A stretch of DNA of 33,079 nucleotides from a virus. The translations under genes were made by a program, and so were the position numbers. This document shows positions 1 through 33,079 of the stretch, piece after piece (position 1 is the stretch's first letter; each line of letters starts with the position of its first letter). The notes beneath the pieces are model-generated. The model had not been told where the DNA came from, ran no database searches, and worked only from the letters and a program-made list of their open reading frames with translations. The stretch covers positions 1 to 33,079 of the IMG/VR virus record IMGVR_UViG_3300042289_001168; one strand, 5' to 3'.

Positions 1-901
1 CATCACCGCCTCTGGTATTAGTTTGTGCATTGTTACTACCACCGTATCCGCTATATCCATTATTATAACCAGCACCGCCAGAGTTAGAACCTACTGCCCC
101 ACCGCCTCCACCACCAATGCCTCCGTTACCACCGCTGCCAGCAGAATAAGCAGCTCCACCACCTCCACCGCCCCAATATAAATCAACACCAAGGATTGAA
201 GAAAATTTTCCAGGACCACCATTTGGTTGATTTGTTGAGTCAGCACCTGGACCGCCTGCACCACCACCTCCACCAGAATAGTATTGACCACCACCTTGCC
301 CACCACGACTTCCTTGACCAGAAGTTCCTACAACTGGTGCTCTGACATTGGTATCGCTGTATCCACTATGACCACCACCAGAACCGCCAGTAACTCCATT
401 GCCATTATTTGGTGTGTATCCATAATATGAACTTCCACCATAACCACCACCAATTGCGGTTAATGTTCCAAATGTAGAATTATTACCGCTTGTTGCAGAA
501 ATAGTAAATTGATGAACTGATGGCTGTGGTCCTGCAGTACCATCTGTCCTGTATCCACCATTACCTGCTGGACCACCAAACCCACCTCTACCAACAGAAA
601 GCGATATAACCTCTGGTCCTTTAACAGGATATATGCCAGTGAGAACTCCACCGCCCCCACCGCCTCCACCCATATCCATTCCACCGCCCCCACCGCCAGC
701 AACAACAAGGTATTCAACATATCCATCTGAACCAGGATCGTGAATTGTGATAGATGATGAACCAACAGTTGTAAATGCGTGAACACGGTATTGAATACTG
801 CCAACAGTAATTGTTGATTCAACTCCACCAGTTGCTATTACTGGTCTAAAGCCCGTATATCTAGATACTGTTTTACTAGGGTTTAATTTTCGTATATCCA
901 T
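1..901 (-). CDS. Glycine-rich tail-fibre adhesin (partial, runs off left edge)
   Basis: An open frame starts at the ATG at 901-899 and runs without a stop to base 1, so about 300 residues are visible and the C-terminus is missing. A short N-terminal part of about 55 residues precedes YLVVAGGGGGG at about residues 66-76. Beyond that the protein is mostly Gly-rich stretches with interspersed Tyr, Ser and Asn. This is the familiar composition of glycine-rich phage adhesins, which form polyglycine sandwich tips that bind host surface receptors. The start overlaps the stop of the upstream gene as TAATG, like the other genes of this block, which supports both frame and start. Shorter frames inside the region (91-306 and 460-828) are out-of-frame shadows of this gene. 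The receptor-binding role is inference from composition and position at the end of the fibre operon. Confidence 0.8.
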   Translation of the reverse strand, partial: MDIRKLNPSKTVSRYTGFRPVIATGGVESTITVGSIQYRVHAFTTVGSSSITIHDPGSDGYVEYLVVAGGGGGGMDMGGGGGGGGVLTGIYPVKGPEVISLSVGRGGFGGPAGNGGYRTDGTAGPQPSVHQFTISATSGNNSTFGTLTAIGGGYGGSSYYGYTPNNGNGVTGGSGGGHSGYSDTNVRAPVVGTSGQGSRGGQGGGQYYSGGGGGAGGPGADSTNQPNGGPGKFSSILGVDLYWGGGGGGAAYSAGSGGNGGIGGGGGGAVGSNSGGAGYNNGYSGYGGSNNAQTNTRGGD

Positions 902-1506
902 TAATAAGATGTTCCATTCCAGGCTTTTTTAATTACCCGAATATTTGTGAATCCACCTGTGTTTGCAGAGTTTGAATAAAATGAACTATCAACATACACA
1001 GTTTTACCAGCAGCATACGCCGCACTATAAAGAAGCGTTGCGCCATTGTAATGCTTGTTAAAACCATCTGCTGTATATACAATATAAAATTTACTTAAAG
1101 GAGACCACACAGCCAAGCTTTCATTGCCAGCTCCGTTATTGTACATACCATAATTACTTTGTCTATAAGGGTATGATGCATGGTCAATACTTGCATAACT
1201 AGCATTTGTTGTTGGATCTTCATTCCATCCAATCATTGCGTAGTTAAATGTTGTATCAACATAGCTTGAGTTTTTATTAAACTCAATTGTGCATGGCGCT
1301 GTGAATGATTGAGATGAGTAGGCTTGATTATCCCAACCAAACCCGCCTGACATTTTAAATATTGAAACAAGGTCTGTGCCGTTTCCTCTTGCAATTAAAT
1401 TTCCACTTAATGTGAAGTTAAGAGTTTCATATTGTAAATAAGTAGGGAGATTATTAGGCAACCAAGTTGAAACAGATGTTGACGGTAATAATCTTTCCGC
1501 TTTCAT
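901..1506 (-). CDS. Probable distal tail-fibre / receptor-binding protein
   Basis: A 201-residue protein rich in Tyr, Asn, Ser and Gly, with alternating hydrophobic patterns that suggest an all-beta lectin-like or jelly-roll domain. It has no signal peptide, membrane segment or catalytic motif. I do not recognise the family. It lies between a fibre shaft gene (1506-2762) and the glycine-rich adhesin, and is linked to both by one-base TAATG overlaps. It is therefore probably made in step with them and forms part of the same fibre complex. The start at 1506 is set by that overlap. Function is from context only. Confidence 0.7.
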   Translation of the reverse strand: MKAERLLPSTSVSTWLPNNLPTYLQYETLNFTLSGNLIARGNGTDLVSIFKMSGGFGWDNQAYSSQSFTAPCTIEFNKNSSYVDTTFNYAMIGWNEDPTTNASYASIDHASYPYRQSNYGMYNNGAGNESLAVWSPLSKFYIVYTADGFNKHYNGATLLYSAAYAAGKTVYVDSSFYSNSANTGGFTNIRVIKKAWNGTSY

Positions 1507-2762
1507 TACGAGAATATTCTTGCTGCCAGAATTGGCTGATCATCGTCAGCTACACCTCCAAGAGCAACCCATGAACTTCCAATATATGCCTTAATTGTTG
1601 GCACTGTTGAATCAACCCAGAGATCACCTTCTGTTGGAGATACTGGGGCAGTATTGGAATACGGAATAAGCTTTTCTTTAGCATCAAGTTGTGATTGTAT
1701 TGACGATGTAACCCCGTCTAAATATCCAATCTCTGTTGATGTAACATTAGCAATTGATGTTGTTTCTGGAAGAACAATTGTTCCCGTGAATGTAGCATTT
1801 GCAAGAGGGGCTTTTAGATCAAGTGCTGTCTGTGTAGCGTTTGAGATTGGCTTTCCAAGGTCTGTTGTATTATCAACACTTCCAAGACCAACCATTGATT
1901 TTGTAATACCTGAAACAGTTCCTGTGAAGGTAGGATCCGCAAGTGGTGCTTTAAGAGCGATTGATGATGTCAATGTTGTTGACAGAGATTCGTTATTTGC
2001 AAGCGATGTTGCAATCTCACCAAGAGTGTCTAGTGTTGCTGGTGCTGAATTTATCAAATCCCCAATAACGGTTTTTACATAAGCAGTCGTTGCGATCTGT
2101 GTATTATTTACTGTGTTAGCGGCAGTTGGGGCTGTTGGTACTCCAGTAAATGCTGGGGATGCAATGTTGGCTTTTAAAGTAACTGTATTTGAAAGAGTAC
2201 TAACATTGGCAGACAGGGTTGTGACAGTATTTGAAAGAGTACTTGCATTACCTGAAATGTCTGTTACGGTGTTTGACAATGTACTTAGATTTGCAACTGT
2301 TGCATAAACTGTTGGTGTTACCCATTCTAAGCCAATCGCAGTGGATGAGTTCGCAGTTAATACCTTCCCATTAGTCCCGACTGGAAGACGGACTATCTCA
2401 GAAGAATTTCTTGCTAAGATATCTCCCTTTGTTGTTAGGGTTGTAGAACCACCCTCTGGACCTGTGAGACCAGTAGCACCTTGAGAACCATCAGCGCCAG
2501 ATGTTTCAACCCAATAACTATCGTAATAAATAAATGTTTTACCAGTATCAGATTCAAACCACAAGTCACCCTCTGATGGCGATACTGGTGGTGTTTGAGA
2601 TACGGTTATACCGCCAGAGCTACTAAACTCAACAATTGCATTACTTGTGTTCTTGTAATAAATTTTTCCATCAGCATAGTTAATAGCAAGCTCACCAGTC
2701 TCAAGAGATGTAGGAGCAGTATTAGCAGTACCCGAATTTTTTAATTTAATTACATTAGCCAT
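1506..2762 (-). CDS. Tail-fibre shaft protein with duplicated EGDLW modules
   Basis: A 418-residue fibre protein. The N-terminus (MANVIKLKNSG, then TSLETGELAINYADGKIYYK) resembles the virion-attachment domain also seen in the next gene upstream. Two copies of a VSP[ST]EGDLW module lie near residues 60-85 and 365-400. A very short collagen-like Gly-X-Y stretch (GATGLTGPEGG) lies near residue 95. The middle is a heptad-like run of repeated LSNTVT and LSTLSN units, followed by KAPLA(D/N)xTFTGT repeats typical of trimeric phage fibres. A GAGG-type site precedes the ATG at 2762, and the stop overlaps the next start. The role is a trimeric fibre shaft carrying or positioning the downstream adhesins, as inferred from these repeats. 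Confidence 0.85.
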   Translation of the reverse strand: MANVIKLKNSGTANTAPTSLETGELAINYADGKIYYKNTSNAIVEFSSSGGITVSQTPPVSPSEGDLWFESDTGKTFIYYDSYWVETSGADGSQGATGLTGPEGGSTTLTTKGDILARNSSEIVRLPVGTNGKVLTANSSTAIGLEWVTPTVYATVANLSTLSNTVTDISGNASTLSNTVTTLSANVSTLSNTVTLKANIASPAFTGVPTAPTAANTVNNTQIATTAYVKTVIGDLINSAPATLDTLGEIATSLANNESLSTTLTSSIALKAPLADPTFTGTVSGITKSMVGLGSVDNTTDLGKPISNATQTALDLKAPLANATFTGTIVLPETTSIANVTSTEIGYLDGVTSSIQSQLDAKEKLIPYSNTAPVSPTEGDLWVDSTVPTIKAYIGSSWVALGGVADDDQPILAARIFS

Positions 2763-2775
2763 TTAAGCCTCTTGT

Positions 2776-3660
2776 TTAGAAAGTACCACCATCAATTGTA
2801 GCAGTGTTCGCAGCAAGTGCTGCGAGCTGAGCGCTGTAGGCTTGAACATTTGAACCGATTGCAAGACCTAGTGCGGTTCTTGCATCAGCGGCTGTCGTTG
2901 ATCCAGTACCGCCGTAAGCTAGTCCAACAGCAGTTCCCTGCCATGTACCAGTAGCGATTGTACCAACAGATGTAAGGCTTGATGTAACAACACTTGAAGC
3001 CAAAGTTGTATTTGAAAGTACTGCTGAGCCCCCAATGTAGAATGACTTACCAGAAACAATATTGAAGTGCTCAGAAGATGTCCAAGCGTCAGTAGCATCA
3101 ACCCAGTTCAATGTCTTATCTGTTGCACCTTTGATTGTAAATCCAGCACCATCAGCAGTAGTATCTGTCGGTGTTTCAACATTAGCAAGAACAATATTCT
3201 TATCTTCAACAACGAGTGTTGCTGTGTTAAGAGTTGTTGTATTGCCTTGAACAGTTAAGTCTCCAGTAACAGTCAGGTTGCCTGGTGTTGTGACATTTGC
3301 TGCCAAAGAAATTGTTCCAGCGTTATAAACAATTTGGTTTTCAGTACCAGACAGGGTTGGAAGTGAACTGTCAACATATGCCTTTGTAGCAGCATGCGTA
3401 TTGGCTGAAGGAGTGGGAACAATTACAACACCAGAAAAAGTCTTGTCTCCAGTGATTGTTTGTGCTGTTGAAAGTGTTGTATAAGCACCATAACCACCAA
3501 TAGCCTCCACAGCAGTAGCGCTTCCACCTGCACCACCAGTTCCCTTACCGTAGTAAAGAATATTATCTACTTCGTTAAATGCTAATTCTGCATTCTCCAA
3601 ACTTGTAGGTGCGCCAGCACTGCCAGTCGCCCTTCTTTTAATTCTCAGCGTATTCGCCAT
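2776..3660 (-). CDS. Tail-fibre protein
   Basis: A 294-residue fibre protein. The N-terminal region (TLRIKRRATG, then PTSLENAELAFNEVDNILYY) matches in kind the N-terminus of the neighbouring 418-residue fibre and is probably the virion-anchoring module. After it come beta-rich repeats such as LTVTGDLTVQGNTTTLNTA and a segment (AYGGTGSTTAADARTALGL) that is common in phage and prophage fibres. The C-terminus (AALAANTATIDGGTF) resembles the short motif that ends the gene just upstream (LLMDGGNY). The start at 3660 overlaps the previous stop as TAATG, and the next gene begins 13 bases after its stop. Confidence in a structural fibre role is high; its exact place in the virion is unknown. Confidence 0.85.
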   Translation of the reverse strand: MANTLRIKRRATGSAGAPTSLENAELAFNEVDNILYYGKGTGGAGGSATAVEAIGGYGAYTTLSTAQTITGDKTFSGVVIVPTPSANTHAATKAYVDSSLPTLSGTENQIVYNAGTISLAANVTTPGNLTVTGDLTVQGNTTTLNTATLVVEDKNIVLANVETPTDTTADGAGFTIKGATDKTLNWVDATDAWTSSEHFNIVSGKSFYIGGSAVLSNTTLASSVVTSSLTSVGTIATGTWQGTAVGLAYGGTGSTTAADARTALGLAIGSNVQAYSAQLAALAANTATIDGGTF

Positions 3661-3959
3661 TAGTAATTCCCTCCATCCATTAATAGATTTGCTGCACTAT
3701 GAACATGATCTGCCCTAGCCGCTAAATTGCTTACTCCAACACTTGCAGTTCTAGTGACATCGGCTGGATCTGATGTAGCAAAGGAAAGTGATGCTAAATT
3801 TATAGTTCCAGCGGATTGAGTTAGTACTGTTGTATCATTCGTTTGTACGGTTACTGCTGTAATCTCAGAAGCAACCGTGATATTTGAGACATCTGTAGAT
3901 ACAGATAGAGATGTTATGTCACCACTAGTTACCTGAACGGTTGTGATGTCCCCAGCCAT
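3660..3959 (-). CDS. Small tail/fibre structural protein
   Basis: A 99-residue, almost entirely beta-type protein made of alternating Thr, Val and Ser repeats in its first half. It is followed by a conserved-looking phage fibre segment (VGVSNLAARADHVHSAANLL) and a short ending in DGGNY. The ADHVH motif is frequent in phage tail-fibre and baseplate proteins. The gene is joined to both neighbours by TAATG overlaps. It is probably a fibre-associated or attachment protein, and no enzymatic motif is visible. Confidence 0.7.
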   Translation of the reverse strand: MAGDITTVQVTSGDITSLSVSTDVSNITVASEITAVTVQTNDTTVLTQSAGTINLASLSFATSDPADVTRTASVGVSNLAARADHVHSAANLLMDGGNY

Positions 3960-4291
3960 TACCTACTTACCTCACCAGTTACTGTTACTGTTCCAGTAAT
4001 CAGTGTGGTGATAATGGTGCCATTAGTTTCTTGAAAATCATAAACATATGTCCCTGCAGCAATATTTGCTGTAGCCGCAGCAGACAAAGACATAACAACA
4101 ATGCCATTAGCACCGTTTGTAATTTCAGATGTAAATGTCGCTGCAGCCGTGTCAGAGTTTCTTTTCTTTCTAATCTGACCAGAGTAAGTTCTAGATGTAA
4201 TAGTTACATTAGCATTAGCACTATTTCTAATGCGTAGCTCATGAGCATAAGTATCGCCTTGATAAATAGTAATATTTCTAGTTGCAGCCAT
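3959..4291 (-). CDS. Phage tail/baseplate-type beta protein (ITIYQGDTY family)
   Basis: A 110-residue protein with N-terminal NITIYQGDTYAHELRIRN, then GQIRKKR and, near the end, AGTYVYDFQE. This arrangement is the one seen in small phage proteins related to the N-terminal domain of BppU-type baseplate and receptor-binding proteins (family resemblance from memory). A clear Shine-Dalgarno (TAGGAG) lies upstream of the ATG at 4291. It is the first gene of the second fibre block, separated from the endolysin stop by 32 bases. It probably connects fibres to the baseplate. Confidence 0.65.
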   Translation of the reverse strand: MAATRNITIYQGDTYAHELRIRNSANANVTITSRTYSGQIRKKRNSDTAAATFTSEITNGANGIVVMSLSAAATANIAAGTYVYDFQETNGTIITTLITGTVTVTGEVSR

Positions 4292-4323
4292 AATATCTCC
4301 TATAAGATATTATCAAAGATTGG

Positions 4324-5166
4324 TTATGCCAGCAACGCAGCCCAAGTGTCTTGATCAACATCACCTGTAACTGAAAGACCTCTTGATTTTTGAAATTGCT
4401 TTACAAGCTCTTGTGTTTTAGGTCCAAAATCACCATCTGGCTTGCAAGCAAAACCATGTTTTGCAAGAAGAGTTTGCGCTTGCTTTACGGCAGAGCCTTT
4501 ATTATCTTTCACAATGTTTGGCTTAGATGCAGCAGCTACTTTATTTGGAGCAGGGGTTGCTGCCTTTGCTTCAGCAGCAGCTTTTTGCTCTGTTACTGAA
4601 CCAAATGGACTGCCTGGCTTTGGATTACGAGCAACATAATCCTTTACTGCTTGAGGTACTGCGTCACCACAAACATAACGGATATGCCAAGGCTCTGAAG
4701 GAACTACTTCCCAACTCCACCCAAACTTTTCAACATTAGCAATCAACCAATTAATTCTTTTCTTATCACTTGCATTAGCAATATCAACTGCCAAGCCGAG
4801 GTTATGCTGTGACTTACCAGGTGTGGCAAGCATCGCCATACCTTTCTTCAAGTACCAAGTCTTACCTTCAAAAGTTTTTGTTGATCCAGTTCCTGTATTC
4901 TCAAGAGTGTAGCGAGTAAGAAATCCAGCCTTTTGGCTCTCATAACTACGATATAGATCGCCGCTACTCGTGGGCTTAAGCTCAACACCATCAGCCTTTG
5001 CAGCCTCAACCATTGCCAACCATGCATCAGCCGCAAGGTAAAACAATTTTCCACCGCCTGGAATATCCCTGAGTAAACTTGCATGTAATTTACCTGGTTC
5101 AACACCTTTAAGCGCAACAGGCATCTTTACTTCAACGATATAATCCCATTCTGTTCTCTTAGCCAT
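4324..5166 (-). CDS. Endolysin: M15 D-Ala-D-Ala carboxypeptidase/L-Ala-D-Glu peptidase with peptidoglycan-binding domain
   Basis: A 280-residue lysis enzyme that cuts peptidoglycan peptide stems at the end of infection. The M15/VanY-type zinc peptidase domain spans about residues 25-180. The metal-site motif SQHNLGLAVD (119-128) supplies His121 and Asp128, and SEPWHIRY (157-164) supplies the catalytic Glu158 and third ligand His161. An upstream YRSYESQ (72-78) fits the family's conserved Arg region. An Ala/Pro/Lys linker (about 193-215) leads to a C-terminal peptidoglycan-binding domain (about 218-279) with DGDFGPKTQELVKQFQK. There is no signal peptide, so export should depend on the holin genes immediately upstream. 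A GGAG site precedes the ATG at 5166. The architecture fits a Gram-positive host. Confidence 0.92.
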   Translation of the reverse strand: MAKRTEWDYIVEVKMPVALKGVEPGKLHASLLRDIPGGGKLFYLAADAWLAMVEAAKADGVELKPTSSGDLYRSYESQKAGFLTRYTLENTGTGSTKTFEGKTWYLKKGMAMLATPGKSQHNLGLAVDIANASDKKRINWLIANVEKFGWSWEVVPSEPWHIRYVCGDAVPQAVKDYVARNPKPGSPFGSVTEQKAAAEAKAATPAPNKVAAASKPNIVKDNKGSAVKQAQTLLAKHGFACKPDGDFGPKTQELVKQFQKSRGLSVTGDVDQDTWAALLA

Positions 5167-5178
5167 TACTTAATCTCC

Positions 5179-5424
5179 TTATTCTTTAGTTGCTTTTTTG
5201 TCAATCTTAGAAAAAACACTATTGATTTCTTCAATACTAAGTTTACCATCATCCAGGAAAGCTCGTGACAAACCTTCAACAACATACGCAACACCCGCAA
5301 TGCCCGCCATGAAAATTGCTTTCCATAGCGGGACACCTGCGATTGATCCAGCACCGACAACACCTAAGCCAGTTGCGGCGAAGGTAGCGAGTATTCTGAG
5401 TAGAATATTCTTTATCTGTGCCAT
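5179..5424 (-). CDS. Holin-like membrane protein 2 (r1t/actinophage type)
   Basis: An 81-residue protein with a hydrophobic, Gly/Ala-rich segment (about 7-33), a second hydrophobic segment (about 34-50), and an acidic/lysine-rich cytoplasmic tail (DDGKLSIEEIN, then KIDKKATKE). This layout matches small r1t-like holins of actinophages and Gram-positive phages, which permeabilise the membrane to release the endolysin. It lies directly between another small membrane protein and the endolysin, 12 bases before the latter. Which of the two is the true holin and which an antiholin or partner cannot be told from sequence. Confidence 0.75.
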   Translation of the reverse strand: MAQIKNILLRILATFAATGLGVVGAGSIAGVPLWKAIFMAGIAGVAYVVEGLSRAFLDDGKLSIEEINSVFSKIDKKATKE

Positions 5425-5433
5425 TGTCTTAAC

Positions 5434-5631
5434 CTACTTGGTTCTTCCAAAAGCCGAATCGTTTGGATTCAACCAACGCATAATTACTGGTGCAATAGCA
5501 GCGACACCTGCTGTAGCAATTGCTTTCGGGTCATGATTGCCTGTCATATAGACAGCCAAAGCAGCTCCAAAAAACGATCTCGCCCATGACGAGAGCATTT
5601 TCTTATTTGATTCATTCAACAAAGTAGACAA
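5434..5631 (-). CDS. Holin-like membrane protein 1 (r1t type), TTG start
   Basis: A 65-residue protein with a basic/amphipathic N-terminus (NESNKKMLSSWARSF), a short hydrophobic segment, and a second hydrophobic segment ending in PVIMRWLNPND. This pattern is typical of r1t-family holins. The start is TTG at 5631; a strong GGAGGT six bases upstream supports it, and no in-frame ATG has a comparable site. It opens the lysis cassette and is preceded by a good promoter (-10 TATAAT at 5666-5671). The next holin-like gene begins nine bases after its stop. Confidence 0.75.
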   Translation of the reverse strand: MSTLLNESNKKMLSSWARSFFGAALAVYMTGNHDPKAIATAGVAAIAPVIMRWLNPNDSAFGRTK

Positions 5632-5665
5632 AAGACCACCTCCTTACCCCAACGGGTCAATACCT

Positions 5666-5694
5666 ATTATATCTCAGAGTTATTTATTCGTCAT
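5666..5694 (-). promoter_or_regulatory. Promoter of the lysis cassette
   Basis: On the minus strand, ATGACG (5689-5694) and TATAAT (5666-5671) are separated by 17 bases. The predicted transcription start near 5659 gives a leader of about 28 bases that contains the GGAGGT of the first holin-like gene. The -35 overlaps the 3' end of the large surface-protein gene. The -10 is a perfect consensus match; the -35 matches four of six bases. Confidence 0.55.
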
Positions 5695-8362
5695 TCTTTA
5701 GAATTTCATGTACATAATGCACAAGAATAGCAGTTAGCGTTGCAATTCCAGCAATTCTCTGAGTTACCCCAGAAAGCGTAATGTAGACAACAAGGCTTCC
5801 TGCGAGGGTAAATGCCAATCCAGCAGTAATATCCCACATCTTTTTGCTAAAACCAAACCAATTAAACTTTTTCATTTCTTTACCCTCCCTTGTATAATAC
5901 TTGTATATACTATTTTTTGCAAAATCTTCACCATCGTCTTCTCCTGGACCTGCAATTTCTCCAGAGAACCCGCCTTCTGATTCTTCTTCTTTTCTAGAAC
6001 GACCTTCGGTTCCCCCAGAACTTCCAGAGCTTCCAGAACCACCAGACCCTCCCGAACCACCAGATCCACCAGATGAACCACCAGTGCTTCCTCCAGTAGA
6101 TGCAGAGCCAACAGCTATTGCAGCTACTGCGGCTGTTGCAGCCAAGATTGATTTACGGGTTCCAACATCAATAGATGAACCTGTTGGGATGTAGTCATCA
6201 AACCCATCTCCATAGATGTCAACTTCTTCCTCAAACGATTCCTTAATTTCAGCAGGAGCGTCAGTAAGCGCTGTTGCTAATTCTGTTTTCTGCTCTTCGG
6301 TAAATTGATCTGGCTCAATTGCAGCGAATACTTCCGCAATTTGTTCAATAGGAAGTTCTTCAAAGTTTCCATTTTCAATAACTGCAATCGCAGTATCTGG
6401 ATCAATTGTCTCTTCACTGATTGCGTCAATGACATTTTCTAGTGCGTCAACTGATTCAATGTTTTCAATAACATCCAGAACCTCTTCTGCCGAAAGGCTG
6501 TCTAGGATTTCTGTCAACTGCTCCACAGATACTTCTTCAAAAACCTGATCTAGTTGCTCAACAGAAAGTGTGTCAATTAAATATATGACATCTTCCACAG
6601 AAGCGTTCATAATCTCATCAATGACTTGACCAACCTGCTCTTCCGTTAATACCTCTTCAGTTATAACAACTTCAAACTCTGGAATAAAAGTGTCCACAAT
6701 TTCAGGTTCTGAAATTTCGGTATCTATGATTTCAAAGTCTGGCAGGCTGGTGTCCACTTCAACTTCTTCTAAAATTGAGTCTATGGGTTCAAACTCAGGT
6801 ACCGTAATTGCTGGTTCCTCAATTACCGTTTCAATCTCAGGTAGGGGCTCAGAGGGCTCTGGGAGCTCCACTGTTGTATTTATAGGTGGATATACAATGA
6901 CAGGGGGCTCTGGTATATTTATAAAAACTGTGGTGGTGGTGGTTGTAGACGCAGCGGGTTCAGATGTTGTTATGTCAATAACTTCTTGAGGACCATACAG
7001 GCAATTCCCAACCCCTTCCCCCACACATGGAGATGTACCTGCTTGAATTTTAAATCGTACAGAGCCATAGCCAGTCTGTGAGGATGGGTTGATTGTGTAA
7101 GTAGTGTTTGCGCCATATGTCCAGACACCCCAGCCGCCAGACTCTACCCCGTTATTCAAATCATAAAAAAGAATGTTGTACATGTATGGCTGTGTATTGC
7201 TTGCATTCGGTGCATCCCAATTTAGAGTTACACTTCCATTTTCATTCGCTGTAGCTGTTAAATTTTGAATTGAATTAAAGTAGGGTGCAATACTGGTGGT
7301 CGTGGTGGTAGTTGTAGTAGTGGTTGTATTTGGAACTGTTGTTGTAGTGGTTGTGGTGGTTGTAGTGGTGGTTGTAGTGGTCGTGGTTGTAGTAGTCGCT
7401 TCTGTAGTAGTCGTTGGGGGGAGTGTTGGAGCAGTTTCGTTATTTGGCTCAACCCCGCCAAATGTTTCGCAAGATCCACCCTGAACACATTTCTGCGTTG
7501 AGCCTATTTCATCATCAACCATCAACACTGGCGATAAACCTTGGTCATCTAAGTTAAATGATGTAAAACCAAGTTTGTATGTTCCTGATACAGAAACTTC
7601 ATAAGTTGACACTTGCCAGCCAGTAGCACCGTAGGAGTTTGTTGAATAGTCTCCTGTGCCTGGATTTGTAAAACCAAGAAGTGCATATGATTGTTCAAAA
7701 TTATTTACAGTTATAACTGGAGTAGATGCAACGGTGACAGGGACAAGTGAGGTAATTGAGCCATCATTAAATGGAACATAATCAGTTGCCATGTAGTTCC
7801 AAGACATTGTGTAAACTATTCCTGCGGTTAATTGAACTTCACGAGTAATCCATGCAGCATCGGTTGGATTGCCAGCACCAAAACCAGCAGCAGAAGCCTG
7901 TTGTGCAAGCATGGTTCTGATTGCAGAATTATTTGCTCCAGAAAGACCAACGGCATTAGTTGCTTGGTCAAATGTTTGCTGACCTCTTGGTTGTAGGGCA
8001 ACAGCATAAGTCCCACCCTTTGGAGAAAAAGTCCAGCTACCAGCAGCGACTGCAGGAGCATAGTATGGATTTGGGCTGCCATTTGAAAGTGTTGGACTTC
8101 CCATCGCCCCATTTGCGCCATGAGTAAAAGTTCTTGAACCATTAAAGATTGTTACGCCAGTACCGTTCCCATTAATTGAAGACCCAAGGGTTCCTGTTTG
8201 TGATCCTCTTGACCAGCCAGTAAAGGTATTATCTTCAAATCCCGCATCTGGAATGGAGACAGGGTTTGCGTTTGCATATGGGGAAGAAACAAATATAGAT
8301 ACAAAAGATACAATTAACGCAGGGAGTATCGCCCAAGAGCCTTTACGAAAGTTAATGTTCAC
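5684..8362 (-). CDS. Large secreted, C-terminally membrane-anchored surface protein (Thr-rich linker, FN3-like, acidic 12-residue repeats)
   Basis: An 892-residue protein with a GTG start. Order: signal peptide (about 1-33, ending in PYANANP); beta-rich extracellular domain (about 35-300, with GFEDNTFTGW and a possible Cys292-Cys298 disulphide); near-pure Thr linker (about 306-357); FN3-like domain (about 360-470); second short Thr run; Pro/Glu-rich stalk (about 480-570); acidic alpha-helical region with four exact 12-residue repeats (588-635); Gly/Ser linker (about 755-785); and two C-terminal hydrophobic helices (about 843-885). It should sit on the outer face of the membrane or wall. Such designs are typical of actinobacterial surface adhesins and unusual for virion proteins. 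It has its own leaderless promoter and lies between the modification cassette and lysis genes. A role in adhesion, superinfection exclusion or modifying the infected cell surface is inference. Confidence 0.8.
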   Translation of the reverse strand: MNINFRKGSWAILPALIVSFVSIFVSSPYANANPVSIPDAGFEDNTFTGWSRGSQTGTLGSSINGNGTGVTIFNGSRTFTHGANGAMGSPTLSNGSPNPYYAPAVAAGSWTFSPKGGTYAVALQPRGQQTFDQATNAVGLSGANNSAIRTMLAQQASAAGFGAGNPTDAAWITREVQLTAGIVYTMSWNYMATDYVPFNDGSITSLVPVTVASTPVITVNNFEQSYALLGFTNPGTGDYSTNSYGATGWQVSTYEVSVSGTYKLGFTSFNLDDQGLSPVLMVDDEIGSTQKCVQGGSCETFGGVEPNNETAPTLPPTTTTEATTTTTTTTTTTTTTTTTTTTVPNTTTTTTTTTTTSIAPYFNSIQNLTATANENGSVTLNWDAPNASNTQPYMYNILFYDLNNGVESGGWGVWTYGANTTYTINPSSQTGYGSVRFKIQAGTSPCVGEGVGNCLYGPQEVIDITTSEPAASTTTTTTVFINIPEPPVIVYPPINTTVELPEPSEPLPEIETVIEEPAITVPEFEPIDSILEEVEVDTSLPDFEIIDTEISEPEIVDTFIPEFEVVITEEVLTEEQVGQVIDEIMNASVEDVIYLIDTLSVEQLDQVFEEVSVEQLTEILDSLSAEEVLDVIENIESVDALENVIDAISEETIDPDTAIAVIENGNFEELPIEQIAEVFAAIEPDQFTEEQKTELATALTDAPAEIKESFEEEVDIYGDGFDDYIPTGSSIDVGTRKSILAATAAVAAIAVGSASTGGSTGGSSGGSGGSGGSGGSGSSGSSGGTEGRSRKEEESEGGFSGEIAGPGEDDGEDFAKNSIYKYYTREGKEMKKFNWFGFSKKMWDITAGLAFTLAGSLVVYITLSGVTQRIAGIATLTAILVHYVHEILKNDE
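6458..6601 (-). repeat. Four tandem 12-codon repeats in the surface protein
   Basis: The encoded units are SVEDVIYLIDTL, SVEQLDQVFEEV, SVEQLTEILDSL and SAEEVLDVIENI. Each is exactly 12 residues and starts Ser-[Val/Ala]-Glu. Hydrophobic residues fall at the same positions in each unit, as expected of a short helical repeat solenoid. A degenerate fifth unit follows. Confidence 0.8.
7295..7420 (-). repeat. Threonine-codon microsatellite (poly-Thr linker)
   Basis: ACA/ACC/ACG/ACT codons repeat almost without interruption in the surface-protein gene, broken once by VPN. At DNA level the third positions vary, so it is a purifying protein-level repeat more than a simple microsatellite, but it is still prone to length change by recombination or slippage in multiples of three. 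Thr-rich linkers of this kind are typical wall-spanning or O-glycosylated stalks in actinobacterial surface proteins. Confidence 0.8.
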
Positions 8363-8368
8363 ATAAAG

Positions 8369-8398
8369 ATTATAACTTAGAAAAAGTTAATTTGACAA
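8369..8398 (-). promoter_or_regulatory. Leaderless promoter of the surface-protein gene
   Basis: On the minus strand, TTGTCA (8393-8398), an 18-base spacer and TATAAT (8369-8374) are followed after exactly six bases by the GTG start at 8362. The expected transcription start falls on the start codon itself and no Shine-Dalgarno is present. The overlapping ATG two bases upstream is followed at once by TGA, so GTG is the usable start. Confidence 0.65.
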
Positions 8399-8452
8399 AA
8401 GTTTTAAACCTATTAAATAGAATAACGATAAATATAATACTGAACGGGCACA

Positions 8453-8743
8453 TTAAAACCACCACCAATATTTAATTATTGATGCAGAAGCAAGAAACAC
8501 CCATGCGATATTAAACCAAATAATGGTTGGCATAGTCTTAATTGTTGATGTCAGAATTAAAGCCAAACTTGACACAAGAGCAAATATATATAACCACCAA
8601 AACTGCACCCCAAACAACAGACCTGGAAATATGATGGCGATCTTAGTCATAAAAGCCCAAGCTTCAACTATATTTGTCTTAGTCCAATATTCACGACTGC
8701 CCCATTTTTTTGAAACAGATTTAATGTCTTTAAAACTAAGCAT
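8453..8743 (-). CDS. Small multi-pass membrane protein of the modification cassette
   Basis: A 96-residue protein with a basic N-terminus (KSVSKKWGSREYWTKTN) followed by three hydrophobic segments at about 26-50, 52-66 and 72-95. It is rich in Trp and Ile and ends in KYWWWF. I do not recognise a family. It is the last gene of the cassette and is coupled to the upstream oxygenase by a TAATG overlap. It could be a membrane anchor or transporter-like partner of the enzymes, or an unrelated holin-like or exclusion protein. No charged pore residues or enzymatic motifs are visible. Confidence 0.7.
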   Translation of the reverse strand: MLSFKDIKSVSKKWGSREYWTKTNIVEAWAFMTKIAIIFPGLLFGVQFWWLYIFALVSSLALILTSTIKTMPTIIWFNIAWVFLASASIIKYWWWF

Positions 8744-9474
8744 TAGATAACAATCAACTCTAACTGATCTTCTTGATTCATTTCTATTGAAGTTGGATTT
8801 CCAACAATATCAAAGTCAACTAAATTATTTTTTATTTGATCAATTTGATTATATTTTGAAAGAACAATATCAAATGAAAGAGTTACTCTTTCAGAATCTC
8901 CATTGTGGATACTACTTCCGTGAGGAATGAATGATGGGAACAAGGTTAGCAATCCTGGTTCATTTTCTGATTCATACCCCTTGCTTGGGAGAAATGGGTT
9001 GTAGAATTTAGTAACCGTACCCTCACTAGCAAGGACAAGATTCCCTGATAGATGAGTCCAGGGTCCATGAGCATGGTTATGTATATTTATATTTTGCCCT
9101 TTCCTCATGACATTTGCCCAGCAAAGTATTTTTACATCAAATCTTTCCACTCCAAGAGCTTCTATATAGGCAATATACATTTGATGAATACATTGTTTTA
9201 CAAGCGCAATTTCTGGTTCATCCCATCTAAATACATTGTAAGAGCAGAATCTTACAGTTAAGCTATCTTTGCCAAGAGAACTACCTTCATCACTATAACC
9301 AGCAGTATCTAGAGCTGGTATCTCGTCAATAATCAACTGCTCTTTGCTTAAAATAATATCTGCCAATCTTTGTGCAAGACCTGGGGGAATTATGAAGTCC
9401 TCGGCTAAACTAAACTTCCATTCAGGGGCAAGAGGGCTTTTTTTTTCATTATTTTTTGATGTAAGAATTCTCAT
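8743..9474 (-). CDS. 2-oxoglutarate/Fe(II)-dependent oxygenase (phage T4-like putative 2OG-Fe family)
   Basis: A 243-residue protein with a double-stranded beta-helix core. INIHNHAHGPWTHLSGNLVL (about 130-149) carries closely spaced His132, His134 and His136, which would provide the first iron ligands in the H-x-H style of this family. LFPSFIPHGSSIHNGDSERV (about 178-197) carries the distal His185 and Arg196, which binds 2-oxoglutarate. This matches the putative 2OG-Fe(II) oxygenase family common in T4-like marine phages (PF13759-like, from memory). It hydroxylates or otherwise oxidises an unknown substrate. It is joined by TAATG to the halogenase upstream and to the membrane protein downstream, which suggests one pathway. 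The N-terminal 25 residues look disordered. Confidence 0.85.
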   Translation of the reverse strand: MRILTSKNNEKKSPLAPEWKFSLAEDFIIPPGLAQRLADIILSKEQLIIDEIPALDTAGYSDEGSSLGKDSLTVRFCSYNVFRWDEPEIALVKQCIHQMYIAYIEALGVERFDVKILCWANVMRKGQNINIHNHAHGPWTHLSGNLVLASEGTVTKFYNPFLPSKGYESENEPGLLTLFPSFIPHGSSIHNGDSERVTLSFDIVLSKYNQIDQIKNNLVDFDIVGNPTSIEMNQEDQLELIVI

Positions 9475-10976
9475 TATACTCCTAAAAACTCATTATGAGT
9501 AATACAAATATTTTCAAGACTAGATGTTTTTTCTAAATAATTGCTATACATGCTAATGAATTCGGGTGTGAATAGACCATTGTAAAGCATTTCTTGTTGT
9601 ATTGTAGATTTATCTATATAACCAACACCCATTAAAATAGCAATATAACCATACAAACCAAACATTGAAACATTGTTTATATCATCATATGAAATAATAT
9701 TTTGTTTACATTTTTCTAAAAGAAGATCCACACCTTCTGTTGGGCGATATTCTTTTTTATAATTTTTCCAAAAATCATTATTTTTTTTATCTGTTAAATA
9801 ATGTATGTATATAAAATCAATAATCTCTTTATTGCTCTCAACAAAAAAATTGTTATAAAGATCTATATTGTATTTATTTATATTTTTAACAAAGTTTCTA
9901 TTTGACAAAATTTTCTTTAAATATCTTGCTGTTCCTAGTAAAGATGTTGCTTCTAATGGTTCAACAAATCCGCTTGATAAACCAATAGCGGCGCAATTAT
10001 TGATCCATGACTTTTCATAGTACCCAGCTTCAAAATTAAATGTATTTACAATCTCAACATCAGTATTAAAATATTTGTCAATTTCATCTTTAGCTTCATC
10101 TTTACTAATATATTCATTGTTAAAAACATAGCCAGCACCAACTCTTGTTTGTGTTGGTATATTCCACATCCACCCATAATCCATCGCTATGGCTTCCGTG
10201 TATGGTTTTATTTCATTCTTATTTTTTAAGAAAAATGCCATTGCGGAGTTCATTGGTAAATGCTCTTTATATGATATCCACTTTGCCTTATAAAAAGAGC
10301 CAATAATTAATCTCTTAAAACCACTGCAATCAAAAACAAAATCGCAATCATAATTAGTATTATTATTGCAAGATAATGACTGTATGAATCCATCACTATC
10401 TGTATTTATTTTTTGAACAATTGCATCAACATGATTAACACCTCTTGATATTGCAACTTTTTTTAAAAACTCAGCCAGCTTTCTTGCGTTGAAATGAACA
10501 GCGAAACTAGATATAGATCGGCTACCATTCACATCCGTTGGTGGTTTATTAAACGGAACCATATTTTTTTCACTCAATCTTCCAACCCAATCAATTCTCT
10601 TAAAAGAATTATTTTGGTAGAAGTCAAAAAGCATTAAATCAAGTGAGTTAGTTCCTGTAAAATTAGAGAAGGGTTTAACTGAATCAATGGCTAAATCACC
10701 TATTGGTTTAAATGTATAGTAATAATCCTGACTTGACCAATTAGTAAATTTGATACCATTTTTAATTGTTGCATCACAATTTTTAATCAAATCTAATACT
10801 GATATTCCTAAAAATTGCATTAAATCAACAACGCCTGGAACAGTACCTTCGCCCGCTCCAAGAATACCAATCTCTTCACTTTCAATAACGGTAACATCAG
10901 ATTCGGGGTGCATCCTTTTGCAATACAATGCCGATAGCCAACCAGCAGTTCCTCCACCAACAACAATAAATTTCAT
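9474..10976 (-). CDS. Flavin-dependent tryptophan-halogenase-family enzyme
   Basis: A 500-residue protein close in length to PrnA/RebH-type halogenases. Family signatures are complete. The FAD-binding VGGGTAGWLSALY lies at 6-18 and AGEGTVP near 41-47. Lys72 in DATIKNGIKF sits where the catalytic lysine that forms the haloamine is found. The diagnostic WxWxIP motif appears as WMWNIP (269-274), followed by VGAGYVFNNEYIS. GLSSGFVEPLEATS (332-345) contains Glu342 at the catalytic-glutamate position. Such enzymes use FADH2, O2 and halide to halogenate aromatic substrates; tryptophan is not guaranteed. The usual ST after PLE is here AT, which could alter halide handling. No flavin reductase is visible nearby, so the host must supply FADH2. 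The gene overlaps both neighbours (ATGA upstream, TAATG downstream) and is markedly AT-rich, which suggests acquisition. Confidence 0.93.
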   Translation of the reverse strand: MKFIVVGGGTAGWLSALYCKRMHPESDVTVIESEEIGILGAGEGTVPGVVDLMQFLGISVLDLIKNCDATIKNGIKFTNWSSQDYYYTFKPIGDLAIDSVKPFSNFTGTNSLDLMLFDFYQNNSFKRIDWVGRLSEKNMVPFNKPPTDVNGSRSISSFAVHFNARKLAEFLKKVAISRGVNHVDAIVQKINTDSDGFIQSLSCNNNTNYDCDFVFDCSGFKRLIIGSFYKAKWISYKEHLPMNSAMAFFLKNKNEIKPYTEAIAMDYGWMWNIPTQTRVGAGYVFNNEYISKDEAKDEIDKYFNTDVEIVNTFNFEAGYYEKSWINNCAAIGLSSGFVEPLEATSLLGTARYLKKILSNRNFVKNINKYNIDLYNNFFVESNKEIIDFIYIHYLTDKKNNDFWKNYKKEYRPTEGVDLLLEKCKQNIISYDDINNVSMFGLYGYIAILMGVGYIDKSTIQQEMLYNGLFTPEFISMYSNYLEKTSSLENICITHNEFLGV

Positions 10977-11722
10977 TGATCTATTAAATTGTTCTTAATT
11001 TCTTTAAGAACAATTTCTCTCATTGAAGATTCTTTGAAATATTGATATCTTGGTAATAATTTTGACCATTTTCTAAGTATCTTGAAATTAATTAGTGTTG
11101 TTGCAATATTAAACAATTTTGGTGTCATTGAATATCTTTTGAGCACAACCTCTTTATCAGTATGAAATTCCCAATACATCAATGGATCTCCCTCTGGCAC
11201 ATGTAATTTATTATTATCGGACCAAAGATTGAACTCAGCCATTAGCGGTCTATACCATCTTCCAATGTCAAACTGACCTGGCACAATAGCGCCATACTTC
11301 AAATGCTCGGCTTTATGAAAAAATGGCGATGTCATTGAGACTTCCAGACTTTCTTCTGCAAATAGACCGAACGCCATTTGATATTCAACTAAGTATTGAT
11401 TCCTAAGCGTTGGTGCATGAGGCATATATGCGGGAGTATTTGTATTTCTTGTATTTACATATCGGATATCTGGATATCCGTCATCATTTATAAAAACCTC
11501 AATTTCGGTTTCTGCAACATTTTTGATAACATATGTTCGCTTAAGTTTTTCAGACACAGCGGGGCAATTCATGAAGTTTGCAAATTCATCTTTTGGTTCA
11601 AAGTTTTTAATTAGATCTCTATAGACATTTTCTGGTTTTCTATATAAAACATCTAGGTTAATATCTTTTTTAGGATCCCACCAAGGGCACCAATAAACCA
11701 CTATTTGATTATTTTTTTTCAT
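10973..11722 (-). CDS. Unknown cassette protein A, distant relative of the next gene upstream
   Basis: A 249-residue soluble protein with N-terminal IVVYWCPWWDP and a central beta-rich region. A conserved-looking C-terminal block contains VPGQFDIGRWYRP, then KLHVPEGDPLMYWEFHTD (about 177-194). That last block lines up with LIPEGTPMYQLVPMVRR in the 264-residue neighbour, and both proteins have an IPEW or DIGRWYRP-like motif upstream of it. The two are probably diverged paralogues. I cannot assign a function; a cupin/double-stranded beta-helix type fold would fit the pattern but is a guess. Its stop overlaps the halogenase start (ATGA), so the two are translationally coupled. Confidence 0.75.
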   Translation of the reverse strand: MKKNNQIVVYWCPWWDPKKDINLDVLYRKPENVYRDLIKNFEPKDEFANFMNCPAVSEKLKRTYVIKNVAETEIEVFINDDGYPDIRYVNTRNTNTPAYMPHAPTLRNQYLVEYQMAFGLFAEESLEVSMTSPFFHKAEHLKYGAIVPGQFDIGRWYRPLMAEFNLWSDNNKLHVPEGDPLMYWEFHTDKEVVLKRYSMTPKLFNIATTLINFKILRKWSKLLPRYQYFKESSMREIVLKEIKNNLIDQ

Positions 11723-11727
11723 AAGAA

Positions 11728-12522
11728 TTAATCATATCTCTTCTTATGCCATAGATATCTAGTGTATCCACTTGTGAAATACTTTCTGAGAATAGAGCTC
11801 TTTTTCATAACTTCATACAAATCATACTTTTCTAACTCATATTTCCAATTTCTTCTTACCATTGGAACAAGTTGATACATCGGTGTCCCTTCTGGGATTA
11901 AGAATTCGGTATATTCTTTTTTGATATAAAAAGGGATTGTTCCTTGACCACTTACATATCCGTAATCAGCATCCACGATTCCAGACAGTGTAACGAACGG
12001 AAGGTCATAGCGGTTTGCAGGGTGTTGAAACATTATTGAGACATCCTTTGGGGTATCCGCAACCCAGTTCTCCATCCAAACAAACTCAATAGGATGATAA
12101 CCATCTGGCATTTTCTGAATAGGAACACCTTTGGGATATTGCCTTGTTCTTATCATTTCCGTTCCTGGAATTCTTAACGGAGAGTTTGTTGTAACAATAT
12201 GATTACCATCTTTATCATAATCTATTGTTACATAAATATCAGCCCAAGTTGATTGAATATATCCACCCGTCATTGCATCATAATAAGGCATACATCTTTT
12301 TACAGTCGTATTCAAACCTGGGGCTGCTGTCATGTAATCTGGCTTATCAGTAAGAAATTGAGGTATTACCTTATACCACTCTGGGATAAAATCCCTTGCT
12401 GGTCTTGGAGGAACCTGAGCAGATTCTGCTGAAGCGGTTACTGGGATAAACTTAATGAGATTTTTTTTCTTATCTCTTTTTCTTTCATAAGCCTTATCTC
12501 TTTTATAAAAATCTTTTGTCAT
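11728..12522 (-). CDS. Unknown cassette protein B (DUF6065-like)
   Basis: A 264-residue protein with a very basic N-terminus (KRDKAYERKRDKKKN), then ARDFIPEWYK, KRCMPYYDAMTGGYI, a central region with MFQHPANRYDLPFVTLSGIVD, and LIPEGTPMYQLVPMVRRNW near 215-233. This pattern resembles the DUF6065 family of phage and bacterial proteins, which often lie near oxygenases and halogenases (family recalled, not searched). It overlaps the upstream prolyl-hydroxylase-like gene by ATGA and is five bases from protein A. Candidate roles are substrate carrier, scaffold or a cupin-type enzyme, none of them shown by the sequence. Confidence 0.75.
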   Translation of the reverse strand: MTKDFYKRDKAYERKRDKKKNLIKFIPVTASAESAQVPPRPARDFIPEWYKVIPQFLTDKPDYMTAAPGLNTTVKRCMPYYDAMTGGYIQSTWADIYVTIDYDKDGNHIVTTNSPLRIPGTEMIRTRQYPKGVPIQKMPDGYHPIEFVWMENWVADTPKDVSIMFQHPANRYDLPFVTLSGIVDADYGYVSGQGTIPFYIKKEYTEFLIPEGTPMYQLVPMVRRNWKYELEKYDLYEVMKKSSILRKYFTSGYTRYLWHKKRYD

Positions 12523-13139
12523 TTAAATCTTGGTCCTTCCATCCACACAACTAAACTTCTCCGTACACCATCTGTTACAGGAGTAACACGATGCATTGCA
12601 AAAGAAGGAAAAAATATCGCACTACCTTTTGTTTGCTTTATCACATACTCAGGCTCACCCTCTGGCATAATACCCAATTCAAAACTACCGCCCTCGTAGG
12701 AATCTTCATCTGACAGAAATACCGAAACAGATAGCTTTCTTGTTAAAGAAACAGCATCCCCTTCGCCCTCTTTATTTGTTTGCATGTCATAATGCCATGC
12801 ATAATGATTATGCCGATTATTGTACTCTGCGTATTGAATTTTTTCAAAACCCCAAATATCATAATTAAAATAATTATTATTTACATAATCAGTCACTTCT
12901 TTTATTCTTTCAAATATTAAACCATTCTCTTCTTTCGGGAAAAGAAAAGTGGATTGAGATCTACGAACATAGTGATCAACATTGTCCATCACCCCAAGTG
13001 ATGAATCTTGCAGTCTTTCATTTTTTGAAACATATTCAATAATATCGTCACATTCCTGATTGGAAAAGATATTATCTAAAACAATAAATGGTCTACTTAG
13101 ACTGTAATGCCTGTTGTGATTAATTACAATATTTCCCAT
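12519..13139 (-). CDS. 2OG-Fe(II) oxygenase, prolyl-4-hydroxylase/PKHD type
   Basis: A 206-residue protein of the size usual for PKHD-type hydroxylases. The facial triad is visible: HYAWHYDMQ (112-120) supplies His116 and Asp118, and FPSFAMHRVTPVTDGVRRSL supplies His183 and the 2-oxoglutarate-binding Arg193 or Arg194. The stretch RKLSVSVFLSD, then YEGGSFEL, is the characteristic central strand pair. The enzyme uses Fe(II), O2 and 2-oxoglutarate to hydroxylate a side chain or small molecule. An AGGTAG site precedes the ATG at 13139. It is two bases downstream of the 128-residue gene and overlaps the next gene by ATGA. It differs in type from the second oxygenase of the cassette. Confidence 0.9.
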   Translation of the reverse strand: MGNIVINHNRHYSLSRPFIVLDNIFSNQECDDIIEYVSKNERLQDSSLGVMDNVDHYVRRSQSTFLFPKEENGLIFERIKEVTDYVNNNYFNYDIWGFEKIQYAEYNNRHNHYAWHYDMQTNKEGEGDAVSLTRKLSVSVFLSDEDSYEGGSFELGIMPEGEPEYVIKQTKGSAIFFPSFAMHRVTPVTDGVRRSLVVWMEGPRFK

Positions 13140-13141
13140 TT

Positions 13142-13528
13142 CTACCTATTCCTATCGTGATAAAAACTATCTAATACACCTCTAATACTATTTATACGAT
13201 CTAGATCTGATTGAGATAAAGATGTGGACTGTGTTAGTGCTTTTCTATACTCTGGATATTCGTGGAACACCAGTTTATAATAATGATTAACGAGCGTGAT
13301 TGCTCCGTAGACAGCGGAAGTATCTAAATACATTTTGTCAGACAATGCTTCTTTCAAGATTAAAAATTGGTTATCAACATGTTCAATAACAGCATTTGTA
13401 ATATCAAACAAGATTTCTGGATGGGCATCAAATATACCAAAAAATTCTACTGTTTGACCAATAAAATAAAACTGACCTTCATAAATAACAACTGGACCGT
13501 GAATTGATTGCTTTATTTCATAGCTCAT
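13142..13528 (-). CDS. Hypothetical protein, first gene of the modification cassette
   Basis: A 128-residue soluble protein with an N-terminal beta hairpin-like part (GPVVIYEGQFYFIGQTV) and a largely helical remainder ending in basic residues (DSFYHDRNR). I recognise no family. It directly follows an extended -10 promoter (TGgTAAAAT) that ends six bases before its ATG, so it may be translated from a leaderless transcript and lead the oxygenase/halogenase operon. Confidence 0.7.
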   Translation of the reverse strand: MSYEIKQSIHGPVVIYEGQFYFIGQTVEFFGIFDAHPEILFDITNAVIEHVDNQFLILKEALSDKMYLDTSAVYGAITLVNHYYKLVFHEYPEYRKALTQSTSLSQSDLDRINSIRGVLDSFYHDRNR

Positions 13529-13534
13529 GAGTCA

Positions 13535-13543
13535 ATTTTACCA
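13535..13543 (-). promoter_or_regulatory. Extended -10, leaderless promoter of the modification cassette
   Basis: On the minus strand TGgTAAAAT (hexamer at 13535-13540) is followed by six bases and the ATG at 13528. No Shine-Dalgarno is present, and the stop codon of the small zinc-ribbon gene lies inside the element. No convincing -35 is seen. The same TGgTAAAAT occurs before the start at 28209. Confidence 0.5.
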
Positions 13544-13693
13544 CTTTTCAAGCGGGCATGTTGAATTTGGGAGCTGAACTTTAATTCTCATAAAACATCC
13601 GCACTCTTTACAGGTGTTTGTTGGTTTAAAAAACCTTGGACATTTCTTGCAAATATCAAGTCTTTGCTCAGGTAGCGATTTAATGTCGCTCAT
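13538..13693 (-). CDS. 51-residue zinc-ribbon-like protein (CxxC...CxxCxC)
   Basis: Translation from the ATG at 13693 gives 51 residues with DICKKCPRF near residue 13, then TCKECGCFM, and at the end TCPLEKW. The two Cys pairs could bind zinc. This exact layout (CxxCP, CxxCGCFM, CPxxKW) is a small conserved protein seen in many marine and T4-like phages (recalled). A GGGG-rich site lies six bases before the ATG, and the gene starts nine bases after the stop of the upstream fibre gene. It is too short for most length cut-offs. Function is unknown; nucleic-acid or protein binding is the usual guess. Confidence 0.8.
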   Translation of the reverse strand: MSDIKSLPEQRLDICKKCPRFFKPTNTCKECGCFMRIKVQLPNSTCPLEKW

Positions 13694-13702
13694 CACTAAC
13701 CC

Positions 13703-14614
13703 CTAACTATAGTTAAATGTTTCTACTTCGGTTGTTGCATTTAGGGTTGAAGGACCAGCCATCAAGCCATGCTTCTTTGCTCTTCCTGATGTCACCCCAG
13801 ATACACCTGCACCCAACACAGTCCCGCCAGATGACATCTGTGCAGAAATGTTTACACCAGAGCTATTGCCTGCTGAAATAACCTGAGCTTCCACATATGC
13901 AATATAATCACTATTACTAGTCACATTGGCGACAGTAGCTGTTAGTTGCTCTACGACAGAACCAGATGTCTTTTTAACAACCTTGACATCATGCTTATAC
14001 CATGTAGTAGCAGTTGCCGCATATGATACATAACATGTAGATCCACTCAGAGAACCACCCGATGGGCATGAATAAACTCCGTTTGGATACCATGCGGGAC
14101 TAACCTGCCCAACCCAGACTCCACCTTGTAAAAAATAACATGCAGCATGAAATGTCCAGTCCCCTGGACACACGGGGTATGAGCCCTGAGATGCGCCATA
14201 TGTGTAGTTGCAATTAGTACCGCTTAATGTCCCACCAGAAGGGCATGAATAAGGAGCTGCTGTGTATGAAGATTTCGTAGTATGAGCACCCCACCAATTA
14301 TTGGCATCAGTTACCCAGAAAGAGACTCCATAGCCAGCGCCATTGTTTGCACCAGTAGCTTTAACTACTGCACCTTCACTTTTTGCATCAAACGCAGCAA
14401 CTGGATACGATGCGCCAGGTGTGACTGCGTATGCTTTATTATTAGTAATACCCCAAGTTCCGCTTACAGACTCCCATGGTTTTGTTGCTGATGTAGGAAG
14501 CGCTGATGTAGTATTAGCTGCAACAAAAGTATCTTGAAAAGCAGCTAGCTTTGCAAGAAGTTGCCTTGGGCTCAATGGTCCAAGAGATTTAGATGCTTTA
14601 AAAAGAAAACCCAT
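13703..14614 (-). CDS. Adhesin-like fibre protein with lectin-like domain and duplicated Cys module
   Basis: A 303-residue protein. The N-terminal part has DTFVAANTT, then WESVSGTWGITNNKAY, and YGVSFWVTDANNWWGAHTT. These have the look of a LamG/concanavalin-type beta sandwich. Inserted into it are two copies of a Cys module, YSCPSGGTLSGTNCNYTY (about 121-138) and YSCPSGGSLSGSTCYVSY (about 180-197), separated by CPGDWTFHAACYF. After this the beta sandwich resumes (VVEQLTATVANVTSNSDYIA). Pairs of Cys probably form disulphides, which is unusual for a virion protein made in the cytoplasm. A G-rich Shine-Dalgarno precedes the ATG at 14614, just after the stop of the large fibre gene. It is probably a receptor-binding tip. 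Confidence 0.75.
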   Translation of the reverse strand: MGFLFKASKSLGPLSPRQLLAKLAAFQDTFVAANTTSALPTSATKPWESVSGTWGITNNKAYAVTPGASYPVAAFDAKSEGAVVKATGANNGAGYGVSFWVTDANNWWGAHTTKSSYTAAPYSCPSGGTLSGTNCNYTYGASQGSYPVCPGDWTFHAACYFLQGGVWVGQVSPAWYPNGVYSCPSGGSLSGSTCYVSYAATATTWYKHDVKVVKKTSGSVVEQLTATVANVTSNSDYIAYVEAQVISAGNSSGVNISAQMSSGGTVLGAGVSGVTSGRAKKHGLMAGPSTLNATTEVETFNYS

Positions 14615-14626
14615 TATACCCCCCTG

Positions 14627-16663
14627 TTAGAAGTTCAAGCTTGAACTACCAAAGACTGTCCACGCACTTCCTGTTCTTAGTAACACGAAGCTAAAGATGT
14701 CAATTTTACTTGCAGTACCTGCAGGAGCAGCTCCACCAGCCCATTTAATCGTCTGTGCAGATCCACCGATTTGCAATGCGTTTGGAATATAGGCAGTTGC
14801 TCCTTGAGTAACAATTACAGTTACAGCCAATGCTCTATCATTTGTCGTTGGAGCGTTTGTGACATTTAATGTAAAGTTTGCTGCTGGAGAGCTTACATAA
14901 GTAATGTTTGTAGCTGTCCAGTCTAGTGTGAGAACATTGGTTGTGATCGTTCCAGATGTTGCAATTTCAGACATCTCAGCAGCCGTTAATGGACCAGACA
15001 CTGTTAGACCGCCAGTTAATGTTGTATTACCAGTCACCGCAAGGTCTGTTGATACAGTAGCATTTCCTGTTACTGTTAAGTTTGTTGATGCTGTAGTATT
15101 CCCTGTTACTGTTAGATCTGTTGTTATAGTAACATTTCCAGATACAGAGGCGTTACCGCTCGCTTCAAGATTTGCAACAACCAAGGATGCATTTGAAGAT
15201 GCAGCAAAGTTTGCTGTGCTTGACGGAGCTGTTGTTAGATTAGTAAACAACTTAAACTTACCATCGCTTGCATCTCTTAATAGACCTGCATACTTGACAG
15301 CGCCATCGTTAAACTTACCAGCGAAACCAAGGTCAAAAGTATCAGCAGCGTTTGTATTTCCCATGAACACAATTGGGTCTGACACGGTAAGGTTGTTTGA
15401 TTCAAACGCACCACCACCTACAGTGATGGTTCCTTGAATATTAGTATTACCGCTAATGTAAACATTACCACCAACACCAAGACCGCCAGCAACAACAAGT
15501 GCTCCAGTTGTAGCACTTACTGAGTTAGTAGCGATATTAACTGTTACAGATGTGTTTGGAGTAATAACCATTTGAGTTTTATCACTTGACAAACCGCCTG
15601 CCGCAAAAATAATTTTGTTTTGCTGACCATTACCACCAGTAGCAAGAACAAGGTTTCCGTTTCCTGCAGTGTTTGCTGGGGCTTCTAAGAAGACATAGCC
15701 ATCATGATCACCGGTAATAGTAAAGCCTGGGTCATTAAAGTTTGCCGATGTAATACCCATGTCAATCCAGCCAGCATCATCAGTTCCTGCATCGGCATAA
15801 GCAATAATATCTGTTGAGCTGTTTGCATTTGTACCTAAGTTTCTAAAAGCGATCTGTGAGTAATCTGTAGTATTTGACTGAACCGTAAGGGTTGGGTTAG
15901 TCAGTGTTGCAGCAAAATTGACTGAGTTCGCACCAACAGTTGAGGCGGCATTTGCATTTATAGCGCCAGTTTGAATCAAAGTTGTAGCATTTATATTGTT
16001 TGCAGAAATATTAGCATTGACAGTAACTGCATTAGCAGTGAGTGTGCCGCTTAATGTTGCAGAAACAATTGACAATGAATTGGTCCAAGATACTGATGTC
16101 CCATCAGTCTTTAATACAGAATTTGCACTCCCAGATTGGCTTGGAATTTCACCAGTACCACCTTGAGAGAACAAGGTCCATTTAGACGCAGCTAAATCAG
16201 TAGCGATAGAACCACTGGTGCTCGTATACTCACTTGTTGCGATGTAAGCGTTCCCATCAGAAAACACAATGTCATTAGTAAAATACAAAGTGCTTGTTGC
16301 CCAAGCACCACGCCAGTTGGTACCGGGAACATATATTTCCCACTTTGCAGCAGCAAGGTCAGTAGTAAAAGTCCCCGATGTATGTGCCACTAGGCAGCTA
16401 TAGGACACTCCGCCTCTAGTTACAATATCGTCAATTTTATATGCAGTAGCATTTGCCCACGCACCTTTGTAATCCTGACCATCGGCTAGTAGTGCCCAGT
16501 ATGTCGCATTTGTTGGGAGATTAGCTGATGCCGATGTTTGATTAATATAGACATACGATTTCGCTCCATACGAAACAACATCGTTTAATTCATAAGTTGT
16601 TCCAGAGCTGTATGCCCCTCTATGGAAAAATCTAAGTCTTCCTAAATCTATTGCTTGTGCCAT
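14627..16663 (-). CDS. Long tail fibre with three N-terminal carbohydrate-binding-like repeats
   Basis: A 678-residue protein. Three tandem modules lie at about 14-61, 65-113 and 117-168. Each begins [RK]GA[YW], contains Y..NDIV or Y..NDVV and ends near [YK]W.L. They resemble carbohydrate-binding ChtBD3/CBM5-12 type modules common in fibres. A Ser/Asn-rich beta region follows. Next is a run of repeats such as LTVTGNATVSTDLAVTGN (about 515-570), typical of trimeric beta-helical shafts. A C-terminal beta domain (about 575-678) resembles other phage fibre ends. The start directly follows the upstream stop with no gap. It probably forms the main side or tail fibre, with the N-terminal modules contacting host glycans or the virion. 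Confidence 0.85.
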   Translation of the reverse strand: MAQAIDLGRLRFFHRGAYSSGTTYELNDVVSYGAKSYVYINQTSASANLPTNATYWALLADGQDYKGAWANATAYKIDDIVTRGGVSYSCLVAHTSGTFTTDLAAAKWEIYVPGTNWRGAWATSTLYFTNDIVFSDGNAYIATSEYTSTSGSIATDLAASKWTLFSQGGTGEIPSQSGSANSVLKTDGTSVSWTNSLSIVSATLSGTLTANAVTVNANISANNINATTLIQTGAINANAASTVGANSVNFAATLTNPTLTVQSNTTDYSQIAFRNLGTNANSSTDIIAYADAGTDDAGWIDMGITSANFNDPGFTITGDHDGYVFLEAPANTAGNGNLVLATGGNGQQNKIIFAAGGLSSDKTQMVITPNTSVTVNIATNSVSATTGALVVAGGLGVGGNVYISGNTNIQGTITVGGGAFESNNLTVSDPIVFMGNTNAADTFDLGFAGKFNDGAVKYAGLLRDASDGKFKLFTNLTTAPSSTANFAASSNASLVVANLEASGNASVSGNVTITTDLTVTGNTTASTNLTVTGNATVSTDLAVTGNTTLTGGLTVSGPLTAAEMSEIATSGTITTNVLTLDWTATNITYVSSPAANFTLNVTNAPTTNDRALAVTVIVTQGATAYIPNALQIGGSAQTIKWAGGAAPAGTASKIDIFSFVLLRTGSAWTVFGSSSLNF

Positions 16664-17068
16664 TTACGCAACCTCCAAAATCAAATGCGATTTATTATCA
16701 GTATACCATGAATAATTTAATTCAGATTGGCTTGTTAACCAATTAATGTATACAGAAGTATTATTAAAATCTATAGTTTCCCCTTCATCCATATTTTGCA
16801 GGCAATCAGATAAGTTTTCTCTGCCTGTAAACCTGAATCCGCCATCGTCATTCGCAACCAGTAAGCCATCTCCTGAGCGATAATCTGGGATCACGACAGG
16901 ATCGCTATCCGAGTGGGCCTGTGCAGTGAGACGACCGGATTCGGGATCAAATTGCCATCCATGGAAATATGCTCCATCAAGAATTTCATGCTTCTTTGGA
17001 TCCCACATAAATGCAGCTCCAGAAGCATTACCACTCCCACTGCCGCCGCTATTAACAAGATTAGGCAT
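16664..17068 (-). CDS. Hypothetical structural protein
   Basis: A 134-residue protein with a Gly/Ser-rich N-terminus (LVNSGGSGSGNASGAAFMWDP), then beta-like segments (GWQFDPESGRLTA) and an acidic middle. I know no family for it. It overlaps the upstream gene by eight bases and abuts the long fibre gene. It is therefore probably a fibre-attachment or neck protein, on context alone. Confidence 0.65.
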   Translation of the reverse strand: MPNLVNSGGSGSGNASGAAFMWDPKKHEILDGAYFHGWQFDPESGRLTAQAHSDSDPVVIPDYRSGDGLLVANDDGGFRFTGRENLSDCLQNMDEGETIDFNNTSVYINWLTSQSELNYSWYTDNKSHLILEVA

Positions 17069-17393
17069 ATTCTACCCCGCTAATATTAAAAGTCAAAGCA
17101 CTGTTGCTTGACGCAACATAAACATTACTATTTGCCGGAATGACAATAGATGTATTGTAGTAAAGAACATCATTTTTGATTACAACTGCATTGCTAATGA
17201 TTTTATTATTTGCAGCCGCTGTTGCCCCTGCAATCAGAATGTGAACATCCGCAGTAGCATTATCGGTATTACTTGTATTGCAAATATTAATTGATTTAAT
17301 AATCGAGTAATTTCCGGCAGTGTTTGCAACCGTGTAAACATTAGACCCAGTTGTATTACCAAGATAAAATGATTTAGGAACTAAGTTAGCCAT
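17061..17393 (-). CDS. Small structural protein, neck/fibre region
   Basis: A 110-residue protein dominated by beta-type Ala, Val, Asn and Thr segments (SIIKSINICNTSNTDNATAD, then VVIKNDVLYYNTSIVIPAN). Proteins with this pattern occur beside neck and fibre genes in other phages and resemble small beta-barrel tail accessory proteins. The ATG at 17393 lies directly beside the upstream stop and shares a G-rich ribosome site within it. Its role is inferred from position. Confidence 0.65.
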   Translation of the reverse strand: MANLVPKSFYLGNTTGSNVYTVANTAGNYSIIKSINICNTSNTDNATADVHILIAGATAAANNKIISNAVVIKNDVLYYNTSIVIPANSNVYVASSNSALTFNISGVEYA

Positions 17394-17735
17394 TTACGCC
17401 CCCATCCACATTAAAACTTCATTATCGTATGTTGTGGTGTTCATATCTTGAATAGTCACAGCGTCTAAAATATGATCAACAAAAGCTCCAGATGTATGTG
17501 ATTTCGCAACCGTTCCATCATAACCACGCGCCTGAACTGTAAATGAGGATCCGGCCCTTGAAGAGATCAACATTTTTTCTTCATCAGATGTGCCTCGATC
17601 AACAACAACAGCAAACGGATTTGAGCCAGAAGGAAACCCTTCAGCATCTGTTACGGAGAAAGACGAGGCGCTATTGGAGATGTTAGCACTCAAGTTGGTT
17701 CTCAACGCCGCTCCTGTAAATTCTCTTCTCAACAT
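17394..17735 (-). CDS. Phage tail structural protein (RGYDGT family)
   Basis: A 113-residue protein with N-terminal LRREFTGAALRTNLS, then a central EKMLISSRAGSSFTVQARGYDGT (about 53-75) and AKSHTSGAFVDHILDA. The RGYDGT...H..GA.V.H pattern is recurrent in small phage tail or fibre proteins. A GGGG site lies before the ATG at 17735. It probably assembles near the head-tail junction or fibre base; the exact role is unknown. Confidence 0.7.
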   Translation of the reverse strand: MLRREFTGAALRTNLSANISNSASSFSVTDAEGFPSGSNPFAVVVDRGTSDEEKMLISSRAGSSFTVQARGYDGTVAKSHTSGAFVDHILDAVTIQDMNTTTYDNEVLMWMGA

Positions 17736-17744
17736 ACCAATCCC

Positions 17745-18128
17745 CTAGTCAATGCTGATATCAAGATCGCCTGTTGCGATTCTTAGAGTATCCCCAGCAT
17801 CTGTTGTTTTATTAGTTGTAAGCGTTCCGTACAACAACATATTTCCACTCGTTGAAGCATCAAAAATGCCAATCGCTACTGTTGTAGCCGCTGGCATTCC
17901 AGTAAAGTCAATATTAGAATCATTTGATGTTGCGCCGCTTGATGCTCCGCTAAATGTTGCAATTTGGCGGGCATATGAGCCCCCAGTTACTTCTGTTCCA
18001 CCACCAGCATCCGCTGGAGCTACTGTGAATAGGGCAATATAAACATCAGCCGGCATCGTATAAGAAGTCGTACCAAGAAAATGGTCAATCAGTTTATTTT
18101 CAAGATAGTTTGTAAGATTGCCTGCCAT
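17745..18128 (-). CDS. Phage neck/tail-fibre-associated protein (NYLENKLIDHFLG family)
   Basis: A 127-residue protein with the family's N-terminus NLTNYLENKLIDHFLGTTSY, then ADVYIALFTVAPADAGGGTE, SYARQIATF and, at the end, DTLRIATGDLDISID. This is a widespread small virion protein usually annotated as a tail-fibre or neck protein in phages of many hosts (recalled). A strong GGAGGG lies seven bases before the ATG at 18128, two bases after the upstream stop. It is probably a structural component close to the head-tail junction. Confidence 0.8.
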   Translation of the reverse strand: MAGNLTNYLENKLIDHFLGTTSYTMPADVYIALFTVAPADAGGGTEVTGGSYARQIATFSGASSGATSNDSNIDFTGMPAATTVAIGIFDASTSGNMLLYGTLTTNKTTDAGDTLRIATGDLDISID

Positions 18129-18130
18129 TA

Positions 18131-18472
18131 TTATCCCTCCAGATTATTATAATACATTTCCTTTTCTTCGTCATTAGGCAATCTGAAGTTAGGAAGTCTC
18201 AACAAGCTATTTGCTTCATCAGAAGAAACTTCACCCATTGGCTGAGCTCTGGTAAATCTAAATCCAGAACCTGTAATATATCCAGCCCCGCTCTCAAAAT
18301 ACAGCAGGACACTTTGTTCATTATTTGTAAAAATCACAGATTCAACAACAGTAGAATCTTCATCAATAACTTCGTCAACAATTTTCTTTTTTGGTGCAGC
18401 CGGCTTTTTAGCAGCTACTTTCTTTTTTGGGAGTACAGACTCACTTGTTACAACATTATCTCTATTTACCAT
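18131..18472 (-). CDS. Hypothetical protein downstream of the capsid terminator
   Basis: A 113-residue protein with a Lys/Ala/Pro-rich N-terminus (PKKKVAAKKPAAPKKK) that suggests a flexible basic tail, followed by an acidic spacer. The folded part contains VLLYFESGAGYITGSGFRFT and FRLPNDEEKEMYYNNLEG. I recognise no family; a head-tail connector or decoration role fits its position straight after the major capsid gene. Promoter TTGATT-17-TAGGAT ends six bases before the ATG, so it seems to be read from a leaderless transcript that starts beyond the capsid terminator. Confidence 0.7.
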   Translation of the reverse strand: MVNRDNVVTSESVLPKKKVAAKKPAAPKKKIVDEVIDEDSTVVESVIFTNNEQSVLLYFESGAGYITGSGFRFTRAQPMGEVSSDEANSLLRLPNFRLPNDEEKEMYYNNLEG

Positions 18473-18478
18473 ATACCA

Positions 18479-18507
18479 ATCCTATCATTCAAATGAACTT
18501 AAATCAA
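18479..18507 (-). promoter_or_regulatory. Leaderless promoter after the capsid terminator
   Basis: On the minus strand, TTGATT (18502-18507), a 17-base spacer and extended -10 TGaTAGGAT (hexamer at 18479-18484). The hexamer ends six bases before the ATG at 18472. Together with the terminator immediately upstream it separates expression of the fibre/neck genes from that of the capsid genes. Confidence 0.6.
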
Positions 18508-18522
18508 TTTAACATAATAATA

Positions 18523-18546
18523 GGCGGGGGTATAATCACCCCCGCC
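18523..18546 (-). terminator. Rho-independent terminator after the major capsid gene
   Basis: A perfect 9-bp GC-rich stem (GGCGGGGGT at 18523-18531 with ACCCCCGCC at 18538-18546) around a six-base loop, followed in the minus direction by a T-rich stretch (TATTATTATGTT). It lies 21 bases after the capsid stop. Such terminators or attenuators after the major capsid gene allow capsid mRNA to exceed downstream messages. Confidence 0.85.
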
Positions 18547-18567
18547 CATCATCATTAATTATTTATA

Positions 18568-19599
18568 TTAAAGAGTGCGCAGCTTGACGTTCTTTGCAAT
18601 CACATAAGAATCAAGATTCTCAACATTGTTTGCAATACGCATGAACTGTGTGTACTCAATGGTGTCAGTCTTTGGTTGGAACTGACGGTACAGTGTGATA
18701 TCGCGGTGGATACCGATCACCTTGTTATTTGGGAATGTAAGCTCTACATAACCATGGCTGCCCGATGTTGGTGAGTAATCACCAGCAACTGTTTCTGGCA
18801 TCAAAGGAATTTCAATCAATGGAATACCATATGGTGAAAGACCAGTTGCGCCTGGACCGCCGTTCGCACGGATCGAGCCATTCATGAATGCCTGCTCACC
18901 GTAAGTCGAACCTGGAGCTGGAGCTCCAGCGGTTGCTGCCGTTGCCGAGTTTGGATTCTGCAAGCTAAACGATGTGTCTTGCACAACGCCTGCACCTGCA
19001 AAGAACCTCAACTCATTACGACGCTGTAGGTACTTAGTTGGCATGTTACGAAGAACTCTGTCGTATGTTGAGCGGGAAATATTGTTTCCTGCTTCGTCAA
19101 CAACAGTGCCGCCTGCAAGAGACAACTTTGTAAAGCCATCAAGTGCCTTCAAGAGTGCATTGTTCGAAGATGTATTGCCGTTAATCAAAAGATCATCAAG
19201 ATCGTTTGCTGTCTGGCGAGCCATAATCTGAGCAAGGTGATCTTCCAAGGAAGCACCTTCAATGTTATCCTCAAGGGACTCTGTGCTCAATTCCCAGTCA
19301 AGGCGAAGCTTAACACTGGACAGCGAAACTTTTGTGAAAGTCACTGCAGCATTAGTACCGGTATCGGATGCTTCTGTTGCCTTAGCCATGAGTCTTGTAC
19401 CAACCGACACCTTGTCGATGTCCATTGTTGGTGTGCGCATACGCACAACTCTGGAATTTTTCATGAGGTTAGATTGATCAACTACGAAATCAATAAAACG
19501 ATTTGATTGCTCTGCATTAAGCAGACCACCTGATGCATTGCCAACGACACTCGTAGTTACTTCGTTAGCCTTTGCAAGGATTTCTTCTTGTGTTGCCAT
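18568..19599 (-). CDS. Major capsid protein, HK97 fold
   Basis: A 343-residue protein with the usual order of HK97-type capsid proteins: a short N-terminal helix, a long extended arm (RVVRMRTPTMDIDKVSVGTR), the E-loop/P-domain (WELSTESLEDNIEGASLEDH, then ANDLDDLLINGN), a Pro/Gly/Ala-rich A-domain loop, and a beta-rich C-terminus. There is no long N-terminal scaffold (delta) domain, in keeping with the fused scaffold at the end of the upstream protease gene. A strong AAGGAGG lies before the ATG at 19599, fitting high expression, and a strong terminator follows the gene. Confidence 0.9.
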   Translation of the reverse strand: MATQEEILAKANEVTTSVVGNASGGLLNAEQSNRFIDFVVDQSNLMKNSRVVRMRTPTMDIDKVSVGTRLMAKATEASDTGTNAAVTFTKVSLSSVKLRLDWELSTESLEDNIEGASLEDHLAQIMARQTANDLDDLLINGNTSSNNALLKALDGFTKLSLAGGTVVDEAGNNISRSTYDRVLRNMPTKYLQRRNELRFFAGAGVVQDTSFSLQNPNSATAATAGAPAPGSTYGEQAFMNGSIRANGGPGATGLSPYGIPLIEIPLMPETVAGDYSPTSGSHGYVELTFPNNKVIGIHRDITLYRQFQPKTDTIEYTQFMRIANNVENLDSYVIAKNVKLRTL

Positions 19600-19619
19600 A
19601 GTAGTTTTTCCTCCTTACC

Positions 19620-21254
19620 TTATGACTTATAGCCTAAGGAGCTAATTAACCCCTGTGGCAAATACATGTTGCCCCAAAATGATGTTGGTGCGGACTTTAC
19701 TAGCTCCTCGCCTTCTTCATCGTCTTCTGGGTCAACGCTCTTCTTCACAGCACCAGCTTGGGCAAAGCCTTCAACTTTTGCTGTTTGAACTTCTAGAGCC
19801 TTCTCAGTTGTTTCCAACTTCTCAGCCAACTCTACTTTCTGAGCTTCTACACTCTTAGTTACTTCCTCGATCTTGGCATTAACATTCTCTTCAACTTCTT
19901 GCTTAAATGAAGTCGCAAAGTCGTTAAGCTTTTGATCAATGACTGAACCAAGGGCTTCTTTAAGAACTTCAATATCCATATCTTGTTCCTCCACTTGTTC
20001 GACATTCACTTCAGCTTCAATTGAAGCTTCAGTACTATGCTCGGACTTTTCCAGTCCTAAATTATCAATCGGACCTAACCAATTAATAAACTTCTTGATA
20101 AAAGACAGTTTTGTATCTGTCTCTGACAAATTATCCATAGGTGTTACATTATCATATTTTTCAACATTATGCAATTCCTTATCGACATTACATCCACAAT
20201 TACTAGATTTTTCAATTTCCATCATGTACTCCTCATACAAATCGTCCAGAAGCATGTTTACAACATCATTATCAATCATATCGTCTTCCTGACTTTCAGA
20301 AATACTCTGAACGACTTCTTCATAATTTGAACCCGCAATAATCTCCAGTAAAGTATCTAACATGGAGTCATCGAAGTCATTTTCTGAAAAACTCTTCTTT
20401 TTAGTGTTGGCGTATCTTTCCAACATCCTTCTTCCCTTTGCAGCCAAAGCAGCGGCATCCTGCGCATTTTGCGGGACTGGTTCGCCCCATGCAGCGGCAG
20501 ACAAAGCCAAGCGTGTTGGCTCACCATTTGGCTTTTTCATTGGGCCAGATGGGTTTGTGAAGAATCTAGTGAGGAAGGAGCCTTTACGGCGCATCTTCTC
20601 TGGAGTGTTGGCTGCACCCCTTACCCCGGGCTTCAAGTTTGCGCCCTCTGTTTGTTTAAAGTGTCTTCTGCCAGCAGCCGTCAATCCACCCTTCGGGTCT
20701 TTCAATGGTTGCTTTGCCTTTTCAATTTGGCAATCAAGGTCGCAGTCAAGTGCGTAATTCAATCCGCCATCATTATTCATTTTTACAAGATCAATAGTTG
20801 CGAGGGCATTTGCTGGGTTATCAACAAGGCTCAGCTCGCCAAGGTCATATTGTTTAATAATTGAAATAGGACGACCGTTGTGCATTTTACCAGCCATCAC
20901 TTCTTTCTTGGTAATTCTGCCGCCAATAGAAAATGCACGAAGTGTGCCATCAAGGATCTTCTGCCAAGTATCCTCGGCACCTTTAGAAATATAAGCTTCA
21001 ACCTGAATTGCATTATATTCCTGACCGTCAGCGCCCTTCATCTTCAATGGCTTGTAACTGATGGCCTTGCCGACAGCAATGGGGGCATGCATTTCACGGA
21101 TATTGCCCTGCCAGTTTTTAAATGCAATTTCAGACGCAGCAAAGTCAACAATGTCATTAGATTTGTCAATATTATCTGCAGTTGCAATGCCAGAAACAAT
21201 ACGCTGTTCCTTCTTAATCATTTCAATTGGGAAAGAAATATTAAAGTCGTTCAT
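19620..21254 (-). CDS. Prohead protease (XkdF/S78-like) fused to DUF6321-like domain and C-terminal scaffold
   Basis: A 544-residue multi-domain protein. Protease domain (about 8-160): catalytic candidates are His56 in REMHAPIAVGKA, Ser109 in LRAFSIGGR and Glu140 in YDLGELSLVD, the S78/XkdF arrangement. Residues about 188-272 (GGLTAAGRRHFKQTEG, then EKMRRKGSFLTRFF and PTRLALSAAAWG) resemble DUF6321, which is normally a stand-alone small phage protein. An acidic linker with Cys residues follows. The C-terminal part (about 430-505) is a Glu/Lys/Val coiled coil typical of scaffolds and would guide prohead assembly before being cut by the protease. The last 25 residues (TSFWGNMYLPQGLISSLGYK) may bind the capsid protein. 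A promoter (TTGCTT-17-TATACT) precedes it. No Shine-Dalgarno is visible at the ATG. Confidence 0.85.
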   Translation of the reverse strand: MNDFNISFPIEMIKKEQRIVSGIATADNIDKSNDIVDFAASEIAFKNWQGNIREMHAPIAVGKAISYKPLKMKGADGQEYNAIQVEAYISKGAEDTWQKILDGTLRAFSIGGRITKKEVMAGKMHNGRPISIIKQYDLGELSLVDNPANALATIDLVKMNNDGGLNYALDCDLDCQIEKAKQPLKDPKGGLTAAGRRHFKQTEGANLKPGVRGAANTPEKMRRKGSFLTRFFTNPSGPMKKPNGEPTRLALSAAAWGEPVPQNAQDAAALAAKGRRMLERYANTKKKSFSENDFDDSMLDTLLEIIAGSNYEEVVQSISESQEDDMIDNDVVNMLLDDLYEEYMMEIEKSSNCGCNVDKELHNVEKYDNVTPMDNLSETDTKLSFIKKFINWLGPIDNLGLEKSEHSTEASIEAEVNVEQVEEQDMDIEVLKEALGSVIDQKLNDFATSFKQEVEENVNAKIEEVTKSVEAQKVELAEKLETTEKALEVQTAKVEGFAQAGAVKKSVDPEDDEEGEELVKSAPTSFWGNMYLPQGLISSLGYKS

Positions 21255-21270
21255 ATAGATAATTAAAACC

Positions 21271-21299
21271 AGTATAATACACTATTTTAATGCAAGCAA
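21271..21299 (-). promoter_or_regulatory. Internal promoter for protease/capsid genes
   Basis: On the minus strand, TTGCTT (21294-21299), a 17-base spacer and TATACT (21271-21276). The predicted start is near 21264, which leaves a leader of about ten bases with no Shine-Dalgarno before the ATG at 21254. The -35 lies just downstream of the stop of the preceding small gene. Confidence 0.55.
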
Positions 21300-21300
21300 A

Positions 21301-21558
21301 TTATGCAACAGCATAAACAGCAAGTGTTACGCCCGCTGTCATAACCTGAAATTTTGTATAATCACCAGGGATTTCGACATAGTTTTTGTTTGCCGGAATT
21401 AGAACCTCGTGAGGTCCACCGTTCAGCCTTACCACTGCATCCGTGCTTTCATTTGTATTGTGAAAGTAAATACTCGCAGTATGATTGTTTAGAGACACAG
21501 TATTTGCTGTGCTATCTACTGCCGTATCTGAAAAAATAATACCCATTGTATGACTCAT
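21301..21558 (-). CDS. Small hypothetical protein between portal and protease
   Basis: An 85-residue beta-rich protein (TVSLNNHTASIYFHNTN, then GGPHEVLIPANKNYVEIPG and VMTAGVTLAVYAVA). It resembles small phage structural proteins of the head-decoration or head-closure kind, but I cannot name a family. A strong GGAGGT lies just before the ATG at 21558, and the start overlaps the portal stop (ATGA). Confidence 0.7.
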   Translation of the reverse strand: MSHTMGIIFSDTAVDSTANTVSLNNHTASIYFHNTNESTDAVVRLNGGPHEVLIPANKNYVEIPGDYTKFQVMTAGVTLAVYAVA

Positions 21559-23165
21559 TGATTACCTCCTGTGGAATCTTGTACTTCGCCTCTTTCTGCT
21601 TGATCACCAGACGCTCTCGGGTCGGAAGCGCCTTCTGGCGTATCCGACCTGGCATTTCTTGGCTGCGAGGCTTGATTATTAGAATTACCAACTGGGGCTC
21701 CCGCACCAGTTTGCTCTTTCTTAATTTTTGTTGGGAACGGCAATGGCTCATCACCATCCGTGCGCTCAGGTAAGCCGAGCTGCTGGCGGACTTCGTTCGG
21801 GGCAATAACTTCCGTTCTCAAATATCTGTCATTGATTCTAGATTGAATGTCTTCATCAATCAAATCAATTCTCTTAAACTGTAAAACAACCATGTCGCTA
21901 AACTCAGCAACAACACGATTCAATCTTTTTTCAATAACCGCCTGATCTGGACCGATCACCTGAGTTTTGAATGTTTTGTCTGCATCTCTAGACACGGCGA
22001 GGTTGGCGTTATCATACACACCAACTTTCGGAGCAGGGACTCTATTCGCAACAAGAATCTCGTCACGATTTGATTTACGATATTTATCAAAAGATGAATC
22101 CTGAATGCCGGCTTCAAGTTTTTCAAATTTAATATCACTATCAGAACCAATAGAGGCTGGAATCGGAATAACAAGGGTCCCGTGATTACGGCCCTTCACT
22201 TCTTTTCTAAAGTAGTTAATCAATTCTTGTTTTGACTTATTGCTAAGTTTTGCACCTTTTAGAATAATTGCATAACGCGGGATTGCTTTATTTTCAAAGT
22301 AATCAATATTGTATTCCTTTGCAAACTTATCTCCAACAATTGCAGCAGCGGCAGAAACTGCCGAGGGAATGCCATAATATGTATTCTTTGGAGAGTATGT
22401 TTTAAAATGAATAATCTCATTTGGATTTGGATCGGTGTTGATTGGATCCTCAGTTTCTTTATCTTCAAAGTTTCTAAAGAACACTGCGGAAATTTTATTG
22501 CTCCTAGCAATCTGAACGAAACCATCTCTTTGACGGCGAACACGCATAAGTGTTCCTGGAATGTGACCAATATAGCCAATCTCCCCTGCATTGTTACGAC
22601 CAATTTCCATATAGCCGTTACCAATCGTAAGAACATCTTGCCAAATCTTTACCATTGTTTCATTGAAGGTTTCTTCTTTGTTAGTGTTTTCAAAAATATC
22701 TTCAAGCATCTGCCTTTCATCTTGAATATATTTTCTAACACGAGAAAGCTTTTCTGGATCGCCCGAGACTTTCTCTAACTTCCTTTTTGCTTTAATTGTT
22801 TCAACAAACTCATAGCCAAGGCCAACTGTATTCATGACTCTTGCCGCAATAGATGCATTGTGAATTGCACTTGAATCATAAAGCCCCGCAAGATTGTCTA
22901 AATCATACGGCGGGTTTACGATATCGTAAAGACTGTAGCCATCAAGAGTCTCTGGGTCAATATACTTTGTTGCTACTCCATCAATTCCCTCATATTTCTT
23001 AGCAAGCCTTGATACTTTTCTTTTCATTTTTGGGGAAAGACTTGAATATGCAATTTTTGCAAATGGGTCATCACTTACAGGAGTGGAGTCAAATCCAAAA
23101 TATGATAAATCATCAATCTCATCCGTTACTGGCTCATCAACTACATGCACTATTTTATTTTCCAT
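21555..23165 (-). CDS. Portal protein, PBSX type
   Basis: A 536-residue portal that forms the dodecameric gate for DNA at one capsid vertex. Recognisable blocks are LAGLYDSSAIHNASIAARVM (about 93-112), the wing segment TIGNGYMEIGRN (about 178-189), IHFKTYSPKNTYYGIPSA (about 253-270), YFENKAIPRYAIILKGAKLS (about 295-314) and a long helix region. These are the standard PBSX-family features. The C-terminal 45 residues are polar and low-complexity (QPRNARSDTPEGASDPRASG). A GAGG site precedes the ATG at 23165, which overlaps the end of the preceding gene by 11 bases. The terminase that would dock on it is not in the window. Confidence 0.9.
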   Translation of the reverse strand: MENKIVHVVDEPVTDEIDDLSYFGFDSTPVSDDPFAKIAYSSLSPKMKRKVSRLAKKYEGIDGVATKYIDPETLDGYSLYDIVNPPYDLDNLAGLYDSSAIHNASIAARVMNTVGLGYEFVETIKAKRKLEKVSGDPEKLSRVRKYIQDERQMLEDIFENTNKEETFNETMVKIWQDVLTIGNGYMEIGRNNAGEIGYIGHIPGTLMRVRRQRDGFVQIARSNKISAVFFRNFEDKETEDPINTDPNPNEIIHFKTYSPKNTYYGIPSAVSAAAAIVGDKFAKEYNIDYFENKAIPRYAIILKGAKLSNKSKQELINYFRKEVKGRNHGTLVIPIPASIGSDSDIKFEKLEAGIQDSSFDKYRKSNRDEILVANRVPAPKVGVYDNANLAVSRDADKTFKTQVIGPDQAVIEKRLNRVVAEFSDMVVLQFKRIDLIDEDIQSRINDRYLRTEVIAPNEVRQQLGLPERTDGDEPLPFPTKIKKEQTGAGAPVGNSNNQASQPRNARSDTPEGASDPRASGDQAERGEVQDSTGGNQ

Positions 23166-23487
23166 GTTTCCTCAATCCGTCAAAAAAATCTTCATACGGG
23201 TCTGGTATGTGACCATTATTTAATCTATCTACCTGATCATCTCTTTCAGATGCAGTAATCTTTCTCGCTCCATGAACCCAAGCAACCTCACCCTCGTCAC
23301 TTCCAGTCCAGTACTTAGCGGCGGCAAGAACTCTGTTTTCAATGTCTTTATCGCCAACAAAACCTTCTGCTGACAGAAAGCCATCACCATCCGATAATGC
23401 TTGACCATCTGGAAGAACCCAAATGCAAACACCGTAAGTCCTTTCAGGAACCCAAATCCTTTTATTCTTTACCGCATCCATGCTCAT
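23155..23487 (-). CDS. Conserved phage hypothetical protein, first gene of head module
   Basis: A 110-residue soluble protein with RIWVPERTYGVCIWVLPDGQ (about 10-29), then DGFLSAEGFVGD and ARKITASERDDQVDRL. Small phage proteins starting with this WVPERTYG pattern are seen next to portal genes (recalled), but no function is known. Two starts are possible (23487 and 23481). The first lies seven bases after a TACAAT -10 and would be leaderless, which I prefer. It overlaps the portal by 11 bases. Confidence 0.7.
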   Translation of the reverse strand: MSMDAVKNKRIWVPERTYGVCIWVLPDGQALSDGDGFLSAEGFVGDKDIENRVLAAAKYWTGSDEGEVAWVHGARKITASERDDQVDRLNNGHIPDPYEDFFDGLRKHGK

Positions 23488-23494
23488 TAAATCT

Positions 23495-23545
23495 ATTGTA
23501 CATCATTTTTCTTAAATAAAGCACAATAGCGACACAAGTTGTCAA
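23495..23545 (-). promoter_or_regulatory. Promoter region of the head module
   Basis: On the minus strand TACAAT (23495-23500) ends seven bases before the ATG at 23487. Farther upstream a perfect TTGACA (23540-23545) is too far for this -10, though it could pair with weaker -10 sequences between them. An imperfect inverted repeat spans 23529-23584. Promoter activity is likely; the exact elements are uncertain. Confidence 0.4.
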
Positions 23546-23584
23546 ATATTTTACAGTTTTAACAGGTAATGATACTTGTCTCGC
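23529..23584. repeat. Imperfect 11-bp inverted repeat upstream of the head module
   Basis: GCGACACAAGT (23529-23539) and ACTTGTCTCGC (23574-23584) are inverted repeats with one mismatch, 34 bases apart, flanking a TTGACA. It could be a weak terminator of the ribonucleotide reductase operon, but no T-run follows. It could also be an operator. Confidence 0.5.
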
Positions 23585-23599
23585 ACCAAATTAATATTT

Positions 23600-25528
23600 T
23601 TAGCGTATTGGGCAAGCACCTGTTGCGCAATCATCAAAGTCAATGGTCAAATCCATTGAGTTTTCTTGAAGTGGAACGCTAAGATCTAGCTTTGCCGATG
23701 CTTTTTCGTATTCTTCCTTGCTAATTTCCTCATATGGAGGCAAAGCGAAGTTGTGATCGACATGCAACAGGAAAGATACCGACTTTACGGAAGAATTATA
23801 ATTCTTACTCAACCAGTCTTTAATCAGAGGCAGCTCCTCTTTGCGGTAATACACCGTTACCGAAACAGCGTTGTCCGCCCAAATAGTTTGCATTCTCTTA
23901 ACCCACTCAAGTTGTTCAATCGCAGTCATATTGGCGGCAAGGATTGAGTTCTCAGGAGACTTGCATGGGAATTCAATAACATACCGACTATGGTCTTCTC
24001 GACCATCAAGCCCCATATCCCAAGTAACCTTGTAACCTCTTCTACGACAAGCATCGACCAACGGGTCAACCGAGCTAAACCTAACTCTGCGAATATAGTA
24101 CGGAGCAAAAGCTGGGTGGATACCGGGAGTTACACCTGGGAGAAGCGAAAGAGTGCCTGATGGCTGTACCGTTGTAAGACGGACAGATGGATTCCAACCG
24201 TTCTCGGCACTATAAGCTTTATCATATTCCTTCAAGAACGAATATGCATCAGACAGCCAGCCGATCTGTTTCTCATCACACTGCAGAATACCAGTGATAG
24301 ATTGACCCAAACGAGCGTTCTTGTGCACGACAGAACTTGTCTTTTCGTATGGATAAGAAAGTCTTGTAATTTGCTTTTGTACCATGTACAGAAGCCTTGA
24401 GACCTCCAGCATTTGAGCAAGGCTTTCGATGTTTGGTAAGAAAATTGTTGCAAGGTTGCAAGACTCGCCATCCGCAAGTGCAATTTCTGCACAAGGATTA
24501 AAGCCTTCAATTGAAGGGTCGGGAGACTTCTCGCCCAAGCGACCGTAAGTTCTTGCGAGTTTCCTGTTCACCAAGCCGTAAGGTTCACCAGTGCCGTCAT
24601 AACCCTTCCACAACTCGCTTACTATTTCATCGTAAGCATCAGCATAAATAGAGTTGTTACTATTAGCTCTCCACGCAGGTATATTGCCGCTGCCCCAATT
24701 TTTTGCTTTAAGGAACAACATGTCATCAGGATCACCGATTGCAATTTGCGCAGACCTTCGTGAAGAGCCAGAGATTACGATTCTTCCAATGATATTGCAA
24801 ATGTCCAAGACATCAATGGAGCGAAGTTTCTTACCAACACGCTCATCAAGAACCTTGCAGATATCGGCAACTCCATCAACCAAAGCCCCCGATCCCGAAG
24901 CGGTACCTCCGAATGTCTTGAGTGGTGTACCAAATTCACGAATTAGCAAAGTTGAGTATGTAAAAGATTTACCAGAAATAAAATATGATTCAAGCACTTT
25001 ATGAAGCAACTCTCGCCAACCCTGTCTTGAATCTGGGACGATAAAGTCAGCATCATTACTTCTTTCGGCAGTAATTGACTTAACCGCTTTGACCTTTGGC
25101 AGTTCATGAATCTTTGATCGCTCCACCGAAAAGCCAACACCTCCACCCAGCATCAGGTAATCAAACAAAAGTTCAAAGTCTTCAATTTTCTCAATGTTTG
25201 TATAAAAACAATTATTCAATGAAGTACCCGAGAATTGAGATACAAGAGGTGTGCCAAGCTGCCAGAGGGCTCTGCCAGATACTGAGCATCGAAGCTGGAA
25301 CATGTGATCAAACAACTGCTCGGCTTCTTCTTTGGAGAATGGAACGCCAATATCGACTGCGCCATCAATTATTCTTTTAATGGTTTGTACCCATGTCTCA
25401 GTTTTATTAGTACCTTCAATTTTTCTACTATAGGTTCTAAGGAAAACAACTTCTCCAAGACCACCAAAACCCCAAGGTGGGGTCTTTGTAATATAGCTAG
25501 CAATAAATTCGGGTGTCAATAGGGACAT
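23600..25528 (-). CDS. nrdJ: Class II (adenosylcobalamin-dependent) ribonucleotide reductase, monomeric RTPR type
   Basis: Reduces ribonucleotides to deoxyribonucleotides for phage DNA synthesis. Numbered from the annotated ATG at 25528, the active-site loop NPCAEI (344-349) supplies the thiyl Cys346 and Glu348, and Cys357 sits 11 residues on, the same spacing as Cys408 and Cys419 of Lactobacillus RTPR. Cys81 in QLRCSVSGRALWQLGTP matches the other disulphide Cys. The C-terminal CATGACPIR has the shuttle pair spaced as in RTPR. The chain is 642 residues, against about 740 for the Lactobacillus enzyme, and has no class I small subunit or glycyl-radical site. The ATG at 25528 has GGAGG seven bases upstream; an ATG six bases earlier is too close to that site. 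B12 must come from the host. Confidence 0.93.
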   Translation of the reverse strand: MSLLTPEFIASYITKTPPWGFGGLGEVVFLRTYSRKIEGTNKTETWVQTIKRIIDGAVDIGVPFSKEEAEQLFDHMFQLRCSVSGRALWQLGTPLVSQFSGTSLNNCFYTNIEKIEDFELLFDYLMLGGGVGFSVERSKIHELPKVKAVKSITAERSNDADFIVPDSRQGWRELLHKVLESYFISGKSFTYSTLLIREFGTPLKTFGGTASGSGALVDGVADICKVLDERVGKKLRSIDVLDICNIIGRIVISGSSRRSAQIAIGDPDDMLFLKAKNWGSGNIPAWRANSNNSIYADAYDEIVSELWKGYDGTGEPYGLVNRKLARTYGRLGEKSPDPSIEGFNPCAEIALADGESCNLATIFLPNIESLAQMLEVSRLLYMVQKQITRLSYPYEKTSSVVHKNARLGQSITGILQCDEKQIGWLSDAYSFLKEYDKAYSAENGWNPSVRLTTVQPSGTLSLLPGVTPGIHPAFAPYYIRRVRFSSVDPLVDACRRRGYKVTWDMGLDGREDHSRYVIEFPCKSPENSILAANMTAIEQLEWVKRMQTIWADNAVSVTVYYRKEELPLIKDWLSKNYNSSVKSVSFLLHVDHNFALPPYEEISKEEYEKASAKLDLSVPLQENSMDLTIDFDDCATGACPIR

Positions 25529-25600
25529 GTGCATACCTCCAATAGTAAGTCAACCATCTTATCTGCCCAATACGATTTGCGCAACTAAAAGTGCTTAGGT

Positions 25601-26614
25601 CTAAAGAAAAGAATTTTCGTAAAACTGAATTCTTTTGATAATCATATCCGCTACTTTTGACCACGAAAAATCGTGATGCAAAATTTTAGCGGACTGTATT
25701 GTATATTTTTTAAACTCATCATATTCAGAAACAACATGAGTCATTAAATCCATCAACTGCTCCATGTCGGGATAAGCCCACATTCCTGTATCTTCTCCAT
25801 ACTGATTGCTGTTCCAATCTGCGGTACTGTATGTGCAGGACAATGGGATTGAGTATTTAGCAAAATCAGAACAACCAGTAGCGTCTGTGACGATTGTCGG
25901 CATTCCAGTACAAATAGTTTCAAACGGAATCATTCCAAAGCCCTCCCCACTTGTTGGGTAAACCAGGCAATGGCATTTATGATACAACGCAACTAAATCT
26001 TCGGTGCTAAGCGACTGAGGTATCCCAATTATTTGAGGATGCTGAGTTGCTGGAACAAGCTTATTGTCCAAATAAACTTCTGCATGACAGAAGTTATTGT
26101 ATTTCAAAATTAATTTAAAGTCGAGATTATCCTCATATAGATCAAGAAATGCATCTACAACCATCTGGGCATTTTTTCTTTTTGAATCCCCGCCAACATG
26201 AAGGAAATTAAAAGTTTTAGTAATTTCACGATCAATTATGGAAAAATCATCAGATATCCCGTGCGGGATCACATGGATATTGGGATGAACATTATTCTGG
26301 GTATATACATCTTTTACAAAGTTAGATGTTGCCCAGATCTCATCCATCTGTTGCATGTTGTAGTGCCAACCCGAAGGGATCTTGGTAGATTCCCATGGAG
26401 TGTAACCAATTTTGTATTTGTTTTGCAATTGGTAATAATGCGGCTGACAGAAGTTGATATGAAACGGTATTTCATTTTTATTGTAAAATACAGCAATTTC
26501 TTTTTCCTGAAGGGCAGATATGATTTGAAGCGCAGCCGTGCTGTATCCTTGGCTATACCAAGGTAGGCCGCTAGCATCTACATTCCCAGGACTAAACCAG
26601 CTAATTTTTTTCAT
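25601..26614 (-). CDS. GT4-family glycosyltransferase
   Basis: A 337-residue GT-B fold enzyme. The N-terminal half contains WYSQGYSTAALQIISAL (acceptor-side helix), YTPWESTKIPSGW and DEIWATSNFVKDVY. The C-terminal half has FLHVGGDSKRKN (about 137-148) and the family motif GEGFGMIPFE with Glu224 and Glu232 (E-x7-E) contacting the sugar nucleotide. It transfers a sugar from a nucleotide donor to an unknown acceptor such as a host glycan, phage DNA or a virion protein. No membrane segments are seen. It starts five bases after the preceding small gene and has no clear Shine-Dalgarno. Confidence 0.88.
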   Translation of the reverse strand: MKKISWFSPGNVDASGLPWYSQGYSTAALQIISALQEKEIAVFYNKNEIPFHINFCQPHYYQLQNKYKIGYTPWESTKIPSGWHYNMQQMDEIWATSNFVKDVYTQNNVHPNIHVIPHGISDDFSIIDREITKTFNFLHVGGDSKRKNAQMVVDAFLDLYEDNLDFKLILKYNNFCHAEVYLDNKLVPATQHPQIIGIPQSLSTEDLVALYHKCHCLVYPTSGEGFGMIPFETICTGMPTIVTDATGCSDFAKYSIPLSCTYSTADWNSNQYGEDTGMWAYPDMEQLMDLMTHVVSEYDEFKKYTIQSAKILHHDFSWSKVADMIIKRIQFYENSFL

Positions 26615-26619
26615 AAAAA

Positions 26620-26865
26620 TTATTTACGTTTTCTTTTGTCTTTTGTAGGTGTGTCTTCGATATCAAAGTTCAAACATTTTACACCATTTTCAATAAACTT
26701 GCGGGCCTGTTCTTCAGAAATTTCACAAGTAACGGGCAAATGGCTATACATGCATTTCGAAGCCGCCAGCCAGCATCCGTTGGCCTGTACTAGGGTGATG
26801 TAATTATTGTCGACAATTGCCGAGCCGCTGTAGTCGTCTGACTCTACAATCCCAATAATTTTCAT
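26620..26865 (-). CDS. Small hypothetical protein, first minus-strand gene
   Basis: An 81-residue protein from the ATG at 26865 (MKIIGIVESDDYSGSAIVDN), with beta-like N-terminus, Cys-containing middle (ANGCWLAASKCMYSHLPVTC) and a strongly basic tail (KDKRKRK). I recognise no family. Upstream in-frame codons to 26901 exist, but they lie within the promoter -10/-35, so I prefer 26865. The TATACT -10 ends five bases before the ATG. Confidence 0.6.
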   Translation of the reverse strand: MKIIGIVESDDYSGSAIVDNNYITLVQANGCWLAASKCMYSHLPVTCEISEEQARKFIENGVKCLNFDIEDTPTKDKRKRK

Positions 26866-26870
26866 ACAAA

Positions 26871-26898
26871 AGTATATCACTTTCACTATTATTATCAA
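26871..26898 (-). promoter_or_regulatory. Leaderless promoter of the leftward early-type operon
   Basis: On the minus strand, TTGATA (26893-26898), a 16-base spacer and extended -10 TGaTATACT (hexamer at 26871-26876). The -10 ends five bases before the ATG at 26865, with no Shine-Dalgarno. It drives the small gene and probably the glycosyltransferase and reductase. Confidence 0.65.
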
Positions 26899-26974
26899 CA
26901 AAATACTAAGTACACTAAGAATACCAATATGCTTATTGTATATATAGTATAAGTGTTTACTAAGCGTACTAGTG

Positions 26975-27001
26975 TGCTAGGCATGCTACGCATGCGAAGC
27001 A
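26975..27001. repeat. Hairpin-forming inverted repeat in the divergent region
   Basis: TGCT (26975-26978), two unpaired bases, GCATGC, a three-base loop, GCATGC, two unpaired bases, then AGCA (26998-27001). The stem is readable on both strands. It has no T-run, so it is not a simple terminator and is more likely an operator or structural element. Confidence 0.5.
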
Positions 27002-27042
27002 TACCATATGGGAAAGACCTTTGTCTCAAGAAAATATTTTTT

Positions 27043-27075
27043 TTGCAAGATTTTTTTAAAATTCTGTGAGATAAT
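27043..27075 (+). promoter_or_regulatory. Leaderless rightward promoter
   Basis: An extended -10 (TGaGATAAT, hexamer at 27070-27075) ends six bases before the ATG at 27082. A TTGCAA at 27043-27048 is 21 bases upstream of the hexamer, longer than ideal, but an extended -10 can act without a good -35. No Shine-Dalgarno is present. Confidence 0.55.
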
Positions 27076-27081
27076 CATATT

Positions 27082-27261
27082 ATGATTTACGGATTAATTA
27101 TTTACCTGCTCTATATGACGCTCAATGCATTTTTGCTAAAAAGTGCAATATCACTGGGGTTTGATCACAACATAGGCTGGGGGTCAGCAATTCTATTTTC
27201 TTTAGTATCTAGTATGTTTGTTGTTGTTCATAGGTACAGAAAAACAGATGTACAAGATTAA
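27082..27261 (+). CDS. 59-residue membrane protein
   Basis: Translation from the ATG at 27082 gives 59 residues: a hydrophobic helix at about 3-20 (YGLIIYLLYMTLNAFLL), a polar turn (GFDHNIGWG), a second helix at about 33-50 (SAILFSLVSSMFVVV) and a basic tail (HRYRKTDVQD). The extended -10 six bases upstream supports a leaderless start. The next gene starts inside its last codons. No family is recognised. It is too short for common gene-length cut-offs. Confidence 0.6.
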   Translation: MIYGLIIYLLYMTLNAFLLKSAISLGFDHNIGWGSAILFSLVSSMFVVVHRYRKTDVQD

Positions 27262-27655
27262 TGAAATTGATTTTTCTTATTTAGAAAACAAACAGGTGCT
27301 ATTATTAAGTGACACTGGGTACCCATACCCTTACATTTTAGAATTTATTGAAAAATTAAAACACTCAAATGTGAGTATCTATATCTGCCCAGCTACAACT
27401 TCCCAGTTTGTTAAGCTATGGCTTCTTGTTGTTCTTGATAAAAAAGTAAAAATCATAAAAGATAAAAATTATAAAATGTTTTTTAAAAATAAAATTGATG
27501 AATTTGAAATTGTAATAATTTTTGGTAAAAAGAAAAATGATGAGCAAACAACTTTGAGGAAATTGCTCAAGAGTATGCTATTGTCATATAAAAATATAAC
27601 CGTTGTAACAGAAAAAGGGATTGACTGCGATGAGAATAATACCTTACGAAGGTGA
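27248..27655 (+). CDS. Hypothetical protein, Rossmann-like pattern
   Basis: A 135-residue, Lys-rich, AT-rich gene. Alternating beta strands and helices are visible (KQVLLLSDTGYPYPYILEF, SIYICPATTSQFVKLWLLV, FEIVIIFGKKKND), a pattern compatible with a small alpha/beta fold; no motif identifies it. The ATG at 27248 overlaps the end of the previous gene by 14 bases. A TTG 30 bases upstream extends the frame but lacks a ribosome site. The gene overlaps the next one by 26 bases. Confidence 0.6.
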   Translation: MYKINEIDFSYLENKQVLLLSDTGYPYPYILEFIEKLKHSNVSIYICPATTSQFVKLWLLVVLDKKVKIIKDKNYKMFFKNKIDEFEIVIIFGKKKNDEQTTLRKLLKSMLLSYKNITVVTEKGIDCDENNTLRR

Positions 27656-27905
27656 AGAGGATCTTGAAAATATTGATAGTTTGTCAATCATCATAAAAGC
27701 TGTCCCTTTTGAAAACACATATGTCCCGGCTTTCTTTATTCAAAGCCCCGATGACGATTACCCAATGTCTATTGATGAACTTAATTGTTTAATGGATGGC
27801 ATTGAAATTGCAAATAGGTCAGTAGACCACATTATTTCTTTTTTATTAAAAAAGTCTTTTGAAGAATTTGATAATAAAAATAAAGAGGAGGATGACGAGG
27901 AATGA
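27630..27905 (+). CDS. Small hypothetical protein
   Basis: A 91-residue acidic protein from the ATG at 27630, with AAGGGA nine bases upstream. It contains LSIIIKAVPFENTYVPAFFI and SFEEFDNKNKEEDDEE. No family recognised. Its stop overlaps the next start (ATGA), so the two are coupled. Confidence 0.65.
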   Translation: MRIIPYEGEEDLENIDSLSIIIKAVPFENTYVPAFFIQSPDDDYPMSIDELNCLMDGIEIANRSVDHIISFLLKKSFEEFDNKNKEEDDEE

Positions 27906-28189
27906 TTTTAGGTGGTCTTAAAGACGACTTTCCCTACCCAGAGAAGTTGTGCCCGTATTGTAATTGGAAATTAAAACCAGTAAACGCAGTTCATTGGCAT
28001 GGGGACATCTATCAATACAAGGCGCTGTATTTAGATGAGAACCCAAATTGTCCCGCCTATGATGAAGGGGCGAAGCAAGCCTATGCTCGCATCTATTACA
28101 CATCAGAAGATGCGTTTAATTATTTTAGGGATGTAAAAATGCCAGTCCAAAGGTGGACTCAAGAGGACCTATACTCAATTTACCAATAA
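27902..28189 (+). CDS. Small protein with CPYC motif (possible zinc knuckle)
   Basis: A 95-residue protein with an N-terminal CPYCNWKL (about 17-24) and further His/Cys residues (NAVHWHGDIYQYKALYLDEN, then NCPAYDEG), so a small zinc-binding fold is possible. GAGGAGG-type sites precede the ATG at 27902, which overlaps the preceding stop as ATGA. Similar small proteins occur in actinophage and marine phage genomes; the role is unknown. Confidence 0.7.
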   Translation: MILGGLKDDFPYPEKLCPYCNWKLKPVNAVHWHGDIYQYKALYLDENPNCPAYDEGAKQAYARIYYTSEDAFNYFRDVKMPVQRWTQEDLYSIYQ

Positions 28190-28194
28190 TATGG

Positions 28195-28200
28195 TAAAAT
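28195..28200 (+). promoter_or_regulatory. Extended -10 promoter before the DUF5872-like gene
   Basis: TGgTAAAAT (hexamer at 28195-28200), eight bases before the ATG at 28209, identical to the element before 13528 on the other strand. No Shine-Dalgarno is present at the ATG, so the message is probably leaderless or has only one or two bases of leader. Confidence 0.5.
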
Positions 28201-28208
28201 ATTGAATT

Positions 28209-29240
28209 ATGCCTGTTCGTTCTTGCTCAGATGGAAACAACCCCGGTTATAAGTGGGGGGATAGTGGTAAATGCTACACCTACACCACGGGTGATCAGCA
28301 ATCAATGGAAGCCGCAAAAGCGAAAGCTCAAATGCAGGGTGTTGCTGCAAGAGTTAACGGTTATGAAGAAAAGGCGAATGAAGTAACGACTGGCTCAATG
28401 GGTTCGGGCATCAAGAATCCTCAACAAGGATATAAACCAAAGAAGAAAAAGAAAAAAGAAGATTTTGGTAAAAGCCTTGATCAATGGTTTAAAGAAAGAT
28501 GGGTGGATATATCCCGACCAAAAGCTGGCGGTGGTTTTGAGCCATGCGGCAGAGCAGACGCTGAGTCGGGAAAGTATCCTAAGTGCGTACCAGCCGCTCG
28601 TGCTGCAAGAATGACACCTGCGCAGATTGCATCGGCAGTCAGGCGCAAGCGCACAGCTGAGTCATCCCAGACAAGGCAGGGTAAAAAGCCTATTAATGTT
28701 TCAACAGATGTTGAGAAAGCATCTCGCAATGTTCCAACCAACCCCTCTCTCTACGCCCGAGTCAAAGCTGAGGCTAAAGCGAAATTTGATGTCTACCCCT
28801 CAGCCTACGCAAATGCATGGCTTGTCCGTGAATATAAAAAACGAGGCGGCGGTTATAGAGTTGTAAACAAGTCCGAGGAATTTGTGAATAAAATTGCAGA
28901 TGACCTTGATGAGCAAGAGGCAGTCTTGGCTGATATGCTGGTCGCAATTACTCGTCGGTATGGTAAGTTTAACGAAGACGAAACAGGTGTTTGGGCTGGC
29001 TACGACTCCCCAGATGAAAATGATGTAGCTGACATCGGAGTTAAATGTTCTAATTGCGTTTTATATGAAGGCGAAGGGGTGTGCAAGATACTCGCACAAA
29101 AAGTTGAGGAAGAAGGCAAGTGCAGATTTGCCATCATCCCAGACGGCATAGTTGAGCCAGAAGAGGATGATGATGAGGAAGATGATGAAGAAGCCATCAT
29201 GAGTTATATTATAAACAGAGTTAAAGAATATTTAATGTGA
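28209..29240 (+). CDS. DUF5872-like phage protein with acidic tail
   Basis: A 343-residue protein. The N-terminus (PVRSCSDGNNPGYKWGDSGK) is a small Cys-containing module found alone in other phages. A Lys-rich linker (PKKKKKKEDFG) follows. The region of about 93-215 includes WVDISRPKAGGGFEPCGRAD, YPKCVPAARAARMTPAQIAS, NPSLYARVKAEAKAKFDVYP and WLVREYKKRGGGYR, the recognisable DUF5872 signature shared by many marine phages (recalled). The C-terminus has four Cys/Asp/Glu-rich segments and a strongly acidic stretch (PEEDDDEEDDEE). A DNA- or capsid-interacting role is conceivable but not shown. The gene starts with the promoter described at 28195 and has no Shine-Dalgarno. Confidence 0.8.
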   Translation: MPVRSCSDGNNPGYKWGDSGKCYTYTTGDQQSMEAAKAKAQMQGVAARVNGYEEKANEVTTGSMGSGIKNPQQGYKPKKKKKKEDFGKSLDQWFKERWVDISRPKAGGGFEPCGRADAESGKYPKCVPAARAARMTPAQIASAVRRKRTAESSQTRQGKKPINVSTDVEKASRNVPTNPSLYARVKAEAKAKFDVYPSAYANAWLVREYKKRGGGYRVVNKSEEFVNKIADDLDEQEAVLADMLVAITRRYGKFNEDETGVWAGYDSPDENDVADIGVKCSNCVLYEGEGVCKILAQKVEEEGKCRFAIIPDGIVEPEEDDDEEDDEEAIMSYIINRVKEYLM

Positions 29241-29258
29241 TATGCTTATAAGTATATC
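29239..29258. promoter_or_regulatory. 20-bp near-perfect palindrome before the next gene (operator candidate)
   Basis: GATATGCTTATAAGTATATC has one mismatched base pair and a central CTTATAAG. It overlaps the stop of the preceding gene, includes a TGaTATGCT extended -10-like element, and shares ATATGCTTAT with the divergent region at 26927-26936. The AAGGAG before the ATG at 29278 lies downstream of it. Confidence 0.45.
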
Positions 29259-29277
29259 TTTGATATAAGGAGAGTTT

Positions 29278-29688
29278 ATGAAATTTATTAGTATCCCAGT
29301 GGATAATGCCGAAGCAATGATTAATCAGCATTCATTCCTAAAAAATAAGAACGAAGAAATGGCAAAAGCTGCTTTTACACAAATGAAAGAATTTGTTGAA
29401 GCCGCCTCTTACCATCAGCAGCAGATTGATGTGCTTGGTAAAGCAATTAAAGATGTTACTTTCATGTTGACAGAGACAAAAACAACCCTTTCAGGCAGCG
29501 ATGGCGGCTCAACGAGTGAAGGTACTTCACCAGCACCGTCACCATCCACAGCGTTCGGTGATGGCGATCCAGAAAAGGTCGCTGTCCGTAAAGCTGATCT
29601 AATTAGCTCACTAAAGGCCCACGAAGACCAGTTCGGTTCTTTTGACATTAATGTCGATGTAATCGCTGACTTCTTAATGGCTAAGTGA
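29278..29688 (+). CDS. Hypothetical protein, helical N-terminus and Ser/Pro-rich linker
   Basis: A 136-residue protein. The first part (AMINQHSFLKNKNEEMAKAA, then FVEAASYHQQQIDVLGKAIK) is helical and probably a coiled coil. A Ser/Gly/Thr/Pro linker (SGSDGGSTSEGTSPAPSPST) follows, then a charged C-terminal helix. No family is recognised. A good AAGGAGAG site lies upstream of the ATG at 29278. Confidence 0.65.
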   Translation: MKFISIPVDNAEAMINQHSFLKNKNEEMAKAAFTQMKEFVEAASYHQQQIDVLGKAIKDVTFMLTETKTTLSGSDGGSTSEGTSPAPSPSTAFGDGDPEKVAVRKADLISSLKAHEDQFGSFDINVDVIADFLMAK

Positions 29689-29691
29689 TCT

Positions 29692-29922
29692 ATGGAAGCA
29701 ATTATTGTAGCAACCATTGCAGCCGTGGGTGGAATACTCGCAGCACTAGTGCAGATGAGCAGGAAAGAAAATAAAGCAGATCATGGTATTGTAGCTCTTT
29801 TGCTAAAAGACTTGCACGAGGATGTCAAAGATGTTGACACTAAACTTGAAAAACATATTGATTGGCACACAGATAAAGTTATTGCAAAAAAAGTAGTAAA
29901 ACCAACAACTGTTAAAAAATAA
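29692..29922 (+). CDS. Small single-span membrane protein (DUF2746-like)
   Basis: A 76-residue protein with one N-terminal hydrophobic helix (AIIVATIAAVGGILAALVQM, about 3-22), then a polar coiled-coil stretch (ENKADHGIVALLLKDLHED, then EKHIDWHTDK) and a basic tail. The layout resembles mycobacteriophage DUF2746 proteins, whose function is unknown (recalled). It starts three bases after the previous stop and is followed by a terminator. Confidence 0.65.
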   Translation: MEAIIVATIAAVGGILAALVQMSRKENKADHGIVALLLKDLHEDVKDVDTKLEKHIDWHTDKVIAKKVVKPTTVKK

Positions 29923-29926
29923 ATTT

Positions 29927-29990
29927 AAACGAGCGCTTTGGGCTTATAGTATTCCGAAAGGTTATTATGGGATTACTGAGGCGCTCGTTT
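29927..29990 (+). terminator. Terminator-like structured RNA with long stem
   Basis: AAACGAGCGC (29927-29936) pairs perfectly with GCGCTCGTTT (29981-29990) around a 44-base loop that can itself form an inner stem (29948-29955 with 29970-29977, one mismatch). Six T bases follow. It ends the message of the preceding genes, directly upstream of a new promoter at 30017-30045. The loop is longer than in a textbook terminator. Confidence 0.7.
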
Positions 29991-30016
29991 TTTATTTAAA
30001 AAACTTTGATTCCCCG

Positions 30017-30045
30017 TTGATTTCGTTTTCTAAAAATGCTAATAT
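30017..30045 (+). promoter_or_regulatory. Promoter after the 29927 terminator
   Basis: TTGATT (30017-30022), 17-base spacer, and extended -10 TGcTAATAT (hexamer at 30040-30045). The predicted start near 30052 leaves a short leader that carries AGAGAAGGG, seven bases before the ATG at 30071. Confidence 0.65.
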
Positions 30046-30070
30046 GATTAGACCGAGAGAAGGGCTAGGT

Positions 30071-30526
30071 ATGTCAGAAGACAGCATTCACGAAGAAGAA
30101 CCTGGGTTTACGGCGACAAGAGAGTTCGATGCTATTTTTAATAAACTAATCGCATCAGTCCCCGCATCCAGCCAGAGAGAGGCTGCATCTGTCATATATG
30201 GTCATTACAAAGGTTGGGCTCCATCAAAGACCATTAAGTATTACAACATTGATGAAGAAACATATTCAACATACGCTGAATTTTTTAAATTCAGAGAAAA
30301 GGTGGTAAATAAAATGGCTGGAAGAAAATCTAAGCAAGATAGCATTGTTAACTTTCTTAACGGAAATGTCGGGAAGGTTGTTACACCTGTGCAGTTAGCT
30401 ACAGATGTACAAATCTCACTCCCGACTTTTTATAATTTCTATAATGCGAATCGTTCTTACTTTAAAAAAGTAAAACGTGGACATTTTGAAATTATTGACC
30501 CTAAAGTTGAGCGAGCAAATAGCTAA
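30071..30526 (+). CDS. Putative HTH/winged-helix DNA-binding protein
   Basis: A 151-residue protein from the ATG at 30071, chosen because AGAGAAGGG lies seven bases upstream and because earlier in-frame codons (TTG at 30017, ATG at 30044) fall in the promoter -35 and -10. The helical first part contains SQREAASVIYGHYKGWAPSK. The C-terminal part, about 90-145 (KQDSIVNFLNGNVGKVVTPV, then ISLPTFYNFYNANRSYFKKV), looks like a winged helix with recognition helix near STPTFYN-like residues. It could regulate transcription or be a small terminase subunit. No confident family. Confidence 0.6.
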   Translation: MSEDSIHEEEPGFTATREFDAIFNKLIASVPASSQREAASVIYGHYKGWAPSKTIKYYNIDEETYSTYAEFFKFREKVVNKMAGRKSKQDSIVNFLNGNVGKVVTPVQLATDVQISLPTFYNFYNANRSYFKKVKRGHFEIIDPKVERANS

Positions 30527-30528
30527 CT

Positions 30529-31170
30529 ATGGAAAAAACAGTGGTTGTGCGAAACACAAAATCATGGGAATTCTGCGCGGAAGAAGCCGTAAGCGATTTG
30601 TTTTGGTTTGTAAATAGGTTCGATGTAACTCGCATGACCATGGAGTGTGGTACTTCCCAAAAATCAAGAACGAGCAATCCTTATTGGAAGAATCTCAATA
30701 TTGACCTATCAGGCAATCATATTGATAATATTAAAAAAATTACCGATTGGTGTATTGATAATAAAACATGGGAAAGCGATCCACACTATTCCGTAGATAG
30801 AAGTGAAGATGAATTAATGCATTGCCGGCAGTACCATAGTTGGCTATGGTCAATGATTGGTGCTGTCAGCTTGCATTACTGTAAAATAAATGGTATTTCT
30901 TTAAATCAAAAAACGCTTTCTTCTACTTTAGTTAAAAAACAAAAAGATTACGGACCAAAAAATATTGAAAGATTTGGTCTTAACGGATTAACAATCCGAA
31001 TGCACGATAAAGTTGCAAGATTAGAAAATCTTTTGTCCAAGCCAGAAGGCGTTACAAATGCAGTCCTGGGTGAAAGTATTTATGATACATTGCTTGATAT
31101 TGGCGGCTACTCTGCGATTGCACTAATGTGGATTCGTGGAGAGTTTTTGCTGCCGATGGAAAATGCATGA
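30529..31170 (+). CDS. Nucleotide-modification-associated domain (Nmad1/DUF1599-like) protein
   Basis: A 213-residue protein. The C-terminal half (about 135-205) holds VKKQKDYGPKNIERFGLNGL, then IRMHDKVARLENLLSK and SIYDTLLDIGGYSAIALMWI. This order matches the DUF1599/Nmad1 family, an all-alpha pyrophosphohydrolase-like fold that in phages accompanies base-modification systems (recalled). The N-terminal part has RSEDELMHCRQYHSWLWSMI and other helices. It could hydrolyse or prepare a modified nucleotide, or act in nucleotide pool control. It starts two bases after the previous stop. Confidence 0.72.
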   Translation: MEKTVVVRNTKSWEFCAEEAVSDLFWFVNRFDVTRMTMECGTSQKSRTSNPYWKNLNIDLSGNHIDNIKKITDWCIDNKTWESDPHYSVDRSEDELMHCRQYHSWLWSMIGAVSLHYCKINGISLNQKTLSSTLVKKQKDYGPKNIERFGLNGLTIRMHDKVARLENLLSKPEGVTNAVLGESIYDTLLDIGGYSAIALMWIRGEFLLPMENA

Positions 31171-31391
31171 GCAATCAGGCATGGTCTTGGCTTCTTGCTA
31201 TAATGGGAGTTGTCGGCATTTTTTTTGTTGGTAAAAAAAGATGGGAAGCATTTGTTTGGCTAATATGTGTAGAGTGTTTATGGACAGTGTTTGCAATTAT
31301 TAGCAAACAGTATGGCTTTATATTTGGTTCCGTTTTTTACGGGATTGTATATGTAAATAATGTTTTTAAGTGGAGGAAAGATGACCGATAA
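31167..31391 (+). CDS. Small membrane protein (actinophage type)
   Basis: A 74-residue protein from the ATG at 31167, which overlaps the previous stop as ATGA; an upstream GTG at 31128 only extends the frame into that gene. Two or three hydrophobic helices are visible (WSWLLAIMGVVGIFFVG, then AFVWLICVECLWTVFAII and FIFGSVFYGIVYV), followed by a basic tail. Proteins like this (SWLLA, then a W.R-type end) are frequent in actinophages; function unknown, possibly holin-like. Confidence 0.72.
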   Translation: MSNQAWSWLLAIMGVVGIFFVGKKRWEAFVWLICVECLWTVFAIISKQYGFIFGSVFYGIVYVNNVFKWRKDDR

Positions 31392-31644
31392 TTTTTATGA
31401 CCCAGAAAAAAATTACAATCCCTGGGCGGTTGAGAAAAGTTTTGAAGACTGGCTGCTGCTGGGTATCCAGAATAATTGGATTAGTAAGCCAGTGTGTTCT
31501 ACCCACGATGGTATCCCGCAAAGTTTGGAAGAAGATAAAGAATGGGAAAATGGCGGAGACCCATGTATTTATGCACTTCGCCTATATGTAAATGAAGAAG
31601 AGAAGAGACTTGTAGAAGAAAACTCAGGTATTGTAAATGGCTAA
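31381..31644 (+). CDS. Small conserved actinophage-type protein
   Basis: An 87-residue acidic protein from the ATG at 31381, with GGAGGAAAG just upstream, so seven codons of a longer frame are dropped. It contains WLLLGIQNNWISKPVCSTHD, then EEDKEWENGGDPCIYALRLY. The HDG...E...W..G.DPC...RLY pattern is common in actinophage genomes (recalled), with no known function. It overlaps the previous gene by 11 bases and the next one by eight. Confidence 0.72.
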   Translation: MTDNFYDPEKNYNPWAVEKSFEDWLLLGIQNNWISKPVCSTHDGIPQSLEEDKEWENGGDPCIYALRLYVNEEEKRLVEENSGIVNG

Positions 31645-32128
31645 GCAACCTGCTGTGCCTCAGGAAATGGATGTTTGGGTTGTTCGCTATGTTAACAAAC
31701 TAAAAAATATGATGGGGTTGTCTCATTGGACGATTCTTATGCAAGCGAAGCCTTGCAATGTGGATGCTCTTGGAGAAACAGAAGTAGTTCACGGTCAGCA
31801 TTTAGCAAAAATGTATTTACATAAAGATTTTAGAAAAGATACCCCCGAGGATCTTCGGGCAACCATTGTTCATGAGTTGTTGCATTGTCATCTTGCAGTA
31901 ATTGAAGAAGCTGTTGATGAGGTATTAAAGCCGGACCCTGAAGATGCCAAGAGTAAGGCAATTCATAAAATGGTGCTATCGCTTATCCAATATGAAAATG
32001 AGCGGGTCATTGACTCTCTTTCAGAATCAATGGGAAAATGGCTTCCAACTCCTGATATGCCAAAGCCAAGGGTTAAGAAGAAATCGGCAAAGAAAGTTGC
32101 TAAAAAACAAATAAAAAGAAAAATATAA
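31637..32128 (+). CDS. HELLH zinc metallopeptidase-like protein
   Basis: A 163-residue protein with a zinc-binding HELLH at 79-83 within RATIVHELLHCHLAVIEE. A Glu follows about 40-45 residues later (YENERVIDSLSE), and a Lys-rich tail (KKKSAKKVAKKQIKRK) suggests nucleic-acid or surface binding. The architecture fits small SprT/ImmA-like or phage metallopeptidases. It could process a virion or host protein. It overlaps the previous gene by eight bases. Confidence 0.75.
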   Translation: MAKQPAVPQEMDVWVVRYVNKLKNMMGLSHWTILMQAKPCNVDALGETEVVHGQHLAKMYLHKDFRKDTPEDLRATIVHELLHCHLAVIEEAVDEVLKPDPEDAKSKAIHKMVLSLIQYENERVIDSLSESMGKWLPTPDMPKPRVKKKSAKKVAKKQIKRKI

Positions 32129-32129
32129 A

Positions 32130-32729
32130 ATGAAAATTCCAAACAACATGATTCCTCATATTGAAAAGATATTCAAGGGAGAATATGACATTGCATATGA
32201 AAATGAAAATCCAGTGATTTTAGATATTGGCGGTAATATTGGTGGGTTTTGTTTATGGGCTAATAAAAAATGGAAAAATTCAAAAATATATTCATATGAA
32301 CCAATTAAAAATAATTTTGAGATTTTAAAATTAAATACAAAAGATTTTGATAACATTATGATTATGAATCTTGCAATAGGTTCAAAGACCGAACAAAGAA
32401 AAATGTATTATGGAGCTCACAATGTTGGTGAGTGCAGTTTTCAACATGGCACTGAGCAAGTTGAAGAGGGCGAGGATGTTTCCGTTTTAGCGGCAAGTTT
32501 GCTACCAAAAGCAAACATTGTGAAAATTGATACCGAAGGGGCTGAGGTTGAAATACTAGAAAACATGGTTATCAAGCCAGATGTTTATTTGATTGAGTAT
32601 CATTCAGCCTACGATAGAAGAAGAATTGATAATATATTGTATGACTACACACTTGTTGCGGCAGACATTGCTAATCCCAACTGTGGTATTGTTAAGTATG
32701 CACTCTCTAGTGCAATTAAATATGTTTAG
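32130..32729 (+). CDS. FkbM-family SAM-dependent methyltransferase
   Basis: A 199-residue Rossmann methyltransferase. The SAM motif VILDIGGNIGGF (29-40) begins the core; SYEPIKNNFEILKLN places the acidic ribose-binding Glu57 at the end of the second strand; VKIDTEGAEVEILENM (about 131-146) is the FkbM motif. Such enzymes O-methylate sugars on glycans or small molecules. The gene is AT-rich, directly follows the metallopeptidase and could act with the glycosyltransferase on a surface glycan. Substrate unknown. Confidence 0.85.
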   Translation: MKIPNNMIPHIEKIFKGEYDIAYENENPVILDIGGNIGGFCLWANKKWKNSKIYSYEPIKNNFEILKLNTKDFDNIMIMNLAIGSKTEQRKMYYGAHNVGECSFQHGTEQVEEGEDVSVLAASLLPKANIVKIDTEGAEVEILENMVIKPDVYLIEYHSAYDRRRIDNILYDYTLVAADIANPNCGIVKYALSSAIKYV

Positions 32730-32752
32730 CAACCTATAAAGGAATATGTAAA

Positions 32753-33079
32753 ATGCCAGAACTGAACGCAAGCATTCCACCTATCGAGTGTTATGTGCGT
32801 GGTAACTTTTTGCGCGATCAAGTTGATAGCCATCATCTTAAATTTCCGTGTGTAATTTTTGGGGTAGCATCAATACCAGATAGAGCGCCTGTGTTTCATT
32901 TTTTAATGGAAGATGGTGGGGTTTGGTGGAGAGCACCTATAAATGCTTTCTGTGACACTCTGGACGCTCCTGAGGTGGATATACACGACCTTGTGTTGTG
33001 GAATAGTTTTTCTTCTCATATCAGCGTAACAATCTTTGAGCACATGCGCGGTATGTCAATGACATATATTAATCGCCGT
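32753..33079 (+). CDS. Conserved phage protein, C-terminus cut by the window
   Basis: Open from the ATG at 32753 to the right edge (109 residues visible). AAAGGA lies about ten bases upstream. It contains IPPIECYVRGNFLRDQ, PCVIFGVASIPDRAPVFHFL, EDGGVWWRAPINAFC and LWNSFSSHISVT. Similar proteins are found in many marine phages (recalled), without an assigned function. Confidence 0.7.
   Translation, partial: MPELNASIPPIECYVRGNFLRDQVDSHHLKFPCVIFGVASIPDRAPVFHFLMEDGGVWWRAPINAFCDTLDAPEVDIHDLVLWNSFSSHISVTIFEHMRGMSMTYINRR

Follow-up and report, generated by a model that had tools for sequence, protein, structure and literature searches.

A tandem array of short, degenerate repeats lies between two divergent genes of an uncultured phage and is conserved beside one of them, gene A, across a large family of relatives. 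We consider it plausible, and hold tentatively, that this is a cis-regulatory operator/activator array, which a phage DNA-binding protein would bind cooperatively, acting on gene A and on the genes behind it. The element is a candidate for the single conserved control point of a large family of uncultured phages (with probably actinobacterial hosts), and a candidate regulator can be paired with the candidate operator.

Structure of the tandem array

The window (the whole stretch of DNA analysed here) is a virus record from IMG/VR, 33,079 bases long. Its region 26866-27081 is intergenic, between gene A on the minus strand and gene B on the plus strand, and comprises, with its flanking genes, the following features.

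26620..26865, minus strand: gene A, 81 aa, the constant neighbour of the array
26871..26879, minus strand: TGATATACT, extended -10 of the leaderless gene A promoter, ending 5 nt before the ATG (26865)
26901..27007, no strand assigned: the array, 12 units of consensus GTATRCTWR at a spacing of 8-11 bp, from self-identity and unit-model chains
27008..27066, no strand assigned: A/T-rich stretch from the array to the gene B promoter, from its sequence
27067..27075, plus strand: TGAGATAAT (TGA-GATAAT), extended -10 of the leaderless gene B promoter, ending 6 nt before the ATG at 27082
27082..27261, plus strand: gene B, 59 aa, absent from the matches in many relatives, which have another first gene there

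Using a unit model (G-[T/C]-A-T-[A/G]-C-T-[A/T]-[A/G]) fitted to 24 cluster representatives, and chains of units spaced 8-11 bp, we found in the window a 107-bp chain of 12 degenerate units in tandem with a score of 85.3 (80.9 when the window and L018 were left out of the fit). The second-best place in the window scored 13.9 with a model fitted without the window, and 20 simulated windows reached at most 17.9. Self-identity at a lag of 9 was 0.505 over positions 26891-27000 (z 5.1), a value attained by none of 500 dinucleotide shuffles, and 0.451 over 59 regions taken together, versus 0.281 in shuffles (z 26.8); because these regions are kin (24 clusters), the z values overstate the independent evidence. 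Over all 59 regions, units were most often spaced 9 bp apart (310 spacings), followed by 8 (138), 10 (52) and 11 bp (21). Short direct repeats at regular spacing, beyond chance, as defines a tandem operator or iteron array, were what we found.

The motifs pointed out by an earlier sequence-only reading of this DNA (ACTAAG, ATATGCTTAT and a GCATGC hairpin) are units or unit parts of this larger array, whose underlying 9-bp order that reading had missed. The three ACTAAG copies that it reported were located at 26905, 26914 and 26959 on the plus strand; the hexamer is unenriched in the window as a whole (12 copies vs 14.85 expected), so that its clustering alone is notable. These three copies span the joints of five units, ATATGCTTA is a further unit, and the two GCATGC copies start two more. 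A coding explanation of the 9-bp period, as three codons, was rejected, since by eye there are stops within units and the 8-, 10- and 11-bp spacings break the frame. No Rfam family reached its gathering score within the window.

Divergent promoters and flanking genes

Of 34 tight extended -10 matches up to 60 nt upstream among 905 ORFs from seven relatives, 12 were placed precisely 6 nt from the ATG, and leaderless starts are thus a genuine class in these phages. The leaderless promoters proposed from sequence alone were in this respect borne out; they do not face each other as described, being divergent and placed back to back. Several relatives have a Shine-Dalgarno sequence on the plus side, that is, the plus-side gene is not leaderless there. 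For gene A, at a fixed 6-nt distance (a frame that the window itself, with 5 nt, fails), a -10 within two mismatches of TATAAT was present in 15 of 24 cluster representatives and the TGN extension in 13. No -35 consensus was seen at the gene A promoter in these representatives (3.29 mismatches to TTGACA vs 3.40 in shuffled sequence). A GATAA box upstream of the gene A -10, visible by eye in many relatives, was discarded: a strict pattern recovered it at gene A in two of eight records and nowhere else.

Gene A had no Pfam match at E 0.1 and a single weak PHROG match (phrog_757, E 0.0094); its model is a small beta-rich fold (mean pLDDT 77.3) with no PDB fold match at E 0.001. Gene B matched no PHROG or Pfam family, and the alternative first gene on the plus side of several relatives is presumably ThyX. 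Gene B and the gene after it were not found in many lineages, in which the array and gene A persist; this change of the first plus-side gene while the array stays was counted in favour of the operator reading. The region had also been called switch-like. With its divergent genes, leaderless promoters, repeats and hairpin it has the look of a regulatory region; a switch is unproven, genes A and B matching no repressor family. As regards a lambda-type arrangement, neither gene matches any regulator family and the helix-turn-helix (HTH) candidate, gene H, sits 3 kb off.

Conservation and linkage of the array

Gene A and the gene at 28209 were used to find relatives. Gene A was detected in 91 of 97 sequences (96 loci, some sharing a contig, plus the window), which yielded 59 distinct versions of the region. 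The array is kept in 58 of them, window included, with 5-14 units (median 11) and chain scores of at least 36.2; the sole exception, L018, scored 12.8. In all seven large records examined, the array was the top-scoring place, with 40.7-80.0 vs at most 25.3 elsewhere among the places listed. The distance from the first unit to the ATG of gene A was 40 nt in the median (range 7-68).

An exact 22-base pattern of the array had 41 matches in the viral collection, three of them already known from the loci found through gene A, and all 41 adjoin gene A; within that collection the pattern can serve as a sequence tag. Six exact matches in unrelated metagenome-assembled genomes (MAGs) of the genome collection were set aside as chance, their chain scores (26.5-33.5) being below the lowest of the 58 regions. 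A pattern for the hairpin gave 58 matches, 52 beside gene A and six with no gene A match in the stretch examined; among the latter, L206 has the array close to its contig start, and the best chains of the other five scored 14.6-28.2.

The phage family and its large records

The minus strand of the window carries portal, head-protease, head and tail-fibre genes, the portal being ~44% identical to portals of Streptomyces phages (Stanwilliamsviridae). A low-GC segment among the virion genes holds a predicted tryptophan halogenase gene (9474-10976; phrog_2928, E 4.7e-112). A WhiB profile, which among 14 control genomes responded in Corynebacterium only, detected WhiB in 11 of 15 records (14 relatives plus the window), including all nine of at least 71 kb, and from this distribution the hosts are probably Actinobacteria. 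The family is a freshwater, uncultured one.

The seven larger relatives' records used for comparison were G001-G006 and G010. G002 has a terminal overlap of 123 nt and is therefore probably complete, at ~108.6 kb; it encodes Clr5, MerR and WhiB proteins. In all seven, nearly all genes lie on one strand and a short opposite-strand block begins at the array element. The largest of these records have ~100 kb of genes on a single strand and one such block, which carried tRNA-Thr and tRNA-Asn genes in the four records scanned for tRNAs (G001, G002, G005, G006). Past the block lies a GC-richer, low-coding stretch of ~8 kb (L105:8000-16000 in G002; similar in G001, G003-G006 and G010). In G002, the only one inspected, this stretch holds repeat families ~790-970 bp apart with a long hairpin (e.g. 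GGTGTAACTTTT...AAAAGTTACACC), the stem of which varies among copies with complementarity kept, and also TGTAATATTACA palindromes.

A stem-loop embedded in the array

The hairpin noted in the sequence-only reading was located within two array units, at the array end distal to gene A, and forms the inner tier of a larger structure.

26981..26995, no strand assigned: inner stem-loop GCATGC-TAC-GCATGC, inside two array units
26973..27003, minus strand: outer stem, TATGCT (27003-26998) with AGCACA (26978-26973), one A.C mismatch in the window, from strand-neutral scoring
26998..27006, minus strand: TGGTATGCT, extended -10-like, directed toward gene A beside the hairpin, a possible second promoter, from the pattern TG(N)TAYGCT

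The stem sequence varies between lineages with complementarity kept (GCATGC/GCATGC, CGCATC/GATGCG, GAAGCG/CGCTTC, TTCGCTT/AAGCGAA and others), stems having been selected as the most complementary ones, which favours this count. When 57 zones were grouped into 17 clusters, folding beat mononucleotide shuffles in 16 of 17 representatives (z at most -2.1), L055 being the only one with no stem beyond chance. An outer stem TATGCT/AGYATA was seen in many zones under strand-neutral scoring. TG(N)TAYGCT, which resembles the extended -10 of the promoters, was present in 56 of 59 regions. On the minus strand, again with strand-neutral scoring, there were more G.T than A.C pairs (17 vs 6 in the 17 representatives, 36 vs 18 over all 57 zones), a bias that leans weakly toward a minus-strand RNA or a single-strand structure; in the window the plus strand folds better (-15.9 vs -13.0). 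A terminator was rejected, as by eye no T-run directly follows the stem on either strand.

The palindrome at 29239

29239..29258, plus strand: stem-loop GATATGCT-TATA-AGTATATC, preceding the 29278 gene's Shine-Dalgarno sequence; not one of the array sites

It had been proposed that a half-site shared with this palindrome marks one regulator acting at both places. The sharing itself was reproduced: ATATGCTTAT occurs twice in the window, at 26927 and 29240, where 0.22 copies are expected, and two of 100 shuffles had at least two. The regulatory conclusion was not upheld, as 29239 is a separate stem-loop and ordinary as an array unit: its best unit scores were 6.4 (plus) and 6.8 (minus), and 76 window positions reach 6.4. 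In relatives the site reads GATATGCT-4 nt-AGYATATC or GGYATATC with a fully paired stem. Twelve sequences, the window and 11 relatives selected because they have the palindrome, show no variation in the 5' arm; every change in their 3' arm gives a G.U (5) or a U.G (2) pair. When eight records were scanned with a pattern for this stem, five had one such place, at a distance of 1.6-2.4 kb from the array; there were two further matches, one elsewhere in G003 and another within the array of G004. Lineages without the stem (e.g. L012, L016) have TGNTACAAT-like promoter sequences instead. The shared 10-mer is best read as two extended -10-like sequences, and the 29239 stem-loop may be a translation or mRNA-processing element.

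Gene H as a candidate binder

30071..30526, plus strand: gene H, 151 aa, predicted helical N-terminal domain and C-terminal winged helix, from the model and fold matches; candidate array-binding protein

Gene H, named as the obvious suspect in the sequence-only reading for its HTH, was modelled with a mean pLDDT of 82.0 and a C-terminal winged helix, in agreement with that suggestion; as binder of the array it stays a candidate by fold. Residues ~84-144 aligned with the winged helices of Zalpha, CRP, MarR and IclR at Z 6.7-7.8, a level that may reflect only the common arrangement, and AspA and TubR were also among its generic winged-helix matches. In sequence searches no PDB chain scored better than E 0.96, and against Pfam there were scattered weak HTH matches. 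Relatives of H occur family-wide and share a nearly invariant segment, SLPTFYNFYNANR..FKK, inside the winged helix.

The array was present in 67 of 69 newly fetched H loci, which had been searched with the conserved H segment as the pattern; in the other two the stretch would fall beyond the contig start. L018 (= L285) and L286 have gene A and H, lack the array and carry an altered H segment. This combination, seen in one clade only, fits H as the binder without proving it, and against the link stands the fact that the array is associated just as constantly with other genes of the phage family. On the strength of its predicted fold, H is the best, unproven, candidate for the array-binding protein.

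Proposed mechanism and alternative explanations

What the analysis shows directly is the array with its conservation and position, a class of leaderless promoters, and a predicted winged helix in H. From here we infer that a phage-encoded protein, of which H is the candidate, would bind the tandem 8-9-bp units cooperatively and form a filament between the divergent promoters. From ~40 bp upstream of the gene A start, a position where activators often bind, the filament would activate (or repress) the weak gene A promoter; its effect would extend to the long minus-strand series behind gene A, with glycosyltransferase, ribonucleotide reductase, portal and virion genes, and might also reach the plus-strand block. 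A far bolder version, which we advance as speculation and think improbable, is that the array and its two-tier stem-loop form a phage master control element of a new kind, in which H, as a two-domain DNA-binding protein, would polymerise on the 9-bp repeat track, with a lineage-variable hairpin at the promoter, and set the transcription timing of ~100 kb of one-strand genes (perhaps also the place where replication starts) throughout a widespread freshwater family of actinobacterial phages.

A simple operator leaves the embedded stem-loop unexplained, and two other readings give it a role. The element might be a replication origin, with the units as iterons for an initiator and the hairpin and A/T-rich stretch as the opening region of bidirectional replication; tandem repeats at one place per record with these neighbours, a cumulative GC skew minimum near 27 kb in the window and a skew sign change at the element in all seven large records would agree with it. 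However, skew tracks gene strand almost everywhere and flips with it, and is thereby confounded; minus-oriented genes beyond the element show stronger skew, where a lagging strand should show weaker skew. Nor is the element the least stable place, ranking 5 to 89 among non-overlapping 100-bp windows in the seven large records and 7 in the window. Skew and duplex stability provide no independent support for an origin, and we regard it as rather unlikely. The stem-loop might instead belong to a structured leader RNA, a minus-strand transcript from upstream of the hairpin in which the two-tier stem-loop and the array would form a 5' leader for processing, antitermination or translation. Stems that differ by lineage and remain complementary (though picked for complementarity), the folding of 16 of 17 representatives and the G.T excess are what this would predict; but the excess is small and its cells are non-independent, the window folds better as plus strand, L055 has no stem beyond chance, and further downstream gene A already has a leaderless promoter of its own. 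Moreover, if TGGTATGCT is a -10, transcription would begin within the stem, so that the RNA cannot form it. We find a leader RNA unlikely.

We weighed two further readings. The array could serve in partition or in organising the DNA, as a centromere-like site that a winged-helix protein coats in the manner of TubR on tubC, given tandem units beside a promoter, a winged-helix protein and the presence of AspA and TubR among the generic matches of H. However, the support from folds is generic and weak (Foldseek E at least 0.07), a tubulin-like match (PF00091) occurred in none of 12 records, which are possibly incomplete, and a ParA-like match (PF13614) exceeded the cut-off in none, with three of the 12 weak and below it; the likelihood of a partition site is slight. 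Since each unit carries TATACT or TATGCT, the array could also act on RNA polymerase itself, as tandem -10-like decoys that hold or pause the polymerase and sigma between the promoters. TATRCT lies inside the unit consensus and the extended -10 TGNTATRMT is one promoter type of these phages, yet the unit consensus lacks the TGN extension and decoys have no need of a regular 8-9-bp spacing, which makes this explanation very unlikely indeed. The operator/activator array is the reading that we carry forward.

Comparison with known systems

No description of the element was found in the literature searched, mainly titles and abstract starts of the best matches, nor in the accessible parts of PMC10611076, PMC3274233 and PMC5016525. 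In Streptomyces phage Annadreamy (Stanwilliamsviridae), a distant relative, gene order at the divergent region is comparable, with glycosyltransferases and ribonucleotide reductase on one side and, on the other, a block that includes ThyX and tRNA-Thr, but there is no array, the best chain in the first 16 kb scoring 11.5.

As far as the accessible text of PMC5016525 goes, omega/parS of plasmid pSM19035 is a run of 7-10 short, promoter-overlapping iterons that serve as both operator and centromere, with an affinity that depends on unit number. To that extent the layout of the phage array, short tandem units at a promoter, is comparable; the omega unit is 7 bp, whereas the phage array has 8-9 bp and an embedded stem-loop. 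No ribbon-helix-helix family was among the 25 listed of 39 Pfam families matched by 101 small G002 proteins. The MetJ operators (met boxes), according to a passage of PMC3274233 and the title of PubMed 2693904, are tandemly repeated 8-bp palindromes with several copies per promoter. The phage array likewise appears as short tandem units with a palindromic core, but its main spacing is 9 bp, it has 5-14 units, and no MetJ-like protein was seen. The met box sequence differs from the phage array unit.

In TubR/tubC type III partition, again as described in the accessible part of PMC5016525, a small winged-helix protein binds direct repeats upstream of the operon and doubles as a repressor. Direct repeats near a promoter and the predicted winged helix of H would be points of likeness; the phage array differs in lying at the divergent promoter of other genes, and membership in TubRZC fails because no TubZ was found in the 12 records. 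Tandem, promoter-overlapping operator arrays are therefore already known, and by this comparison the phage array is alike in layout, its embedded stem-loop being unusual. It has the look of an array on which a phage protein docks to control many phage genes.
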